NCBI GenBank assembly: GCA_013823945.1
Contig: PNMZ01000002.1
Location: 434,001-498,000 of the forward strand
DNA: 64,000 bases
Direction of reading: 5' to 3'
DNA from: a bacterium
GTDB taxonomy: Bacteria; Armatimonadota; Fimbriimonadia; Fimbriimonadales; Fimbriimonadaceae
In this document: one piece after another, positions 1 through 64,000 of the stretch
Layout of the letters: each line of letters opens with the position of its first letter
How positions within the stretch are numbered: position 1 is the stretch's first letter
The notes under the pieces: model-generated
Database searches by the model: none
Told to the model about the DNA's origin: nothing
The model's input: the letters and a program-made list of their open reading frames with translations, nothing else
Made by a program: the position numbers and the translations under genes

Positions 1-1
1 T

Positions 2-736
2 ATGAGTGCGGCAAAACCCAAGATCGCTGACTATCCGTTCACAACTCTGGCACCGCAACTTGGCGTGGTTGCAATTGGCGACCACACTTTCGTGATGGCT
101 GACCTTCCGGGGTTGATCGAGGGTGCGAGCGAAGGGATTGGTTTGGGGCATCAGTTTTTGCGCCACGCCGAGCGGAACAAGGTGTTGCTCCACGTTATCG
201 ACGCTTACCCAATTGATGATTCGGATCCGGTTGATAATTTCCGGATGATTGAAGAAGAGTTAAAGCAATACAGCGAAGAACTTTACAATCGCCCCCGGAT
301 CATTGCGCTCAATAAATCCGATATGGGAATTCCGGAAGCTGAAGAGGACATCATTGAGAGGCTGGGCCAGTTTGGAGTGCCAGTATTCGTAATCTCAGCA
401 GCAACTTCACAGGGACTTGATCCTCTCAAATGGGCTTTGTGGAAATGTGTGGAAGAGATTTCAGCGGAAGAAGAGATTCCAATCATCGTTCCTACATATC
501 GCAACGATGAAGGCAGTGCATGGGATGTTGAAGTTATCGAAGAGGGGTACCGCGTGGTTGGCAAACGGATTGAGCGCCTTGTTGAGATGACCAACCTGGG
601 CAATCGCGACGCCATTCACTTCCTTTACCGCAAGATGCGGCGAATTGGGGTAATTGAGAAACTCGAAGAAATGGGTGCTGAGCCCGGAGACACAGTCTTG
701 ATAGGAGCATTTGATTTCCAATATGAAGAGTGGTAA
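2..736 (+). CDS. obg: GTPase Obg/CgtA, carboxy-terminal part (5' truncated by window edge)
   Basis: This is the last 244 residues of Obg, a GTPase that assists assembly of the large ribosomal subunit. The window opens inside the G domain just after the P loop. Visible motifs are the switch I segment DYPFTTL, the G3 motif DLPGLIEG near residue 34, the G4 motif NKSD near 105 and the G5 motif SAAT near 133. The final ~75 residues form the Obg carboxy-terminal (OCT) domain. The Met at base 2 is internal; the Obg fold and Walker A loop lie upstream of the window. The stop overlaps nadD by 14 bases, in the widespread obg-nadD-rsfS gene order. Confidence 0.96.
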   Translation: MSAAKPKIADYPFTTLAPQLGVVAIGDHTFVMADLPGLIEGASEGIGLGHQFLRHAERNKVLLHVIDAYPIDDSDPVDNFRMIEEELKQYSEELYNRPRIIALNKSDMGIPEAEEDIIERLGQFGVPVFVISAATSQGLDPLKWALWKCVEEISAEEEIPIIVPTYRNDEGSAWDVEVIEEGYRVVGKRIERLVEMTNLGNRDAIHFLYRKMRRIGVIEKLEEMGAEPGDTVLIGAFDFQYEEW

Positions 737-1337
737 AAGCCGATATGCCCTTTTTGGTGGGAGCTTTGATCCTCCTCACCTTGGTCACCGATCCGTTGCA
801 CAAGGCGTCCAAGAGTTGTTGGAACTGGATGAAGTAATTTGGGTTCCGAACTTCCGGAATCCCCTCCGCCGAAAAGCCTTTGCAACCGCATATGAACGTT
901 TGCAAATGTGTCAACTTGCGACCGAAAATCTGCCGGGAATGGCCGTGAGTGACATTGAAGTTAGTCGGGGGACGAAAAGTTATACAATCGAAACAGTTGA
1001 GGAAATTCTCATGGTCAAGCCCGGTGATCTCTGGGTCATCATGGGGGCAGATGCGTTGGAGGGTCTTCTTGAGTGGAAAGAACCAGAACGACTTCTGCGC
1101 CTTTGCCGTATCGCCGTTGTGAAGCGCGAAGGCACAAACCTTGACCGTGCTCTTTCAAAGTTCAAAGATGAAATGCGGGATTCCATAGATGAGCTCACCC
1201 TTCCCCTTCATCGGGCATCCAGTTCGCAAGTACGCGACGACATTTTCCGAGACGCCACTCCCGAGCTGATGCTGGAACCATCCGTTTTGAAATACATCCA
1301 AGATAAAGGCCTGTACCGTGACAAACAAGAAGACTGA
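723..1337 (+). CDS. nadD: Nicotinate-nucleotide adenylyltransferase
   Basis: NadD transfers AMP from ATP to nicotinate mononucleotide in NAD synthesis. The protein (204 residues from this start) opens with the nucleotidyltransferase signature GGSFDPPHLGH, whose HLGH is the HIGH-type ATP-binding motif. It ends with the SSSQVRDD segment that corresponds to the family's ISSTxIR motif. The ATG at 723 lies 15 bases after an AGGAG at 703-707; a TTG at 711 is closer to that site but adds residues upstream of the usual family start, so the start is uncertain by four codons. The gene overlaps obg at its front and rsfS at its end, so translation is probably coupled. Confidence 0.94.
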   Translation: MKSGKSRYALFGGSFDPPHLGHRSVAQGVQELLELDEVIWVPNFRNPLRRKAFATAYERLQMCQLATENLPGMAVSDIEVSRGTKSYTIETVEEILMVKPGDLWVIMGADALEGLLEWKEPERLLRLCRIAVVKREGTNLDRALSKFKDEMRDSIDELTLPLHRASSSQVRDDIFRDATPELMLEPSVLKYIQDKGLYRDKQED

Positions 1338-1734
1338 ACCCGAAATGACTTCCCTGGAGAAGTCTCACCTCATCCGAGAATACGCAGATGACATGAAGGC
1401 ATTGGATATTGAAACACTCGATATCCGCGAGAAAACGTCCATGGCGGACTTCTTTGTCATTTGCACCGGGACAAGCGATGTCCACGTCAAAGCAATCTGC
1501 GAGAAAGTTGCCGAGAAACTGCGGGAGCACGGAATCAAACCGTATCGCCAAACAGAAAGAACGGGCGATGGTGGCGGTTGGGTTCTGTTTGACTATGGCG
1601 ATGTTGTTTTCCACGTGATGCAAGAAGAAAAGCGTCAGTTTTACGATCTGGAAAGCTTCTGGGAGAGCCTGCCCAAGGATCCCAATTTGAGTCTCCAAGA
1701 ATCCGCACCAACCGAGCCAGTCGATGCGTCTTGA
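1318..1734 (+). CDS. rsfS: Ribosomal silencing factor RsfS
   Basis: RsfS binds ribosomal protein uL14 on the 50S subunit and blocks subunit joining during slow growth. The 138-residue protein contains the family core: ALDIETLDIREKTSMADFFV, then TGTSDVHVKAI and the GGGWVLFDYGDVVFHVM block. The GTG start at 1318 lies 20 bases inside the end of nadD. The length fits the family apart from a short acidic carboxy tail. Its position directly after obg and nadD is the common bacterial arrangement. Confidence 0.94.
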   Translation: MTNKKTEPEMTSLEKSHLIREYADDMKALDIETLDIREKTSMADFFVICTGTSDVHVKAICEKVAEKLREHGIKPYRQTERTGDGGGWVLFDYGDVVFHVMQEEKRQFYDLESFWESLPKDPNLSLQESAPTEPVDAS

Positions 1735-1748
1735 ATGAGTAATTCATT

Positions 1749-2447
1749 GTGGAAGAACAACCCAAGCAAGCCGAAGAATCCGAACCAGAACCAACGGTAG
1801 AACCGGAAGCATTTGAACCTGATCCACCGGAAAAGGTCGAGCAGGCGGAGAGGATTTTGCGGGAAGCCAACCTGGCCCGGGTACGCGGTAATACAACCGT
1901 AGCTGATCGTTTGCTCAAAGAGGCCCAAGAGACGGCACCGAATTCTGCAGTCGTACTCGAGGCAATCGGCGATGACTTGGTCAAAAATGGTCAATTTCGC
2001 AAAGCGAAAGAGACTTATCAGCACGCAATGAAGCTGGACCCCGCAAGCAAATCAATAGAAACCAAATATGGTGAGATGGTTCTGAAAGTCGACTTGTTCA
2101 TTGATCCATTCACAATGCAAGATCAATTTTCGGGATATGCCAGCCCCAGAATTGCGATTGGCCTGACGATCATTTGCCCGGGTCTTGGACAGATGGCGGT
2201 AGAACGATATGTGAAAGGCGGGATTATGATGGCGCTTTATATCGGATCACTCGTGGGCGTCAGTTTTGTGCGAGGCGGTTTCGGGTTTTTGACCGGAAAG
2301 GCTCCATTTGAACCAATCGCCGGAGTTCTCTTGATTGTTGCGGCGGCGACGTTTCTTTGGGCTTTGGTTGATCTAGGGTCGATCAAAAACAAAGCGCCGA
2401 AGAGAATTGACCCTCCGGCGCCTCCTTCTGAGTGGATGAATCGTTAG
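1749..2447 (+). CDS. TPR-containing membrane protein
   Basis: This uncharacterised 232-residue protein has three parts. An acidic, Glu/Pro-rich start (residues 1-30) is followed by about two tetratricopeptide-like helices (roughly 30-110, with the segment AKETYQHAMKLDPASKSIE typical of a TPR). The carboxy half has two or three hydrophobic segments (about 130-215) that start with PGLGQMAVERYVKGG, a motif seen in small membrane proteins of the DUF5683 or TM2 type. The GTG start at 1749 comes 14 bases after rsfS and suggests the same transcript. The stop overlaps that of the convergent E2 gene by four bases. No function can be assigned. Confidence 0.8.
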   Translation: MEEQPKQAEESEPEPTVEPEAFEPDPPEKVEQAERILREANLARVRGNTTVADRLLKEAQETAPNSAVVLEAIGDDLVKNGQFRKAKETYQHAMKLDPASKSIETKYGEMVLKVDLFIDPFTMQDQFSGYASPRIAIGLTIICPGLGQMAVERYVKGGIMMALYIGSLVGVSFVRGGFGFLTGKAPFEPIAGVLLIVAAATFLWALVDLGSIKNKAPKRIDPPAPPSEWMNR

Positions 2448-3670
2448 CTCAAGAGCCGTGTGGGATTTTCTAGATAGTCGCGTACAACGTTCATGAACTG
2501 CGCACCGACTGCCCCATCAACTACTCGGTGATCGAACGATCCGGTGATATTCATGCGCCAGCGAACTTCAAGATCGCCATCTTCATTGACAATCACCTTG
2601 CGTTGAGCTGAGCTGATCGCAACGATTGCCGCATTCGGTTCATTGATGATCGCAGTGAAGTTATCCACGTTGAGCATGCCCATGTTGCTGATGCTGAAAG
2701 TGGAGCCAGTCATTTCGTTCGGCAATAGCTTCCCTTCACGGGCTTTGCTGACAAGTCGTTTGCTTTCTTCTCCGATCTGGCGCAGGGTGAGATGTTGCGC
2801 GCCGTGGATGACCGGAACCATCAAGCCATCGTCAATTGCCGCCGCAACCCCAATGTTGACGTTGCCGAACTGCAACAAATGGTCGCCTTTGAATGTGCTA
2901 TTCACGACGGGCATCTGCTGGAGAGCCAATGTACACGCCCGAATAACAAAATCGTTGACGCTAATCTTGCCACCCACTTCGGCCTTGAACATCTCACGAA
3001 TGTCCATGATTTTTTCGAGGTCGATTTCAAGGGTGACGTAGAAGTGCGGAACCGTTTGTTTTGAATGCTGAGTTCGGTCAGCAATGATTCCGCGAAGATG
3101 GTTGAGCTTGATTTGCTGGTCTTCTGCGGAGGGTGCTGATGGAGTGAAGGTCGGGGCCGAGACTTTGGTGCCTTGCTGTTCAATGGCAGATCGGACGTCC
3201 TTCTCAACAATTCTTCCGTTCGGGCCAGTTCCAGAAATGCTGGTCAGGTCAACTCCGGCTTCGGCAGCGATTCGTTTAGCGAGGGGGCTGGCTTTGACTC
3301 TGCTCGTTGACCCAATGTTGGGGGCTGACTCAGCAGGCATTGCTGTTGCCAGCGGCTTTGTTTCAACGGCGGTCTCTTCGGCTTTGGGAGCAACTTTCAC
3401 TTCTCCGCTACCCCAGCCAGCCGGGAGTTCTTCTCCTGCCTTCAAGATTGCCGCGATTGGCTGACCAACCGGAACAGTTTTGCCCGGTTCAAGGAGGATG
3501 CCCGCCAGAGTTCCCTTCCCAGGAGCTTCGAGTTCAAGAGTTGCTTTGTCGGTCTGGATTGTGCCGATGACATCTCCCGACTTCACCTGATCGCCTTCCT
3601 TCTTAAGCCATTCGAGGAGCGTTCCCTCTTCCATGCCGTCGCCCATTTTGGGCATGATAACTTCCGTCAT
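2444..3670 (-). CDS. pdhC: Dihydrolipoamide acetyltransferase, E2 of a 2-oxoacid dehydrogenase
   Basis: E2 is the core acyltransferase of a 2-oxoacid (most likely pyruvate) dehydrogenase complex. The 408-residue protein has one lipoyl domain (residues 1-75, lipoyl lysine in TDKATLE), a Pro/Ala linker, a peripheral subunit-binding domain (about 128-163, SPLAKRIAAEAGVDL) and the catalytic domain ending in the active-site motif FDHRVVDG. The opening VIMPKMGDGMEEG is typical of pyruvate dehydrogenase E2. No E1 or E3 gene lies nearby, so this subunit is encoded apart from its partners. It follows the ROK kinase gene by 91 bases on the same strand. Confidence 0.92.
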   Translation of the reverse strand: MTEVIMPKMGDGMEEGTLLEWLKKEGDQVKSGDVIGTIQTDKATLELEAPGKGTLAGILLEPGKTVPVGQPIAAILKAGEELPAGWGSGEVKVAPKAEETAVETKPLATAMPAESAPNIGSTSRVKASPLAKRIAAEAGVDLTSISGTGPNGRIVEKDVRSAIEQQGTKVSAPTFTPSAPSAEDQQIKLNHLRGIIADRTQHSKQTVPHFYVTLEIDLEKIMDIREMFKAEVGGKISVNDFVIRACTLALQQMPVVNSTFKGDHLLQFGNVNIGVAAAIDDGLMVPVIHGAQHLTLRQIGEESKRLVSKAREGKLLPNEMTGSTFSISNMGMLNVDNFTAIINEPNAAIVAISSAQRKVIVNEDGDLEVRWRMNITGSFDHRVVDGAVGAQFMNVVRDYLENPTRLLS

Positions 3671-3761
3671 AACCGAAATTCCGTTTGCTTGGTGAAACGC
3701 CCTTGTTTCCCTGCTTGCAGTCTACGCCCAAATGGAGTATATCTTCTCGGTCCGTCCCGGT

Positions 3762-4775
3762 TTATCGAAGAGATTCTAGGGCAAGGGCCGCTCCGCCCAA
3801 GATTCCGGCATTTTCAACTTGCTCAGCAAGTTTGATTTCACAGTCCTGAAAAATCGTTGGGGCAGCCACATTTCGGGCTTCGTGAATCATTGATGGAAGG
3901 AACCATTCGCCGGCTTTGCTGACCTGTCCTCCGATTGCAAGGATATCGGGAGCAAAAACGTTGATTAGGCTTCCGGCACCGATTCCCATGAATGCGCCAA
4001 ACTCTCGCCAGATTTCTCTCGCCAGTTCGTCGCCTTTTTCTGCCGCATCGCTAATTGTTGCCGGCGTGATCTTGCTCCAGTCTCCCTCAACGAGTTCACT
4101 GATGATTGACTTTCGACCTCGATTTAGTCGGTGCTGTGCGCGACGAATGATGGCATCCCGTTGGCAATATGCTTCTAGTGATCCGTAAGCTCCACCCGTG
4201 CTGTCCAGTCCATCTTTTTGAACAATAATATGTCCGAGTTCCCCACCACCAAGGTTGCCACCGAGCATCAGGAGAGGTCCAGTTGCGTTGCCAAACATCG
4301 CTTCCGGTGCGAAAACAACCCCGCCACCGATTCCTGTTCCGAGTGTGAGCATGAGAAGACATTTAGCAGAGTTTTTTCCTGTGCCAAATTTATATTCTCC
4401 GAGGGCGGCGACGTTGGCGTCATTCCCCATGACGATTTTTTGCGCTGTGCGTTCTTCCAGAGGTCGCTTCAGCGGAACATCTTTCCAGTATCGAAAAACC
4501 CCGTCTACGGTTTGACCAAAGTTGGGTGCCCACTTCACAAGCCCGGTACGGTCATCAACGTGTCCAGGAACTGCCAGACCGACGGCTTGCACTTCTTGCC
4601 CCGCTGAGTTCGCTGCTTGGCGAATCGTGAGAGCAACGGCTTCGATAACAGGTTCGATTCCGCTTTGTGCGTGAGACGGGTTTTCGTACCGATCTCCGGC
4701 ATAGTTGCCATCTTCGGTCACAGCTTGGGCGCGGACATTTGTCCCACCGAGATCAACACCAATAACGCATTTCAT
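3762..4775 (-). CDS. ROK family sugar kinase (glucokinase-like)
   Basis: This 337-residue protein has the hexokinase/actin ATPase fold of ROK kinases. The phosphate-1 motif is GVDLGGTNVRA at residues 5-15, the catalytic aspartate is in GNDANVAALGE, and the second phosphate loop is LTLGTGIGGG. Glucose phosphorylation is the best guess for a solitary ROK kinase without a DNA-binding domain. The zinc-binding cysteine cluster normally found after the GH of ROK proteins (CxCGxxGC) is absent; here the segment reads GLDSTGGAYGSLEAY. The gene lies upstream of the E2 gene on the same strand. Confidence 0.85.
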   Translation of the reverse strand: MKCVIGVDLGGTNVRAQAVTEDGNYAGDRYENPSHAQSGIEPVIEAVALTIRQAANSAGQEVQAVGLAVPGHVDDRTGLVKWAPNFGQTVDGVFRYWKDVPLKRPLEERTAQKIVMGNDANVAALGEYKFGTGKNSAKCLLMLTLGTGIGGGVVFAPEAMFGNATGPLLMLGGNLGGGELGHIIVQKDGLDSTGGAYGSLEAYCQRDAIIRRAQHRLNRGRKSIISELVEGDWSKITPATISDAAEKGDELAREIWREFGAFMGIGAGSLINVFAPDILAIGGQVSKAGEWFLPSMIHEARNVAAPTIFQDCEIKLAEQVENAGILGGAALALESLR

Positions 4776-4885
4776 GGTTGACGGCTCATTATGCCTGGTT
4801 CAATTGAATTTATCTGCAACAACTGAGTCCACCGGGAACGTACTTTAACCAGGGTTACAACGAGAGCCCTGGAGGAACACAAAAA

Positions 4886-5848
4886 TTGTCGCCGAACGAC
4901 ATACAAAAAATGGCAAACGCAATGATCGACGAGATCAGTCGCGTGATAGTTGGGAAACGAGAGACCATTGAGCAGACCGTGCTTGCTTTGCTCTGCGGTG
5001 GTCACGTCTTGATTGAAGATGTCCCTGGAGTTGGGAAAACCACTCTGGCGAAGGCGATCAGCAACGTGACGGGTGGTGATTTTCGTCGCGTTCAGTTCAC
5101 GCCAGATCTTCTCCCGAGCGATATCACTGGATCATCGATTTTTAACTCCGATACGCGGGAGTTTGAATTCCGACCCGGACCACTGTTTGCGAATATCGTC
5201 TTGGTGGACGAAGTCAACAGGGCAACCCCCAAAACGCAATCGGCTTTGCTGGAAGCGATGGAGGAAGGTCAGGTTACGAGTGATGGGATTACCCGCAAAC
5301 TCCCGGCCCCGTTTTTTGTTCTGGCGACGCAAAACAACATCGAAATGACGGGGACTTATCCCCTGCCCGAAGCTCAGCTCGACCGGTTTTTCAGTCGAGT
5401 TGCAATTGGCTATCCCGGCAGAGAATCGGAAATGGATATTCTCCGCAATCAGCAGAGAAGCCATCCGGTTGATTCAATGAGTCAATTGGTCGAACTTGAT
5501 GAATTGATCAAAGCGCAACGCGCCGTTCGCGATATCTCTATTCAAGACAAAGTGCGCGAATATGTCGTCGACATTGTTCGGTCAACACGGGAAAACAACC
5601 AACTCATTTACGGTAGTTCTCCACGCGGATCGCTTTATCTGATGCTTGCTGCCCAAGCTCATGCCGCATTACAAGGCAATGATTTTGTACGTCCAGATGA
5701 CGTCAAGGTGGTTGCGCCGTATGTTCTCGGACATAGGCTGATTTTACGGGGCGAGGTTCGCGCTAAAGGGTTGACTGGGCCCGACATTGTTCAGCAAATC
5801 CTCAGCGCGGTGCCCACTCCGACTGTGAGCACGCCGGCGGGAGTTTAG
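4886..5848 (+). CDS. MoxR family AAA+ ATPase
   Basis: MoxR ATPases act as chaperones that activate or assemble partner proteins, often DUF58 proteins. Visible motifs are the Walker A loop DVPGVGKTTLA (near residue 45), the Walker B segment NIVLVDEVNRA, sensor 1 in LATQNN and the arginine-rich lid SPRGSLYL. The length of 320 residues is standard. The TTG start at 4886 is supported by a strong GGAGGA at 4871-4876, nine bases upstream. The gene begins a three-gene set with a DUF58 protein and a transglutaminase-like membrane protein, a conserved bacterial arrangement. Confidence 0.93.
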   Translation: MSPNDIQKMANAMIDEISRVIVGKRETIEQTVLALLCGGHVLIEDVPGVGKTTLAKAISNVTGGDFRRVQFTPDLLPSDITGSSIFNSDTREFEFRPGPLFANIVLVDEVNRATPKTQSALLEAMEEGQVTSDGITRKLPAPFFVLATQNNIEMTGTYPLPEAQLDRFFSRVAIGYPGRESEMDILRNQQRSHPVDSMSQLVELDELIKAQRAVRDISIQDKVREYVVDIVRSTRENNQLIYGSSPRGSLYLMLAAQAHAALQGNDFVRPDDVKVVAPYVLGHRLILRGEVRAKGLTGPDIVQQILSAVPTPTVSTPAGV

Positions 5849-5861
5849 GGAAAGAATAGCC

Positions 5862-7073
5862 GTGCGGATCACTCGTTACGCTGGGATAACTTTGACATGG
5901 TCGGCGATGTTCCTCCTTGTCATGGCCGTTCTTGTTTATTCGCCAATGCTGTTCTACATGGCAACCGCGATCATGGTAACGATTGCCGCCGCTCGGCTCC
6001 AGGCCTGGCTCTCTGTTCGATATTTGCGGTTCGAAAGGTATGCACCTCCGGCCGTAAAAGTTGGCGAGCCGGTCACGGTTGAAATCGTGGTTTGGAGCGA
6101 ACGCGAGTTGAAACGACCTTTGATTACGATCCGGGATCATCTCCCCAGCCGCTTGATGGTTCGAGACCGCACCTACAGCCTGCCCGTTGCTCCCAGCTAC
6201 GACCAACCGATCCGCACGCGCTACTCATTTATCCCAACTCGGCGCGGAAGGTACTCCTGGGAACGCCTGACCGCGATTGGAACAGATGCACTCGGACTGG
6301 TGAATATGGAAAGGAGCTATCACACCGATAAAGTCGAGCTTGAGGTCTATCCCAACCCCCTTCCGGTAAACATTGAGATTCAACCACTGATGGGCTACGG
6401 CGCGAGCGATCTGGATAGCGGCGCAAGTCGGGGTTCGGGGCTTGATCCGAGAGGAGTTCGAGAATTTGCGTACGGTGACCCAATTCGCTATATCCATTGG
6501 CGTTCTAGCGCAAGGACGGGCAAGCTCCTTGTTAAAGAGTTTGAAACGGGATCTGGTGTGTCAATCAACTTCATCCTTCAACGCACTGAAGGCACAGAAT
6601 GGGGTGACCAGGAAACAAGCACATTTGAAGCAATGTGCAGTCATGCACTGTTCTTGTCGACCGATTACAGCGAAAGGGGGGCAGTCGTGGTCTTCCCCAT
6701 TCATGAGCCTGCCGAGACAGTTGCTAACGAGCATCCTGAACTTAGGGCACGGAATATCCGGAGTCTCTTGACCGACATTGTGCCAAGTCATCCCAATCCG
6801 ATTTCAGCTGATCTAGCTGGCTTGAGGGGCAAACTTCGAGAAGGCGAAACGGTTGTCCTGTTCGTTGCCGAACAAGATCCATCTTTGCCGGACACTCTCC
6901 TTGGGTGGCCCGGTGTTCAGTTTGCCGTGATCGTCTATGATCCACGCGAGTATATCGACCGGAAAAGAGAAAAACGAGCACCAAACCCGGCGAGCGATCC
7001 AGATTACATAGGACGCCTTGAGCGCTCAGGCGCAAAGGTTTATTTTCTGCCCCGACAAGAGGTCATTCGATGA
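5862..7073 (+). CDS. DUF58 domain protein
   Basis: This 403-residue protein has two amino-terminal membrane segments (about 8-50), a beta-rich middle and the DUF58 core. The core signature is visible as DPRGVREFAYGDPIRYIHWR near residue 200, followed by GKLLVKEFE. DUF58 proteins have a von Willebrand A-like fold and are partners of MoxR ATPases. The GTG start at 5862 lies 13 bases after the MoxR stop. The stop overlaps the start of the transglutaminase gene as ATGA, so the trio is probably translationally coupled. The substrate or cell process is not known from sequence. Confidence 0.9.
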   Translation: MRITRYAGITLTWSAMFLLVMAVLVYSPMLFYMATAIMVTIAAARLQAWLSVRYLRFERYAPPAVKVGEPVTVEIVVWSERELKRPLITIRDHLPSRLMVRDRTYSLPVAPSYDQPIRTRYSFIPTRRGRYSWERLTAIGTDALGLVNMERSYHTDKVELEVYPNPLPVNIEIQPLMGYGASDLDSGASRGSGLDPRGVREFAYGDPIRYIHWRSSARTGKLLVKEFETGSGVSINFILQRTEGTEWGDQETSTFEAMCSHALFLSTDYSERGAVVVFPIHEPAETVANEHPELRARNIRSLLTDIVPSHPNPISADLAGLRGKLREGETVVLFVAEQDPSLPDTLLGWPGVQFAVIVYDPREYIDRKREKRAPNPASDPDYIGRLERSGAKVYFLPRQEVIR

Positions 7074-9166
7074 AGAGATTTCCCGCTGAACGCATATGGC
7101 TTGATCACTTTTTGGCCGTTCTAGCCGGAGTCATGGCGGTTTACAGCGTTTGTATCAGCGTTGGGTTAGAACAAAACGCTCGCCTCCTTGCCGGAGGAGC
7201 AGCCTTGGCTGGGCTTGCTGGCTTTGGCCTTTCGATGTTGCTCGAAGAATCCAAAATTCACAAAGCCGATGGCTGGTTCCTTGCCTTCTTTGGCTTTCTC
7301 GGGCTTTCGCAAACGCGCAACCTAAACGAGGCATTGCCCGATGGCCCGCTTCCCTTTGCCATTATTGCAGCCGTCATGATGGCGATTTTGCTAATCGTTG
7401 GCGGAATTTTTGCATGGCGAGATGCAACTTTGCTTTTCCTGAGTTTGCCCTCATTGGTACTTTTTGGACTCGTTGGAACAATTGATACTTGGCGTCCCGC
7501 CTTGTTTCTGTTCTGCGGAATGATCCTCTGTATCGCTTTGCTCTATGCCCGAGTCCATCAAAGAACGATGCTCAAATGGGCGGTGGAAGGCGGGGCTAAC
7601 CCAAAGCTCCTTCATCGAGACGTTTGGCGGTGGCAAGCCGGGCCAGAGTATGCCTTTGTCGCGGCGGGCACAATTATCTTGCTGAGCTTTGTGGGAGCGC
7701 CGGTTGTTCAGACATCTCTCACCGGAGTGAGTGACGCCGTTCGTGTTAACGTAAATACTCAGCTAAGGAATCAAACGAATAGAGCTTCCAATCCGGCAAC
7801 TCAGTCGGTTGATGCTCCCATCGGTTCGGGCCCGGTCAACTTGAGTGATCGAGTCGAAGCTTACGTCAAGATCGACCAACCTCGTTACCTGAGAAGGGCC
7901 GTGTACGACCAGTATAGTATTCGTGGTTGGCGGAGTTCAGCATCGTTGCAACAGATTACACCCCTTCCGTTGAGGTCGGCACCCGCCCAGACAGGATCAG
8001 TACGGAACGGAGAACTCAAACCAGAATTTAGCTTTCCGGAATTTGAGTCGGTTGAATTCTCATACGAATCTATGACAGCTCTTTCGACCATTGTTCCGAC
8101 TCCTTCGGTCGTAACCGCGACCAAGAAAAAGTTATTGGGCCTCTCAGAGAACATGGCAGGAGCTGTGATCGTGCCATCTAGTGTGAAGGAATCTGTCTTT
8201 GATTTCACAGTTCGGGTGCCTAAGATCGAGCAAACTCCCACCGAAATTGGAAATACGAGGGCGGTTCCACCCGCAATGCTTGACCGCTATCTCCAAGTTC
8301 CGGCTTCCGTCGGCGATGGACTTAACCTCACTTCTGTGGAGTTTGATCAACTCACAGATTTTGAAAAACTAAATCAAATTAAGGCTGCCATTGCTAGACA
8401 AAACCGCTACAACACTCAGACTCCGGCGGTTCCCCAGGGCAAAGATCCGGTCACTTATTTCCTCAATGAATCAAAGGAAGGTTATTGTGATCTTTTCGCT
8501 TCGGCGTTCGTTATTGAAGCGCGAAAGCAGGGGTTTCCCGCCCGATACGTGACGGGTTACCTCATGGACTCAACTCAGCTTGGAGAGGACGGTCGATACG
8601 TCATTCGAGAAAAGCACAGTCACAGCTGGGCCGAGGTCTATTTTGAAGATTACGGCTGGCTCATGTTTGACGCTACGGAAGGAGCGGTTGACGTTACACC
8701 AGAAGGGTCTGGAACTGAGGATCAGTCTTTGATCGGAAGGATTCGGGCTTGGCTTTCGGAGAACATTGCATTGATTGTGGGTGGACTTGCTCTCGCATTA
8801 ATTGCGGTAGTTGCCTTGCAGGTATATCGACGTCGAGATCAATCAGAGAGTCAGACCGGAGCCAAACTTCTGAATCAACAAACTATGCGGTTCCAACGAG
8901 CACTTGAGCGAACGGTGGGAAGCCCACGACGGTTTAGTCAGACTTTCCGAGAATATGCTGAACGACATCAAGATTCTCTGGCACCCGTTTCAAATGAACT
9001 GAATGAGTCTTTACCAATAATCGAACGGGCGCTTTATGGTTCCGCTGAGATTTCAGAAGAGGAGTCTCTCCGGCTCAGTCAATCAATTGCCCAGATGGAA
9101 ATCACGGCGAAATTGGTTGAAAAAGAACGAAAAGCGGCCCAGAAATCAAAGCAAAAACCCGCATAA
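7070..9166 (+). CDS. Transglutaminase-like membrane protein (TgpA / DUF3488 type)
   Basis: This 698-residue protein has about six amino-terminal membrane helices (residues 10-225), a large outer domain and one more helix near residues 570-590. The transglutaminase core carries its catalytic triad: the cysteine in EGYCDLFASAF, the histidine in HSHSWAEVYFE and the aspartate in MFDATEG. The cytoplasmic tail resembles DUF4129 and ends in a Lys-rich stretch. Proteins of this type accompany MoxR and DUF58 proteins and are thought to act on periplasmic proteins or peptidoglycan. The start overlaps the DUF58 stop by four bases. Confidence 0.9.
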   Translation: MKRFPAERIWLDHFLAVLAGVMAVYSVCISVGLEQNARLLAGGAALAGLAGFGLSMLLEESKIHKADGWFLAFFGFLGLSQTRNLNEALPDGPLPFAIIAAVMMAILLIVGGIFAWRDATLLFLSLPSLVLFGLVGTIDTWRPALFLFCGMILCIALLYARVHQRTMLKWAVEGGANPKLLHRDVWRWQAGPEYAFVAAGTIILLSFVGAPVVQTSLTGVSDAVRVNVNTQLRNQTNRASNPATQSVDAPIGSGPVNLSDRVEAYVKIDQPRYLRRAVYDQYSIRGWRSSASLQQITPLPLRSAPAQTGSVRNGELKPEFSFPEFESVEFSYESMTALSTIVPTPSVVTATKKKLLGLSENMAGAVIVPSSVKESVFDFTVRVPKIEQTPTEIGNTRAVPPAMLDRYLQVPASVGDGLNLTSVEFDQLTDFEKLNQIKAAIARQNRYNTQTPAVPQGKDPVTYFLNESKEGYCDLFASAFVIEARKQGFPARYVTGYLMDSTQLGEDGRYVIREKHSHSWAEVYFEDYGWLMFDATEGAVDVTPEGSGTEDQSLIGRIRAWLSENIALIVGGLALALIAVVALQVYRRRDQSESQTGAKLLNQQTMRFQRALERTVGSPRRFSQTFREYAERHQDSLAPVSNELNESLPIIERALYGSAEISEEESLRLSQSIAQMEITAKLVEKERKAAQKSKQKPA

Positions 9167-9178
9167 TCGGTTTTGAGT

Positions 9179-10240
9179 ATGGCGAAATCAGAACTCAATC
9201 CCCTTGACTTTCGGTTGATTCTTCTCGCCGGAGACTATGCATCCATGCGCAAATCGAAGCTCGATGAAATTCTCCGCCTTGCTGACCTCCACGAACAGGA
9301 TGCATTTGACCGTGAGTCAATCATAAGCTCAGAAAAGCCATTTGCAGAATGGGTTAGCGCCGCCGCAACGACGCCATTTATGAGTGATCGTCGGGCCGTT
9401 ATTGTTCGGAACATTTCACGAGTAAAGCCGGAGGATGCCGCTGAATCACTTCGTTTAAGTGAACTCAAAAGCCTTCCACCCTCTGCTCTCCTGATCTTGG
9501 TCGCGGATGAAGAAGCCAAGGCTGCTGATAGTCGAGAAACACAGGGAGACCCCCTTGCCGCTTGGAAGAAGGTTGTCAAAGAAAACGACGGACTTACGAT
9601 AGTTTCTAATATGCCGGACAAGAAAAACGTCCGATCCGTGCAATCCGTGGCTCAATCGGCGGGAAAGAAAATTGGGAATCAAGCTCTCAACGCCTTGGTG
9701 GAAATGGTCGGATTCCGAGCTGACCGTGCCGAAGAAGAACTGGAGAAGCTTGTTCTCTATGTGGGAGATGCCCGCGAAATCACTGTTCAGGATGTCAAGA
9801 ACTGTGTAACGCCCGAGCCGGAGCACAATATCTTTCAAATGTGCGATAGCTTGTGGGTCGGCGATGCAACTCGGGCGATAAAAGAAATGAATCGGATGCG
9901 CGGACAATCACGCGATTTTTCCGGTGAGGCACGGCGAATTATTCCGTTCATCGTTAATCAAGTGAGAACCCTGTGGCAAGCCAAAAGTTTTCACGAAGAT
10001 GGGGCAGGCGTATGGGAACTAAAGGAAAAGCCATTATCGAAAATGCATGAATTTCCCCAAGGAAAAGCCAAAGATATGGCGCGCCGCTTGAGCTACGAAC
10101 AACTTCAAGGATTTATGCTTGCGTTACGGTCAGCCAATGTTCAACTTTCAGCGGGAGCAGAAGGGCGAAAACCCGAAGAGGTTATTGAGTTTCTGATACT
10201 AACCATGTGCGATATTGCGCGCAGTCGGAAGTCCGCTTAA
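9179..10240 (+). CDS. holA: DNA polymerase III subunit delta
   Basis: HolA is the delta subunit of the clamp loader, which opens the sliding clamp and places it on DNA. The 353-residue protein has the delta pattern: an early LILLAGDYASMRKSKLDEIL, then a central block around GFRADRAEEELEKLVLYVGD and the carboxy helical domain around LRSANVQLSAGAEGRKPEE. The delta subunit normally lacks a functional ATP-binding P loop, and none is seen. The ATG at 9179 is preferred; a TTG two codons earlier (9173) is possible. One base separates its stop from the stop of the convergent dnaB. Confidence 0.88.
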   Translation: MAKSELNPLDFRLILLAGDYASMRKSKLDEILRLADLHEQDAFDRESIISSEKPFAEWVSAAATTPFMSDRRAVIVRNISRVKPEDAAESLRLSELKSLPPSALLILVADEEAKAADSRETQGDPLAAWKKVVKENDGLTIVSNMPDKKNVRSVQSVAQSAGKKIGNQALNALVEMVGFRADRAEEELEKLVLYVGDAREITVQDVKNCVTPEPEHNIFQMCDSLWVGDATRAIKEMNRMRGQSRDFSGEARRIIPFIVNQVRTLWQAKSFHEDGAGVWELKEKPLSKMHEFPQGKAKDMARRLSYEQLQGFMLALRSANVQLSAGAEGRKPEEVIEFLILTMCDIARSRKSA

Positions 10241-10241
10241 A

Positions 10242-11663
10242 CTAGTCGTCGGAACCTTGGTTCCGGAGACTCCGTTGGTACTCCTCTTTACTCTGTTCAT
10301 CCAAGAGCGTAAACCGCGTGAACGCAGGCTGAAAGCCCAGAAGGACGGTTCCGGTTGGGCCATTTCTGTGTTTTCCGATGACAAGCTCGGCCACTTCGGC
10401 GGCAGCGGGGTTGAATTCTTGATCCTTTCCCGCTTCCTTTTTTCGATAGTATTCGTGACGATAGATGAACATGACCATATCTGCGTCGGCTTCGATAGAA
10501 CCTGACTCTCGGATGTCGCTCAGCATAGGACGCTTGTCTTCACGTGATTCCACTCCTCGATTCAACTGGCTGAGGGCAATGACCGGGCAATCCAACTCTT
10601 TGGCAAGAACCTTCAAACTCCGAGCAATCTCCGAGATTTCTTGAGTGCGGTTTTCTGTCTTCTTACTTCCTCGCATCAGCTGAAGGTAGTCAACGATGAC
10701 CAAACTCAAACCATGTTCAGCTTTGAGCCGCCGACATTTGCCGCGCATTTCCAAAGGCGAAACATCCGAAGTATCGTCAATAAAAATCGGAAGGTTATAC
10801 ATATCGTCGCATGCATCGGCGAGCTTTTGGTAATCATTGGGGTGCAAGTTCGTTTGTTTGAGCGCACTCATTGGCACCTGGGCCATTGTTGCGATCATCC
10901 GGCGGACGAGTTGCTTTCCGCTCATTTCGAGGTTGAAAACAGCAACTGCGCCTTCTTCGGCCCGGGCAACATTGATCGCAAAGTTCATAACGAGGGCGGT
11001 CTTCCCCATAGCGGGTCGAGCGGCGACGATGACGAGATCCCCACCATAAAAACCTGTCGTGACCCGGTCGAGGTCGGTGTATCCGGTAAGGGTTCCGAGC
11101 GATGGCTCGCCTGTCTCAAGTAGATTATCAACATCAACAAAGAACTCTTTGGCTAGTGACCTAACTGGAACGAAGTACTTCCCCATCCGCTTGCGGCCCA
11201 CTTCAAAAATGGCACTTTCAGCGGCATCCACTTTTTCTTCGGCGGTTTGCTCCGCTTCTCGGACGAGTTTGACGATTTCATGCCCTGCGGATTCCAAGTT
11301 GCGAAGGGTGGATTTATCCTGAACAATGCCCGCGTAATATGCTGCATTGGCTGCACTGGGTACCGTCTCTGCAATTTGAACAAGGTATTCGACCCCTCCG
11401 ACTTCGTCGAGTTTCCCTCGCACGAGGAGTTCGTCGCGTAATGTGACCAAATCAATGGCTTTGGAGTTCCGAAGCAGTTGGAAAGAAGCTTTGAAGATTT
11501 CTCGGTGAGCGGGAACGTAAAAGTCGTCTTCGGTTAGAATCTCGACCACTTCCATCGCCGCACGCTCGCTCAGCAACATTGCACCGAGGGCTGACATTTC
11601 GGCTTCGGTACTTTGCGGCGGGACGAAATCGTCCATCGTGCTAAATCGACTCTTTGTGGCCAT
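10242..11663 (-). CDS. dnaB: Replicative DNA helicase DnaB
   Basis: DnaB is the hexameric helicase at the replication fork. The 473-residue protein has the amino-terminal DnaB domain (residues 10-110, with VPPQSTEAEMSALGAMLL) and a RecA-like motor domain. The Walker A motif is ARPAMGKTALVMN near residue 220, the Walker B segment is LVIVDYLQLM, and the SQLNRGVESR loop follows. There is no intein or other insertion, and length is normal. It faces holA tail to tail and lies about 70 bases downstream of cmk on the same strand. Confidence 0.96.
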   Translation of the reverse strand: MATKSRFSTMDDFVPPQSTEAEMSALGAMLLSERAAMEVVEILTEDDFYVPAHREIFKASFQLLRNSKAIDLVTLRDELLVRGKLDEVGGVEYLVQIAETVPSAANAAYYAGIVQDKSTLRNLESAGHEIVKLVREAEQTAEEKVDAAESAIFEVGRKRMGKYFVPVRSLAKEFFVDVDNLLETGEPSLGTLTGYTDLDRVTTGFYGGDLVIVAARPAMGKTALVMNFAINVARAEEGAVAVFNLEMSGKQLVRRMIATMAQVPMSALKQTNLHPNDYQKLADACDDMYNLPIFIDDTSDVSPLEMRGKCRRLKAEHGLSLVIVDYLQLMRGSKKTENRTQEISEIARSLKVLAKELDCPVIALSQLNRGVESREDKRPMLSDIRESGSIEADADMVMFIYRHEYYRKKEAGKDQEFNPAAAEVAELVIGKHRNGPTGTVLLGFQPAFTRFTLLDEQSKEEYQRSLRNQGSDD

Positions 11664-11736
11664 CGCGGAGTGAGATATTACAGCGAGAAATGGGCAAGAC
11701 CCGTGAAGTTATTCAGTCACTTTTCCAATGGTAGAT

Positions 11737-12372
11737 TTACTGGGTCATTGCAACAATGCGTTCGATTATCTCATCCGGCGAGAGCCCAAAAGATTCGACG
11801 ATGATCGCATCCTCGGCGAGCATTAGCGGGCTATCGTCGCGAGTGTAATCGCGGTGATCACGCTCTACAACTTCTTTGACCACCGCCGGGAGCGAGACTG
11901 TGTCACCTTTGGCCACCATTTCCACCCATCGCCGGCGGGCCCGCTCCTCAATGCTTGCCGTGAGGAAGATTTTGAGATCAGCCTTTGGTGCAACGACGGT
12001 TGTCACATCACGGCCCTCCAAAACCCAATTGCCTAGGCTGATAATGGACTGTTGGGTCGCAACCATGGCTCGCCTCACCTCAGAGACTGTGCTGAGTTGG
12101 CTGGCCATTTGGGAAATTTCAAGTGACCGAATCTCATCGGAGACATCCACCCCGTCAAGGCGAATTTTCCGTTCGGGGGATGGTCCAAAGTCAATCTGAA
12201 CTTGGTCAATGAGTTCAAAGACATTGAAATCGCTCCCTTTGCGAAAAGCTGCTAAGGCAAATGCTCGATACATCGCTCCGGTATCAAGTAGATCCAACCC
12301 CAAGGCTTTCGCCAATCCTCGGGCAACAGTTGACTTCCCTGCTCCGGCGGGGCCATCGATGGCAATGATCAT
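11737..12372 (-). CDS. cmk: Cytidylate kinase
   Basis: Cmk phosphorylates CMP and dCMP for nucleotide recycling. The protein has 211 residues. Its P loop is IAIDGPAGAGKSTVARGLA at residues 3-21, followed by LDTGAMYRAFAL, the CMP-binding signature, and the lid region EERARRRW. A conserved GRDVTTVV segment contacts the substrate. The ATG start overlaps the end of aroA by four bases, so aroA and cmk are likely translated together. This aroA-cmk pairing recurs in many bacteria. Confidence 0.95.
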   Translation of the reverse strand: MIIAIDGPAGAGKSTVARGLAKALGLDLLDTGAMYRAFALAAFRKGSDFNVFELIDQVQIDFGPSPERKIRLDGVDVSDEIRSLEISQMASQLSTVSEVRRAMVATQQSIISLGNWVLEGRDVTTVVAPKADLKIFLTASIEERARRRWVEMVAKGDTVSLPAVVKEVVERDHRDYTRDDSPLMLAEDAIIVESFGLSPDEIIERIVAMTQ

Positions 12373-13751
12373 TCAATCACCTCGGGAACAAAACCAGATA
12401 ACTCGGTCAAGTGCCGCACGAACTCTGGATAACTGGTCCGGATTGAATCCACATTCTCGATGATTGTTTCTCCGGTCGCGATGGTTCCCGCAATCGCAAA
12501 ACTCATTCCGATACGGTGGTCTCCGGAGCTATCAACAGTCGTTCCGTGAAGGGGTGTCGGGCCATTAATGATCATCCCGTCATCTGTAGCTGTGATGTCT
12601 GCCCCCATTTGTTTGAGGTTCTTCGTTACAACTGCAATCCGGTCTGTTTCTTTGACTCTGAGCTCTTGGGCATCGCGGATCACCGTGGTGCCGTGGCATT
12701 GAGTGGCAAGGACGGCAAGGATCGGAATTTCATCAATCAACGCAGGAACCATCTCACCAGCAATCTCAAAAGCCGGAAGTATCTTGGGTGCCCCAATTAT
12801 TACAGTTGCGACAGGCTCACCCAGCTCTTCATGAGTATCTTTCAGTTCAAAGACGGAATCATCGGGGAACATCTTGGCAAATAGATCAAGGACTCCCGTT
12901 CGGCTTGGATTAACTCCCAATTCTCGGAATGTCACCTCTGACTGAGGATGTAACAAGCTTGCAACCATGAAAAATGCCGCGCTGGAAATATCGCCTGGGA
13001 CGGTGAATTCAAACGAATTCCATTGTTGACCCCCATTCACCGAAATTGAGTTTTCTTGAGTATCGAGATCAATGCCAAGAGCCGTGAACATTCGCTCCGT
13101 GTGATCACGGCTGAGTGCTGGTTCAGTAACGGTCGTTCTCCCATCGGTACGGAGGCCGGCCAGCAGAACCGCACTCTTCACCTGAGCACTTGCAACCGGA
13201 CTTTGGTATTGAATTGCCCGCAACGCTTTTCCACGAATTCGAACCGGAGCGGTGTCTCCTGTGATATCTGCCCCCATTTCCTGGAGAGGTTTTGTGATCC
13301 GCCCCATCGGGCGACGACTCAGACTCTCGTCTCCGATAATGGTCGCATCAATGCCCTCAATTCCCGCCAGAATTCCAGACAGAAGACGCATTGTTGTTCC
13401 ACTGTTTCCGCAGTCCAAAACAACTGGTTCGGTCACCCAGCGTATGGGAGGAGTGATGTGCACTTGTGTCGCACTAATCCGCCGCACCTCGGCACCGAGC
13501 GTGACAAGGCAGTTTAGCGTCGATTCACAATCTTCGCCGTTGAGCGGGTAGTTGATAATGCTTGTGCTCGGGCAAGGAATTTGAATTCCACCAACTACGC
13601 CAGGTCCATCAACTGCCGGAATGAAATCATCAGATTCTCTTCGAGAGAGAGCCGCAAACATGTAAGCACGGTGGGTGAGTGATTTATCTGAAGGCGGTCG
13701 AATGGTGCCACGAAATGCCCCAGTCTTTCTAACAATCAAACGACGCGCCAT
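12369..13751 (-). CDS. aroA: 3-phosphoshikimate 1-carboxyvinyltransferase (EPSP synthase)
   Basis: AroA makes EPSP from shikimate 3-phosphate and phosphoenolpyruvate in aromatic amino acid synthesis. Family motifs are PPSDKSLTHRAYM near residue 19, GNSGTTMRLLSG, SLSRRPMGRI and RVKETDRIAVV near residue 380. At 460 residues it is longer than the usual ~430. The extra length sits at about residues 37-62 (ESDDFIPAVDGPGVVGGIQI and flanks), between the first substrate helix and the LNGEDCESTLNCL helix, where typical enzymes have a short loop. The gene overlaps cmk and follows the amidase gene by 12 bases. Confidence 0.94.
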   Translation of the reverse strand: MARRLIVRKTGAFRGTIRPPSDKSLTHRAYMFAALSRRESDDFIPAVDGPGVVGGIQIPCPSTSIINYPLNGEDCESTLNCLVTLGAEVRRISATQVHITPPIRWVTEPVVLDCGNSGTTMRLLSGILAGIEGIDATIIGDESLSRRPMGRITKPLQEMGADITGDTAPVRIRGKALRAIQYQSPVASAQVKSAVLLAGLRTDGRTTVTEPALSRDHTERMFTALGIDLDTQENSISVNGGQQWNSFEFTVPGDISSAAFFMVASLLHPQSEVTFRELGVNPSRTGVLDLFAKMFPDDSVFELKDTHEELGEPVATVIIGAPKILPAFEIAGEMVPALIDEIPILAVLATQCHGTTVIRDAQELRVKETDRIAVVTKNLKQMGADITATDDGMIINGPTPLHGTTVDSSGDHRIGMSFAIAGTIATGETIIENVDSIRTSYPEFVRHLTELSGFVPEVIE

Positions 13752-13763
13752 GAATTCGAGGTT

Positions 13764-14372
13764 TTACCCTTGAGGCGGTTTGCGCTCCGACTTGCGACCA
13801 TAAATGAGCGGGACGCCAAGAGATTCTAGCCGCTCCCATGGATAGTCAATTGGATCGTTCTTGCGTCCCTCTGGGTCAGCGATGAACTCATGGCTTGTGA
13901 TCTGCTGGATGGGATACCAAGTGACCAAAACCTTGCAAAGCAGTTCGACCGCTCTCATCTGGGGCTCTGTGTACGGCTCGGTTCCATCGCCTTTGTTGAC
14001 AATTTCAATCCCAATGCTAAAGTCGTTGACCCCTTTCCGACCCAGATAATCTGTGCTTTGACCCGCGTGCCATGCGCGCTTGAGGCAGCTTACTTGTTGA
14101 ACGATTGAGCCGTCTTGTCCGATTGTGAAATGAGCACTCACCTGACTTTCGGGCATCGTGAACCACTTCACAGTTCCGGCAAGGTTTGAACTCGCTGTAT
14201 GGTGCAGGACAATGGTGTCGATCTTCACACCCTCGGGCCGGTCGTTGATGTTAGGGGATTCAACCCAGACCACTTTATTCGGGCCGGGGGCAGTGAATTG
14301 AAACTCTTGTTCAAGGGCATCCCAATCAATCATTGCCGTCAAGAATAGCGCAGAAGCTTGAATCAACATCAC
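13764..14372 (-). CDS. N-acetylmuramoyl-L-alanine amidase (amidase_2 / PGRP fold)
   Basis: This 202-residue protein has a short hydrophobic lead (residues 1-15) followed by a zinc amidase domain that cleaves the bond between muramic acid and the peptide stem of peptidoglycan. The zinc ligands fit the family: a histidine in IVLHHTAS, a histidine in SHEFIADPEGRKNDP and the aspartate in the same segment. The middle FTIGQDGSIVQQV strand and the WHAG motif are also typical. The lead may be a weak signal peptide; export is likely but not certain. It is first in a minus-strand run with aroA, cmk and dnaB. Confidence 0.88.
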   Translation of the reverse strand: MMLIQASALFLTAMIDWDALEQEFQFTAPGPNKVVWVESPNINDRPEGVKIDTIVLHHTASSNLAGTVKWFTMPESQVSAHFTIGQDGSIVQQVSCLKRAWHAGQSTDYLGRKGVNDFSIGIEIVNKGDGTEPYTEPQMRAVELLCKVLVTWYPIQQITSHEFIADPEGRKNDPIDYPWERLESLGVPLIYGRKSERKPPQG

Positions 14373-14393
14373 TTTCGTTTATACTTCAAAGCA

Positions 14394-14738
14394 ATGATCG
14401 CGGGGGCACAAATCATCCTCTATGTCGAGGACATGGAACGATCCCGAAGATTTTATGAAGAGATCATCGGGCTAATTCTCACTTCGTCTCCAAGCCCTTA
14501 CTGGATGACGTTTGATTGCGGCGGAACCTCTCTCGCCCTTCATCCGCAGGATTCCGTTGATGAATTCCGGAACACTACGGCAATTGCCCTGTTCACCTCG
14601 GAATTGGAGAAATCGCGCTCAATTTTCAATGGTCGCGGGGCAAATTTTGGAGAGATTGTCGAACCTCATCCCGGGGTGGAGTTTTGCTTAACCCAGGATC
14701 CTGACGGAACGATGATCTTCTTGAAACCTAGCCTATGA
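14394..14738 (+). CDS. VOC (glyoxalase/bleomycin-resistance fold) protein
   Basis: This 114-residue protein is a single vicinal-oxygen-chelate domain with two beta-alpha-beta-beta-beta modules. The first is visible as QIILYVEDMERSRRFYEEII and the end as FCLTQDPDGTMIFL, the usual closing strand. Such proteins bind a metal and act as lyases, isomerases or resistance proteins, so the substrate cannot be named. The ATG at 14394 gives the standard domain start; the open frame begins upstream within the divergent amidase gene. The stop overlaps that of the convergent peroxiredoxin gene by 11 bases. Confidence 0.82.
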   Translation: MIAGAQIILYVEDMERSRRFYEEIIGLILTSSPSPYWMTFDCGGTSLALHPQDSVDEFRNTTAIALFTSELEKSRSIFNGRGANFGEIVEPHPGVEFCLTQDPDGTMIFLKPSL

Positions 14739-15189
14739 CCGAGGCAAGTACTTCGGCAGCATGCCCAGCGGGCTTAACTTTTGCCCAGATTTGCTTCACC
14801 TTCCCATCACTTCCGACTAAGTAAGTTGTTCTCTCGACTCCCATATATTTTTTGCCGTACATGGATTTTTCGACCCACAAACCGCATGCTTGGATCAAGG
14901 ATTTCTCCTCATCCGCTAATAAAGTGAAGCCAAGGTTGTGCTTCGTTTCAAACTTCTTGTGAGATTTCACTGAATCCGGACTCACGCCCACTACCCGGAC
15001 ATCGCCAAAATCCTTGATTGAACCAGTGAATTCGCAGGCTTCAGTGGTGCATCCGCTCGTATCGTCCTTCGGATAGAAATAGATCACGAAATCGCGACCC
15101 TGAAAGTCGGAATTCGAAATAGTTGTTCCCTCTTGATTTGGCAGGCTGAAGGACGGAAACGGATCACCAACTTGGAGCATAGTGTTCAC
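14728..15189 (-). CDS. bcp: Thioredoxin-dependent peroxiredoxin (BCP/PrxQ type)
   Basis: This protein reduces hydrogen peroxide and organic peroxides using thioredoxin. The peroxidatic cysteine lies in YPKDDTSGCTTEACEF, with the resolving cysteine five residues later as in the BCP/PrxQ class. The 153-residue length is standard. The first codon used here is a GTG at 15189; an ATG three codons later (MLQVGDPF) is an equally good start. Both cysteines are intact, so the enzyme should be active. Confidence 0.93.
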   Translation of the reverse strand: MNTMLQVGDPFPSFSLPNQEGTTISNSDFQGRDFVIYFYPKDDTSGCTTEACEFTGSIKDFGDVRVVGVSPDSVKSHKKFETKHNLGFTLLADEEKSLIQACGLWVEKSMYGKKYMGVERTTYLVGSDGKVKQIWAKVKPAGHAAEVLASVIG

Positions 15190-15214
15190 TACGCAATTTT
15201 CTCACCAGTCTTCG

Positions 15215-15628
15215 TCAAATGCCCAAGGCTTTAAGGACTACGCGTTTCCTCCGCTGACCATCGAACTCAGCATAAAAAATCTGTTGCCATGGGCCGAGAT
15301 CCAATTCGCCGTTTGTGATCGGGACAGTTACCTGATGATGCATGATCAAGTTCTTGAGGTGCGCTTCGCCGTTATCCTCGCCTGTGCGGTGATGCTCGTA
15401 ATCCTTTCGAGGGGCCAAGTTATTCAGCCAGCGATGAATATCTTTGATCAGTCCGCTTTCCCAGTCGTTGACATAAACAGCGGCGGTAATGTGCATCGCA
15501 GACACAAGAACGAACCCTTCTTGAATCCCGGACTCGTACACAAATTGTGCGACTTCATCGGTGATTCGAATAAACTCTTCTCGATTTGTCGTTTCAAACC
15601 AGAGATAGTCGGTGTGGGCTTTCATCAC
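15215..15628 (-). CDS. UPF0047 / YjbQ family protein
   Basis: This 137-residue protein belongs to the YjbQ family, whose members can replace thiamine-phosphate synthase weakly when overproduced; the true role is unsettled. Family features are the histidine-rich block around [11 protein letters not shown] and [20 protein letters not shown], followed by [20 protein letters not shown] and the closing [12 protein letters not shown]. The conserved histidines probably bind metal. The gene stands alone between the divergently read aminopeptidase and the peroxiredoxin. Confidence 0.9.
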
Positions 15629-15664
15629 GTTCTAGTCTAGCGTGTTGGGTAAAAGGTAAGGATC

Positions 15665-17122
15665 ATGTTCTCTTCGGTCGAGCACTCCAATCATCCGCAT
15701 CCCGACGCCCTTGTTCATTTTCTCTTCACTGATAAAGATGCCCCGCTCTCACTAAGCGATGAGGCAAGAAGTGCATCAAGTCGCCCCGAGTTCAACTCTA
15801 AGCCCGGTCAGATCGCTCAGGTATTCCCTTCGAGCGGGCCTCGCGAAATCATCGTCGGACTAGGCGATTCCTCAAAACTATCGGTTGAAGCCGTGCGTAA
15901 AGCCGCAATCAAACTCGCTCAGCACATCGATAATTGCCAACTCGAAGTGATTCACTTCGCAGAGAATTCCACGCTCAATGAACTCAAATTTGGGCAAGCC
16001 ATCGGAGTAGGGTTCCAGTTAGCATCGTACAACCCTCGGCAAATGCCAGGCTCACGCACTGAACAGGAACGAGAGGTTAGCCTTCAAATCAAAGCACTCT
16101 CGGAGCAATTTGACAAAGGATTAGCCCGAGGAGTTGGACTCGGGAATGCCGTCAATTTTTCTCGGCGTTTGGTGAACACACCCCCCAATATCGCTAATCC
16201 TCTTTGGATGGCAGACCAAGCTCATGATCTATCAACCCGATGCCAGGGATTGAGTGTCAGGGTGATCCAGGGACAAGAACTTGATGAGGAATCATTGATT
16301 GGGCACATCAATGTTGGTCGGGCGAGTTGCAACCCGCCCTGCATGATTCGAATTGAATGGAATCCGGATCCGTCCGCAAACCAAAAACCCGTCGTTTTGG
16401 TAGGAAAGACAGTTACTTACGACACTGGTGGGCTTTCCATCAAATCGAAGACGGGAATGCCGGGCATGAAGCACGATAAAGCGGGTGGTTGTGCCGTCCT
16501 TGGCGTGATGCAGGCAGTTGCGGATGTCATTAAGCCGAATTTCCCCGTTGTGGCCCTTCTCACCGCCGCCGAAAACAGTATCGACGCGACTGCCTACCGG
16601 CCAGATGATGTCATTACTTACCGCAATGGTGTGACCGTTGAAGTAACCAACACCGATGCGGAGGGTCGTCTTGTTTTGGCGGATGGTCTTTGCTGGGCAT
16701 GTGAAATTGAGAACCCCGAATGCGTCATCGATATTGCAACATTGACCGGTGGTGTAGTCACGGCTCTCGGAGCTGAATTTGCAGGTTTGTTTACTGAGAA
16801 TGAGCGACTTCTGACCGAATTCAAGGCAGCGGGCAACCTTTCTGGCGAAGATGTTTGGCAACTCCCATTAACCGATGGTTTCCGAGACATGATGAAAGGA
16901 TCCGTCTCGGACATCGTCAATAGCGTTCCTGGTGGCAAGGGCCACGCAAGCCAAGGAGCGGCATTTCTCAGCTGCTTTGTAACACCAGAAGTGCCATTTG
17001 CCCACATCGATATGGCGGGACTGTCGCATACCCGCAATGATGAATTCCCGGTTGATGGCCCGAGTGGGTGGGGCGTTCGGCTCTTGGCCCAGTTCCTGAC
17101 GGCAAGATCGGAGAACAATTAA
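15665..17122 (+). CDS. pepA: Leucyl aminopeptidase (M17 family)
   Basis: This 485-residue two-metal exopeptidase removes amino-terminal residues from peptides in the cytoplasm. The M17 core is clear: the metal lysine and aspartate in VGKTVTYDTGGLSIK, MKHDKAGG, and the signature NTDAEGRLVLADGL that supplies metal ligands and the catalytic arginine. The amino-terminal third is the variable regulatory domain. The stop is followed after eight bases by the YajQ gene, which has its own strong ribosome-binding site. Confidence 0.93.
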   Translation: MFSSVEHSNHPHPDALVHFLFTDKDAPLSLSDEARSASSRPEFNSKPGQIAQVFPSSGPREIIVGLGDSSKLSVEAVRKAAIKLAQHIDNCQLEVIHFAENSTLNELKFGQAIGVGFQLASYNPRQMPGSRTEQEREVSLQIKALSEQFDKGLARGVGLGNAVNFSRRLVNTPPNIANPLWMADQAHDLSTRCQGLSVRVIQGQELDEESLIGHINVGRASCNPPCMIRIEWNPDPSANQKPVVLVGKTVTYDTGGLSIKSKTGMPGMKHDKAGGCAVLGVMQAVADVIKPNFPVVALLTAAENSIDATAYRPDDVITYRNGVTVEVTNTDAEGRLVLADGLCWACEIENPECVIDIATLTGGVVTALGAEFAGLFTENERLLTEFKAAGNLSGEDVWQLPLTDGFRDMMKGSVSDIVNSVPGGKGHASQGAAFLSCFVTPEVPFAHIDMAGLSHTRNDEFPVDGPSGWGVRLLAQFLTARSENN

Positions 17123-17130
17123 GGAGCACC

Positions 17131-17622
17131 ATGGCCACTGAATTTTCATTTGACATCGTGAGTGAAGTAGACCGCATGGAAGTGAAGAACGCCTTCAACC
17201 AGGCGGTCAAGGAACTTTCAAATCGGTATGACTTTAAGGGTTCGCCTGCGTCCATCGAAGAGTCCGATAAAGATATCGTCATCGCCGCCGAAGACGAATT
17301 CCGCCTGTCTCAGGTTCGAGACATCCTGTTCAGCAAGCTAATCAAGCGGGAAATTAGCGCCAAGATGATGACCTATGGCGACATCGAGCCTGCTAAGGGC
17401 ACGACAGTGAAGCAGACGATCAAATTTCGCGAAGGATTGGAAACGGACGAAGCGAAGGCCCTGAACAAGCAGATCAAGGACGAAAAATTCAAAGTGAATT
17501 CCCAAGTTCAAAACAATCAGGTCCGAATAACGGGAAAAAGTAAGGATGATCTGCAAAAAGTGATGCAATTCGTCAAGGCACTTGACCTTCCCTACACCGT
17601 AAAATTCACTAACTATCGGTGA
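17131..17622 (+). CDS. YajQ family nucleotide-binding protein
   Basis: YajQ proteins are small cytoplasmic proteins with two ferredoxin-like domains; some members bind cyclic di-GMP. The 163-residue protein starts FSFDIVSEVDRMEVKNAFNQ and includes the family segments LSNRYDFKGS and the closing VRITGKSKDDLQKVMQFVK. The ATG at 17131 is chosen because AAGGAG at 17121-17126 sits five bases upstream; the open frame itself extends further back into pepA. A structured RNA element follows the stop. Confidence 0.94.
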   Translation: MATEFSFDIVSEVDRMEVKNAFNQAVKELSNRYDFKGSPASIEESDKDIVIAAEDEFRLSQVRDILFSKLIKREISAKMMTYGDIEPAKGTTVKQTIKFREGLETDEAKALNKQIKDEKFKVNSQVQNNQVRITGKSKDDLQKVMQFVKALDLPYTVKFTNYR

Positions 17623-17627
17623 TTTGG

Positions 17628-17700
17628 CCTACCCCATCGGCCCAAACCTAGTGAACATTCCACAAGGGAGTGGAAAGTTGCGGGAGGATGGGGTAGGATT
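17628..17700 (+). terminator. Multi-stem RNA structure after yajQ, probable terminator or leader
   Basis: A perfect 11-base outer stem pairs 17628-17638 (CCTACCCCATC) with 17687-17697 (GATGGGGTAGG). Inside it, TTCCAC at 17758-17763 minus 100 (17658-17663) pairs with GTGGAA at 17670-17675, extended past a mismatch by AAC/GTT. CCC at 17641-17643 can pair with GGG at 17682-17684. The outer stem is followed by ATTTTGTTT, so termination of the yajQ transcript is the simplest reading. The structure is larger than the simple hairpins elsewhere in the window and sits 40 bases before the response regulator start. Confidence 0.5.
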
Positions 17701-17736
17701 TTGTTTGCTCTGAGAGATGAGCTTGGTGACGACTCT

Positions 17737-18144
17737 ATGCCTCCGATGAAGATTTTGGTCTGCGACGACGAACGACACATTGTGCGGTTGATTCAGGTGA
17801 ACCTGGAACGCGAAGGATTTACGGTCGTGACGGCCTACGACGGTAAAGAAGGACTTGAGAAAGTTCAATCTGAAAAACCAGACATGCTTGTCCTCGACGT
17901 CATGATGCCGTACATGGATGGCTTTGAAGTCCTGAAGGCTTTGCGCCGAGATTCCTCAACCGAAGGTCTTCCGGTCATCATGTTGACGGCAAAAGCCCAA
18001 GACAAAGACGTTTTCGAGGGGTATAGCTATGGCGCAGATATGTATCTCACAAAGCCCTTTAACCCGCGAGAGCTGATCAGTTTCGTTAAGCGGATCGCCG
18101 CAGGCGGAAGCGGAAGCGACAGCGGTAGCCGCTACGATCTCTAA
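17737..18144 (+). CDS. Single-domain response regulator (CheY-like)
   Basis: This 135-residue protein is one receiver domain with no output domain. The acidic pocket is in KILVCDDERH, the phosphoacceptor aspartate in MLVLDVMMPYMDGFEVL, the conserved threonine in VIMLTAKA and the lysine in YLTKPFNPRE. A Gly/Ser-rich tail (AAGGSGSDSGSRYDL) ends it. The ATG at 17737 gives a normal receiver start; an ATG at 17746 is also possible. No histidine kinase is encoded in the window, so its partner is unknown. A strong terminator follows. Confidence 0.9.
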   Translation: MPPMKILVCDDERHIVRLIQVNLEREGFTVVTAYDGKEGLEKVQSEKPDMLVLDVMMPYMDGFEVLKALRRDSSTEGLPVIMLTAKAQDKDVFEGYSYGADMYLTKPFNPRELISFVKRIAAGGSGSDSGSRYDL

Positions 18145-18158
18145 GCCAACCAGTCACG

Positions 18159-18203
18159 AAAACAGTTTGCCAGTTCGTTCGCGAGCTGGCAAACTGTTTT
18201 TTG
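18159..18203 (+). terminator. Rho-independent terminator after the response regulator
   Basis: A 19-base stem (AAAACAGTTTGCCAGTTCG at 18159-18177 against 18182-18200) with one T-G wobble closes on a TTCG tetraloop. It ends in a run of T. This is the strongest hairpin in the window. Confidence 0.9.
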
Positions 18204-18213
18204 AACCCTCTCA

Positions 18214-18229
18214 TTTGGCACAAACTGTG
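18214..18229 (+). promoter_or_regulatory. Candidate operator, copy 1
   Basis: TTTGGCACAAACTGTG sits 30 bases before the membrane protein gene. It matches 14 of 16 bases with the site at 18685-18700 in front of the lacI gene. Its core CACA-AAC-TGTG has dyad symmetry. Binding by the neighbouring LacI-type regulator is inferred. The spacing of GG and GC also partly resembles a sigma-54 promoter, but copy 2 lacks the GC. Confidence 0.4.
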
Positions 18230-18258
18230 CAAACCTGGTACAAACAAGACCACACACC

Positions 18259-18645
18259 ATGTTCGTTTACCTCCTCCAGACTCTGCCCGAATCTCAGGCG
18301 ACATTGATCAACATCGCTTCTGCGCTGTTCAAGAGCCTTGGACGGTTGACGCCCCTCGCATTCACTTTGATTCCCTCTCTGATCGCTGTCATTCTTTACT
18401 TCACCCTCCGCCGGATGAAAGCCACGCATCTCAACTGGGTTCCTTATCTTCCCTTGGTGATTGGGGTAATCCTAGGAATTTTTGGTTGGATTGCCATCAG
18501 TAGCAGCCTTTATGTCCAAATGGAGTCAATCGGACAACGCTCCTTCCTGATCTACCGCGCTGTATTGATTGCCCCAATTCTCACTGCAATCGGACTCTTC
18601 CTACTCTCCAAATTTGGCGACGGAAGGATGGATTCGAACCTGTAG
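18259..18645 (+). CDS. Small membrane protein of unknown function
   Basis: This 128-residue protein has about four hydrophobic segments: a weak one near residues 15-28, then around 34-50, 62-84 and 103-121. There are no recognisable catalytic motifs. It starts with MFVYLLQTLPES and ends with a short polar tail (KFGDGRMDSNL). A candidate operator lies 30 bases upstream and resembles one before the lacI gene downstream, which suggests shared control. No family is recognised. Confidence 0.7.
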   Translation: MFVYLLQTLPESQATLINIASALFKSLGRLTPLAFTLIPSLIAVILYFTLRRMKATHLNWVPYLPLVIGVILGIFGWIAISSSLYVQMESIGQRSFLIYRAVLIAPILTAIGLFLLSKFGDGRMDSNL

Positions 18646-18684
18646 AGCACAATTCTGGAATAATTCTCAAAATTATTCACACAC

Positions 18685-18700
18685 TTTGGCACAAGTTGTG
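18685..18700 (+). promoter_or_regulatory. Candidate operator, copy 2, upstream of lacI-type gene
   Basis: TTTGGCACAAGTTGTG contains the perfect 11-base palindrome CACAA-G-TTGTG at 18690-18700. It lies 62 bases before the regulator start and near an AT-rich promoter-like stretch (TTACTATACAG). It repeats the sequence at 18214-18229. Autoregulation by the LacI-type protein is the natural inference. Confidence 0.45.
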
Positions 18701-18762
18701 TTACTATACAGATTGAACCGTGGATACGTATTCACGGACACATCGGAGTCGATGAAAGACCA

Positions 18763-19782
18763 ATGAGGGTCACGCAGCAAGATATCGCCCGCATGGCAGA
18801 AGTCAGCCAGGCAACCGTGAGCAGAGTGCTCGCGGGGGACGCTCGCGTTGAACCAGTAACCCGCGATCGGGTTCTCAGTGTGATGGAAGAGGCGAACTAC
18901 CGCCCCGATGTCCGAGCACAGTCGCTTCGGCGAAAGCGAACTCAGCTCATTGGCATTGTATTGAAGCGGGAGCGCAACGATGTTGCCGATGATCCATTTG
19001 TCTCGGCTTTGGTCACAGAAATTACCCAAAGTCTTTCGAGTACGAACTACCATCTTTGCTTTGATATTGCCCACTCATCTAATCACCAAAGCCAAGTCTA
19101 CGACGAGATGTTGCGGAGTCGCCGAGTTGATGGTCTGCTCCTTGTTGAGCCCGAAGCCGAAGACCTCCGGTTGATTCGCCTCAGCAAAGATCAATTCCCC
19201 TTTGTCGTAATTGGTAATCCCCGCGTGGCCGCCTGGCACAGTGTAGACAACGACAATGTCCTTGCCGCCCGAATGGCAACTCTCCATTTACTCGAAGCTG
19301 GGCATCAAAGAATTACGTTCATGGCTGGCCCCAAAGGGATTGGGGTAACCGATGATCGAATTACGGGCTACGAAATGGCAATGCGTGAGCAAGGTCTAAG
19401 CCCGAAAGTTGTTCATTCTGACTTTGGACACGAAGCTGCCTACTGCCGAATGGTTGACCTTGTTGAAGCAAAACAAATCCCCGAAGCCCTCCTCGTTATG
19501 GATGACTTTATGGCGACCGGTGTTTTGAAAGCCGCCATGCAAAATGAAATTGCCATTCCGGGAGACCTAGCTATGGCAAGCTTTAATGACTCCACGATTT
19601 GCCAACTGCTCCCCCATGGTCTGACTTCCGTGAACATGAACCTGCCCATTCTCGTCAGACAGGCAGTTCACAAATTGATCCAACTCGTTGAAACTCCCGA
19701 GAAAGTCGAACCCAGCCGCTACGTTGTTCCGTGCGAGTTGGTTGTCCGGGGTTCATCGCGCCGAGGTGCTTCCCCCAAATGA
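18763..19782 (+). CDS. LacI family transcriptional regulator
   Basis: This 339-residue regulator has the LacI helix-turn-helix at residues 1-25 (VTQQDIARMAEVSQATVSRV) and hinge helix NYRPDVRAQSLRRKRT. The rest is a periplasmic-binding-protein-like sensor domain for a small ligand, probably a sugar. The stop overlaps the start of an exported alpha-amylase gene (ATGA at 19779-19782), so it most likely controls starch or maltodextrin use. Candidate operators lie at 18214 and 18685. Confidence 0.92.
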   Translation: MRVTQQDIARMAEVSQATVSRVLAGDARVEPVTRDRVLSVMEEANYRPDVRAQSLRRKRTQLIGIVLKRERNDVADDPFVSALVTEITQSLSSTNYHLCFDIAHSSNHQSQVYDEMLRSRRVDGLLLVEPEAEDLRLIRLSKDQFPFVVIGNPRVAAWHSVDNDNVLAARMATLHLLEAGHQRITFMAGPKGIGVTDDRITGYEMAMREQGLSPKVVHSDFGHEAAYCRMVDLVEAKQIPEALLVMDDFMATGVLKAAMQNEIAIPGDLAMASFNDSTICQLLPHGLTSVNMNLPILVRQAVHKLIQLVETPEKVEPSRYVVPCELVVRGSSRRGASPK

Positions 19783-21878
19783 TTACTTCTATTCTCGCAA
19801 TTGCACTCGCGCAACAAATTTTCGTTCCACATGAATTCGTATTCACGCATGCTCAAGCAAGTACCATTACTGTCGCCGGAACATTTAATAGCTGGAATAA
19901 AACCGCTCACCCCCTCAAGCGGGATGCGGACGGTGCGACATGGCGCTTAACCATAGATATTCCCGCTGGCGACCACCAATACAAATTCGTCATTAATGAC
20001 ACCGACTGGGTTCCAGATCCAAACGGAACCAATCGCGATGACGGCTACGGAAATATCAACACATTCGTCACAATCAAGCCCACTTCTTTTGCCCAGCCTG
20101 CACTCCTTGGCGATGGTCAAATCACCGATTCTGCTCTCATCTTCGAACCGTCTCGAAAGTTTGTTGCTTACAACAAACAAAAAAATTCCGTCCGGCTGAT
20201 CTTCAAGACTCGAAAGGGAGATGTTCAGCAAGTCACTGCGACATTTCGAGGCCAATCAGCACAGCTCAAACGAGTTGCCAGCAATGCTCTCTTCGATATT
20301 CATGTCGGTTCGATTGCTTCTCATTCAATCGGTGAACAATTGCAATTCCGAGTAGAAGATGGAGCAAAAACGGTTGATATTGAATTCAAACTTGATGAGG
20401 CCACATTGAACTCATTCGCAGAATTTGGCGTCCCCAATTGGACAAAAGGGGCCGTGTTCTATCAGATTTTCCCCGAGCGATTCGCCAATGGGAACAAAGC
20501 CAACGACCCGGCAAACGTCCAGCCATGGGATGCCAAACCGACATATTCCAACTTCCTCGGCGGTGACCTCGCCGGAGTTCAAAAGAACATTCCCTACCTA
20601 GCTGACCTCGGAGTTACCGGGATTTATTTCAACCCGATTTTTAAAAGTCCAGCCAATCACGGCTACGAGACAACTGATTTCAAGCTGATTGAACCGCGAT
20701 TTGGGACAAATGAAGAATTCGCCCAGCTCACTCGCGATCTGAAAGCCAAAGGCATTGCAACCGTTCTGGATGGCGTTTTTAATCACACTTCAACGGACTT
20801 CGCGGCTTTCAAAGAAATCGTCCAGAAAAACGAACAAGCAAAAACTCTGAATTGGTATACGATCAAGAGTTTTCCGGTTGTGCGAAAGCAGAATCCGCCT
20901 TACGAAGCCTGGGCGGGATTTGAGTCCATGCCCAAGCTCAATGTCATGAATCCGGAAGTCCGTGATTACGTATTCTCGGTTCTAGACTTTTGGAATGCCA
21001 ACGCCGAAGTCGCCGGCTGGCGACTTGATGTAGCCAATGAAGTTCCGGAGCCATTTTGGCGTGAGTTCCGCACCCACCTCAAGGCTATAAACCCAGAAGC
21101 CTGGATCATCGGTGAAAATTGGACGGACAGCTCCCAGTGGCTCAAGGGCGATCAATGGGATTCGGCGATGAACTATCCGTTTCGTGGCGCCGTTCTGGAT
21201 CACATTGCCCTTGGAAAATCGACCGCAACTGCATTCTCGGATGCGCTAATGGCAAGCTACTTGATGTATTCCCCGCAGGTCTCGGCCAACATGCTGAATT
21301 CGATCAGCACCCACGATGTCCCCCGATTCAAAACTCTCGCCGGGAACGACTCCCTGCTTGCCAACATGGGCCTCGTAGCCTTGTTTTCTTGGCCTGGTGT
21401 TCCCTGTCTTTACTATGGTGAAGAGCTCGGCATGGAAGGCGGAGTTGATCCCGATAATCGGCGCGGAATGCGTTGGGATCTTGCCAACGAGAGCAACACA
21501 ACCCTCGCGCTGACCAAGCGGCTGATTGTAGCTCGCCGCGCATCCGCCGCATTGCATAGCGGCGTTCCCCTCGTCCTCGCTACGGACGACAAGAAACAGA
21601 TTTCTGCGTTTGCTCGCGTGGCAGATGCGGATGTGGCAATCGTTGCCTTTAATCGTTCGGCTCAAACTCAAACAATTGACTTGAGCTTTGGCGATCTGGA
21701 GCAAAAGTTGCCAAAATCGCTGGTTGATGTCGTTTCCGGAAAGGCCCTTCGCTTTTCCGGAGACGCTCGCCTCCGGCTCCAAATTCCGGCCAAAACCGCC
21801 ATTTTGGCGATTGACCCGGAGTGTATTGAACCGAATACGGCTCAACGCAATCCAAACCCCATGGTGATTCAAAAATGA
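19779..21878 (+). CDS. Exported GH13 alpha-amylase / neopullulanase-like enzyme with CBM48
   Basis: This 699-residue enzyme hydrolyses alpha-glucans outside the cytoplasm. A signal peptide ([10 protein letters not shown]) is followed by a CBM48-like starch-binding domain (about 20-105, [15 protein letters not shown]), a second beta domain and the GH13 barrel from about residue 220. Catalytic residues are the nucleophile in GWRLDVAN, the acid/base glutamate in WIIGENW and the transition-state aspartate in STHDVPR. A carboxy beta domain ends the protein. The ATG at 19779 is chosen because it overlaps the lacI stop and gives a proper signal peptide. Subfamily and product specificity are uncertain. 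Confidence 0.9.
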
Positions 21879-22747
21879 AGCGAAATGCATTCACACTTAT
21901 CGAACTGCTCGTCGTAATCGCGATCATCGCGATCCTCGCGGCAATCCTCTTCCCTGTCTTCGCGCAAGCTAAAACAGCTGCCAAGAAGACTCAAGACCTG
22001 TCAAACGCTAAGCAAATTGGCACCGCCACTCAGCTCTACATGGCAGATTATGACGACAATACTCCCCAGTACCTCTGGCCGGAGTTCTATACAGTTGCAG
22101 CGCGTGTCAACGTTTATGCGAAGAACAAGGATATTTGGCGAAGCAATAGCTCACGATTCAAGGAAGGATCGTACAACTTTAAGCAAGGTAAGAATCCGTT
22201 CGCAGGTGCTGCTCCTGGATTCATTACAAACCCAAATACCGGTTGTGGCTCACTCGGCCCCTCGTCACGAGGTCCGGCGAACTACTACGATGACATCTAC
22301 TTCCCGCTTGACTTTGCATGGAACGACTCCGTCGGTATTGCTGCATTCGAGTCCGGAATCACTTGCCAAGGCGCATGGTGGGGTCCGACAGCAAACGCAG
22401 GTGTTGACAATGGAATGAGCGGCACCGCTGGCAAGGTCACCGATGTTGCGAAAGTGGTTGTCTGGAGCACCTTCCCGAGCATTGGTACGCAGTGGCCAGG
22501 CGGATGCGTTGATGGTACATGCGACAACGGAGCAAGCATCGGTAGCCCGACTGCTAGCTTCTGGGGTTCCAACTACAAAGGACTCTATTCCGAAGGGACA
22601 AACTTGACCTACTTTGACTCACACGCAAAGTTCAGCAAGTTCACCCAACTGCACCCCTGTAAGCGAGAAACTTGTACAGACACCAATGGTCTCCGAACCG
22701 ACTACAAAGCATGGGGCTTTAGCTGGGCTAGCCCGTCTGTCCAGTAA
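21875..22747 (+). CDS. Prepilin-type N-terminal cleavage/methylation domain protein
   Basis: This 290-residue protein has a canonical type IV prepilin leader: a short basic start, then [20 protein letters not shown], with cleavage expected before the Phe and the Glu at mature position 5. The rest is a pseudopilin-like body with the segment [12 protein letters not shown] and, near the end, [14 protein letters not shown], which resembles the H-X9-DG region of the large pseudopilin families of Armatimonadota and Planctomycetota. Its start overlaps the amylase stop by four bases, so the two are translationally coupled. An unusually large number of cysteines lies in the second half. Confidence 0.88.
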
Positions 22748-22757
22748 GTCAAAAGTT

Positions 22758-22795
22758 GCGTGGTCGTTTTAGAAACGACCACGCCCTTTTTCATT
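22758..22795 (+). terminator. Rho-independent terminator after the prepilin gene
   Basis: A perfect 12-base stem pairs GCGTGGTCGTTT (22758-22769) with 22773-22784 around a three-base loop. It is followed by CCTTTTTC. Confidence 0.9.
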
Positions 22796-22798
22796 CAA

Positions 22799-23056
22799 AT
22801 GAAGAAAATTCTCCTCATCACATTGGCCCTGATCAGTTTGATTGCAATCATTGGTTGCAACGAACCTCCTTCAGAGGCTTATTCGGCTACTGAAAAAATT
22901 AAGGCCTTGCCTCCTGAAGAGCAGTTTGATCTCATCAAAGACAATCCTGGACTCAATCTTCCGATGAAAGAGCGTGCAATACAAGCACTGAAAACTACGG
23001 AAGAACAAAAACAAAAATGGCTTGAAGAAGTCCGCTCCCAAAGCGGTCAGCGGTAA
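22799..23056 (+). CDS. Small lipoprotein of unknown function
   Basis: This 85-residue protein has a lipoprotein signal: a basic start (MKK), a hydrophobic core ILLITLALISLIAII and the lipobox cysteine at residue 20 (IIGC). The mature part is charged and helical, ending in a Glu/Lys/Gln-rich helix (TTEEQKQKWLEEV). The ATG at 22799 overlaps the tail of the preceding terminator, so it probably has its own promoter or is reached by read-through. No family is recognised. Confidence 0.75.
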   Translation: MKKILLITLALISLIAIIGCNEPPSEAYSATEKIKALPPEEQFDLIKDNPGLNLPMKERAIQALKTTEEQKQKWLEEVRSQSGQR

Positions 23057-23068
23057 TCCCGCATATTT

Positions 23069-23109
23069 CCCTTCTCACGAGCATTCCTGGTGAGAAGGGG
23101 ATTTTTTTG
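23069..23109 (+). terminator. Rho-independent terminator after the lipoprotein gene
   Basis: The 10-base stem CCCTTCTCAC (23069-23078) pairs with GTGAGAAGGG (23090-23099) and is followed by seven T at 23102-23108. Confidence 0.9.
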
Positions 23110-23134
23110 TCGAGCGATGCCGTAAAATAGAACC

Positions 23135-24073
23135 ATGGCCACCGTAGTCGAAGCTGACTTTACGCCCGGAATCGGGATGACCACCACCCAAGCGCCCTTC
23201 ATCGAAGAAGCCAAACGCCAGGGCGAACTCTACATTGTCCAACCGTACACTCTCTATTCCGAAGAAAACCACGACACATGGCGGAGGCTCTATGACCGAA
23301 TGCTTCCCCAATGGGAAAAATACGCCAACGAGCACTTCCTCGCCGGAATCGCCAATCTTTGCCTTGATCCCAATAAAGTGCCGCTCCTCGATGATGTCAA
23401 CAAGTTCCTAAACCCGCTGACTGGGTTCCGAGCAAAACCCGTGAGTGGCTACGTCCCCGCATTTCAGTTCTTTGATTGCCTTCGGAATCGCGACTTCCCC
23501 ACCACCATCACGATGCGTATGGCCTCCAAGCTGGACTACCTGCCCGAGCCTGACATCTTCCACGACATCGCGGGCCATGTCCCGATGCACACGGATAAAG
23601 CCTTTGCCGACACTCTCGTGCGTTTCGGCGAATGTGCACACACTGCTGCGGTGATTGCCAAGGAAATCAAAGACTCCGACGAACAAGTCAGGAAACTCGC
23701 GAGCATCATCAAAGCGATGGCCCGATTCTTCTGGTTCACCATCGAATTTGGATTGATGAACGACCGCGCCACCGGAACGATCAAAGCGTACGGGAGTGGA
23801 CTTCTCAGTAGTTACGGAGAGTTGGAGCACAGCATCAAATCACCCGATGTTCAGCGCTACCCTGTCCAGCTCGAATGGGTCGTGAATCAGTATTTTGAGA
23901 TTGATCATTACCAACCGCTTCTCTTTGTTGTGGACAGCTTTGACCACCTGTTCTCACTGGTAGATGAACTCGAAATCTGGATGAAAGAAGGCAAGCTTGA
24001 CAACGTTGCGCCGGGTGAACCGTTAGTGAACGACGAGGATTTGCGAAGTTTCCTCGAAGCTCAATTGGACTAG
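23135..24073 (+). CDS. phhA: Phenylalanine 4-monooxygenase (aromatic amino acid hydroxylase)
   Basis: This 312-residue enzyme uses iron and a pterin to hydroxylate phenylalanine to tyrosine. The iron-binding signature is PDIFHDIAGHVPMH near residue 145, where the two histidines are ligands; the third ligand is the glutamate in FWFTIEFGLM. The substrate and pterin pocket continues through YGSGLLSSYGELEHS. Tyrosine or tryptophan specificity cannot be excluded, but bacterial members are usually phenylalanine hydroxylases. The upstream terminator isolates it; its stop overlaps the convergent gene by four bases. Confidence 0.9.
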   Translation: MATVVEADFTPGIGMTTTQAPFIEEAKRQGELYIVQPYTLYSEENHDTWRRLYDRMLPQWEKYANEHFLAGIANLCLDPNKVPLLDDVNKFLNPLTGFRAKPVSGYVPAFQFFDCLRNRDFPTTITMRMASKLDYLPEPDIFHDIAGHVPMHTDKAFADTLVRFGECAHTAAVIAKEIKDSDEQVRKLASIIKAMARFFWFTIEFGLMNDRATGTIKAYGSGLLSSYGELEHSIKSPDVQRYPVQLEWVVNQYFEIDHYQPLLFVVDSFDHLFSLVDELEIWMKEGKLDNVAPGEPLVNDEDLRSFLEAQLD

Positions 24074-24336
24074 TGCTTGTTGAATTCGGGTGGAGTCAGC
24101 CTATCTGCAACCTGGACAGGCTTCTCGCCCATTTCAACCTGGAGCATGAGATCGTGGACAGCACCACGGAGTTCTTGGACTTCGTAGCGTAGGGCGTTCA
24201 ATTCGTCATTGTTCTGGGGAGCAACTTTATGCCGCGCTTCGACCATCTTGCGCATGTTGGTGATTCCAACTGAGAACACGGTGATCATCGTAATAGCACC
24301 AAATACAATGAAGGCTATTTGTGCATCAGGATCCAT
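24070..24336 (-). CDS. Small membrane protein with coiled coil (paralogue B)
   Basis: This 88-residue protein has one amino-terminal membrane helix (about residues 7-27, FIVFGAITMITVFSVGI) and then a charged coiled coil (ELNALRYEVQELRGAVHDLM). The start at 24336 follows an AGGAG on the minus strand. It overlaps the end of the neighbouring gene by 11 bases and shares with that protein the pattern of a membrane helix, RKMVE and an LRYEV coil. The two appear to be diverged duplicates. The layout resembles small membrane-anchor proteins such as PspB, without enough similarity to name it. Confidence 0.72.
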   Translation of the reverse strand: MDPDAQIAFIVFGAITMITVFSVGITNMRKMVEARHKVAPQNNDELNALRYEVQELRGAVHDLMLQVEMGEKPVQVADRLTPPEFNKH

Positions 24337-24616
24337 TCTGATTCTCCTGATTGAGTCGCCCCGAAATCCCTCCACTAAGTACCCGAATATCATCCATCTG
24401 GATCGCTTGCTGGTTCATCTGTTCCTTCATTTGGGCGACTTCGTACCGAAGTGCTTGGACTTCGTTAGCCAAAGTATTCTGGCTCTGGACATCGTTCCGG
24501 GTTCCCTGCATGAGTTCAACCATCTTGCGTTGGTGAGAAGTCAGAATGGCCGCAATGGGAATACCGAAGATCATAATGACTGCGGCTAAAGGAATAAGGT
24601 TTTCGATCCATTCCAT
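24326..24616 (-). CDS. Small membrane protein with coiled coil (paralogue A)
   Basis: This 96-residue protein begins with a membrane helix (about residues 7-27, PLAAVIMIFGIPIAAIL), then a basic turn SHQRKMVEL and a long coiled coil (ANEVQALRYEVAQMKEQMNQ). It shares topology and the RKMVE and ALRYEV segments with the next gene, which it overlaps by 11 bases. The pair likely forms hetero-oligomers; that is inference. No enzymatic motif is present. Confidence 0.72.
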   Translation of the reverse strand: MEWIENLIPLAAVIMIFGIPIAAILTSHQRKMVELMQGTRNDVQSQNTLANEVQALRYEVAQMKEQMNQQAIQMDDIRVLSGGISGRLNQENQNGS

Positions 24617-24834
24617 GAGGTTTCAGTATCCCTTAATCTTACAACGGGAGGCGACCCTTGCGGTCCCTGATTGGCCGATTTTAATTCTGCGCTTGCGGTC
24701 GCTTTCTCGGCCCGAGTCACCTGACCCGTTGAATGATCATAATTTACAATATCTCAATGTATTCCGCAAGTGAGATGGGACTATTTGGAAATATGGCGGG
24801 ACTATTGCTTAAATATCTTAAAATCCGAATGGAA

Positions 24835-25536
24835 CTAGAACAGTAATTTTAAGTCCACTTTCCCTTCATAGATCGCCTTTCCTACAATCACCGCCTCGCA
24901 CTTTGTATCCGCGAGCGCCTCTATGTCCTCTAGGCAACTCACTCCTCCGCTCGCAATGATCTTTCCGTCCAACTGGTCAACCCATTCTTGAATCAGGCTG
25001 ACGTTAGGCCCTTGGAGCATCCCGTCCGTCGCTATGTCGGTCACGATGAACCGTTTGCAACCCATGTTGGCTAGGGTTTTCCCTAGTTCAATTCCAACCA
25101 AACCTCCAGTTTCCTCCCATCCATGGGTCGCAACCAAACCGTCTTTCATATCAATTCCGGCCACAATATCTGCGCCATAAGTGTTGAGCCACTGCTGAAC
25201 GATGGCAAGGTCACCTGCGATTCGACTTCCCAAAATCACACGGTTCGCACCTGCACTAAGAGCTTTACGAATAAGAGCCTCATCCCGTATCCCTCCCCCA
25301 AACTCAATTTTCAAAGCTGTGCGGTTACGAATCTTTTCAACGATCTCGAGATTTTGAGGAGATCCTGCTTTTGCACCATCCAAATCAACTACATGGAGCC
25401 ACTTCGCCCCGGCTTGCTCAAATCTCCGCGCCACTTCATAAGGATCAGAATCATAGATCGTTTTCTTCTGATAATCACCTTGGCTCAAGCGAACCGCCTG
25501 ACCGCCGATGATATCAATCGCCGGGATTACGAACAT
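24835..25536 (-). CDS. hisA: HisA phosphoribosylformimino-AICAR-P isomerase
   Basis: HisA opens the ribose ring of ProFAR in histidine synthesis. The 233-residue TIM barrel starts FVIPAIDIIGGQAVRLSQGD, with the catalytic aspartate in AIDI, and has the paired segments VDLDGAKAG and VTDIATDGML that mark the HisA family. The second catalytic aspartate lies in DIATDG. The start overlaps hisH by 10 bases. Gene order hisB-hisH-hisA on the minus strand indicates one operon; hisF is not in the window. Confidence 0.94.
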   Translation of the reverse strand: MFVIPAIDIIGGQAVRLSQGDYQKKTIYDSDPYEVARRFEQAGAKWLHVVDLDGAKAGSPQNLEIVEKIRNRTALKIEFGGGIRDEALIRKALSAGANRVILGSRIAGDLAIVQQWLNTYGADIVAGIDMKDGLVATHGWEETGGLVGIELGKTLANMGCKRFIVTDIATDGMLQGPNVSLIQEWVDQLDGKIIASGGVSCLEDIEALADTKCEAVIVGKAIYEGKVDLKLLF

Positions 25537-26123
25537 GTCAAGAACGCCTCCAGCAACCGCAAGCCAGCTTCACCCGATTTTTCTGGGTGGAATTGGGTTG
25601 CCCAAACGTTTCCCATTTGCAGAGCCGAAGCAAACCGGATTCCATAGTTCGTCCAAGCCGCAACATGGCTTTCATCTTGAACATCGGTATACAGCGAATG
25701 GACGAAATAAACTTCATCGGAGCCAATGACCTCCGTGAATTTTCCGGTCACAGATTCTAAGCGGTTCCAACCCATTTGCGGAATCTTAACGCTTGGAATT
25801 CTCGGAAAGTATTTGACTTTGCCGTGAATAATCTCGAGGCCGGAGTGCGCACCAAATTCTTCGCTGGTATCAAGCAAGAGTTGTTGGCCCAGGCAGATAC
25901 CCAAGAACGGTTGACCGCTTTTCGCAAACGCCTGAAGATCTGACTTCAAGCCCGCTAGGTGGTTCATCGCTTGGCCAAAAGCGCCAACCCCCGGCAAAAT
26001 CAGTCGTTCTGCACCCGTTAGATCAGGCTGGATGACTACTTCGTGGCCGAGTTTGTGACAGGCGTTCTCCACCGACCGGAGGTTCCCCATTCCGTAATCC
26101 AGCAAAACGGTCTTAGATGACAC
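25527..26123 (-). CDS. hisH: Imidazole glycerol phosphate synthase, glutaminase subunit HisH
   Basis: HisH releases ammonia from glutamine for HisF. The 198-residue class I amidotransferase has LLDYGMGNLRSVENA at the start, the oxyanion region LPGVGAFGQAM, the nucleophile cysteine in FLGICLGQQLL and the catalytic histidine-glutamate pair in WATQFHPEKSG. It overlaps hisB by 11 bases and hisA by 10, consistent with tight coupling. Its partner hisF must be encoded elsewhere. Confidence 0.95.
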   Translation of the reverse strand: MSSKTVLLDYGMGNLRSVENACHKLGHEVVIQPDLTGAERLILPGVGAFGQAMNHLAGLKSDLQAFAKSGQPFLGICLGQQLLLDTSEEFGAHSGLEIIHGKVKYFPRIPSVKIPQMGWNRLESVTGKFTEVIGSDEVYFVHSLYTDVQDESHVAAWTNYGIRFASALQMGNVWATQFHPEKSGEAGLRLLEAFLTCS

Positions 26124-26712
26124 CTTTGGTACTGCTCACTCCTGATCTCTCAACTGTTCGAGTTGCTCGGCCAAGCGTAATCCCAGCCCCCTTAAAAATA
26201 GACTCTGAAAGATGGTGGTCGTTCTCACTCGTTACCCGGCGAATATGCAAGCTAATTCCACTCGATTGGGCGAATGCCCGGAAGAACTCACGGATGCACT
26301 CTGTACTCAAATCACCAATTTTCTCGCGGCGGAACTCACAGTCCCAAGTGAGCATCCCCCGCCCAGAAATGTCTAGTGCAATGAGACTGAGGGATTCGTC
26401 CATCACGGCATGAAGACTTGCGTACCGCTCGACCGCCGTCGAACCGAGGGCTGACCGCACCGCTTGCCCGATGGCAATTCCGACATCTTCAACCGTGTGG
26501 TGATCATCAATATGAAGATCGCCCTCACACTGAACAACTAATCCGATTCGACCGTGAAACGCCAATTGGTGAAGCATATGATCAAAAAAACCTACTCCGG
26601 TTGAAATTTCGATCTCAGCCGGAGAATCTAGGTGCACCCGAGCGGAAATGTTAGTCTCTCGTGTTTCCCGCGCTACTTCCCCAATGCGCAGCCGGCCAGT
26701 TGTCGAATCCAT
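26113..26712 (-). CDS. hisB: Imidazoleglycerol-phosphate dehydratase
   Basis: HisB dehydrates imidazole glycerol phosphate in histidine synthesis. The 199-residue protein is the monofunctional dehydratase without the phosphatase domain. The duplicated metal motifs are GFFDHMLHQLAFHGRI and DDHHTVEDVGIA in the first half and ENDHHLSESIFK in the second. It starts the hisB-hisH-hisA run; about 90 bases separate it from the divergent SPFH gene. Confidence 0.95.
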   Translation of the reverse strand: MDSTTGRLRIGEVARETRETNISARVHLDSPAEIEISTGVGFFDHMLHQLAFHGRIGLVVQCEGDLHIDDHHTVEDVGIAIGQAVRSALGSTAVERYASLHAVMDESLSLIALDISGRGMLTWDCEFRREKIGDLSTECIREFFRAFAQSSGISLHIRRVTSENDHHLSESIFKGAGITLGRATRTVERSGVSSTKGVI

Positions 26713-26803
26713 CCCTCATTTTAGTCCGCCTGGTTCCTCTGGACTAGGTTCAAAACGAATGCATCCCCAGTGATCGCATCGGCGTATACTAGAGCGAACA
26801 ACC

Positions 26804-27943
26804 ATGGGAATCTGGGACAAGTTAAAAGGCGAGTTCATTGACATCATCGAGTGGACAGACAGCACCACTGACACGATGGTGTACCGATTTGAGCGGCACG
26901 GAAATGAAATCAAGTACGGCGCGCAACTCACGGTTCGCGAAAGCCAAGTTGCAGTCTTCGTTGATGAGGGCCAGTTTGCCGACGTTTTCCAGCCCGGAAT
27001 GTACACCCTGGAAACATCAAACCTCCCGCTCCTGAGCACACTCAAAGGGTGGAAGTACGGATTCAATTCCCCGTTCAAATCAGAAGTCTATTTTGTGAAT
27101 ACCAAGCGATTCAACGATCAAAAATGGGGCACGATGAACCCGATCATGATGCGCGATGCCGATTTTGGCATGGTGCGCGTTCGCGCATTTGGTACTTACG
27201 CTTTGCGTGTCAAAGACGCCAAGCTCTTCATGCAAGAGGTTGTCGGAACGAACTGGCAATTCACAACCGAAGAAATCACAAACCAGATTAGGAACTACAT
27301 CGTGAGCGGCTTCGCCGAGGCAATTGCACAAGCTCAAATGCCCGTGCTCGATCTGTATTCCCAGTACACCGATATGGGCGAGAGCTTGACCAAGCTCATG
27401 TCCCCTAAGATTGAAGCCTTAGGGTTGGAACTGGTTGATCTTCTGATCGAAAACGTCTCTGTTCCACCCGAAGTTGAACAGGCGATTGACACACGATCAA
27501 AAATGGGTGCGGTTGGCAGTCTAGACAATTACATGAAGTATCAAGCCGCCGATGCGATGGTCAAGGGGGCAGAAAACCCCGGTGGTATGGGAGGAATTGG
27601 GGCACAAATGGCCGCCGGAATGATGATGGGTCAGCAAATGGGCACCATGATGACGCCTCCCCCAGCCGCAAGCCCATCTGCACCACCACCACCGGGCGGA
27701 GCAGGCGCACCGCCACCACCCGCTCCCGCTGGCCCTCAGGTTCACCTCGCCGTGAACGGTCAGCAGTACGGACCGTATTCCATGGAGCAAGTTTCTCAAT
27801 ATGTCAAGGAAGGTCGGATCCAACCTGATTCCTCGCTCTGGATGGCGGGAATGGCCAGTTGGCAACCCGCTTCAACCATTGATGGCATCAAAGAATTCTT
27901 TGGCGAGAATCCTCCGCCACCCCCAGCTCCTCCTCTCGGATAA
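26804..27943 (+). CDS. SPFH/virion-core-like protein with GYF_2 domain
   Basis: This 379-residue protein belongs to the YdjI-like group of SPFH proteins. It has the SPFH core (about 1-240, opening MGIWDKLKGEFIDIIEW), then a Gly/Met-rich stretch and a proline-rich linker (about 288-308). It ends in a GYF_2 domain with HLAVNGQQYGPYSMEQVSQY and WMAGMASWQPA. In Bacillus subtilis the YdjI protein works at the membrane with the zinc-ribbon protein YdjG and the stress protein PspA. The next gene here is a zinc-ribbon membrane protein, so a similar pair is likely. Confidence 0.87.
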   Translation: MGIWDKLKGEFIDIIEWTDSTTDTMVYRFERHGNEIKYGAQLTVRESQVAVFVDEGQFADVFQPGMYTLETSNLPLLSTLKGWKYGFNSPFKSEVYFVNTKRFNDQKWGTMNPIMMRDADFGMVRVRAFGTYALRVKDAKLFMQEVVGTNWQFTTEEITNQIRNYIVSGFAEAIAQAQMPVLDLYSQYTDMGESLTKLMSPKIEALGLELVDLLIENVSVPPEVEQAIDTRSKMGAVGSLDNYMKYQAADAMVKGAENPGGMGGIGAQMAAGMMMGQQMGTMMTPPPAASPSAPPPPGGAGAPPPPAPAGPQVHLAVNGQQYGPYSMEQVSQYVKEGRIQPDSSLWMAGMASWQPASTIDGIKEFFGENPPPPPAPPLG

Positions 27944-27955
27944 GGCGGTTGATGG

Positions 27956-29029
27956 ATGGCGGAACAACGGTATCCCTGTGCGAGTTGCGGGGCGCAACTT
28001 CTCTATGCGCCCGGCACCCCCAATATGACTTGCCAGTATTGCGGGCACTCCGAGGAAGTTCCGACGAGCGAAGCTCAGATCGAGGAGCTGGATTTTCATG
28101 CTTTTCTTGCCACCCATCTTCCCCCATCATCTAACGAACCGGCGACCGTTCTCCACTGCAACAACTGCGGTGCGGAATTCACTTGGCCGGCGAACCAAGA
28201 ATCGGGAGCCTGTCCATTCTGTGGGAGCAATGTCGTTGTCCCGACTGATCCCCAAAATCGGATCGAACCGCGAAGCGTCCTTCCCTTCGCCGTTGACATC
28301 AAAGCCGCCCGGGAAAAATTCAAACAATGGATCGGCAGTAGATTCTGGGCACCCAACAACCTCAAGGCCCTTGCCTTAGTCGAAAATGGCCTGAAAGGGT
28401 GTTACATTCCTTATTGGACTTACGATTGTTTTGCGACCACCGCCTATACGGGAATGCGAGGAGAGCATTACTACGAAACTGAGAGCTACACCGACTCAGA
28501 CGGAAATCGTCAAACTCGGCAAGTTCAAAAAACGAGGTGGTACCCCGCTAGCGGCGTGGTATTTGATGAATTTGATGATGTTCTCGTTTTGGCCAGCGAG
28601 CACCTCCCGCCTCGCTACGCTCAGGCGATGAATAGTTGGAACCTCACCACCCTTGCGCCTTATGACGGCAAGTATCTGAGTGGCTTTGTCGCAATGCGAT
28701 ACGACAAAGGGCTTGAGCAAGGTTTTGAGGACGCCAAACGGATTATGGATCCTACGATTCGAGCGAGTATTTGCCGGGATATTGGCGGAGATACTCAGCA
28801 AATCACGAGCTACAACACCCAGCATGACCGCTTGACGTTCAAGCACATTTTATTGCCCATCTGGAGTGGAGCCTATCGTTATGGAGGAAAATCGTGGGCT
28901 TACTTGGTGAATGGTCAGACGGGAGAGATTCGGGGCGAGGCTCCAGTCAGTCCGTGGAAAGTTGCCATCGCGGTCGTTCTCGGTCTTCTTATTTTGGGGG
29001 CAATTATCTTCTTCACTCAGTCTCAATAA
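27956..29029 (+). CDS. Double zinc-ribbon membrane protein, YdjG-like partner of SPFH protein
   Basis: This 357-residue protein has two zinc ribbons: CASCGAQL with CQYCGHSE (residues 8-37), and CNNCGAEF with CPFCGSNV (about 62-86). A long conserved middle region follows (VLPFAVDIKAAREKFKQWIG and YIPYWTYDC). A single membrane helix lies near the carboxy end (about 330-353, VAIAVVLGLLILGAIIFF). The layout matches the YdjG proteins found next to SPFH genes. The ATG at 27956 lies 12 bases after the SPFH stop. A terminator follows. Confidence 0.83.
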   Translation: MAEQRYPCASCGAQLLYAPGTPNMTCQYCGHSEEVPTSEAQIEELDFHAFLATHLPPSSNEPATVLHCNNCGAEFTWPANQESGACPFCGSNVVVPTDPQNRIEPRSVLPFAVDIKAAREKFKQWIGSRFWAPNNLKALALVENGLKGCYIPYWTYDCFATTAYTGMRGEHYYETESYTDSDGNRQTRQVQKTRWYPASGVVFDEFDDVLVLASEHLPPRYAQAMNSWNLTTLAPYDGKYLSGFVAMRYDKGLEQGFEDAKRIMDPTIRASICRDIGGDTQQITSYNTQHDRLTFKHILLPIWSGAYRYGGKSWAYLVNGQTGEIRGEAPVSPWKVAIAVVLGLLILGAIIFFTQSQ

Positions 29030-29031
29030 AG

Positions 29032-29070
29032 AATCCCCTCTGGCGATGTGCCAAAGGGGATTTTGTTTTT
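29032..29070 (+). terminator. Rho-independent terminator after the zinc-ribbon gene
   Basis: AATCCCCT (29032-29039) pairs with AGGGGATT (29055-29062), with further TGGC/GCCA pairing inside. The stem is followed by TTTTGTTTTT. Confidence 0.88.
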
Positions 29071-29091
29071 CAAAGGTACGTTCGGTTAAAC

Positions 29092-29661
29092 TTACTTTTG
29101 CTTTCGTCGGCGAGCAGCGGCGAGAGCAGCGAGACCAAGAACGGTCATGGTTGCCGGTTCGGGAACGACATCAGCGACAACGTCGCCGGGGCCGCCGCCG
29201 ATACCTGCGTTGTACGTACCAAAGTCGGTATTTTCAAAGCCAGTTACGACTGCGATGTAGCTCACACCTGTTGAAAGGTTGACACCGGCACTTTGAGAAG
29301 CATCAAGGCCCGTTCCGCTTCCGGCAAGAACCGTAAATGGACCTGCGTAGTCATCGTCCAATGCGATCAAGTTTGTGAGAGCATTGCTTGGATCAAAGCT
29401 ATTTTGGTACAGGTGGATGTAACCATCTTGCCCGCCTGTATACAATGCTTCGAATGTGTAAGCTCCGCTAGCAGTGACCGTGAAACCCTGGGTTTGATAC
29501 CGAACTGCAGTCCCAACACCCGAGAGTGAAGTCAAACCGGATGCGCGGTTGAACGTCGGGCTGTTGGATGTGTCGCCAGACCAGAGCAATGATGCTTGAG
29601 CAGCCGCGATACCAGGAATTGCGAAGAGCGCAATAGCGCCCAAGAGTGCGAATTTTTTCAT
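29092..29661 (-). CDS. PEP-CTERM sorting domain protein
   Basis: This 189-residue exported protein has a signal peptide (KKFALLGAIALFAIPGIAAA) and a carboxy PEP-CTERM signal: VPEPATM, a hydrophobic helix and the basic tail ARRRKQK. Such signals are recognised by exosortase, which is not encoded in the window. The middle is a Gly/Ser/Thr-rich beta domain of about 130 residues with an aspartate-rich turn (ALDDDYAG), similar in layout to the pre-peptidase C-terminal type. The protein probably ends in the envelope or extracellular matrix. Confidence 0.88.
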   Translation of the reverse strand: MKKFALLGAIALFAIPGIAAAQASLLWSGDTSNSPTFNRASGLTSLSGVGTAVRYQTQGFTVTASGAYTFEALYTGGQDGYIHLYQNSFDPSNALTNLIALDDDYAGPFTVLAGSGTGLDASQSAGVNLSTGVSYIAVVTGFENTDFGTYNAGIGGGPGDVVADVVPEPATMTVLGLAALAAARRRKQK

Positions 29662-29878
29662 TTATTTCCTCTTCCAGTCAAAAAGAATGACTGAGACTCC
29701 ACTATCATATCAGAGATGTTAACATCTCGCCCAGGTAGTTTTACTGGTTCTGTCGAAAAAACTCAGGACTGCGAACTAATTCACTTTTGATTGTAAAACT
29801 CCAAAAACAACCGAAATTGGGCGATTTCAAATTCAAGTTCCTAAAAAACAATTTTCTCCAGCGGGTTATCCCCATTAA

Positions 29879-29918
29879 GGGAGTATTGTAGAACTGAGAA
29901 CGGTCCTACAACACTCCC
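29879..29918 (-). terminator. Possible terminator downstream of dnaK
   Basis: On the minus strand GGGAGTGTTGTAG and CTACAATACTCCC form a 13-base stem with one mismatch-type wobble, seven bases after the dnaK stop. The T tract is poor (TTAATG), so it may be a weak terminator or a 3' stabiliser. Confidence 0.55.
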
Positions 29919-29925
29919 TGTAACG

Positions 29926-31821
29926 TTACTTATCTTCCTTAAAGTCAGCGTCGATCACATCTTCGTCCGATTTCGCCCCGGCACCGACCCCCGCTTCGAC
30001 TTTATCTTCACCAGTTCCGGATTGGGCGTAGAGCGTTTCTGCGAGTTTGTGGCTCTCTTCTTCGAGGGCCCTCTTCCCTTCTGCCATAGCGTCGAGGTCT
30101 TGTCGCTCGATCGCTTGGTTGAGTTCAGTGATCTTCTCTTCGATGCGAGCCCTATCGGCTTCGCTGACCTTGTCACCCAAGTCTTTGATCATCTTCTGCG
30201 TACTGGAAACCAACCGCTCGCAATCATTCTTGAGCTCTGCAGATTCGCGTGCCTTGCGGTCAATCTCCGCGTTTGCTTCCGCATCCTTGACCATGCCTTC
30301 GATTTCGCCTTTATCAAGGTTCCCGCTTCCGGTGACCGTGATCTTTTGCTGACTTCCGGTGGCTTTGTCAGTTGCGGTGACGTTGAGAATTCCGTTAGCA
30401 TCGATGTCAAATGTGACTTCAACTTGCGGAACTCGGGCAGGAGCTGGAGGAATTCCGCTCAAGTTGAACTGGCCAAGCGACTTGTTGTCTTTGGCGAGAC
30501 TCCGTTCCCCTTGCAAGATGTGGATCGTCACTTCTGTTTGGTTATCCGCCGCCGTGGTGTAAACCCGCGACTTCTTGGTCGGAATCGTGGTGTTTCGCTC
30601 GATGAGGTGGTCAGTGATTCCACCTTGCGTTTCTACACCAAGGCTGAGCGGAGTCACGTCGAGCAGGAGAATATCTGTTTTGTCACCGCTCAAAACCCCA
30701 GCTTGAATCGCCGCACCAAGAGCAACAACTTCATCAGGATTGACTGATTTGTTGGGTTCCTTGTTACTGAGCTTTTTGACCAAATCTTGAACCATCGGGA
30801 TTCGAGTTGAACCCCCGACAAGAACGACTTCGTTCAAGTCACTGTAACTCAACTTAGCATCTTTGATTGCCTGGGCCATCGGAGTTTTGATTCGCTCCAA
30901 GAGGTCGGCGCACAAGTCTTCGAATTTGCTTCGGCTGAGGGTCTTTTCCAAGTGAATCGGTTCGTTGTCAACCGCCGTGATAAACGGCAAGCTGATATCG
31001 GTACTGACTGCGCTGGATAGTTCAATCTTGGCTTTCTCTGCTGCCTCTCGGAGGCGTTGGAGGGCCTTGCTGTCTTTGCGGAGGTCAATTCCGTTCTCAC
31101 CACTAAACTCGGTTGCAAGCCAGTCTACGATCTTCTGGTCAAAATCATCTCCGCCAAGGTGACTGTCACCGGCCGTTGATTTGACTTCAATGACACCGTC
31201 GCCGACATCAAGCACGGAAACGTCGAACGTTCCGCCCCCAAGGTCAAATACAAGGATCGTTTCGCTTGTCTTTTTATCTAGTCCATAGGCAAGCGAAGCG
31301 GCGGTCGGTTCGTTGATGATTCGGAGAACTTCCAATCCTGCGATTTCTCCGGCGTTCTTGGTCGCGGTGCGCTGACTATCATTGAAATAGGCGGGAACGG
31401 TGATGACAGCTTTGGTCACCGACTGACCGAGATATGCTTCAGCATCTGCCTTGAGCTTCTGCAAGATGATCGCGCTGATTTCTTCGGGAGTGAATTCCTT
31501 ATCAACAGCGGGGATATGTACGGCGGCATTGCCGCGCTTATCCTTGACCACTTTGTATGAGACTCTCTTCGCTTCATCGGAAACTTCTTCGAGCTTGTGG
31601 CCCATGAATCGCTTGATCGAGGCGACGGTATTCCCGGGGTTCGTGACGGCTTGTCGCTTGGCGGTTGCCCCGACGAGCCTTTCGCCACTTGCCTTGAATG
31701 CAACAACGCTAGGTAGCGTCCGCGTCCCTTCAGCGGTCGAGATCACTGTGGCTTCCCCACCTTCCATCACGGCGACAACGCTGTTGGTCGTCCCTAAGTC
31801 AATTCCTACTGTTCGTGACAT
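29926..31821 (-). CDS. dnaK: Molecular chaperone DnaK (Hsp70)
   Basis: DnaK binds exposed hydrophobic segments of unfolded proteins in an ATP-driven cycle. The 631-residue protein has the ATPase domain ([11 protein letters not shown] at residues 6-16, [17 protein letters not shown], and [10 protein letters not shown]), the linker [13 protein letters not shown], the substrate domain and a lid with the acidic tail [13 protein letters not shown]. Length is normal. No grpE, dnaJ or hrcA lies beside it, so the chaperone set is dispersed. Two small palindromes upstream may be regulatory. Confidence 0.97.
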
Positions 31822-31879
31822 CGCTTGATTTTCCTACTTGCTGTCGTAGCCATTAAACTACTTTAGCCTTATAGACTCA

Positions 31880-31922
31880 AGTGACGTTCACTAAACGAAA
31901 GAGGTTGCATTGTTGCAAATTT
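31880..31922 (-). promoter_or_regulatory. Upstream region of dnaK with two small palindromes
   Basis: The region holds AGTGA-CGT-TCACT (near 31884-31896) and TTGCA-TTGT-TGCAA (near 31907-31920). Neither matches the CIRCE element bound by HrcA. A TATAAG-like -10 lies closer to the gene on the minus strand. Regulatory function is inferred only from symmetry and position. Confidence 0.3.
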
Positions 31923-31950
31923 TTGGGACCAAATATTGGAAAGGGTTGAG

Positions 31951-33228
31951 TCAAGCTGCCTTAAACCACTTCGCGCCTGTGTTCTCCACCGGCTTTGAGG
32001 GAAGAACGAAGCTCACATTGCCGTTGTGGAGACGATTCCGCAAGAGTTCTCCCAGGACATCCCGGTAGTCAGTCGTTGGCATAATATCAACCCCATCTCT
32101 TCGGTTTTCAATCTCAAGTCCTGGCCACGTTGTATGAATTCCACTTTGAACATTTGGCCCGAGTGTGAGGAGTGTCCCCCCGGAACCGTGCTCTGTACCT
32201 TGGGATCCATTTTCTTCCACCTGGCGCCCAAACTCACTCAAAAGCACAATTGTCCAGTCAGTTCTTCCGGATGCTTCCATGTCCGCATAAAATGCCGCGA
32301 GTCCATCCGCTAGAGTTCGGAGCATGTTGTGGAGAAGCCCCCCTACGCTTCCTTGACCTGCGTGGGTATCCCAACCAGGCCAATCAATTTGTAAAACCTC
32401 GACGCCAATGCCACCTTTGATCATTCCGGCCGAGCTTCGGAGTGCATTGCCGATGAGTGTGTCTGGGTAAGGGAGGGATGCAGCCGATGAGTAACTCCCC
32501 AAATTGAGTGGCGAAAGTGCATCGATCGTCCGTTTAGAATCTCGCACTACTCCGCGCGATTCATCTTTGACTCGCGAATACATACGCGAGATCGTTGCGG
32601 CAATTTCGGCGTCATCTGCATATCCTGCACCAAAAGCAATCGATTCTGGTCGGGATGTTGAGACAACTTGCTGTCCTTTTACCATTGTGACTGGAGTCGT
32701 GTCCGTAAACGCAAATCCCCGGAATGCTGCATCAGCATATGTCTGACTTGAGCTCGCTAGGTGGCGAGCGATCCAACCACCGTCAGTAAGGTTGATCGAA
32801 TCAGATTGCATCATAAACTGGGCATCAAAGTGGGATCGAGTCCAGTTATCCCTCCCAGCGGCATGAATGATTCCTAGATGTCCGTTATCGAATATCGGCT
32901 TGAGCGGATTGAGGCACTGGGGCAATCCAAAGTAGCCATCCAAGTCAATCGCCGCGAATTGGGAACCGGATCCCGGTTGCGGAATAGCCAAAGTTGGTCG
33001 CGATGAATAGTAAATTGGGTCTCCGTGAGGCACGCAAACTGTTAATGCATCCACCCCACCGATTAGTTGAATAAAAATGAGGACATCTTTCGTCGATGTG
33101 CCCTGGGCAAAAGCAACTTTCGGCAAGAAAGCGGGTAGCGACGACGCCGCGATAGCCGCTGCTGTTCCCCCGAGGAATTTCCTCCGGGAGACCGCATTGT
33201 ATTCATTGCATGCAAAAGGATCGCTCAT
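31951..33228 (-). CDS. DUF1501 family exported protein
   Basis: This 425-residue protein has a twin-arginine leader: SRRKFLGGTAAAIAASSLPA near residues 14-33. The DUF1501 domain follows, with FIQLIGGVDALTVCVPHGDP at the start and WDTHAGQG and SEFGRQVEENGSQGTEHGSG later, which give a sulfatase/phosphatase-like metal-site pattern. Family members are common in Planctomycetota and Armatimonadota; their activity is not established. It lies nine bases after a DUF1800 gene, the usual partner. Confidence 0.9.
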   Translation of the reverse strand: MSDPFACNEYNAVSRRKFLGGTAAAIAASSLPAFLPKVAFAQGTSTKDVLIFIQLIGGVDALTVCVPHGDPIYYSSRPTLAIPQPGSGSQFAAIDLDGYFGLPQCLNPLKPIFDNGHLGIIHAAGRDNWTRSHFDAQFMMQSDSINLTDGGWIARHLASSSQTYADAAFRGFAFTDTTPVTMVKGQQVVSTSRPESIAFGAGYADDAEIAATISRMYSRVKDESRGVVRDSKRTIDALSPLNLGSYSSAASLPYPDTLIGNALRSSAGMIKGGIGVEVLQIDWPGWDTHAGQGSVGGLLHNMLRTLADGLAAFYADMEASGRTDWTIVLLSEFGRQVEENGSQGTEHGSGGTLLTLGPNVQSGIHTTWPGLEIENRRDGVDIMPTTDYRDVLGELLRNRLHNGNVSFVLPSKPVENTGAKWFKAA

Positions 33229-33237
33229 TGTCGTTTC

Positions 33238-34827
33238 TCAAAACCATTGATATGTCGGCGAACACAGGGCAATTGCCAGGGTTTGCATATCACGGTTTCC
33301 TTGTTTCATATATCGGCGGATGAAGACCTGATCCGATACTGGTAGTTCTCCTAGGAAAAAGTGATCATTGATGTATTTGACCTTAGCTCCATCGTTTGGA
33401 AGCGCTTGAAGTGCTTGCTTGACCGGATCAATGTCAAAGTCACTAAAGCCCCGCGTCGCTCTTGTCAAGTAGTGGAATCGTTTGATCATGCCGCCTGACC
33501 AAGCATGAAAGCCGTTTGGAAGGCCATCCGGCTGGGGAAACTTACTGGTATCAGAACCGTTTAACTTCAGCAAGTGGTTGAACTTCCCCCAAGTAATCGG
33601 CATCGCGTTGCATTCTCGCATGAGCCCAGCCATCATGTGGAATGGTCTCTTGAACGAAGGAAGGCTCGAAGCAACATTTGTTTCCGCAAGAATCACTCGG
33701 AGCACTGCTTTTAAGTCTCCATGATTTCCCCATACTTGGGAAACCTGCTGAAGAATTGCGCTAGACGCTTTCCTGCCCAGAAACCATTCGCAAAGCTTAT
33801 CCGTGATGTGACGCATTGTCGCTGGATGGGCAGCTAGCCAATCAAGAAGGTCATCACCTTGCTGTTTGCCGGTACTGGTGAATGTTTGACCCATCACTGT
33901 GTATGATCCGGGCGACTTGCGCGCTGGGTGGAACTTGAAGACTTCCGCATTGGGATCATAACGACCAAGCGGTAAGTTCTCATGAACACCCCAGCCAGTC
34001 ATGATCTCGGCAACTTGATAAATATCTGCTTCAACATATCCGCCATTGACTCCAACGGTATGTAGTTCCAACAGCTCTCGGGCATAGTTGATGTTTGTCT
34101 GAGTGTGAAAGGACTGGTGATTATCAAGATAGATCATCATGGCCCCATGATTAGCACTAGCGACTAATAGGTCGCGGAATGTCCCCATAGCATTGGGCCA
34201 AATCACAGATCGTTGGAACTCCGCAAAGCTGGAGTCTTTTACTGCAGCAATCCAAAAGTGATCCCACCAGAACTCTACACATCGCTGATAGAGCTGCCTT
34301 TTGGAATGGGCCGATCGAATAGCCATCGCATCCATTGCATCCGGCCCCGGATACCATTCAGGGTTTTGTATCGCATTCAGCTCAGCAACACTCAGGTGAA
34401 TATATCGACAGTGTCCGCTCACGAGTGCCTCACAAGCCGAGTCATCAATAGCGGAAAAATTGAGTTGCTGTTCCAAATAGTTGCTGTATCCCAAATTGTC
34501 AATTTCCGCTACGTCAGTCGTTGTTGGACCATACGATATCTTTCGGAGTAGCTTCTTTTTTGAATTTGCCCAGCTTCGATTAAAAGATGCTCCTCCGCTT
34601 GCTCCGCCCGATTCAAAAGCATTTCCGTTTCCGCCGCTACCTGGAGGGCGTGACCCGGATCGATTTGGGGCCATCCCGTTCTGGGCGCTAGCCATTCCGG
34701 CAGCCGCGCCAAGGGCCATAGTCAGACCGCCCGCCAATAATCCTCTGCGCGAAGTCGCCGTTTGGGTCATTGCATCCAGAATCTCGTCGGGTCGTTTTTC
34801 GTCATTCAGCCGGGTCAACATAGCCAT
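33238..34827 (-). CDS. DUF1800 family exported protein
   Basis: This 529-residue protein has a leader with a twin-arginine-like motif (TSRRGLLAGGLTMALGAAAG near residues 25-44), then a Gly/Ser-rich stretch and the DUF1800 domain. Typical segments are SYGPTTTDVAEIDNLGYSNY, the WWDHFW block, NYARELLELHTVGV and ITDKLCEWFLG. DUF1800 and DUF1501 genes are regularly paired and both products are exported; their joint role is unknown. The gene is first in the pair and its stop is nine bases before the DUF1501 start. Confidence 0.9.
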   Translation of the reverse strand: MAMLTRLNDEKRPDEILDAMTQTATSRRGLLAGGLTMALGAAAGMASAQNGMAPNRSGSRPPGSGGNGNAFESGGASGGASFNRSWANSKKKLLRKISYGPTTTDVAEIDNLGYSNYLEQQLNFSAIDDSACEALVSGHCRYIHLSVAELNAIQNPEWYPGPDAMDAMAIRSAHSKRQLYQRCVEFWWDHFWIAAVKDSSFAEFQRSVIWPNAMGTFRDLLVASANHGAMMIYLDNHQSFHTQTNINYARELLELHTVGVNGGYVEADIYQVAEIMTGWGVHENLPLGRYDPNAEVFKFHPARKSPGSYTVMGQTFTSTGKQQGDDLLDWLAAHPATMRHITDKLCEWFLGRKASSAILQQVSQVWGNHGDLKAVLRVILAETNVASSLPSFKRPFHMMAGLMRECNAMPITWGKFNHLLKLNGSDTSKFPQPDGLPNGFHAWSGGMIKRFHYLTRATRGFSDFDIDPVKQALQALPNDGAKVKYINDHFFLGELPVSDQVFIRRYMKQGNRDMQTLAIALCSPTYQWF

Positions 34828-34975
34828 CTCTCAATCAACTGAGCAAATCACATTCGCTCCAAATAGGATTTCCACCTCCGGTAACCCTGCTGACCAGTTG
34901 AGTTACGGGGGACAATCAAAAACCCGTAAATCTGAGAGACTAGGCAAAATACGGTCAATTGAGTAGCCTCTCGAC

Positions 34976-35818
34976 ATGATCCGAATTGGCATCGTCTCCT
35001 GCCTTGAACTCCCTGAACCTGATGTCGATGCACAAATCACCCTCGACGCATTCCATTCCGCCGGGTTTCGAGCCGACGCGCCCGGTTGGGATGATCCTTC
35101 GGTGAATTGGGCCGATTACGACCTGCTCCTTCCCCGTGCAACCTGGAACTATCCCGAAAAGCCCAAAGAATTCAAAGCTTGGATTGACTTTGCCGCCTCA
35201 CAGACAACTCTTCTCAATCCGCCAGACATCCTTCATGAGAATATCGACAAATCCTATCTATTCAGTCTCAAGAAGCAGGGTATTCCGATTGTCCCAACTG
35301 AAAAGTTTGAGGATACAGAGTTCGAAACCTACTTCAAGAATTGGGATGTTGACCGCATTGTGATCAAGCCATCCATTGGAGCTGGAAGCTACTTGACGCA
35401 TTACTTCCACTCTTCGGAACTTGATACAGCAGTCTCCCTGGCTCAAGAAATCGTCGAAGCTGGGTCAAATCCCTTGGTTCAACCGTTTATGAGTGCGGTC
35501 AGTCAAGGCGGCGAGCGGTCACTGATTTGGATTGATGGGCAATTTACTCACCGAATCATCAAGCAGCCAAGGTTTGATGGTCAAAACGAGTCTGTCAGTG
35601 CGGCATCCTCCCCTGAAGACGACGAAGTAGAACTCGCCCGAAAAATTCTAGCTCCGATTGAATCGCAACTACTCTATGCTCGAGTTGACTTGATTCGTCA
35701 AGATAACCAACTGTTCCTCAACGAACTCGAATTGGTAGAACCCAGCTTGTTCTTTCAGCAATATCCTGCCGCTCTCAATCATCTCGTCGCTGGTGTCAAA
35801 AGGCTGATCAACCTTTGA
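34976..35818 (+). CDS. ATP-grasp family ligase (RimK/DcsG-like)
   Basis: This 280-residue protein has the ATP-grasp fold of ligases that join a carboxylate to an amine through an acyl phosphate. Visible segments are the early LLLPRATWNYPEKP, the ATP lysine in VIKPSIGAGSY, LVQPFMSAVSQGGERSLIWI and the closing FLNELELVEPSLFF with its metal ligands. The whole layout resembles DcsG-like and prokaryotic glutathione synthetase-like proteins, but the substrate is unknown. It stands alone; its stop overlaps the convergent methyltransferase stop by 11 bases. Confidence 0.82.
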   Translation: MIRIGIVSCLELPEPDVDAQITLDAFHSAGFRADAPGWDDPSVNWADYDLLLPRATWNYPEKPKEFKAWIDFAASQTTLLNPPDILHENIDKSYLFSLKKQGIPIVPTEKFEDTEFETYFKNWDVDRIVIKPSIGAGSYLTHYFHSSELDTAVSLAQEIVEAGSNPLVQPFMSAVSQGGERSLIWIDGQFTHRIIKQPRFDGQNESVSAASSPEDDEVELARKILAPIESQLLYARVDLIRQDNQLFLNELELVEPSLFFQQYPAALNHLVAGVKRLINL

Positions 35819-36440
35819 GGGCATAACCCGAAATATGAGGCGACACGACAGGAAATTTGAGCTTGAAGTGGTCAATGGCAACTTCGGCAAATCCTGCAGT
35901 CTCGATCGTTGCCCAAGATTTCCGATCTGGGTGGCATCCATCCGCGCAACAACACCAGAGCGGCTTGACTACCGATTGAATCATGCCGGTCAACGTTCCA
36001 GATTCGGCAGCAACATGTTCAACAAAAACATATCGCCCGCCCGGCTTCAGAACTCGTTCAATCTCCCTGAGGACTTGTACAGGGTTCGGAACAGAACAAA
36101 GCACGAGTGTACCAATGACATAATCAACCGAATTGTCAGGAAGGGGCATTTCCTGTGCGCTGCCTTGTACGAGTTCATGCTTAATTCCGTAGCGATCCGC
36201 CTCCCTTGCCAAGTACGGGAACATGTACTGGTTATATTCGAGCCCGATCCAGTCAACGTTCGGGTTCAGATACTTAAAATTGACCCCGGTTCCCGGGCCA
36301 ATCTCAAGTATCCGACCGTTCAGACCACCAAAGAGTTGGAGCTTTCTTTCAGCAATGCGAGGTTCATAAACCTTCATCACCTGGTTGATTCCCCATGCGA
36401 ACCACCGGCGCCGAAGACCCCAAAACTCGGATTGCGTCAT
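35808..36440 (-). CDS. SAM-dependent methyltransferase (class I)
   Basis: This 210-residue protein has a Rossmann methyltransferase domain. Motif I is RILEIGPGTGVNFKYL near residue 43, the acidic residue in GLEYNQYM ends the second strand, and NSVDYVIGTLVLCSVPNP is motif IV. The family resembles the methyltransferase-11 group that includes phospholipid and small-molecule enzymes; the substrate cannot be told. It lies about 45 bases upstream of nothing on its own strand and so is a single-gene unit. Confidence 0.85.
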   Translation of the reverse strand: MTQSEFWGLRRRWFAWGINQVMKVYEPRIAERKLQLFGGLNGRILEIGPGTGVNFKYLNPNVDWIGLEYNQYMFPYLAREADRYGIKHELVQGSAQEMPLPDNSVDYVIGTLVLCSVPNPVQVLREIERVLKPGGRYVFVEHVAAESGTLTGMIQSVVKPLWCCCADGCHPDRKSWATIETAGFAEVAIDHFKLKFPVVSPHISGYALKG

Positions 36441-36485
36441 CTCTGTTAACAGACTACGCGATTTAACGTTTGTTGATAGGCCGGC

Positions 36486-37682
36486 TTAGGGCCATGAGTC
36501 TCGCTTGCTCGTGAGTGGGTTTAAGTATTCCGTCCAAAAATAACTCTGTTGCGGCGGAACTGAGAGGGCGATCTCATCATCAACCGTTTGGAAAGCAATT
36601 TTTATCGGATATTTACCTTCTGGAGCACCGTTGGTATTCGCATGGTCACCCCATGCATAACCTTGGGCATAAGCAACAAAGGAAACTCCGGGACGCGACA
36701 TCAAATCTCCCTTTGTATTCAAGGAAATCGTTCCTTCGATCATCCCTGCAATTCCCTTTTCAGTTCCATCTCGACCCTCCAAATTCGTCATTTTGAACAA
36801 ACCCTGGAAATGGTATTCGCTCTTTGACAATCTTGAGACCTGAATGTCCAAGGTGCGAATGTTGTCAAATCGCCACCGATTCGGTTCCCCTCGCACATTG
36901 TCAACCAAATGGAAACGGGCCAATCTACGGGCCAACTTGGCGGGCAATGGGAAGGTCGTCAACGGGTTCGATTGAATCGCCTGAATGTCTTCCGGGAAAA
37001 TCCAAAAATGATCTCGGCCAATACTTCGGTTCTTCTCTGGTGCGTCCTCTGGCAGTGGCAAAATCCGAGAAATTGAGCGAACGACGGTTGTGCCGGCTGG
37101 TCGCTCTCGACTCCAGGAACGTGGCGATGTCAGAGGCTCATGCTTAGCCTCGGGCGGACTCTTCTTGAACGATTCAAGTCCCTCATCAAGTAGCTTCATA
37201 AACTCGTCACGTTGGCGACCATGCATGCTGAATTTGTAAGCCTGTCCATCCGCACCAACAACGTAAAACCCTTGTCCAGTCACACCCTTCGTCACCCCGG
37301 GATGGACTTTTTGTGCCGTATTCAGGAACCAGCTCCTTTCGGGCGACTCCCACTTACTTACTTGGAGTTCATTTGTGTTCCCCGCGAATGGAATGAACTC
37401 TGACTTAAGACGCTGAATAACATCGGGGCGAGTGAACAAGTCACGCTTGTCCGCTTGACCATTGTTTCACGTACAGCCCGTCGGATGACCGTTCATCATC
37501 CACATGAAAATGGGCTTGTTCTGGCGATAGGCTTCCCGACGCGCCTCAAAAAGATCAAGATGCCACCCAACTTCCATCCACTTTTCTTCTTCGGGAAGGG
37601 GCCAAAGTGCATTCACTTGTTCCGATACAGTCAGTGGACTTCCGATTGTCGCAAAAAGGGCCAGCATGGGCAACATCCGCAT
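36486..37682 (-). CDS. Secreted thioredoxin-fold protein, candidate selenoprotein with in-frame UGA
   Basis: One frame of 399 codons runs across this region and is interrupted only by a TGA at 37467-37469 (codon 72). Before it are a signal peptide (MRMLPMLALFATIG) and the thioredoxin-like lead EARREAYRQNKPIFMWMMNG; the redox motif reads GHPTGCT, then UGA, then NNGQADKRDLF. After it come typical thioredoxin_7 elements (FTRPDVIQRLKSEFIPFAG) and an uncharacterised carboxy domain of about 230 residues. A hairpin fitting the bacterial SECIS pattern follows the TGA. If UGA is selenocysteine, the product has 398 residues; otherwise the gene is broken at codon 72. Sense coding on both sides in the same frame favours recoding. 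It starts eight bases after the DUF692-like gene. Confidence 0.7.
37440..37469 (-). promoter_or_regulatory. Candidate bacterial SECIS element with its UGA codon
   Basis: On the minus strand the TGA at 37469-37467 is followed after seven bases by GTCAAGC-GGACAA-GCGTGAC (37459-37440). The arms pair as GTCA/TGAC and GC/GC around one A-G mismatch, and the six-base loop starts with GG. The loop begins 15 bases after the TGA. Known bacterial SECIS hairpins have a short stem and a G among the first loop bases at about this distance. The fold is by eye only. Confidence 0.55.
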
Positions 37683-37689
37683 AGTCTAT

Positions 37690-38511
37690 TCAAATCACAT
37701 CCAAAATTGTTCGAACTCCACGGCACGATCGAATAATTTCATCCATGTCGGAACGCCATTCAAAGTTCTCACCGAATCCACCATATTCAATGGCGACAGT
37801 ATTTGGCCTCGCTGCATGTCCGTGCCTGATTGCCGCCGCAACAAACGCTGTGCATTCCCAGTCATCTTCTGTCATAGGCAATGAATCATAGAGAGTTTCG
37901 CCATTGGGTTTCAGTCCAACTCCCGCGATGTGCCACTCCCGGAGAGCATAGAGGGGAAACCGCATCAGCTCTTCCCGAAAATCAAGTCCATTTTCGATGC
38001 AAGTAATCTTCAGATGAGCCGAGTCGAGCAAGAGTCCGCAGCCAGTTTCAGAAACAATCTGGCAAAAGAACTCGCCTAGCGTGCTCACTTTTTCGGTTTC
38101 ACTTGCATCAGCCCGAGCAACCGAATTCTCGATGATCACTCGTTCGACACCAAATCTATCCGCTAATTCCAAAATTGACCTCCGGCAACTGTCTAGGTAC
38201 TGATCAACCGAACAATCGTCACCAAACCACTCACTCTTAAACACTATGTGCAGATTTGCAAATTCGCTCTCGCATTCGTCGAAAAGTCTCTCAATCCAAT
38301 CCCATTCCGGCTCCGGATGGTCGAAATTCACCACACCCGAAGGCCCAACTCCCAGGGGGAAATGGACATAAAAGCGGCCCGAAGCCGCCGTCTCTGAGAT
38401 CCACTCTTCAGCAAGGCCGGTTTTGAGCAAATCCACCGGAATTCGGCTCTTCTCTCGTGCTAGGATCGCTTGAGAACTGGCATTAATTGCAAGTTTCAAC
38501 CATGGCTCCAA
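37690..38511 (-). CDS. Divergent DUF692/MNIO-like TIM-barrel protein
   Basis: This 273-residue protein resembles the DUF692 family, multinuclear iron oxidases that modify cysteine or other residues in peptides. The matching stretch is VIIENSVA, then ETGCGLLLDSAHLKI, GLDFREELMRFPLYALREWH and IAGVG, then VAIEYGG near the end. Several expected metal ligands differ: the usual DxNN after LLLD is DSAHL, and the usual second histidine of HLAGH is a valine. It could instead be a general xylose-isomerase-like barrel. A TTG start at 38511 is used; it overlaps the dehydratase by 16 bases. The thioredoxin-fold gene follows after seven bases. Confidence 0.65.
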   Translation of the reverse strand: MEPWLKLAINASSQAILAREKSRIPVDLLKTGLAEEWISETAASGRFYVHFPLGVGPSGVVNFDHPEPEWDWIERLFDECESEFANLHIVFKSEWFGDDCSVDQYLDSCRRSILELADRFGVERVIIENSVARADASETEKVSTLGEFFCQIVSETGCGLLLDSAHLKITCIENGLDFREELMRFPLYALREWHIAGVGLKPNGETLYDSLPMTEDDWECTAFVAAAIRHGHAARPNTVAIEYGGFGENFEWRSDMDEIIRSCRGVRTILDVI

Positions 38512-39452
38512 AATTCAGCAAGACGAGCAAGATCAACATTTCCACCGGTCACAACAATCCCTACGCGTTGACCCTGGATATCTCGAGTCCCACCCAGGAT
38601 CGGCGCAAAACTCAAACAACCAGTTGGCTCAACAATCATTTTGAGCGTTTCTGCGTATCGCTTCGTTCCCTTAATCAACCAGTCGTCAGGCACGGAGAGC
38701 ATCTCACTGACATTTTCCCGGATGATGCTGAACGTCAACGCACTCGCGCTCGGAGTCCGAGCCCCGTCGGCAATTGTGACTGGATCTTTAACGCTTTCCA
38801 GCGTGCCTGACCGGAATGAGCGGCAAATATCGTCGCCCGCTTCTGGCTCAACGCCAATTACCGCGCAGTTGGGAGACAATTCCCGTGCAGAAATCGAAGA
38901 GCCGCTGAGCAAACCGCCGCCACCCGCACAAACATAGAGTTGATCCAATTCGCCAACATCTTCAATAAGTTCCTTGACCGCGGTTCCTTGCCCCGCAACG
39001 ATCCAAGGATGATCATATGGTGGAATGACGGTCAAACCTCGCTCCTCCGCCAACTTCGCCCCAAGGGATTCGCGGGTTGTTTCATCGCGATCGTAGAGGA
39101 TAACTTCCCCACCGTATCCCTTTGTCGCAGCGATTTTGAGAGCGGGCGCGTCATCCGGCATGACAACCGTAACTGCAACTCCATGCACTTCTCCAGCGCG
39201 GGCAAGAGCTTGTGCGTGATTCCCAGAAGAAAACGTCAAAACACCCCGCTCTCGCTCACTCTCAGTGAGTTGCAGAATGGCGTTGGTTGCACCTCGATAC
39301 TTAAAAGATCCAGTGACCTGAAAATTCTCACACTTAAAAAACAGTTCGGCTCCGAACTCTTCGTTCCATCGTCGAGAAGCCCGAACGGGAGTCCTGTGCA
39401 CGAACGACGATATCCGATCATGGGCTGCCTCAATGTAAGAAAAATCGACCAT
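38496..39452 (-). CDS. PLP-dependent threonine/serine dehydratase
   Basis: This 318-residue fold-type II enzyme deaminates threonine or serine, or racemises serine. The PLP lysine is in VTGSFKYRGATNAI near residue 50, the phosphate-binding loop is CAGGGGLLSG and FSSGNHAQALA binds the substrate carboxylate. It lacks the carboxy regulatory domain of biosynthetic IlvA and so resembles catabolic TdcB or serine racemase. It appears to be the first gene of a three-gene run with the DUF692-like and thioredoxin-fold genes. Confidence 0.88.
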   Translation of the reverse strand: MVDFSYIEAAHDRISSFVHRTPVRASRRWNEEFGAELFFKCENFQVTGSFKYRGATNAILQLTESERERGVLTFSSGNHAQALARAGEVHGVAVTVVMPDDAPALKIAATKGYGGEVILYDRDETTRESLGAKLAEERGLTVIPPYDHPWIVAGQGTAVKELIEDVGELDQLYVCAGGGGLLSGSSISARELSPNCAVIGVEPEAGDDICRSFRSGTLESVKDPVTIADGARTPSASALTFSIIRENVSEMLSVPDDWLIKGTKRYAETLKMIVEPTGCLSFAPILGGTRDIQGQRVGIVVTGGNVDLARLAEFWSHG

Positions 39453-39506
39453 CGAAAATTATGCTACCCACGTCGGATACCCTATCTCGGGCGGAATCAC
39501 CCGTCT

Positions 39507-39833
39507 TTACATTCCAGCTGCTTTCTCTGCAACCTTTGCCGAATCGTTCTTACCCATTTTCAAGCACGAATCGCAGCACATGAAGTACCGAGTGCCCTCG
39601 TGATCAACATAGCCTACGGCCTCACTCTCGTCCTTCATTTCAACTCCCATCATTGGGCAAACCAGTTTTCCGTATTTATTCTTAAACGCTACCGGCTCTG
39701 AAGTGGACCCACCTGTCTCAACCTTGGCTGCTGAGTTTGCCTCACCCGTCGGAGCAGCCGCTTCCGGTTCTGCCGCACAACCAACAAAGACGAACGCAGC
39801 AATCAAGCCCAACAACAAACTTTTCAGTTTCAT
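39507..39833 (-). CDS. Lipoprotein with YHS-type metal-binding domain
   Basis: This 108-residue lipoprotein has the signal KLKSLLLGLIAAFVFVGC with its lipobox cysteine, then an Ala/Glu-rich linker. The YHS-like domain is LVCPMMGVEMKDESEAVGYV followed by YFMCCDSCLKMG. The cysteines and methionines suggest binding of copper or another soft metal outside the cytoplasm. The ATG at 39833 is chosen because it gives the lipoprotein signal; nine earlier codons are also open. It lies 54 bases before the dehydratase start. Confidence 0.8.
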   Translation of the reverse strand: MKLKSLLLGLIAAFVFVGCAAEPEAAAPTGEANSAAKVETGGSTSEPVAFKNKYGKLVCPMMGVEMKDESEAVGYVDHEGTRYFMCCDSCLKMGKNDSAKVAEKAAGM

Positions 39834-39910
39834 AGTCAACCTTATGTTCCAAATCGGCAAATAGTTCCCTGCGCCAGCGAGAACATGCGGTGTAGACTCA
39901 CCTCATCGAA

Positions 39911-41116
39911 ATGACCTTGCCGCTTTCAGACCGCGCCCAAGCAATGCCCGCTTCCCCCATTCGTAAGCTTGCACCGTATGCAGATCAAGCAAAAAAAGAG
40001 GGAGTCACGGTCTACCATCTCAACATTGGACAACCCGATGTCCCCAGCCCTCAGCAATTTTGGGATGCGATTAAAAATATTAATCTCAGCGTTCTCGAAT
40101 ACTCCAATTCGGCTGGAATTGCCGAACTGCGTGAAAAAGCCGCAGCCGACTATCGGCGCCAAGGAATCGAGGTCACCGCCGATCAAGTTTTGATCACAAC
40201 CGCTGGTTCGGAGTCCTTGAGCATTGCCCTCAGTGTGATCTGCAATGCGGGTGATGAGGTAATCATTCCTGAACCGCTTTATGCCAACTATATTGGTTTT
40301 GCCGCTGGAACGGGCATCAAAGTTGTTCCCATACCAACTTACATTGAGTCAGGATTTGCTCTCCCTCCCTCGGAGGAGTTTGAACGGCGCATCACCGAGA
40401 GAACTCGAGCCATCGTCATCTGCAACCCAGGCAACCCGACCGGCACCACTTACTCACGCGAACAACTCGACGAATTGCTTGCGATTGCAAGAAAGCACGA
40501 TCTTTATGTCATAGCTGATGAAGTGTATCGAGAGTTTTGTTATGATGGAATTAGGCCGGTCAGCGTCCTCCAACTCGAAAATTCTGACCAAAACGTCATT
40601 ATGGTGGATTCGGTCAGTAAGAAATTTAGCTTGTGCGGGGCCAGAATTGGTTTCTTTGTGACGAGGAATAGCGACTTGATGGGCCCTGCGATCCGGTTTG
40701 CTCAGGCTCGTCTGAGTAGCCCAACTCTTGAAATGATGGGCGTCATGGCTGCCTATGACACCCCCGCGAGCTACTTTGACGAACTGCGGGCGGAATACAC
40801 AAAGAGGCGAGATCTCCTCATTTCGCGATTGCGCGCGATTCCGGGCGTGGTCTGCCCGGATATTCAAGGCGCATTCTATGCAATGGTTCGGCTTCCCATC
40901 GACGATAGTGACAAATTTTGCCAGTGGATGCTGGAATCATTCCGCCATAAGAACAGCACAGTAATGATGGCACCGGGCACCGGATTTTATGCCACTCCAG
41001 GCTCTGGAAAATGTGAAGTCCGTATTGCGTACGTTTTGAATACCGAGAAGATTGGCTTAGCGATGGATTGCCTCGAAATCGCCCTTCAGCAGTATCCTGG
41101 ACGAACTAACGCTTAA
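39911..41116 (+). CDS. Class I/II pyridoxal-phosphate aminotransferase
   Basis: This 401-residue enzyme belongs to the aspartate aminotransferase superfamily. Typical segments are LNIGQPDVPSPQQFWDAI, ITTAGSESLSIALSVICNAG, ICNPGNPTGTTYSREQLD and the PLP lysine in VDSVSKKFSLCGARIGF. The substrate arginine lies near CEVRIAYVLN. The amino acid it uses cannot be told; aspartate or an aromatic/alanine-type substrate are possible. Its stop overlaps the convergent membrane protein stop by 11 bases. Confidence 0.9.
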   Translation: MTLPLSDRAQAMPASPIRKLAPYADQAKKEGVTVYHLNIGQPDVPSPQQFWDAIKNINLSVLEYSNSAGIAELREKAAADYRRQGIEVTADQVLITTAGSESLSIALSVICNAGDEVIIPEPLYANYIGFAAGTGIKVVPIPTYIESGFALPPSEEFERRITERTRAIVICNPGNPTGTTYSREQLDELLAIARKHDLYVIADEVYREFCYDGIRPVSVLQLENSDQNVIMVDSVSKKFSLCGARIGFFVTRNSDLMGPAIRFAQARLSSPTLEMMGVMAAYDTPASYFDELRAEYTKRRDLLISRLRAIPGVVCPDIQGAFYAMVRLPIDDSDKFCQWMLESFRHKNSTVMMAPGTGFYATPGSGKCEVRIAYVLNTEKIGLAMDCLEIALQQYPGRTNA

Positions 41117-41531
41117 TGACCATCCAGGCTGCGAGTACTGCTTGAATTGTCCAAGCTAAGGCTCTGGGCCAGTTCGTCCTGATGAGTTGTTCGATCAATT
41201 CCAAGTCCTTTGTAACCAATTTCATGTGAATTGGACCACTCACGAGGCCCGTCCACCCCACTGAGAGCGCAAGGCAAAGAATCACTGAAACTTTCACCCA
41301 CCACGAATCGGAGAGGCTCAGAGTCGCAAACGAGCATAGAATTTGGATAATCATTGGGGGTCCAACCAAAAGCCCGGTTGCGGAAGTGTGCAAAGTGTGA
41401 AATTGAGTCCAATCTTCAGCGGCTACAAACCTAAACGCGGGGTAATGAACCAGCCCAACGTACCACCCGACCGCCGCCATCCAAGCGGCACTACAAGCAA
41501 GCCCAGCCCAAATCAACCGATCCCAATCCAC
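41106..41531 (-). CDS. Small four-helix membrane protein
   Basis: This 141-residue protein has four hydrophobic helices (about residues 5-25, 48-68, 75-98 and 118-138). The first loop carries VGLVHYPAFRFV and the helix after it LHTSATGLLVGPPMIIQ, a pattern of conserved His and Pro seen in small DUF4149-like membrane proteins. No enzyme motif is present and no name is justified. It is a single-gene unit, upstream of the rpmB terminator on the plus-strand map. Confidence 0.72.
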   Translation of the reverse strand: MDWDRLIWAGLACSAAWMAAVGWYVGLVHYPAFRFVAAEDWTQFHTLHTSATGLLVGPPMIIQILCSFATLSLSDSWWVKVSVILCLALSVGWTGLVSGPIHMKLVTKDLELIEQLIRTNWPRALAWTIQAVLAAWMVIKR

Positions 41532-41545
41532 AATTACCTACTATG

Positions 41546-41582
41546 CAAAAATGCCTCGTTCTGTTATCAGAACGAGGCATTA
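41546..41582 (-). terminator. Rho-independent terminator of rpmB
   Basis: On the minus strand AATGCCTCGTTCTG and CAGAACGAGGCATT pair perfectly over 14 bases with a four-base loop, followed by TTTTTGC. It lies 19 bases after the rpmB stop. Confidence 0.92.
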
Positions 41583-41600
41583 CGCAGTGAATTTGAAATC

Positions 41601-41867
41601 TTAGACGTTATAGTCTGGCTTAATCAGCCAGGCTTTGGGAATCGGTTTCAATCCGCAAATGACGGCGGCGTATTCGTCGGTCTTCATGACTGAAGCAGCA
41701 ACTGTGAGTCGCACTTTACCGTTCGGGGTTTGGATTGTAACCGTTTGGAGGTTGGCGTGCTGCCACCGGTTCTTGTGCGGGGCTCGAAACTTCCAAGCCG
41801 AGTGTCGGTGCCGCACGTGCTTTGCTTTATTCGCTTTCTTTCCGCTTACTTGACAGACCTTTGCCAT
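41601..41867 (-). CDS. rpmB: 50S ribosomal protein L28
   Basis: L28 is a small basic protein of the large ribosomal subunit. The 88-residue sequence has the family pattern: CQVSGKKANKAKHVRHRHSA near the start, FRAPHKNRWQHANLQTVTI and the closing VMKTDEYAAVICGLKP. Length is at the upper end of the usual range. A perfect hairpin terminator follows. Two tRNA genes lie upstream on the same strand, but an own promoter is likely. Confidence 0.95.
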   Translation of the reverse strand: MAKVCQVSGKKANKAKHVRHRHSAWKFRAPHKNRWQHANLQTVTIQTPNGKVRLTVAASVMKTDEYAAVICGLKPIPKAWLIKPDYNV

Positions 41868-41962
41868 CTCAATCTCCGTTTTCCTGCGCTCACGGCTTTC
41901 GCCGCGACTCCCAATTATATCTTGTTGGTGCTTTTCACCCTAGGCACAGGGGAAAAAGTTTA

Positions 41963-42038
41963 TGGTGCCGCAAGCCGGACTCGAACCGGCGACCCAAGCA
42001 TTTTCAGTGCTTTGCTCTACCAACTGAGCTACCGCGGC
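41963..42038 (-). tRNA. tRNA-Phe(GAA)
   Basis: A 76-base cloverleaf reads from the minus strand. The acceptor GCCGCGG pairs with TTGCGGC (two G-U pairs), the D arm is GCTC-AGTTGGTA-GAGC, and the anticodon loop CTGAAAA has anticodon GAA. The T arm is GCCGG-TTCGAGT-CCGGC. The discriminator A and CCA end are encoded. Confidence 0.95.
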
Positions 42039-42044
42039 ACAAAA

Positions 42045-42120
<76 letters not shown>

Positions 42121-42185
42121 GCGTGGGAACCAAATTATGCCTAACTGACCTCCATAAACGCAAGGCTCGGGACGCATGGCCCTAG

Positions 42186-43283
42186 TCATTTGCCGGAAGA
42201 CAGGAGTTCTCGCACAAGGCTTCCCTGTACTTCTCCATCCAATAAAAACGCATCATGACCCCATGGCCGGCTGATTTCCACATGTTTCGAGAGCAAACCT
42301 GCCGCAATTGCCATCTTATTGAGGGCCACACTCTGGTGAGTTGGGTAAATCCAATCCGAGTCAAAACTCGTAAATAGAAATTCAGCCTTTGCACCATCTA
42401 ATGAAGGCAGTTCAAAGTAGTCAATGGCCCGAGTGACAACAAGGAGTGTATTGGCATCAAATCGAGCCGTGAACTTATCCCCCTGATAGTTCAAGTAACT
42501 CTCAACTGCAAACTCAATCCCTCCGTCAAAGGCGAAGTTCTCCTTGTCTTGCAATCGCCGTCCAAATTTCTGCCGAAAGCTGTCTTCGCTGAGATAGCTG
42601 AGGTGTCCAATCATTCTTGCCACCGCTAGACCGTTCACCGGCCCACACGAGTCGTAATAATCTCCGCCTCGAAATTCTGGGTCGCGCAGAATAGCTTGCC
42701 GACTCGACTCATTGAATCCAATCTGCATGGCATCGTGAGCCGAGCAGCTTGCCGTACACCAAACCCTGGCAACAGAATCAGGAAACTGAACTGCCCACGA
42801 CAGTGCTTGCATGCCACCCATACTTCCGCCGGCAACAAGTGCCCAACGTTCAATATCCAAGAACCGCATAAGCCGTTCCTGGGCAACAACCATGTCCTCA
42901 ATCTGAACTGCTGGAAACCGAGAGCCATACGGCAGACCTTCTGGGGCAACCGAACTCGGACCCGTCGAACCTTGGCATCCACCCAGAACATTTGAACCAA
43001 CGACGAAATAGTGATTCGTGTCAATTGCCAAACCTGGCCCAACCAGACGATCCCACCACCCAATCGCGTGAGAATCCCCACTCAGAGCATGACAAACTAA
43101 AATCGCATTGTCACGCGCATCGTTCAGTTGACCCCACGTCTCATAGGCAACCGTGACTGATTCCAAATGGCCCCCGGCTCGCAATCCGATGGATCCGATA
43201 TCCGCATATTGACGACCAGCATCTACAACTGCCGTGCGTTCATTTTCAGAAAAAAGGGCATCGTCTGGTGATTTGCTCGTCAT
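42186..43283 (-). CDS. metX: Homoserine O-acetyltransferase
   Basis: MetX acylates homoserine in methionine synthesis. The 365-residue alpha/beta hydrolase has VTVAYETWGQLN near the start, NVLGGCQGSTGPSS, the nucleophile serine in AGGSMGGMQALSWA and the catalytic histidine in RPWGHDAFLL; the aspartate is in FDSDWIYP. The GG-C-GSTGP signature separates it from other hydrolases. Acetyl or succinyl preference cannot be seen. It is divergent from the second PEP-CTERM gene, with about 112 bases between them. No SAM riboswitch is seen upstream. Confidence 0.93.
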   Translation of the reverse strand: MTSKSPDDALFSENERTAVVDAGRQYADIGSIGLRAGGHLESVTVAYETWGQLNDARDNAILVCHALSGDSHAIGWWDRLVGPGLAIDTNHYFVVGSNVLGGCQGSTGPSSVAPEGLPYGSRFPAVQIEDMVVAQERLMRFLDIERWALVAGGSMGGMQALSWAVQFPDSVARVWCTASCSAHDAMQIGFNESSRQAILRDPEFRGGDYYDSCGPVNGLAVARMIGHLSYLSEDSFRQKFGRRLQDKENFAFDGGIEFAVESYLNYQGDKFTARFDANTLLVVTRAIDYFELPSLDGAKAEFLFTSFDSDWIYPTHQSVALNKMAIAAGLLSKHVEISRPWGHDAFLLDGEVQGSLVRELLSSGK

Positions 43284-43395
43284 TCCATCAAAATCTACCT
43301 GTTACCAATACGAGTTCCCCCAAACCACAACAACACATCGACGGCTGCATGATATAATCAAGGTTCATTTCCTGATTTTCGGAGAGACAACAACA

Positions 43396-44100
43396 ATGAA
43401 AAAATTTCCGCTGCTCGCATTTGCATGCGTTTTTGCCCCAATTGCGTCTGCCCAAACGTTTGGCTTTGAAACTTCTGAAGGATTCACCGTCGGCAACTTA
43501 GATGGCCAACAAAGCTGGAACGGTGCCTCCAACGCATCAGTAAGTACTGAGAGAGCAAGAACTGGAACCCAATCTGTCAAAACAATCGGTGGATCATCTG
43601 GCGGTTCTTCATGGGTTGACTTTAGCCCAGCTCTCACTGACGAGTTCTTCATGTCTGTCTATGTAAATATCGTTTCCGGAAGCTCAGCTGATCGAATCTT
43701 CGGAATCACCGCATTTAACGGCTTTTTGACCGGTCCAAATGTAACCATCTCATCAAGCGGACAAGTGCGGGCTGGAAATTCTTCTGCATTTTCTGCTCCG
43801 GTTGTGGGCAATCTCACATCGGTGGCAACTGATCGATGGATCCAAATTGGTCTGCTTTACACTCCAGGCACTACGTCTGCAACGGTTTTTGCCGATGGAC
43901 AGCAGTTCAACGTCAACCTGGGCTCCTCATTGAGTCAAATCACCGACATCGGAATTTATTCCGATTACATCAGCGACATCAATAGTACGGGAACCGCCTA
44001 CTTTGATGACTACAATGTTGGCGACGCAGTACCTGAGCCTGCAACCCTGATCGTATTGGGGACGGCTGCATTGGCAGTTGCGCGGCGAAAACGAAAGTAA
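43396..44100 (+). CDS. PEP-CTERM sorting domain protein
   Basis: This 234-residue exported protein has a signal peptide (KKFPLLAFACVFAPIASA) and a carboxy PEP-CTERM signal with VPEPATLIVLG, a hydrophobic helix and the tail ARRKRK. The body resembles a lectin-like beta sandwich: FETSEGFTVGNLDGQQSW near the start and YFDDYNVGDA near the end. The ATG at 43396 is chosen because GGAGAG lies nine bases upstream and a signal peptide starts there; the frame is open further back. A terminator follows. Confidence 0.88.
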   Translation: MKKFPLLAFACVFAPIASAQTFGFETSEGFTVGNLDGQQSWNGASNASVSTERARTGTQSVKTIGGSSGGSSWVDFSPALTDEFFMSVYVNIVSGSSADRIFGITAFNGFLTGPNVTISSSGQVRAGNSSAFSAPVVGNLTSVATDRWIQIGLLYTPGTTSATVFADGQQFNVNLGSSLSQITDIGIYSDYISDINSTGTAYFDDYNVGDAVPEPATLIVLGTAALAVARRKRK

Positions 44101-44120
44101 GTCTCTTTCACCAATTTATC

Positions 44121-44160
44121 AAAATCCCCTCCTGATTGATTCAAGAGGGGATTTTCTTTT
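44121..44160 (+). terminator. Rho-independent terminator after the PEP-CTERM gene
   Basis: AAAATCCCCTC (44121-44131) pairs with GAGGGGATTTT (44145-44155) and is followed by CTTTT. The A-rich 5' arm makes it usable on both strands, and the convergent PilT-type gene ends here. Confidence 0.88.
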
Positions 44161-45352
44161 ACTCGCCGCCGACTCTCGGACGATTCGGCTGACCCCGAAC
44201 TGCACTTGGCGGTGCCGCAGGTGTCTCAGATGAGTTCCCTGCACCCGGACTTGTTGGCGGTGGGGCCTCACCTTTCACGGCATTCGGACTACCAAGGGCA
44301 ATAATGCGGTCAAATTCAAATGGATCTTTTGCTTTGTTTCTCGCTTCTTCAGCTTCTACAAAACCTGCTTCAACTAACTTAGACAACGATTGATCGAGAG
44401 TCTGCATTTTTTGTCGCGATCCGGTTTGGATGATCGAGCCTATCTGGTACGTTTTGTTCTCCCGAATCAAGTTCCGCACAGCACTTGTTGCGTTCAAGAT
44501 TTCAAACGCTGCAATCCGCCCCCGTCCATCTTTGCGACGAACAAGCGATTGACTCACAACGCCCAGTAAGTTGACCGACAACTGCATTCGAATTTGTTGC
44601 TGTTGATGCATCGGAAATACATCCACGATTCGATCAACTGTTTGAAGCGCATCAACCGTGTGAAGAGTGGCAAAAACCAAGTGACCGGTTTCAGCCGCAG
44701 TGATTGCAAGGTGGATCGTCTCCAAATCACGCATTTCCCCGACCAGAATTACATCCGGGTCTTGTCGCAAAACATATTTCAATGCGTTCGCGAAGCTGTG
44801 TGTATCCACATCCAATTCACGCTGATTGATCAAGGCTCGGTGATCATCGTGGACAAACTCAATCGGGTCTTCGACCGTCATGATGTGAACATCCTGCGTA
44901 CGATTAATTCGATCAATCATCGCCGCGAGAGTTGTTGATTTGCCACTTCCCGCTGGCCCCGTCACCAAAACCAAACCCCGAGGGCGCTCGATAAAATCAT
45001 AACATGCCGGCGGAAGATTCAAATCTTCCATCGAAGCCACATCGAATGGAATCACGCGAAAAACAGCCTGGGCATGCTCCCTTTGTTGGAATAGATTTCC
45101 CCGGAAACGAGCTACTCCGGTGATTTCGTGAGCAAAGTCCAGCTCCATATCCCGGTCAAACTTCTCAATCTGATCCGGTCGGAGCAAATTCTTGATTGAC
45201 GTGCGGAAGGTCGCATCATCAAAATGCGGCACTTCCTCCATCTCATAAAGCTCGCCATAAACACGGACATACACCTTGCCCGTATCCGTTTTGAAGTGGA
45301 GGTCAGACCCGTTCCGCTTCACGCACTCACGCAAAAGCTCTTCAATGTGCAA
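44159..45352 (-). CDS. PilT-type twitching motility ATPase, third of three
   Basis: PilT-type ATPases power retraction of type IV pili. The 397-residue protein has the amino-terminal PAS-like domain, the Walker A loop VTGPAGSGKSTTLAAMI near residue 135, VEDPIEFVHDDHRALINQRE, the Walker B region VILVGEMRDLETI and the His box GHLVFATLHT. A carboxy tail rich in Pro, Ala and Ser (about 365-397) is absent in the other two. Its start overlaps the preceding paralogue by 11 bases. Confidence 0.9.
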   Translation of the reverse strand: MHIEELLRECVKRNGSDLHFKTDTGKVYVRVYGELYEMEEVPHFDDATFRTSIKNLLRPDQIEKFDRDMELDFAHEITGVARFRGNLFQQREHAQAVFRVIPFDVASMEDLNLPPACYDFIERPRGLVLVTGPAGSGKSTTLAAMIDRINRTQDVHIMTVEDPIEFVHDDHRALINQRELDVDTHSFANALKYVLRQDPDVILVGEMRDLETIHLAITAAETGHLVFATLHTVDALQTVDRIVDVFPMHQQQQIRMQLSVNLLGVVSQSLVRRKDGRGRIAAFEILNATSAVRNLIRENKTYQIGSIIQTGSRQKMQTLDQSLSKLVEAGFVEAEEARNKAKDPFEFDRIIALGSPNAVKGEAPPPTSPGAGNSSETPAAPPSAVRGQPNRPRVGGE

Positions 45353-46436
45353 GGTTCGTTGCCTCCGCTAATCCTTCTTTCTCGGCCCGCCGGTGAAACT
45401 CCGCTGTATTGGAGCTTTTTACCAATGCGTGTTCGTAATCCACTCGTTTTTCTCTCAATAGTTTCAAAAGCGATCCATCCAAGGTTTGCATACCAAAATC
45501 AATCCCGGTTTGAATATGCGGCAGAATCTGGTGGGTTTTTCCGTCTCGAATCAAAGTTCGAATCGCCGGGGTGCAGACCATGACTTCGTGTGCCGCGACC
45601 CGTCCTTTGCCATCCTGTGTCGGCAAGAGAGTTTGAGAGACAACTGCCTGCAGGGTTACGCTCAACTGAGTTCGAATCTGCGCTTGTTGTTCGCTATCAA
45701 AAACGTCAACAATCCGGTCAATTGTTTGAGCCGCATCAACGGTGTGCAAGGTGCTGAAGACCAAGTGTCCGGTTTCTGCCGCCGTTATTGCAAGCTGAAT
45801 AGTCTCCAAGTCCCGCATTTCTCCGACCAAGATCACGTCAGGATTCTGCCGCATGACGTGTTTGAGCGCATCGGCAAAGCTGTGAGTATCTGTACCAAGT
45901 TCTCGCTGATTGACAATGCTCGACTTATCCTCGTGAACGTATTCAATCGGGTCTTCAACGGTGATGATGTGCCGGCGCACATTCATGTTGATGTGATTGA
46001 TCATTGCGGCAAGCGAGGTTGACTTCCCACTTCCCGTTGGACCAGTTACCAGGATAAGACCCCTTGGCAACAAGCTCAACCCTTTGGTAACCGGCGGCAA
46101 GCGAAGCTCATCAATTGTCCGAATTTCGTACGGAATCAATCGAAAAACTCCGCCAACTTGGTGGCGTTGCCAAAACAGATTGACCCGGAATCGAGCGAGA
46201 CCCGGAACTGCCACAGAAAGGTCACACTCCAAGAATTCGTAGAGCCTTTCCTTCCTCTCCGGGGTTAAGATGGATTGGAAAATCGTTTCCAATTCATCCC
46301 CGGGGATTGATTCAGCATCAACCCGAACCAAATCGCCACGAATGCGCATTATCGGAGGGTTGTTGGCTTTCAGGTGCAGGTCGCTCGCATCGCGCTCAAC
46401 GACCTGCCGCAATAGTGCTTCCAGCTTCGGATGCAT
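45342..46436 (-). CDS. pilT: PilT-type twitching motility ATPase, second of three
   Basis: This 364-residue protein fits classical PilT. The Walker A loop is VTGPTGSGKSTSLAAMI, followed by VEDPIEYVHEDKSSIVNQRE, Walker B VILVGEMRDLETI, and HLVFSTLHTVDAAQTIDRIV. The carboxy region TPAIRTLIRDGKTHQILPHI carries the AIRNLIRE-like motif that PilT needs for retraction. It lies nine bases after the first paralogue and overlaps the third, so all three are in one operon. Confidence 0.92.
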   Translation of the reverse strand: MHPKLEALLRQVVERDASDLHLKANNPPIMRIRGDLVRVDAESIPGDELETIFQSILTPERKERLYEFLECDLSVAVPGLARFRVNLFWQRHQVGGVFRLIPYEIRTIDELRLPPVTKGLSLLPRGLILVTGPTGSGKSTSLAAMINHINMNVRRHIITVEDPIEYVHEDKSSIVNQRELGTDTHSFADALKHVMRQNPDVILVGEMRDLETIQLAITAAETGHLVFSTLHTVDAAQTIDRIVDVFDSEQQAQIRTQLSVTLQAVVSQTLLPTQDGKGRVAAHEVMVCTPAIRTLIRDGKTHQILPHIQTGIDFGMQTLDGSLLKLLREKRVDYEHALVKSSNTAEFHRRAEKEGLAEATNLAH

Positions 46437-46445
46437 GGTCTTGTT

Positions 46446-47525
46446 TTACCGCCGCAGCATCTGCTTCAGTTCAGAAAGGATGCCCGCATAATTGTACGCG
46501 ACTTCCTCGGTGATGATGCCTGCCTTAACATAGCGCGCGAGTGATTGGTTCATCGTTTGCATACCCCAGAATCCGCCCTCGTTCATCAAGTGGTAAAGAT
46601 CGCCAAAGTTTCCGTCCTCAATCGCCTTGCTGACTGTCGGTGTACAGATCAAGATTTCTGCCGCAACAACCCGACCATTTCCATCCGCTCGCGGAACAAG
46701 CTTTTGAGCAACAACCGCTCGAAGAGAGTTGGAAAGTCGTTGTGATAAGTGAACCTTTTCATGCGGCGGGAACATATTGATGACCCGGTCAAGGGTTTCA
46801 TATGCCGAAGCGGTGTGTACCGTCGAGAAGACCAAGTGACCAGTTTCCCCAGCTTGGAGCGCAACGTTCATCGTGGTTGTGTCGCGCATTTCACCAACGA
46901 GAATGACGTCCGGAGCTTCCCGAACAACAGCACGCATTGCAGGATAGAAATCCTCTGTGTCAATCCCAATTTCGCGTTGACTGACGTAGCTGTTCTTGTC
47001 CTGGTGTTCAACCTCAAGCGGGTCTTCGATGGTGACGATGTGGCACCGTCGCTGCTCGTTGATAATATCGAGCAGAGCCGAAAGTGTTGTTGTTTTCCCT
47101 GACCCTGTCGGACCGGTAACCAGCACTAAGCCTTGGCGGTTCTTGGTGATTTCGGAAAGCGACGGCGGCATCCCCAATTCTTCGAGGGTTCGGATTCGGG
47201 AAGGAACGATCCGCATGACGGATGCAATCGTGCCTCTCTGGCTATAAACGTTGGTTCGCACCCGGCATTTCCCTTCCAAAACGAACGCCAAGTCCATTTC
47301 ACGGTTATCTAAAAACTTGTTCCATTGCCGCTCATTCATGACCGATCTCATCAATCGCTCAACATCATGCTCGGTCAGAACTGGCCATTCGCCGGGAAGA
47401 TCTCGAATGAAGCTGAATTGCTTCATTCTCGGTTTACTTCCAACCTTGAGGAAGATGTCAGAAGCGGTCTCGTTATAGCCGACTTCAATCAGTTCGCGGA
47501 TATCAATGGAAGCTGCGTCACGCAT
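46446..47525 (-). CDS. PilT/PilU-like ATPase, first of three
   Basis: This 359-residue ATPase has Walker A LVTGPTGSGKTTTLSALL, VEDPLEVEHQDKNSYVSQRE, Walker B VILVGEMRDTTTMNVAL and the His box GHLVFSTVHT. The carboxy region is less like PilT: where PilT has AIRNLIRE this has TPTVSKAIEDGNFGDLYHLM, which is closer to PilU-type proteins. It is the first ATPase gene after a signal-peptide protein, 11 bases downstream. It probably assists rather than replaces PilT. Confidence 0.88.
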   Translation of the reverse strand: MRDAASIDIRELIEVGYNETASDIFLKVGSKPRMKQFSFIRDLPGEWPVLTEHDVERLMRSVMNERQWNKFLDNREMDLAFVLEGKCRVRTNVYSQRGTIASVMRIVPSRIRTLEELGMPPSLSEITKNRQGLVLVTGPTGSGKTTTLSALLDIINEQRRCHIVTIEDPLEVEHQDKNSYVSQREIGIDTEDFYPAMRAVVREAPDVILVGEMRDTTTMNVALQAGETGHLVFSTVHTASAYETLDRVINMFPPHEKVHLSQRLSNSLRAVVAQKLVPRADGNGRVVAAEILICTPTVSKAIEDGNFGDLYHLMNEGGFWGMQTMNQSLARYVKAGIITEEVAYNYAGILSELKQMLRR

Positions 47526-47536
47526 AATGGGTTCTC

Positions 47537-48253
47537 TTATTTTTTCCGATTCTTCTGCCCGGGCCGAAGCAGGGCGAAGTATACCAAAGCCCCGGCAATC
47601 ACAATCCCAGAAATTAAGATCGGAAGAACAAATGGAGGCAACCCCGAAGGAGTTGCGGGTTTTTTAACAGGATCAGGCATTTCTGCTAAAGAACCAGGAA
47701 TTTTGATCAATCGAGTATCTTGGGTCAATACTTCAACACGGTACTCAATTCCGTCCGGCTCTTGAAGAATTTTCCCTTCCACCATAACCGCTTCATCCAC
47801 ATAACTTTGTAGCGAATTCGGACTCACTTTTTCACCGTCAAAGTGAATCAAAAAGCTTGATATCATCGGCGTAGAACTCCCCAGAAATGCTTTGACGAGT
47901 GCGTCAATGTGCAGTCGATCATTCTGTCGATCAATAAGATTGTCACATGCAAAAGTCGCCCTCAAAACGGAATCCCCTGATTCCGAGCCTAAATCCATGG
48001 GCTTGACTTGAAGCCCCCGAATCTCCGAACCAGCGAATTTGCCAACTAGCGTAGCCTGTAGTTGAAGCAATGATGGACTGTAGCTTGGGTCTCGCACTGT
48101 TACCGTAACCATGTCTGATCCCATCTCTGGCTTCTTGACGACAATGAAGACTTGCGGAGGTGTTGCGAACGGAATTTCTTGCTTTCCTCCTTCCCCCTGG
48201 CCAAAGCCCAGGGCCATCACTCCCACCAAAACCACCGTCATCAGCCAACGCAC
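47537..48253 (-). CDS. Exported protein with carboxy membrane anchor, upstream of pilT genes
   Basis: This 238-residue protein has a signal peptide (MTVVLVGVMALGFGQ) and one carboxy membrane helix (about 208-228, FVLPILISGIVIAGALVYF) followed by a basic tail. The part between them lies outside the membrane and is beta-rich. The GTG at 48253 is used; an ATG four codons later also works. The tail-anchored layout and its place in front of three PilT genes suggest a link to the pilus, but no family is recognised. Confidence 0.7.
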   Translation of the reverse strand: MRWLMTVVLVGVMALGFGQGEGGKQEIPFATPPQVFIVVKKPEMGSDMVTVTVRDPSYSPSLLQLQATLVGKFAGSEIRGLQVKPMDLGSESGDSVLRATFACDNLIDRQNDRLHIDALVKAFLGSSTPMISSFLIHFDGEKVSPNSLQSYVDEAVMVEGKILQEPDGIEYRVEVLTQDTRLIKIPGSLAEMPDPVKKPATPSGLPPFVLPILISGIVIAGALVYFALLRPGQKNRKK

Positions 48254-48403
48254 GCCAAAAGTATGACTCGTTCAAACTCTCAAGTCCGGCAATTTCTCCT
48301 TCAAAACCGCCTAGATGTGGAACAAAAAAGTAAAAACTGCGTAAACACGCAAACAGAGCCGATATAATACGCGTCTCTTTGAGGAGCAAATCGCTACAAA
48401 ACT

Positions 48404-48901
48404 ATGGAAGAACTCGAAATTGAACAGAGAGCCCCTGTCCTCCTGACGGCAGGCGGACACGCTCGGCTCAAAGAAGAGCTCAAGCATCTCACGGTGAACA
48501 AGCGAGCCGAGATTGCCGAGCGCATTCGGGACAGCAAAGATCACGGGGAATTTAGTGAAGATAATAATGAGCTAGATGAGATCAAAATTGAGCAAGGAAT
48601 GGTCGAGAGTCGTATTTCGGAACTCAAATCTATTCTCTCCGGAGCAGAAATTTTTGATCCAAGTCAACTTTCCACCGATGAAGTCGACCTCGGTCTCTTC
48701 GTGACTGTCGAGGATATCGACCGAGACTTCCAATTTGAAGTTCAAATCGTTGCCAGTATTGAAGCCAACGCCGATATGGATATGATCAGCGAGGAATCGC
48801 CGATGGGGAACGCTCTCATGAACCTCAAGGTAGGCGAGGTCGCCGAGTTTGAAGCTCCAGCCGGAACGCTTCGCTACAAAGTCATCAAAATTCGCGCTTA
48901 A
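48404..48901 (+). CDS. greA: Transcription elongation factor GreA
   Basis: GreA rescues stalled RNA polymerase by stimulating transcript cleavage. The 165-residue protein has the coiled-coil domain (about 15-85), whose acidic tip EDNNELDEI enters the polymerase channel, and the globular carboxy domain with SPMGNALMNLKVGEVAEFEA. Length is normal. It precedes secE and nusG on the same strand, with a possible weak terminator between. Confidence 0.94.
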   Translation: MEELEIEQRAPVLLTAGGHARLKEELKHLTVNKRAEIAERIRDSKDHGEFSEDNNELDEIKIEQGMVESRISELKSILSGAEIFDPSQLSTDEVDLGLFVTVEDIDRDFQFEVQIVASIEANADMDMISEESPMGNALMNLKVGEVAEFEAPAGTLRYKVIKIRA

Positions 48902-48912
48902 ATTCAAAAGTT

Positions 48913-48947
48913 AACGGGCCTATAACATGCGGAGGCCCGTTCTCCCA
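48913..48947 (+). terminator. Weak hairpin after greA
   Basis: AACGGGCCT (48913-48921) pairs with AGGCCCGTT (48933-48941). It is followed by CTCCC rather than a T run, so termination would be inefficient. Confidence 0.45.
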
Positions 48948-49001
48948 ATGGTAAGATCATGGAATCCCCCCTTTTGCGGAAAAGCTACCGCATTGGAGAA
49001 C

Positions 49002-49259
49002 ATGAAAACCATGACCGACAAACCCGAAGGGCAACAGCCGAGATCGAGCGGCAAACTGCCGACCCCACAGGTACGCCGTGGGCTTGGCAGCTTTTTTAAA
49101 GATTTGAAACGCGAAGCCCGCCAAGTCACATGGCCGACTCCCCAAGAGACCACGCGACTGACCGGAACGGTCATTGCTGTGTGCGCCCTCGTTGCCGGAT
49201 TCCTCTTCATCCTCGGGTTCCTTGTTCAAGGTCTCTTCCGAATCTTGGGGGTTCAATAA
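49002..49259 (+). CDS. secE: Preprotein translocase subunit SecE
   Basis: SecE is an essential small subunit of the SecYEG channel. The 85-residue protein has the conserved cytoplasmic segment LGSFFKDLKREARQVTWPTP, then one membrane helix (about 55-78, TGTVIAVCALVAGFLFIL). The ATG at 49002 follows GGAG closely; another ATG three codons later (49011) has better spacing. nusG follows after three bases. A tRNA-Trp gene is often found upstream of secE in other bacteria but is not seen here. Confidence 0.93.
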   Translation: MKTMTDKPEGQQPRSSGKLPTPQVRRGLGSFFKDLKREARQVTWPTPQETTRLTGTVIAVCALVAGFLFILGFLVQGLFRILGVQ

Positions 49260-49262
49260 GAA

Positions 49263-49790
49263 ATGGCTCGTTCTTGGTATGCAGTCCACACTATTTCTGG
49301 GCACGAAAAGAAAGTTAGTGAGCTTCTGCGTCGCCGAGCCGACATGATGAACCTTTGGAATGTTGATGTTTTTGAGATCATGATTCCAACGGAAAAGGAA
49401 CTAGTGAACCGAAACGGCAAGCGAGCCGAGCGCGACCGAAAAGTTTTCCCTGGGTACATCTTGGTGAATATGTATCTCACCGATGACTCGTTCAAACTCG
49501 TTAAAGGCACGTCAGGTGTCACGGGTTTCGTGAGTAGCGGTTCAAAACCCGTTCCGATGGAAGATTACGAAGTTCGTCGAATTTTGACGAACCTTGAACA
49601 GAGTCAAGAAGTCCCCAAAATCGCTTTCAACAAAACCGACATCGTTCGCGTTGTCGAAGGGCCATTTGCTGACTACACTGGTCGGATTGAAGAAGTTAAT
49701 CCGGATCGCGAAAAAGTCAAGGTGATGATCTCAATTTTCGGTCGCGACACAGCCGTCGAGCTCGATTTCGCTCACGTTCAAAAAGAATAG
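49263..49790 (+). CDS. nusG: Transcription termination/antitermination factor NusG
   Basis: NusG binds RNA polymerase and couples it to ribosomes or Rho. The 175-residue protein has the NGN domain (opening ARSWYAVHTISGHEKKVSEL) and the KOW domain near the end, FNKTDIVRVVEGPFADYTGR. Length is normal. A strong terminator follows, and the usual next genes rplK and rplA are absent; the neighbouring gene is instead the convergent feo cluster. Confidence 0.96.
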   Translation: MARSWYAVHTISGHEKKVSELLRRRADMMNLWNVDVFEIMIPTEKELVNRNGKRAERDRKVFPGYILVNMYLTDDSFKLVKGTSGVTGFVSSGSKPVPMEDYEVRRILTNLEQSQEVPKIAFNKTDIVRVVEGPFADYTGRIEEVNPDREKVKVMISIFGRDTAVELDFAHVQKE

Positions 49791-49809
49791 GTTTCGGTCT
49801 CGGCTATTA

Positions 49810-49848
49810 AATAGTGGGCAAAGCCACTGACTTTGCCCACTATTTTTT
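49810..49848 (+). terminator. Rho-independent terminator after nusG
   Basis: The 14-base stem AATAGTGGGCAAAG (49810-49823) pairs with 49831-49844 and runs into TTTTTT. It closes the secE-nusG transcript. Confidence 0.93.
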
Positions 49849-49985
49849 GACGATGACCATCTAGTGATCAGAGTGTGGGGTTTTTCGAGGTGGAAGAATC
49901 AGCTTTGGAATATGGAATGTTGTTCACAGATATCCTATACTTTCAATATTCTTCGATCGAAAACATATAAATTGTGAAGGAGTGT

Positions 49986-50150
49986 CTACTGACGAGGATT
50001 CATTGCGTCTTTGATTGCGCATCCGCATGAATCTCCGCAGCTTTTACAGCTTCCCTTTTCTCCGCGACTCGCCATCACAACTCGTCGAATCAAGAACCCT
50101 GCTGAAGCCCCAACAATCAGCCCCACCGTTAGAATCTCGGGCCAACTCAT
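49986..50150 (-). CDS. FeoB-associated Cys-rich membrane protein
   Basis: This 54-residue protein has one membrane helix at its start (WPEILTVGLIVGASAGFLI) and a cysteine-rich cytoplasmic tail with CKSCGDSCGCAIKD. Such proteins sit beside feoB and may take part in ferrous iron handling or regulation. The ATG at 50150 overlaps the feoB stop (ATGA), which fixes the start; the frame is open further upstream in feoB. Confidence 0.85.
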   Translation of the reverse strand: MSWPEILTVGLIVGASAGFLIRRVVMASRGEKGSCKSCGDSCGCAIKDAMNPRQ

Positions 50151-52339
50151 CCGCCAAACATCCTCCCGACTTGTTGAATCGCCACACTCAAGATATACGC
50201 CAATGCGGTCATATAACCAAATGCGAACCAGGCCCACTTCCAACTATTTGTCTCACGCTTGATCGCCGCCAAAGTTGCCATACATTGACAACACAAGGCA
50301 AAGAACACCATCAGGCTTACCGCCGTCCACGGTGTCATCAGCGGCCTTCCGTCCGGCCAAGTCGCTGAGTTGATCGAATCTTTGAGGCTGGCTGACTCCT
50401 CATCGACATCGCCGCCAGTTCCAAAGAGAATTCCCATTGCCGGAACAACGACCTCTCGCGCTGGGAATGCCGCCAAAATGGCCGTCGTCAATCGCCAGTC
50501 AAACCCGGCCGGTACGAAGACCGGTTCAATTGCTCGACCGAACCGACCCAAGATCGAATCTTCCCGTTGTCGCAACTCGGCATATTGATCAAAACCAGAA
50601 TCCTCCGCCACAACTTTCCCTTGCCCGACCCACTCTTTTTCGTAGGCAGCGGTGTCACCTCGCGGGAAATAAAGCAAAGCCCATATCAAAACCGTCATCG
50701 CAAAGATAATTGTTCCGGCTGTTACCAAGAACACTTTGGCGCGAGAAAAAACCGTCAGCACAACATCTTTCCAGCGTGGCCACTGGTACTTGGGCAACTC
50801 CATCATGAAGGGTAGACGCTTCCCTTTGAACCACCCTTTGTTCAAAATCAAAACAATCGGAATGGCAACGGCTAGACCAATGAAATGCATGAAGAACAGA
50901 CTGAGTCCCGCCCAAACTGCTCCAAATCGAGGCTCAATCACTGCTCCGATCAGCAATACGTAAACCGGCAAACGAGCAGAGCAACTCATCAACGGCGCGA
51001 CCAGAATGGTCATCATTCGGCTGCGCTGATCCGGCATGACTCGGGCTGCCATGATGCCCGGTATTGCGCAGGCAAAACTACTCAACAGTGGAATAAATGC
51101 CCGCCCGTTCAATCCACACCATCCGAGAAGCCGATCCATCAAGAACGCCGCCCGAGCCATATAGCCGGTACCCTCAAGTACGGAAATAAAGAGGAACAGA
51201 ATCATGATCTGAGGCAAGAAGATCACAACACTTCCTATTCCCTCAATAATCCCGTCTACAACGAGACTTTGTAAAACCGGTGTGCCCTCAAGCAATCCTC
51301 CAACGACCCCCGCGACGGCCGACTTGCCCGCATCGATCAAGTCCATAAATGGGGCAGCAAATGTGTAAATCGATTGAAATACGGCATACATAATCCCCAA
51401 AAAAATGACAAGGCCAAAAACGCGGTGAGTCAGCAAAGCATCTACCATCTCCGTTTTGGTTCGACCCCTTGGGACACTCGGCAAAACGTAGCTCTCAGAT
51501 TTGACGCGGCTTGCCCATGCATACCGACTCTGAGCATCGACCGTTCGAGCCTGAACATTCGCCCCAAAGATGAGCTTGCGCTCTTCTTCGACCACCGCCC
51601 ATAGTTCAGGTATTTCTCTAAATCGATCTCCTGTCGAACAATTCTCGTCCATGAGGACGCACCGGGCTTCGGTCGGCTTGAGGTCAATTCCTTTGCGGTT
51701 CATCTGCTCAACTACCCGCGCAGCCGCATCGGTGACAATTTTCGGGAATCCGAGATCAAGCTCTAGCTCGCGGGGCTCAGCAATTGCCCTGCCCATAGCC
51801 TCGCGAAGCTCTTTCAAACCTTCGTTCTTGTGCGAGACGACGGGAATAACCTCACAACCTAAGTGATTACTCAGAACAGCGAGATCAATTTCCCCTTTCT
51901 CTCGATGCACTACGTCGGTCAGCGTCAATCCAACGACGACATTGAGGTTTGTTTCCGCAAGTTGGCTAAACAGAAATAGATTCCTTTCAAGATTGGAAGC
52001 GTCCATCACATAGACGACCAAATCAGGCGAGGTGCTTTCATCGAGTAGTGCCTCGACCGCTACTTCCTCATCAGTAGAAATAGCCGCGAGCGAATACAAC
52101 CCTGGAACGTCAACAATCTCCGCTGGCTTGCCCTCAATTTCGACTTGTCCGGAGACTTTTTCAACCGTCACTCCGGGATAGTTGCCAACTTTCTGTCGAG
52201 CACCAGTCAGAGCGTTGAATAGGCTAGTCTTCCCCGCATTAGGGTTTCCAACTAACGCAATAAGTGGCTGAGTGCGATCACTCTCGGTAACGACTACCGA
52301 ATCAATCAAGCTCGACAAGGCGAAGGCACTCCACTTCAC
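50147..52339 (-). CDS. feoB: Ferrous iron transporter FeoB
   Basis: FeoB imports ferrous iron. The 730-residue protein has the GTPase domain (G1 GNPNAGKTSLFNALTG near residue 31, G3 DVPGLYSL), a helical regulatory domain and a polytopic membrane part. The membrane part carries LSSFACAIPGIMAARV and the second Gate-type segment LAAFPAREVVVPAMG. The start is uncertain: the ATG at 52339 lies 38 bases inside feoA, and TTG codons at 52318 or 52309 are alternatives nearer the feoA stop. The small Cys-rich gene overlaps its end. Confidence 0.94.
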   Translation of the reverse strand: MKWSAFALSSLIDSVVVTESDRTQPLIALVGNPNAGKTSLFNALTGARQKVGNYPGVTVEKVSGQVEIEGKPAEIVDVPGLYSLAAISTDEEVAVEALLDESTSPDLVVYVMDASNLERNLFLFSQLAETNLNVVVGLTLTDVVHREKGEIDLAVLSNHLGCEVIPVVSHKNEGLKELREAMGRAIAEPRELELDLGFPKIVTDAAARVVEQMNRKGIDLKPTEARCVLMDENCSTGDRFREIPELWAVVEEERKLIFGANVQARTVDAQSRYAWASRVKSESYVLPSVPRGRTKTEMVDALLTHRVFGLVIFLGIMYAVFQSIYTFAAPFMDLIDAGKSAVAGVVGGLLEGTPVLQSLVVDGIIEGIGSVVIFLPQIMILFLFISVLEGTGYMARAAFLMDRLLGWCGLNGRAFIPLLSSFACAIPGIMAARVMPDQRSRMMTILVAPLMSCSARLPVYVLLIGAVIEPRFGAVWAGLSLFFMHFIGLAVAIPIVLILNKGWFKGKRLPFMMELPKYQWPRWKDVVLTVFSRAKVFLVTAGTIIFAMTVLIWALLYFPRGDTAAYEKEWVGQGKVVAEDSGFDQYAELRQREDSILGRFGRAIEPVFVPAGFDWRLTTAILAAFPAREVVVPAMGILFGTGGDVDEESASLKDSINSATWPDGRPLMTPWTAVSLMVFFALCCQCMATLAAIKRETNSWKWAWFAFGYMTALAYILSVAIQQVGRMFGG

Positions 52340-52544
52340 TTTGGCGGACGCACAACCGATAACCGCGTAATTCTAATTCCATCGGATCTCCCAACGGAGC
52401 AATTTTGGTAACTTTGAACTCAGTCCCCGGAATCAAACCCAATTCAAGCAATCGCGTATGCAGGGCCTCTTCGTCCCCAACCGATTCAATACGCGCCCGC
52501 ATTCCTCGTCGAAGGTCTTTTGCAGATATCACCCGCTCCGCCAT
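52302..52544 (-). CDS. feoA: Ferrous iron transport protein FeoA
   Basis: FeoA is a small SH3-like protein that binds FeoB and is needed for iron uptake. The 80-residue protein has LRRGMRARIESVGDEEALHT, LLELGLIPGTEFKVTKIAPL and the closing YRLCVRQSEVECLRLVEL. The ATG at 52544 is chosen because AAGGTGA sits six bases upstream; a GTG at 52553 is the other choice. A symmetric AT-rich sequence immediately upstream may be an iron-regulator operator. Confidence 0.92.
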   Translation of the reverse strand: MAERVISAKDLRRGMRARIESVGDEEALHTRLLELGLIPGTEFKVTKIAPLGDPMELELRGYRLCVRQSEVECLRLVELD

Positions 52545-52554
52545 TTCAATCACC

Positions 52555-52583
52555 TTTTAATCTTACATTAAAAGTAAAGATTG
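52555..52583 (-). promoter_or_regulatory. Candidate metal-regulator operator before feoA
   Basis: TTTTAAT-CTTAC-ATTAAAA (52555-52573) is a perfect 7-base inverted repeat with a five-base spacer. A second overlapping inverted repeat uses AATCTTAC and GTAAAGATT (52559-52582). It starts 11 bases upstream of the feoA ATG. Fur or DtxR-type binding is inferred from position and symmetry only. Confidence 0.4.
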
Positions 52584-52601
52584 AATCGGGCCGCATACCC
52601 A

Positions 52602-53336
52602 TCATTTCTTGATCAGGTCGAGATTATAGAGTTCAGGTCGAATCGCTTCCTTGTCATCCACTTTGACCTTGACTTCATACGCAATTTCATAATCAACTTC
52701 TCTTCCAAGCCCATCGATCGTCCGTTCATAACTTTTGAAGTAGCGAATATCCCCCGACGCATTGATGAAAAATGCCCCTTTCATCGAAGGCTTGAGGTTA
52801 ACGTTTGGTCTTACTCGGCACAAAATGACACTCACGGTCTCCCCGTAGTACTCCCGCGTGCCCCCATCTTCGTAGTTGGAAAGAAGCTGATTGACCGTTT
52901 GGAGGTCGGCTGGGCGGCCCATGATCATATCGAGCGGGATTGATCGATCCGGAATCAACGCCGTGATGATTGAATAAAGAGAGCGAACATCGAGCAACTC
53001 ACCATTCCGCTGTCGAATCGGTTCATAAACATAGTTTTTTCGATCACTCGCTTCCGGTGCTGTGTAGGCAAAAAATTCTCCATCCGAAATCATGCGGATG
53101 TCTCGTGCCTGACCAGAAATCAGCTTCTGGTTCAGATACAGCTTATTCGGAGTGGAAAACTGGAGATCCGTAAGAATCTTTGATTTGGGAGAACCGTCAA
53201 GCGAAATCGTCATTGCGATCGACCCAGAAACATTCGCCGCATAAAAGTAGCGACTAATCGCCTCTGAAAGTTTGCCTTGTGGACTTTGTGCGGGTGTTCC
53301 ACTCAAGGCAATGACCAATGCCACGGTTGTTATCAT
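52602..53336 (-). CDS. Exported LolA/DUF2092-like protein
   Basis: This 244-residue protein has a signal peptide (ITTVALVIALSGTPA) and a beta-rich body. The segment pattern (LTDLQFSTPNKLYLNQKLIS, ISDGEFFAYTAPE) fits the LolA-like fold, which binds lipids in the periplasm, and is closest in layout to DUF2092. The ATG at 53336 is chosen because it overlaps the cobalamin adenosyltransferase stop as ATGA; a TTG four codons earlier is also open. Function is not established. Confidence 0.75.
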   Translation of the reverse strand: MITTVALVIALSGTPAQSPQGKLSEAISRYFYAANVSGSIAMTISLDGSPKSKILTDLQFSTPNKLYLNQKLISGQARDIRMISDGEFFAYTAPEASDRKNYVYEPIRQRNGELLDVRSLYSIITALIPDRSIPLDMIMGRPADLQTVNQLLSNYEDGGTREYYGETVSVILCRVRPNVNLKPSMKGAFFINASGDIRYFKSYERTIDGLGREVDYEIAYEVKVKVDDKEAIRPELYNLDLIKK

Positions 53337-53869
53337 GATTTTGTCCAAATTGTTTCAGGAGTTCCGGTTCGCGCATTTTCGAGTCGAGCCATCGTGAACA
53401 GCCAATCCGCCAGTCTGTTTAGGAATTGTACACCCTCTGGCCTCAAACTAGAATCTTCGGCGACGGCGACCATCGAGCGCTCTGCTCGGCGACAAACCGC
53501 CCGGGCAATGTGTAATGTACTTGCGGCCAGAGTCCCTCCAGGAAGAACGAAATTCATTAGCACCGGAAGCTCCTCGTCTGCTTGATCAATTTCATGTTCA
53601 AGTTTGAGCGTTTCCTCCGCTGCCGACTCCATAAGAAATCGCTTATCTTCAGACAAACTTGCGACCTCTGCTCCCAAGTCAAAGAGCCGAGATTGAATTT
53701 CCAGTAGCCGTTCACTCAAAACCGCTCCGTGGGCAATTGCAAGGCCAATGGTAGCGTTCAGCTCGTCTAGATCACCGAGTGTATGAACCACCAGATCGTC
53801 TTTTGACACCCGATCCCCACCGAGTAACCCGGTCGAACCATCATCCCCCGTCTTGGTGTATATCTTCAA
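53333..53869 (-). CDS. PduO-type cob(I)alamin adenosyltransferase
   Basis: This enzyme attaches the adenosyl group to cobalamin, forming coenzyme B12. The 178-residue protein starts KIYTKTGDDGSTGLLGGDRV, the ATP-binding signature of the PduO family, and includes LGDLDELNATIGLA and the arginine-rich AVCRRAERSM region. The start overlaps the glycosyltransferase stop by four bases, and its stop overlaps the LolA-like gene. No cobalamin-dependent enzyme or riboswitch is seen nearby. Confidence 0.94.
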   Translation of the reverse strand: MKIYTKTGDDGSTGLLGGDRVSKDDLVVHTLGDLDELNATIGLAIAHGAVLSERLLEIQSRLFDLGAEVASLSEDKRFLMESAAEETLKLEHEIDQADEELPVLMNFVLPGGTLAASTLHIARAVCRRAERSMVAVAEDSSLRPEGVQFLNRLADWLFTMARLENARTGTPETIWTKS

Positions 53870-54618
53870 TTTTTCCTCTCAGCTTGCTTGACCAATCGCA
53901 CGAAGACTGGCAACGTTTTTGCCTTACTAAACTTTTTCGGATTGAGCAATGTTCGCCACAACCACTCAATTTTCAACTTCTGAATGATCACAGGGGCCCG
54001 CTTGACCTTCCCACTCATCACATCCAGCGTCCCGCCTACACCCATCGCAATCCCGAACTGCATGTGCTTTCGGGCTTCATCAATAAATTTCTCTTGACGC
54101 GGGATTCCCATTGCTACCAAGAGAATGTCCGGCTTGATTTCCGCCAACTGCTTCGCCACGAATTCATTTTCCGACTCCGGAAAGTGTCCATGTTGCGCGC
54201 CGATAATGTTACAGCCCGGATACTTGATGATCATTCGCTCTTTGGCCGCTTCTGCAATACCAGGGGCTGCGCCGAGCAAATAAACCGAATAGCCCTTAGC
54301 CGCGCTCAAAGCCAACAAGCGATCCGCCAAATCAACCCCACTCACTCTTTCCGTAGATACTCCTTGTCTCCGCAAAGCCCAAATCACCCCATTACTATCC
54401 GCCGTGACCCAACTCGCATCTTGGTAAATTCGCATCAGGACAGAATCATCCTGCGCAATCACAATGCCCGAAGCATCTGCGGTCGCGACCAGATGCGAAC
54501 CTCCAGACTGGATGAGCTTTTCAACCTGAACGACTGAATCCTCGAGCGATGCAATACAAACAGGTACCCCCAAGATCTCCCGTCGATCCCCCAATTTCGA
54601 AATCGCGCTTGCCACCAT
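53866..54618 (-). CDS. WecG/TagA/CpsF family glycosyltransferase
   Basis: These enzymes transfer N-acetylmannosamine or similar sugars to lipid-linked intermediates in surface polysaccharide synthesis. The protein (250 residues from this start) has the family opening EILGVPVCIASLEDS, then TADSNGVIWALRRQG with the catalytic aspartate, GAAPGIAEAAKERM, and MGIPRQEKFIDEARK near the end. The ATG at 54618 follows GAGAGAGTG; an ATG at 54666 and a longer frame to 54744 are also open but run toward the divergent sdhB gene. The start is uncertain. Confidence 0.85.
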   Translation of the reverse strand: MVASAISKLGDRREILGVPVCIASLEDSVVQVEKLIQSGGSHLVATADASGIVIAQDDSVLMRIYQDASWVTADSNGVIWALRRQGVSTERVSGVDLADRLLALSAAKGYSVYLLGAAPGIAEAAKERMIIKYPGCNIIGAQHGHFPESENEFVAKQLAEIKPDILLVAMGIPRQEKFIDEARKHMQFGIAMGVGGTLDVMSGKVKRAPVIIQKLKIEWLWRTLLNPKKFSKAKTLPVFVRLVKQAERKN

Positions 54619-54700
54619 CACTCTCTCTGCCAATAATAGACGCAACAGCCCGGGCAATGATGCCATTCCTGGGCGGAATTGCGTAGAATGGAGACGAACT

Positions 54701-55486
54701 ATGGCAACTGCGGTCGCGCCGAAGACAATCCGATTTGAAATCAAACGTCAGGAGAACAACTCCGCCAAGGCGTTTTGGCACACATTCGAGACTCCTTACA
54801 AGGAAGACATGAATGTGATCTCCACTCTCATGGAGATTCGGAAAAACCCCATCACGACTGATGGGCAGGCCGTCGAACCCGTCGCATGGGAAGCCGCATG
54901 TCTTGAAGAAGTCTGCGGTACTTGCACCATGTACGTCAACGGACACATTCGCCAAGCATGCACGGCGTTGATTGACGAAGTCGCCGAGCAGCGCGGCGAT
55001 GTGATGTTCGTCAAACTCGAACCGATGAGCAAGTTCCCTATCATCCGTGACCTCATCGTTGACCGCAGCAAGATGTTTGAAAATTTGATCAAAGTCAAAG
55101 CGTGGGTTCCAATTGATGGATCTTACGACCTCGGAATGGCTCAACCACAAGATGACCATGTTCGCAAACTACGCTATGACCTCAGTCGGTGCATGACTTG
55201 TGGATGCTGTGTCGAAGCTTGCCCCCAAGTCAATGAGCGAACAGAGTTTGTCGGGCCAGCGGCAATAGCCCAAGCTCTCTTGTTCAATCTTCACCCTGTC
55301 GGAAAAACTTTTGAAAATGACCGCCTCGATTTCCTAACCACCGAAGAAGGCATTACAAACTGCGGCAACGCACAAAACTGCGTCAAAGTCTGCCCCAATG
55401 AAGTGCCGCTAACTCTCGCCATTGCGGAAATGAACCGCCAAACGACGGTTTATAAGATCAAAAAATTCCTCGGAATGACGCGATAA
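54701..55486 (+). CDS. sdhB: Succinate dehydrogenase / fumarate reductase iron-sulfur subunit
   Basis: SdhB carries electrons between the flavoprotein and the membrane quinone site. The 261-residue protein has a plant-type 2Fe-2S site in CLEEVCGTCTMYVNG with a later cysteine (RQAC). The 4Fe-4S and 3Fe-4S clusters are bound by CMTCGCCVEACPQV and the NCVKVCPNEVPL segment. The sequence resembles the Bacillus-type (class 3 or B) subunit. No sdhA or sdhC gene lies next to it, so the complex is encoded in pieces. The next genes are DsbD-related. Confidence 0.93.
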   Translation: MATAVAPKTIRFEIKRQENNSAKAFWHTFETPYKEDMNVISTLMEIRKNPITTDGQAVEPVAWEAACLEEVCGTCTMYVNGHIRQACTALIDEVAEQRGDVMFVKLEPMSKFPIIRDLIVDRSKMFENLIKVKAWVPIDGSYDLGMAQPQDDHVRKLRYDLSRCMTCGCCVEACPQVNERTEFVGPAAIAQALLFNLHPVGKTFENDRLDFLTTEEGITNCGNAQNCVKVCPNEVPLTLAIAEMNRQTTVYKIKKFLGMTR

Positions 55487-55504
55487 TCATCTCTTAGACT
55501 CATT

Positions 55505-55540
55505 GCCCGAACCTCCCAAGTGAGAATCGGGCGATTTCAT
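55505..55540 (+). terminator. Possible terminator after sdhB
   Basis: GCCCGA (55505-55510) pairs with TCGGGC (55527-55532), with CTC/GAG pairing inside. Only a short T stretch (GATTTCATT) follows, so strength is doubtful. Confidence 0.45.
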
Positions 55541-55574
55541 TCGTCTAGGAAAGTAGAATCGGAAAACCAACGCT

Positions 55575-56084
55575 ATGCTGAACTTGATTGCCCTCCTCGC
55601 CATCTCGCCCAACCAAGCGGAAGCCCCAGAAATTTCTGTAAAGCTTGATCAAACTGCGGGAATCGCTGGTGGCCCCGTTCGTGGAACGGCAACAATTACC
55701 TTTGCACCAGGCCTTCATGGATACCAAAATCCTCCAAGTCAAGAATATCAAATCCCAGTTGCTGTCAGCGTCGGTGAAGAGTCTTTCAAGCCCGTTAAGA
55801 TTAAGTACCCGGTCGGTGAAGAACATAAAGTTGGGGGTGAGAATGAGGCCTCTCGGACCTATTCTGGAACTGTTTCTATACCGTTTGTATTAAAGTCCCC
55901 AGCAAAGCCGGGCAAACACACCATTTCGGTCAAAGTCCGCTATCAGCAGTGCACAGACTCAATGTGCTTTGCTCCAAAAACTACAACTCAAGCCGTCGAA
56001 TTCACGACCAAAGCCGCCCCAAAAGGATGGACGATCGTGAGTGGCGCGGCCATTTGGGCAAAAGCATTGTCCGAACTCAAATAG
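55575..56084 (+). CDS. Stand-alone DsbD alpha-like periplasmic domain protein
   Basis: This 169-residue protein is a single immunoglobulin-like domain of the type at the amino end of DsbD. A short hydrophobic lead (LNLIALLAIS) is followed by strands such as GTATITFAPGLHGYQNPP, KHTISVKVRYQQCTDSMCF and KTTTQAVEF. The two cysteines in CTDSMC match the position of the redox cysteines of DsbD alpha. Three bases separate it from the full dsbD gene, whose own amino domain carries the CDDKGC pair. It may pass electrons from DsbD to other partners; that is inferred. Confidence 0.82.
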   Translation: MLNLIALLAISPNQAEAPEISVKLDQTAGIAGGPVRGTATITFAPGLHGYQNPPSQEYQIPVAVSVGEESFKPVKIKYPVGEEHKVGGENEASRTYSGTVSIPFVLKSPAKPGKHTISVKVRYQQCTDSMCFAPKTTTQAVEFTTKAAPKGWTIVSGAAIWAKALSELK

Positions 56085-56087
56085 ACC

Positions 56088-58091
56088 ATGAACCGACTCA
56101 AAAGACTCCTCACTGTCGCAATTTTTGCGATTCTCAGCGTTTTCGCGCTTGCCCAACAAGAGCCCGCTGAGCAAACGGTCGAGAGCGGCAAGATCACTTG
56201 GTCAGTTGAACTCAAAAACCCTGATACTCGGGTAGGTGAAACCACGCAGCTTATTGTCACCGGGAATTTGCCCGAGGGATGGCACACCTATGGCCCCCAA
56301 CTCCAATACGAAGATATGTTTATTCCAATGACGGTCAAAGTCGATCTGGACAACAACATCGCCGCCCGGGAAGGTGATCTCGTCCTCCCTCCCGCTCATG
56401 TCTTGCGCGATCCAGGTTTCGATAAGCCCGTTGCATGGTACGAAAAGGAGTTCAAATTTGCCGTTCCTGTTCGCATTACCGGAAATGGAAGTCCTCAAAT
56501 TCAAGTTCAAATCCGGGCTCAGGCGTGCGACGACAAAGGCTGTGACGCCCCTAAACGCGCAACTCTCGGCGTTCCCTTTGCTCCAGCGGCTGGTGAAGCC
56601 CGACCGGACCGCTCTGAACCTGACCTTGCCGATGTTGAGCAATCCGCCAACTTCGTCATGCCTGCCGACGACGAGTCCACGGCCAACTCCACCGTGATGG
56701 AAAACGCCTTGAAAGGCATTGCACCCGGCGAAAGCGAAGAGGAACAATCGAAGCCAACTGATGCCACATCGAAAGAAATTGACGATGCAAAGGCGCAAGG
56801 GCTTGTTCCATTTCTTTTGATCAGCTTTGTCGCCGGACTCCTCGCCCTTCTGACCCCTTGCGTCTGGCCCATGATCCCGATTACGGTCAGTTATTTCACC
56901 AAGAAATCCGAGGAAGGCCCGGGAGCCGTCATGAAGTACGCCATCGCCTATTGCCTGGGCATTATCGGAACATTCGTCGGCCTTGGGCTCATCATCACGC
57001 TGATTTTTGGAGCCTCCGGAATCCAACGACTTGCCGCCAGCCCAATCGCTAACGGACTGCTCGCAATCCTTTTCATTGTTCTTGCGATCAACCTCTTTGG
57101 CGTATTTGAAATCCGGGTTCCAACGAGGTTCGTCAACAAAGCGCAATCCAAGTCGAAAACCGCCGGTTTCGCTGCGCCCATTCTCCTCGGGTTCGTTTTC
57201 AGCCTCACAACATTCACTTGCACCGTTCCGTTCGTCGGGACAATTCTTGTGACAGCGACGAGCGGCAGTTTGCTCTACCCAATCCTAGGCATGACCGCAT
57301 TCAGCCTCGCGTTTGCGATTCCCTTCTTCCTCCTCGCAATCTTGCCCAACGGCCTCAAGAAACTCCCTAAATCCGGCTCTTGGCTCAATGCAGTGAAGTC
57401 ATATATGGGCTTTCTTGAACTTGCTGCTGCAATGAAGTTCGTCAGCAACGTTGATGTCATTGTCAACGACCCTCTGTGGTTGCCTTTCCAATCCTTCGGC
57501 GCGGTTTGGTTCACGATCTTCGCCGTCGCCGCGTTGTACCTGTTTGGTGTTGTAAAAATGCCCCACCAAGATGGTGCCGCTATTGGACTCGGACGCAAGG
57601 TATTTGCCTTCGCCAACGTTGGGATCGCACTTTGGCTCCTCGCCGGAATTTCCAATGCCCAAATCCTTGGCCCTATGGTCGGGTTCTATCCTCCCAAGCA
57701 AAGCGGTGAAGGGACGGGAAGCATTGTTTGGAATGAAAACCGCGCCGCCGTTGAAGCCACCGCGCTCGCCGAAGGCAAACCCATATTTATAAACTTCACG
57801 GGCAAAACCTGCACCAACTGTCGAGTCATGGAGTACCAGAGATTCCCGACAAAACCGTACATGGATGAACTAAACAAATTTGCCCTCATGGAGCTTTACA
57901 CCGACCGGGAAACGGCCGAAGACGAAGCAAACGCAAAGTTCCGAGAAGAACTCACCGGATCAGCTACGAACCCGACTTACGCAATCACTAAGCCGGATGG
58001 AACGTTGGTCAGCGTGTATCAAGGCATGGCGAAAACCGATGCGGACTTCATCAAGTGGATGCAAGAGAACTATACTGAAGCCCTCAAGTGA
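56088..58091 (+). CDS. dsbD: Thiol:disulfide interchange protein DsbD
   Basis: DsbD carries electrons from cytoplasmic thioredoxin to periplasmic thiol proteins. The 667-residue protein has a signal peptide, the alpha domain with QACDDKGCDAP (about 145-160), an acidic linker, the eight- or nine-helix CcdA-like membrane domain (about 240-540) with cysteines in LLTPCVWPMIPI and TTFTCTVPFVGT, and a carboxy thioredoxin domain with FTGKTCTNCRVM. All three cysteine pairs are intact. The stop overlaps kdsA as GTGA. Confidence 0.94.
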   Translation: MNRLKRLLTVAIFAILSVFALAQQEPAEQTVESGKITWSVELKNPDTRVGETTQLIVTGNLPEGWHTYGPQLQYEDMFIPMTVKVDLDNNIAAREGDLVLPPAHVLRDPGFDKPVAWYEKEFKFAVPVRITGNGSPQIQVQIRAQACDDKGCDAPKRATLGVPFAPAAGEARPDRSEPDLADVEQSANFVMPADDESTANSTVMENALKGIAPGESEEEQSKPTDATSKEIDDAKAQGLVPFLLISFVAGLLALLTPCVWPMIPITVSYFTKKSEEGPGAVMKYAIAYCLGIIGTFVGLGLIITLIFGASGIQRLAASPIANGLLAILFIVLAINLFGVFEIRVPTRFVNKAQSKSKTAGFAAPILLGFVFSLTTFTCTVPFVGTILVTATSGSLLYPILGMTAFSLAFAIPFFLLAILPNGLKKLPKSGSWLNAVKSYMGFLELAAAMKFVSNVDVIVNDPLWLPFQSFGAVWFTIFAVAALYLFGVVKMPHQDGAAIGLGRKVFAFANVGIALWLLAGISNAQILGPMVGFYPPKQSGEGTGSIVWNENRAAVEATALAEGKPIFINFTGKTCTNCRVMEYQRFPTKPYMDELNKFALMELYTDRETAEDEANAKFREELTGSATNPTYAITKPDGTLVSVYQGMAKTDADFIKWMQENYTEALK

Positions 58092-58921
58092 AATCCGTCT
58101 CAAACCCCATCCAAGTAAAAAATCTCACAATCGGCAACGGCCCGCTCGTGCTTATAGCTGGGCCATGCCTTGCCGAAAGTAAAGACCTTTGCGATCAAAT
58201 CGCTGGTACGCTGAAAGAAACTACAACCGCATTGGGCATTCCCTATATCTTTAAAGCCAGTTTTGATAAAGCCAACCGAACATCGGCAAATTCTAAAAGG
58301 GGACAAGGTATGGAAGCAGGGTTGGAAATTCTCCGCGATATTGCAACCATGTTCGACCTACCCGTAACGACTGATCTTCACGATGCGCACCAAGCTGAAG
58401 AGGTTGCTGCGTCGGTCGATCTTCTCCAAGTCCCTGCATTTCTTTCTCGCCAAAGTGACCTTCTCGAAGCATGCGCCCGAACCGGCAAACCAGTTAACGT
58501 CAAAAAGGGTCAATTTCTTGCTCCGTGGGATACCAAAAACATTGTTGAAAAATTAGAAGCCTTCAAAGCGAAAGGAATAATGCTCACGGATCGCGGGACG
58601 AGTTTTGGATACAACACTCTCGTTGTTGACATGCCCGGATTGGAGATCATGCGAAGCTATGGCGTTCCCGTCTGCTTTGATGCGACTCACTCGGCCCAAC
58701 GACCCGGCGGGGCCGGAACTTCAACTGGCGGTAATCGTGACTCCATCCCGGCCATGGCCCGTGCCGCCGTTGCGGTGGGTATCGACGCCCTCTTCTTAGA
58801 AATCCACCCCGATCCTGCAAACGCCGCAAGCGACGCTGCTACCCAGTGGCCCCTCAACCGGGCAACCGAGTTATTGGAACAGCTCCTCGCGGTCGACCAA
58901 ACCCGCCGCAAATTCGACTAA
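58088..58921 (+). CDS. kdsA: 3-deoxy-8-phosphooctulonate synthase
   Basis: KdsA joins arabinose 5-phosphate and phosphoenolpyruvate to form KDO 8-phosphate for lipopolysaccharide. The 277-residue TIM barrel has LIAGPCLAESKDLCDQ, FKASFDKANRTSANSKRGQG, VTTDLHDAHQAEEV and FDATHSAQRPGGAG. The cysteine in AGPCLAES is the position that is a metal ligand in the metal-dependent class. The GTG start overlaps the dsbD stop by four bases. The gene shows that an LPS-type outer membrane exists. Confidence 0.95.
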   Translation: MKSVSNPIQVKNLTIGNGPLVLIAGPCLAESKDLCDQIAGTLKETTTALGIPYIFKASFDKANRTSANSKRGQGMEAGLEILRDIATMFDLPVTTDLHDAHQAEEVAASVDLLQVPAFLSRQSDLLEACARTGKPVNVKKGQFLAPWDTKNIVEKLEAFKAKGIMLTDRGTSFGYNTLVVDMPGLEIMRSYGVPVCFDATHSAQRPGGAGTSTGGNRDSIPAMARAAVAVGIDALFLEIHPDPANAASDAATQWPLNRATELLEQLLAVDQTRRKFD

Positions 58922-58946
58922 ACCAGCCATAATCACACCCAGGCAA

Positions 58947-59588
58947 ATGAACGAATTGCAATTGCGTGGCGCACTTTGTGAAGTCGGGCGGAGGCTTTGG
59001 CAACGCAACCTTCTTGGCGGTGCGGAAGGCAATATTTCCTGCCGTTTGAGTCCCCGGCAACTCCTCATTACCCCATCGGGTGTGAGTAAAGGCCACCTCA
59101 AACCAAACGATCTTCTCATCATTGATCTTAAAGGTGAGATCATCAAAGGCGATGGAAAAGTCAGCAGCGAATACCGACTTCATACGGCGATTTATGCCGA
59201 TCGATCGGATTGCCAAGCCGTAGTTCATGCCCATCCGCCAGTTGCAACCGGTTTTGCGTTGGCAGGAGAAGAAATTCCTGACAATCTTCTCCCCGAAAGT
59301 GCGGTTGTCCTTGGAAGTGTTGCGACGGTGCCTTTTGCCATGCCCGGGACAGATGCGATGGCAGAAGCGATCCACCCCCTCATCGCCGATCACAAAACCT
59401 TTCTCCTCGCTAACCATGGTGCAGCAGCGATGGGCAAAGATCTATATGATGCCTGTTTCCGAATGGAAACGCTGGAGCGTGTAGCAACCGTCATCCTCCA
59501 TGCCCGCAATCTTGGTGGTCCCCGACCGCTTCCGAATAGCGACTTCGATTACCTCCTGAACACCGCCCTGAACGGACAACTGAACTAA
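58947..59588 (+). CDS. Class II aldolase / epimerase (AraD-FucA family)
   Basis: This 213-residue zinc aldolase cleaves sugar phosphates or epimerises pentulose phosphates. The fold is visible in GGAEGNISCRLS (phosphate loop), the acid residue in SSEYRLHTAIY, the zinc histidines in AVVHAHPPVATGFA and the third ligand in LLANHGAAAMG. Substrate cannot be chosen between ribulose, fuculose or similar phosphates. The stop shares bases with the hisS start (TAATG). Confidence 0.88.
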   Translation: MNELQLRGALCEVGRRLWQRNLLGGAEGNISCRLSPRQLLITPSGVSKGHLKPNDLLIIDLKGEIIKGDGKVSSEYRLHTAIYADRSDCQAVVHAHPPVATGFALAGEEIPDNLLPESAVVLGSVATVPFAMPGTDAMAEAIHPLIADHKTFLLANHGAAAMGKDLYDACFRMETLERVATVILHARNLGGPRPLPNSDFDYLLNTALNGQLN

Positions 59589-60892
59589 TGAGCCAAAAAT
59601 TTCAAGCCCCCCGAGGCACCAACGACATCATCCCTGCCCCATTTCAAAAGGATCCTATCTTTGAAATTCATCGGTGGCAGTTTGTCGAAGCTCAGTTCCT
59701 CCTCAATGCATGGAATTACGGCTATCAGGAAGTTCGGACACCGATGTTCGAGGATATTGAACTTTTCATTCGATCAAGCGGCGAAGCCAGTGAAGTCGTG
59801 AACAAAGAGATGTATGATTTCTACGATAAAGGTGAACGTCATATTGCTCTGAAGCCCGAAGGTACTGCGCCCGTCATGCGTGCCTTTTTGGAACACGGCA
59901 TGGGCAACCTTGGCACCCCCAACCGTTTGTGTTACATCAATCACAGTTTCCGATACGGTCGACCCGGAAAAGGACGATATCGTCAACTCCACCAACTCGG
60001 AATGGAAATCGTCGGCTCGGCATCGCCGTTTGCCGATGCTGAAATCATTACGGCAACGCATGATTTCTTTAGCCGAGTGGGGATCGACTCCGCGAGAGTG
60101 ATGATTAATTGCATTGGCGACTTCACGGCGCGATCAAAATTCAGCGAGGCGATTCTCGACCACATTTCCAGCTATCTTTCCGATCAGGACACCGAAACTC
60201 GCGCAAAGTTGGAACGAAATCCTGTACGGCTCCTAGACACCAAGGAGTCTCCGCTGCGGGCAGCCCTCCAAGGACTTGCCCCGATCACGGACTTCATCAG
60301 CGACGAGAGTAAAGCAAATTTCGATCAAGTTCAAGCGGAGTTAACCGATAGCGAGATTCCATTCACCATCGACCCGATGATTGTTCGGGGCCTAGACTAC
60401 TACAACGACACCGTTTTTGAATTCATTGATGATGATCTCGAGGGGCTGAGCCTATGCGGAGGTGGTCGCTATGACGCACTGATCGAACAGATTGGAGGAA
60501 AACCAACCCCCGCCGCTGGGGTCGGGATCGGGCTAGAACGCCTCCTTCTCACATTAGAGCAAAAGCAACTCAAACTTGAAGCTCCGCAGATCGATAGCTT
60601 TATCGTTGCCGCCACAGAGGGCGCGCGGTCCCAAGTCCGCCAACTCGCGGCCGAGCTCCGCGCAAACGACATCTCATGTGTGATTGATATTGACGATCGC
60701 AACATCAAGCAACAATTCAAGTCTGCCGACCGCACTAATGCGATCTATTCGCTGATTCTTGGTGATGATGAACTCAAAATGAACACAGTAACAATCAAGA
60801 ATATGGCAACCCAGGAACAACATTCAATTAAGCAAACCGAATTGCTGGACTGGCTTGCCTCCTCGCTTGTGCAGGATGAAGATGACGAATGA
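59588..60892 (+). CDS. hisS: Histidine--tRNA ligase
   Basis: HisS charges tRNA-His. The 434-residue class II synthetase has motif 1 near QEVRTPMFEDIELF, motif 2 NHSFRYGRPGKGRYRQLHQL, the histidine-specific segments RGLDYYNDTVFEF and GGGRYDALIEQ, and motif 3 GVGIGLERLLL. A carboxy anticodon-binding domain ends it. The segment RAALQGLAPITDFISDES is present as in other members. Its stop overlaps the next gene as ATGA. Confidence 0.95.
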   Translation: MSQKFQAPRGTNDIIPAPFQKDPIFEIHRWQFVEAQFLLNAWNYGYQEVRTPMFEDIELFIRSSGEASEVVNKEMYDFYDKGERHIALKPEGTAPVMRAFLEHGMGNLGTPNRLCYINHSFRYGRPGKGRYRQLHQLGMEIVGSASPFADAEIITATHDFFSRVGIDSARVMINCIGDFTARSKFSEAILDHISSYLSDQDTETRAKLERNPVRLLDTKESPLRAALQGLAPITDFISDESKANFDQVQAELTDSEIPFTIDPMIVRGLDYYNDTVFEFIDDDLEGLSLCGGGRYDALIEQIGGKPTPAAGVGIGLERLLLTLEQKQLKLEAPQIDSFIVAATEGARSQVRQLAAELRANDISCVIDIDDRNIKQQFKSADRTNAIYSLILGDDELKMNTVTIKNMATQEQHSIKQTELLDWLASSLVQDEDDE

Positions 60893-61764
60893 AGCTGACC
60901 GTTGCAACACTTCTGACTCTATCCGTTGCGATTGCTTCGGCTCAACTACCCGATGTCATCGTCTCAGTTGATGCACGGCCCACATTTCTCCTCGGAGAAG
61001 GCCGCAACAGCCAGTTGCGGTGGTTTGATGCTTATGGTAATCCAAGCCTTGTCGGATTCAAGGCTCGACTTGAAAACGGAAACCGCATAACAGTCACTCA
61101 AAGACTCGCCAAGCAACTTTCTGACGGTGATCCCGACCACACCGACGAGTTCTATCTCGAAGCCCCCGGGGAATGGAGGTTTGGCAAACAGGTCCTGCCG
61201 TTCGGTCAAAAGAAACTCCTCCGGGAAACCGCCCTTGCCTTCAAACTGCGTACAAACCTTGCGTTTGAGGAAGCACCCTTAGAAATCGCCGTTGTGGATG
61301 CCGGCAAAGGGCGTCAACGGGGGGTAATCGGGCGCATCGGTTCAAATGCTGGCCTAAGCTTTGCCTTTGGCGAGCACTTTGGGATCCAAGACTCAGCGTT
61401 TTCAATTCTTCGCCAAGACCTTGGCGGGCTTGGACGAAGTCGGGGGTACCGCACAGTGATTGGTGCCGATTCCCAGATTTTTGCATACCCATTGACATTC
61501 GAGAGTGAAATTGTTGCATTGCGTCAAGGCCATACCCCACTGGATTTCGACGCGACTTATACCGATATTCGGGCCATTTATCAGTTCCCTAACGGTCGTG
61601 ATAAGTTCTCGCTTGCATGGGCTCGGGAGTGGAATGAAGCAATCAATTCCTTCCGACTAGATGGAGAGTTTGTCCTGGCCCCTCAAGTCGTCCTTATGCC
61701 ACACCTGCGCTTTGGCTCATCCGGCTTGAACCAATTTGGAACGTCCATTCGACTAAGGTTGTAA
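60889..61764 (+). CDS. Exported beta-barrel (porin-like) protein
   Basis: This 291-residue protein has a signal peptide (KLTVATLLTLSVAIASA) followed by alternating beta strands throughout. Segments such as EWRFGKQVLPFGQKKLLRET, GLSFAFGEHFGI and the ending FGTSIRLRL suit an outer-membrane porin-like barrel. No known family signature is certain. The start overlaps the hisS stop by four bases, so it is in the same transcript as the synthetase and aldolase. Confidence 0.72.
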   Translation: MKLTVATLLTLSVAIASAQLPDVIVSVDARPTFLLGEGRNSQLRWFDAYGNPSLVGFKARLENGNRITVTQRLAKQLSDGDPDHTDEFYLEAPGEWRFGKQVLPFGQKKLLRETALAFKLRTNLAFEEAPLEIAVVDAGKGRQRGVIGRIGSNAGLSFAFGEHFGIQDSAFSILRQDLGGLGRSRGYRTVIGADSQIFAYPLTFESEIVALRQGHTPLDFDATYTDIRAIYQFPNGRDKFSLAWAREWNEAINSFRLDGEFVLAPQVVLMPHLRFGSSGLNQFGTSIRLRL

Positions 61765-61774
61765 ACTAAACTTG

Positions 61775-62329
61775 ATGTTCGCTGGCACTCTTTCCGTACT
61801 TGGCATACTCGTCCTCGGTGCTCTGGTGATCGGTTTGGGTGCGTTCATTTTGCTCATTTCTCAACGAAAAGGAACCGTGCACCCCTCAGAACTCACCAGC
61901 GAAAGTCGCCAGATTATCCGCCCCCTCCGCCAAGCCGTTGAATCTTTTGAATCAGTCATCAAAGCAAACCCAAATGTTGACGCCGCCAAAATTTTGGGCA
62001 GTCAAGCGCAAGTAACCGCCCGAAGAACTCTTGAGGAAGCATCTCGTATGATGGCGAACCGGGATCAGCTGGTTCAGCTCGCCCGAAGATTAGAGGCGCA
62101 AAAACTTGATCCCGCTTCCCCACTCGATACAATCGATTCAATTGACCAACGCATTCACGAAGCCACTCGCGCCGTGGATCAGCTCACTCTTAAAATCACC
62201 CAAGCGGCAACCCAAACAGAAATCCCTACGTTGGACAATGAGAACGATCTTGATGACCTCGTTTCTCGTCTCCAAAACATTAGCCAATCATTTGACGAAG
62301 TCAATCAGTCCATCAATCAAACATCATGA
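61775..62329 (+). CDS. Membrane-anchored coiled-coil protein
   Basis: This 184-residue protein has an amino-terminal membrane helix (about 7-30, LGILVLGALVIGLGAFIL) and then a long helical, coiled-coil-rich body (RQAVESFESVIKAN, RRTLEEASRMMANRDQLVQL, DRLQNIS-type heptads at the end). The ATG at 61775 is preferred over the TTG one codon earlier. Its stop overlaps the next start as ATGA. No family is recognised. Confidence 0.7.
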   Translation: MFAGTLSVLGILVLGALVIGLGAFILLISQRKGTVHPSELTSESRQIIRPLRQAVESFESVIKANPNVDAAKILGSQAQVTARRTLEEASRMMANRDQLVQLARRLEAQKLDPASPLDTIDSIDQRIHEATRAVDQLTLKITQAATQTEIPTLDNENDLDDLVSRLQNISQSFDEVNQSINQTS

Positions 62330-62736
62330 GCGAAGCAAAACGCGCCTATAACGTCCTCCGAGCCTTCGTCAACAATGAATGGGAACGAGTCAAAGGGCTC
62401 GACCTCCAAAACGCTTGGCGAGAACTCGATGCCCCTATCGGTGAACAACCGCACCAAACAGAAGAACAAGCCAACCCAATCTCTAGCATGGAACCAACAG
62501 AACTCGAAGCCAATGCACGCACTATTCTAAACGTCACCGCAAAAGCGAGTTTTGATGAAATCCGCAAAGCTTTTGAAAAAATCAATCACCGAGTCCAACC
62601 GCAGAACTTTGAAAGTGGCACCGACGAAGCCCGCCACGCCCAAGAGCTCCTGCGAAAAGCAACCTGGGCTTACCAATATCTCACGAAAGACATGAGTGCC
62701 GCCGAACGACGATTCCGCAGTTTGGAACTCGATTAA
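62326..62736 (+). CDS. Degenerate J-domain-like protein
   Basis: This 136-residue protein ends in a J-domain-like fold: ILNVTAKASFDEIRKAFEKI matches helices I and II, and AQELLRKATWAYQYL matches helix III. The HPD tripeptide essential for stimulating DnaK is absent; the corresponding place reads INHRVQPQNF. The amino half is a helical, Gln-rich region with no clear family. It overlaps the preceding gene by four bases, and a membrane protein gene follows after two bases. If it acts, it probably does so without classical DnaK activation. Confidence 0.65.
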   Translation: MSEAKRAYNVLRAFVNNEWERVKGLDLQNAWRELDAPIGEQPHQTEEQANPISSMEPTELEANARTILNVTAKASFDEIRKAFEKINHRVQPQNFESGTDEARHAQELLRKATWAYQYLTKDMSAAERRFRSLELD

Positions 62737-62738
62737 CC

Positions 62739-63170
62739 ATGAAAAAAGAAAACTTGATTCTTGTTGTCATCGCGCTTGGATTCCTCTTTCTGGTGTTGGA
62801 AACTCGCCATTCCCATGCGGGTACGTGGGGTAACCACCCGACAGCGTACATCCCGGTCGCCGCGTGTGGCCTGGGATTCCTTGTTTGCCTTGCTGGGCTA
62901 GCTGCTGAGAAAAAGCTGGCCACTGCTCTTGGATTCATCATGATCGGCTTATCCGCCGTCGGCCCCTTGGGAGTTTTCTATCACACCAAAGGGGATTTTC
63001 AACAGCTCCAAACTATGCTCACGTCAAATGTCAGAGAAGAGCGACTGCTCCGACAAGATAATCAAATGGGTGGCCCATTCGCCGAAAAACCCTTACTGGC
63101 ACCGATGAGCATTAGCGGACTTGCCCTTATTTCTGGGATTCTAATCCTCGGAAATCGGCGGAAAAGTTAG
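62739..63170 (+). CDS. Small membrane protein of unknown function
   Basis: This 143-residue protein has four hydrophobic helices (about 5-20, 36-56, 60-80 and 121-137). The first loop holds LETRHSHAGTWGNHP, rich in histidine, and there is a polar loop of about 40 residues before the last helix. The tail NRRKS is basic. It starts two bases after the J-like gene, in a run that begins at hisS. No family is recognised. Confidence 0.7.
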   Translation: MKKENLILVVIALGFLFLVLETRHSHAGTWGNHPTAYIPVAACGLGFLVCLAGLAAEKKLATALGFIMIGLSAVGPLGVFYHTKGDFQQLQTMLTSNVREERLLRQDNQMGGPFAEKPLLAPMSISGLALISGILILGNRRKS

Positions 63171-63195
63171 CCTTCCCGAATGCCATAATCCAGGC

Positions 63196-64000
63196 ATGTC
63201 ATTTAAGGTTGCCGTTTTGCCCGGCGATGGAATTGGACCGGAAGTAACGGCGGAGGCCGTCAAAGTTCTCAAAGCAACGGGCCTCAGCATAGAGTTTGAA
63301 GAAGCCCCCTTCGGTGGAGCCGGGTACGACGACTGCGGTGAACCTCTCCCGACCAAAACCCTTGATCTCTGCAAGGCGAGCGATGCAATCCTTCTTGGCG
63401 CAGTGGGCGGACCAAAATGGGACAACCTCGAACCCATCACAAAACGCCCGGAGATCGGAGGGCTTCTTCCTATTCGCCGAGAACTCAATCTTTACGCTAA
63501 CCTCCGCCCCGCCAAAACCCTCAAACCGCTGATCCACGCTTCACCGCTTAAGGAAGGCCGAAGCATGATGGATTTGATTGTCGTCCGCGAATTAACTGGG
63601 GGTATTTATTTTGGTGAGCCGCGAGGTCGGAGAGACAACGGCGATACGGCATATGATACATGCCTCTACACTCGTGCCGAAGTTGACCGAATCACCCGAC
63701 GAGGATTTGAAATCGCTTTGCAACGGGGTCGAAAACTTTGTGCAGTAGACAAAAGCAATGTCCTAGAAACCAGCCGGCTTTGGCGAGAAGTCGTCACCGA
63801 AATAGCCACCGAATTTCCCCAAGTCTCAACCAGTTTCATGCTGATTGACAACTGTGCCATGCAATTGATCCGGGATCCCGGTCAGTTCGATGTCATTCTC
63901 ACTGAGAATATGTTCGGCGACATTTTGAGCGACGAAGCGTCAATGATTACTGGATCACTTGGGCTCCTTCCGAGCGCATCCATCAGCGATCCGAAAAACG
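63196..64000 (+). CDS. leuB: 3-isopropylmalate dehydrogenase (3' end cut by window)
   Basis: LeuB oxidises and decarboxylates 3-isopropylmalate in leucine synthesis. The 268 visible residues open with FKVAVLPGDGIGPEVTAEAV and contain LLGAVGGPKWDNLEP, PIRRELNLYANLRP, the metal site VRELTGGIYFGEPRG, AVDKSNVLETSRLWREV and LTENMFGDILSDEASMI. The substrate arginines are in place. The gene runs off the right edge, so about 90 residues and the stop are missing. The ATG at 63196 starts about 25 bases after the preceding gene. Confidence 0.95.
   Translation, partial: MSFKVAVLPGDGIGPEVTAEAVKVLKATGLSIEFEEAPFGGAGYDDCGEPLPTKTLDLCKASDAILLGAVGGPKWDNLEPITKRPEIGGLLPIRRELNLYANLRPAKTLKPLIHASPLKEGRSMMDLIVVRELTGGIYFGEPRGRRDNGDTAYDTCLYTRAEVDRITRRGFEIALQRGRKLCAVDKSNVLETSRLWREVVTEIATEFPQVSTSFMLIDNCAMQLIRDPGQFDVILTENMFGDILSDEASMITGSLGLLPSASISDPKN

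What the first reader, a model, noticed from the sequence alone, without database searches (positions are those of the whole stretch)
36486..37682. Candidate selenoprotein: thioredoxin-fold protein with UGA at its redox motif
Seen: one frame of 399 codons is broken only by a TGA at 37467-37469. Coding sense is clear on both sides: a signal peptide and thioredoxin-like lead before it, and RPDVIQRLKSEFIPFAG after it. The TGA falls at the redox position, directly after Gly-Cys-Thr. A hairpin just downstream (37440-37459) has a short stem and a GG-starting loop 15 bases after the TGA, as in bacterial SECIS elements. Known: Sec in bacteria is decoded by SelB at such hairpins. Inference: this is a selenocysteine codon, giving a Cys-x-Sec site; a nonsense mutation is the alternative. 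Other genes here end in TGA normally (for example at 19780-19782), so general recoding is unlikely.
Basis: partly seen in the sequence, partly recalled or inferred. Interest (0 to 1): 0.88.

Follow-up and report, generated by a model that had tools for sequence, protein, structure and literature searches.

The report
New thioredoxin-fold selenoprotein family, Armatimonadota
The apparent stop codon in the middle of this gene almost certainly encodes the rare amino acid selenocysteine, and the gene belongs to a previously uncatalogued family of probably exported redox proteins, found mostly in the bacterial phylum Armatimonadota, in which selenium sits at the active site and is hardly ever replaced by sulphur.

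Summary
The 399-codon minus-strand frame (36486-37682) is broken only by TGA at 37467-37469. Selenocysteine is strongly supported. The genome has selA, selB, tRNA-Sec(UCA) and a selD that itself has an in-frame TGA. About 50 homologous genes from other Armatimonadota, plus one Hydrogenedentota genome, carry TGA at exactly this position, inside the motif W-x-M-N-G-[HN]-P-x-G-C-T-U-N-N-G. Coding constraint is equally strong on both sides of the TGA. In 41 of 43 UGA homologues, against 1 of 7 non-UGA homologues, a bacterial-type SECIS hairpin lies 18-25 nt downstream, and its stem shows compensatory changes. UGA homologues occur almost only in selA-positive genomes (39 of 40, against 47 of 111). 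The model is a DsbD-gamma/TXNDC12-like thioredoxin domain plus a beta-barrel-like C-terminal domain. Sec takes the place of the first Cys of CxxC. The second Cys is Gly, and a Cys at -2 is the likely resolving thiol. No Pfam or NCBIfam family covers it, and none of the 119 catalogued prokaryotic selenoprotein families shows this motif. It is a new selenoprotein family. Its biochemical reaction is inferred, not shown.

The parts
36486..37682 (-). Selenoprotein gene (398 residues with Sec at 72, TAA stop)
   Evidence: Open frame broken only by TGA; homologues in 42 of 151 relatives
37467..37469 (-). UGA codon 72, read as selenocysteine
   Evidence: Aligned TGA in about 50 distinct homologous genes
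37473..37475 (-). Cys70 codon, proposed resolving Cys of the Cys-Thr-Sec motif
   Evidence: 90% or more conserved; Thr in L022 and Ala in L046
37434..37452 (-). bSECIS hairpin ggacaag-CGUGA-cuuguuc, apical loop after 21 nt
   Evidence: Present in 41 of 43 UGA homologues; covariation in relatives; zero synonymous change in the 10 codons after UGA against the nearest relative
37155..37583 (-). Thioredoxin-fold domain, residues 34-176 (DsbD-gamma/TXNDC12/AGR-like)
   Evidence: AlphaFold2 pLDDT 90.5; VIA Z 13.4 over 128 residues to 3f9u
36540..37100 (-). C-terminal mostly beta, barrel-like domain, residues about 195-381
   Evidence: AlphaFold2 pLDDT 91.8 for the part alone; no confident known match, best Z 6.9
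37626..37682 (-). Hydrophobic N-terminus, putative signal peptide
   Evidence: Sequence; clearer export signals in homologues such as L046 and L034; inference
37690..38511 (-). Upstream gene, distant MNIO/DUF692-like protein, 7 nt away, possible operon partner in this genus only
   Evidence: PF05114 40.8 bits; kept beside the selenoprotein gene in 3 genus relatives

Best explanation
This is a genuine selenoprotein gene. During translation SelB carrying Sec-tRNA(UCA) is positioned by the hairpin just 3' of the UGA, so that UGA codon 72 is read as selenocysteine. The product is probably exported and has an N-terminal thioredoxin-fold domain of the DsbD-gamma/TXNDC12 type plus a conserved beta-rich C-terminal domain. 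Sec72 sits at the N-terminus of the active-site helix, in the place of the nucleophilic first Cys of CxxC, while the second Cys position is Gly. Most likely Sec72 attacks an oxidised substrate (a peroxide, a disulphide or a similar group) and Cys70, two residues upstream, resolves it through a Cys-x-Sec selenenylsulphide that an envelope thiol system then reduces. Shown by computation: the Sec machinery, the conserved UGA, the SECIS hairpin, the coding constraint and the predicted fold. Inferred: Sec incorporation itself, export, redox chemistry and substrate. The stated confidence is for the selenoprotein reading; for the specific Cys70/Sec72 redox mechanism it is about 0.6.
For: SelA E 1.5e-115; tRNA-Sec 73 bits with UCA anticodon; SelB wing domain 63.6 bits; SelD 355 bits with its own in-frame TGA at the CAG-U-ASK site. 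TGA aligned at codon 72 in 29 of the first 30 homologues and in about 50 distinct genes overall. Hairpin in 41 of 43 UGA homologues against 1 of 7 non-UGA ones, with a background of roughly 14% (mean of the per-gene rates) in other in-frame windows of the same genes. Covariation in 4 of 5 core pairs, 97% of cells paired, 0 of 500 shuffles as high. Purifying selection on both sides of the UGA. UGA homologue against SelA: 39/40 against 47/111, Fisher p 5e-11; the one exception is a 73%-complete genome. Trx fold Z 13.4 with residue 72 at the N-cap of helix 73-82; U aligns with the first Cys of DsbD-like TGVTC-TNC proteins.
Against: No proteomic or 75Se evidence. Cys70 is Thr in L022 and Ala in L046, and some subfamilies have Cys directly before Sec, so the resolving step is not settled. 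This gene's own hairpin is only moderately stable (-5.5 kcal/mol for the simple stem) and about 2-4% of other in-frame windows of the gene do as well. Relatedness inflates the statistics.
Confidence: 0.95

Rival explanations
1. Nonsense mutation or sequencing error in an otherwise ordinary thioredoxin-like gene (pseudogene).
For: A single in-frame TGA is what a point mutation would give.
Against: The same TGA recurs in about 50 distinct genes across the phylum, with no frame damage and with purifying selection after it.
Confidence: 0.01
2. UGA is read as tryptophan or another residue by general recoding or a near-cognate suppressor.
For: The frame stays open if UGA is read as any residue.
Against: No homologue examined has TGG at this site; the alternatives are Cys, Ser and Asp. 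UGA homologues track selA, the genome has the complete Sec machinery, and SECIS-like hairpins follow the UGA.
Confidence: 0.02
3. Two separate proteins: a short 71-residue peptide and a downstream protein started inside the frame (for example TTG at 37439).
For: A 317-residue ORF starts at TTG 37439.
Against: The residues before that TTG and right after the UGA (N-N-G) are among the most conserved. The thioredoxin fold spans the UGA; either half alone would lack part of it.
Confidence: 0.02
4. A real selenoprotein whose Sec is not a thiol-type redox centre but, for example, a metal or selenium ligand.
For: The second Cys of CxxC is absent, Cys70 is dispensable in some members, Cys replacements are nearly absent in the close family, and selA-less genomes have Ser or Asp instead.
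Against: Thioredoxin fold with Sec at the classical nucleophile position and Cys70 in most members.
Confidence: 0.2

Closest known systems
VPGUxxT thioredoxin-like (seleno)proteins, NF041382/NF041383
   Same: Bacterial Trx-like selenoproteins; some members of this family give weak hits (best 4e-6)
   Different: Far below the curated cut-off (none of 101 genomes over 275 bits); VPGU instead of GCTUNNG; the window protein itself has no hit
Trx7/PDZ domain selenoprotein, NF041199
   Same: Trx7-type fold with Sec
   Different: CxxU motif and PDZ domain by its catalogue name; only one of 30 members gives a weak hit (1e-3)
DsbD C-terminal (gamma) domain, TXNDC12 and AGR2/3 thioredoxin folds
   Same: Closest solved folds of residues 34-176, Z 13.4, 12.3 and 11.7; Sec aligns with the first Cys of DsbD-like proteins
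   Different: Those have CxxC or CxxS and no Sec (from general knowledge); this has C-T-U-N-N-G and an extra beta-rich C-terminal domain
Iodothyronine deiodinases and deiodinase-like bacterial proteins (PF00837)
   Same: A Cys-Thr-Sec triplet in a thioredoxin-type fold (from memory, a lead only)
   Different: No PF00837 hit in any of 30 members; the catalogue gives UxxC for the bacterial ones (PMC13188914)
Thioredoxin-like selenoprotein Sec.1 (PF13192, CxU)
   Same: CxU motif in a Trx-like protein (PMC13188914)
   Different: No PF13192 hit; different family

Membership tests
Bacterial selenoprotein | In-frame UGA conserved at an equivalent position in homologues | tested here: met
   About 50 distinct genes
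[quoted passage not shown]
   Loop CGUGA, 7 bp, 21 nt; 41 of 43 homologues; covariation
Bacterial selenoprotein | bSECIS minimum free energy of -7.5 kcal/mol or lower (published model) | tested here: inconclusive
   The simple conserved stem has only -5.5; the best local fold of 41-56 nt has about -13.5 but in another pairing
Bacterial selenoprotein | SelA, SelB, SelC and SelD in the genome | tested here: met
Bacterial selenoprotein | Se actually incorporated | not testable with these tools
   Needs mass spectrometry or 75Se
Thioredoxin-fold oxidoreductase | Thioredoxin fold with the redox residue at the N-terminus of the active-site helix | tested here: met
   (predicted model)
Thioredoxin-fold oxidoreductase | CxxC, UxxC or CxxU motif | tested here: not met
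   C-T-U-N-N-G instead; activity not tested
VPGUxxT family NF041383 | Score over the curated cut-off (275 bits) | tested here: not met
Trx7/PDZ selenoprotein NF041199 | Model match and PDZ domain | tested here: not met
   One weak hit in 30 members; no PDZ hit in Pfam
Deiodinase-like PF00837 | Match to the Pfam model | tested here: not met
   No hit at E 0.1 in 30 members; structural relation not tested specifically

The most novel reading that the evidence does not exclude
A largely Armatimonadota-centred superfamily (subfamilies GCT-U-NNG, HC-U-QNG, C-U-GGA, C-U-TNA) in which Sec is ancestral and functionally near-irreplaceable: where Sec is lost the site becomes Ser or Asp rather than Cys in most close relatives. 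That would imply chemistry that sulphur cannot carry out here, or a Sec role other than classical thiol redox.
Probability: 0.3. Interest if true: 0.75.

Novelty: new member of a known kind. Interest (0 to 1): 0.6.

Why it matters
It adds a selenoprotein family, probably several related subfamilies, in a phylum for which no selenoprotein report was found in the library searched. The family libraries searched (Pfam, NCBIfam) have no model for it, so these genes are likely to be annotated as truncated or as pseudogenes. In nearly all known selenoenzyme families Cys forms far outnumber Sec forms (PMC13188914); here the close family is almost all Sec. That makes it a good system for asking why selenium is kept.

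Tried and rejected
Rfam scans found no SECIS-like match at the site. The single-sequence fold of the 56-nt stretch is not unusual (z -0.49), so the SECIS case rests on comparison. Covariation within the paralogue group (alignment A2) was not informative because the stem is almost invariant. The C-terminal domain gave no confident structural match (best Z 6.9). PDB sequence search gave only a weak DsbD-like hit (3f9u, 0.011). Searches for papers with Armatimonadota plus selenocysteine, or with the motif, returned nothing relevant. The phylum of L046 (titled Hydrogenedentota) has it in only 1 of 68 genomes in full length, so that copy may be a transfer or a binning error.

Full report
What was checked. 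The minus-strand frame 37682-36486 is 399 codons including a terminal TAA, with one internal stop, TGA at 37467-37469 (codon 72), directly after Gly-Cys-Thr.

Machinery. The window is part of a 3.16-Mb, 99.8%-complete genome in 19 contigs (G000:C2). Its closest named relatives are Fimbriimonadaceae/Armatimonadetes. The genome encodes SelA (E 1.5e-115), SelB, a tRNA-Sec with UCA anticodon (Rfam 73.2 bits, ARAGORN SeC) and SelD (355 bits). SelD has its own in-frame TGA at the catalytic site (CAG-U-ASK), a second and independent sign of Sec use.

Conservation. A protein search of 151 relatives gives 42 genomes with homologues, nearly all matches with exactly one TGA inside. Aligned one by one, 29 of the first 30 genes have TGA at the codon-72 position and one paralogue (L031) has TGC. 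With further genes about 50 distinct genes carry TGA there. The core motif is W-x-M-N-G-[HN]-P-x-G-C-T-U-N-N-G. Across the phylum 75 of 291 genomes match the profile. Outside it, one of 68 genomes of the phylum of L046 (titled Hydrogenedentota) has a full-length copy.

Selection. Against the 95%-identical relative, dN is 0.01-0.02 and dS 0.4-0.55 on both sides of the TGA. In the ten codons right after the TGA there is no synonymous change at all, as expected if an RNA element overlaps the code there; ten codons is a small sample.

SECIS. A scan for hairpins that obey the bacterial SECIS rules on loop, G position and spacing (PMC13188914) finds one 18-25 nt after the UGA in 41 of 43 UGA homologues at -3.6 kcal/mol or better, in 1 of 7 non-UGA homologues, and in roughly 14% (mean of the per-gene rates) of other in-frame windows of the same genes. 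In 15 genes that share one register, 4 of the 5 core pairs show changes on both sides, 97% of cells are paired and no shuffle of 500 reaches this. Those sequences were chosen for sharing the register, which favours the paired percentage.

Co-occurrence. UGA homologues are found in 40 of the 151 genomes; 39 of these have SelA, and the exception is a 73%-complete assembly. Of the 111 others, 47 have SelA (Fisher p 5e-11; relatedness not corrected). Non-UGA full-length relatives have Ser (G052, G041) or Asp (G031) in genomes without SelA, Asp in G012 (with SelA), and Cys in a G094 paralogue.

Fold and mechanism. The AlphaFold2 model (pLDDT 90.5) has a thioredoxin domain at residues 34-176, closest to DsbD-gamma-like 3f9u (Z 13.4, 3.4 A, 128 residues), TXNDC12 (Z 12.3) and AGR3 (Z 11.7), and a mostly beta C-terminal domain without a confident match. 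Residue 72 is at the N-cap of helix 73-82. In profile alignments it falls on the first Cys of DsbD-like T-G-V-T-C-T-N-C proteins. The second Cys is therefore replaced by Gly75, and Cys70 at -2 is the natural resolving partner. Cys70 is Thr or Ala in two members and shifted by one in other subfamilies (HC-U, C-U), so this step is an inference. I propose an exported Sec-dependent oxidoreductase acting on peroxides or disulphides; the substrate is unknown.

Neighbourhood. In this genus the gene follows a serine/threonine-dehydratase-like gene and, in several species, a distant MNIO/DUF692-like gene. This context was not found in the loci of other genera, so it was not used to infer function.

Comparison with the known. 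Pfam gives no hit for the window protein. NCBIfam gives only weak partial hits of some members to the VPGUxxT and Trx7/PDZ selenoprotein families; for VPGUxxT type 2 nothing in 101 relatives passes the cut-off. The 2026 catalogue of 119 prokaryotic selenoprotein families has no entry with this motif and does not mention Armatimonadetes. The library holds no paper on Armatimonadota and selenocysteine, and the only one with Armatimonadetes and selenoprotein is about Planctomycetes. Most of the subscription literature is not in that library, so novelty is relative to what could be searched.

Verdict. It is a real selenoprotein and a new family of a known kind. What is unusual is that the close family is almost entirely Sec, with few Cys forms, and that several related Sec subfamilies occur in one phylum.

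Noticed in passing
G000:C3:157489-158673(-) = L096 and G000:C3:63939-65003(-) = L097: Two further paralogues in the same genome with in-frame TGA at the aligned site (GCT-U-NNG and HC-U-QNG); so at least four Sec genes counting SelD.
   Followed up: partly
L112 1465-2544 (+): SelD of this genome is itself a Sec-containing form (CAG-U-ASK).
   Followed up: yes
L105-L108, L128, L131-L133: More distant Trx-like relatives with adjacent Cys-Sec (GRC-U-GGAF, C-U-TNARTLRA); the latter has Cys counterparts (PCANARTLRATLF) in other genomes.
   Followed up: partly
L092-L095: Close relatives in which the Sec position is Ser or Asp, three of four in genomes without SelA: loss of Sec without replacement by Cys.
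   Followed up: partly
window 37690-38511 (-): Diverged MNIO/DUF692-like protein (PF05114, below the cut-off of the NCBIfam equivalogs it matched), TTG start, no RiPP precursor identified.
   Followed up: no
window 39507-39860 (-): Small probable lipoprotein with a YHS-like Cys motif (CPMMGVEM...YFMCCDSC); no Pfam hit.
   Followed up: no
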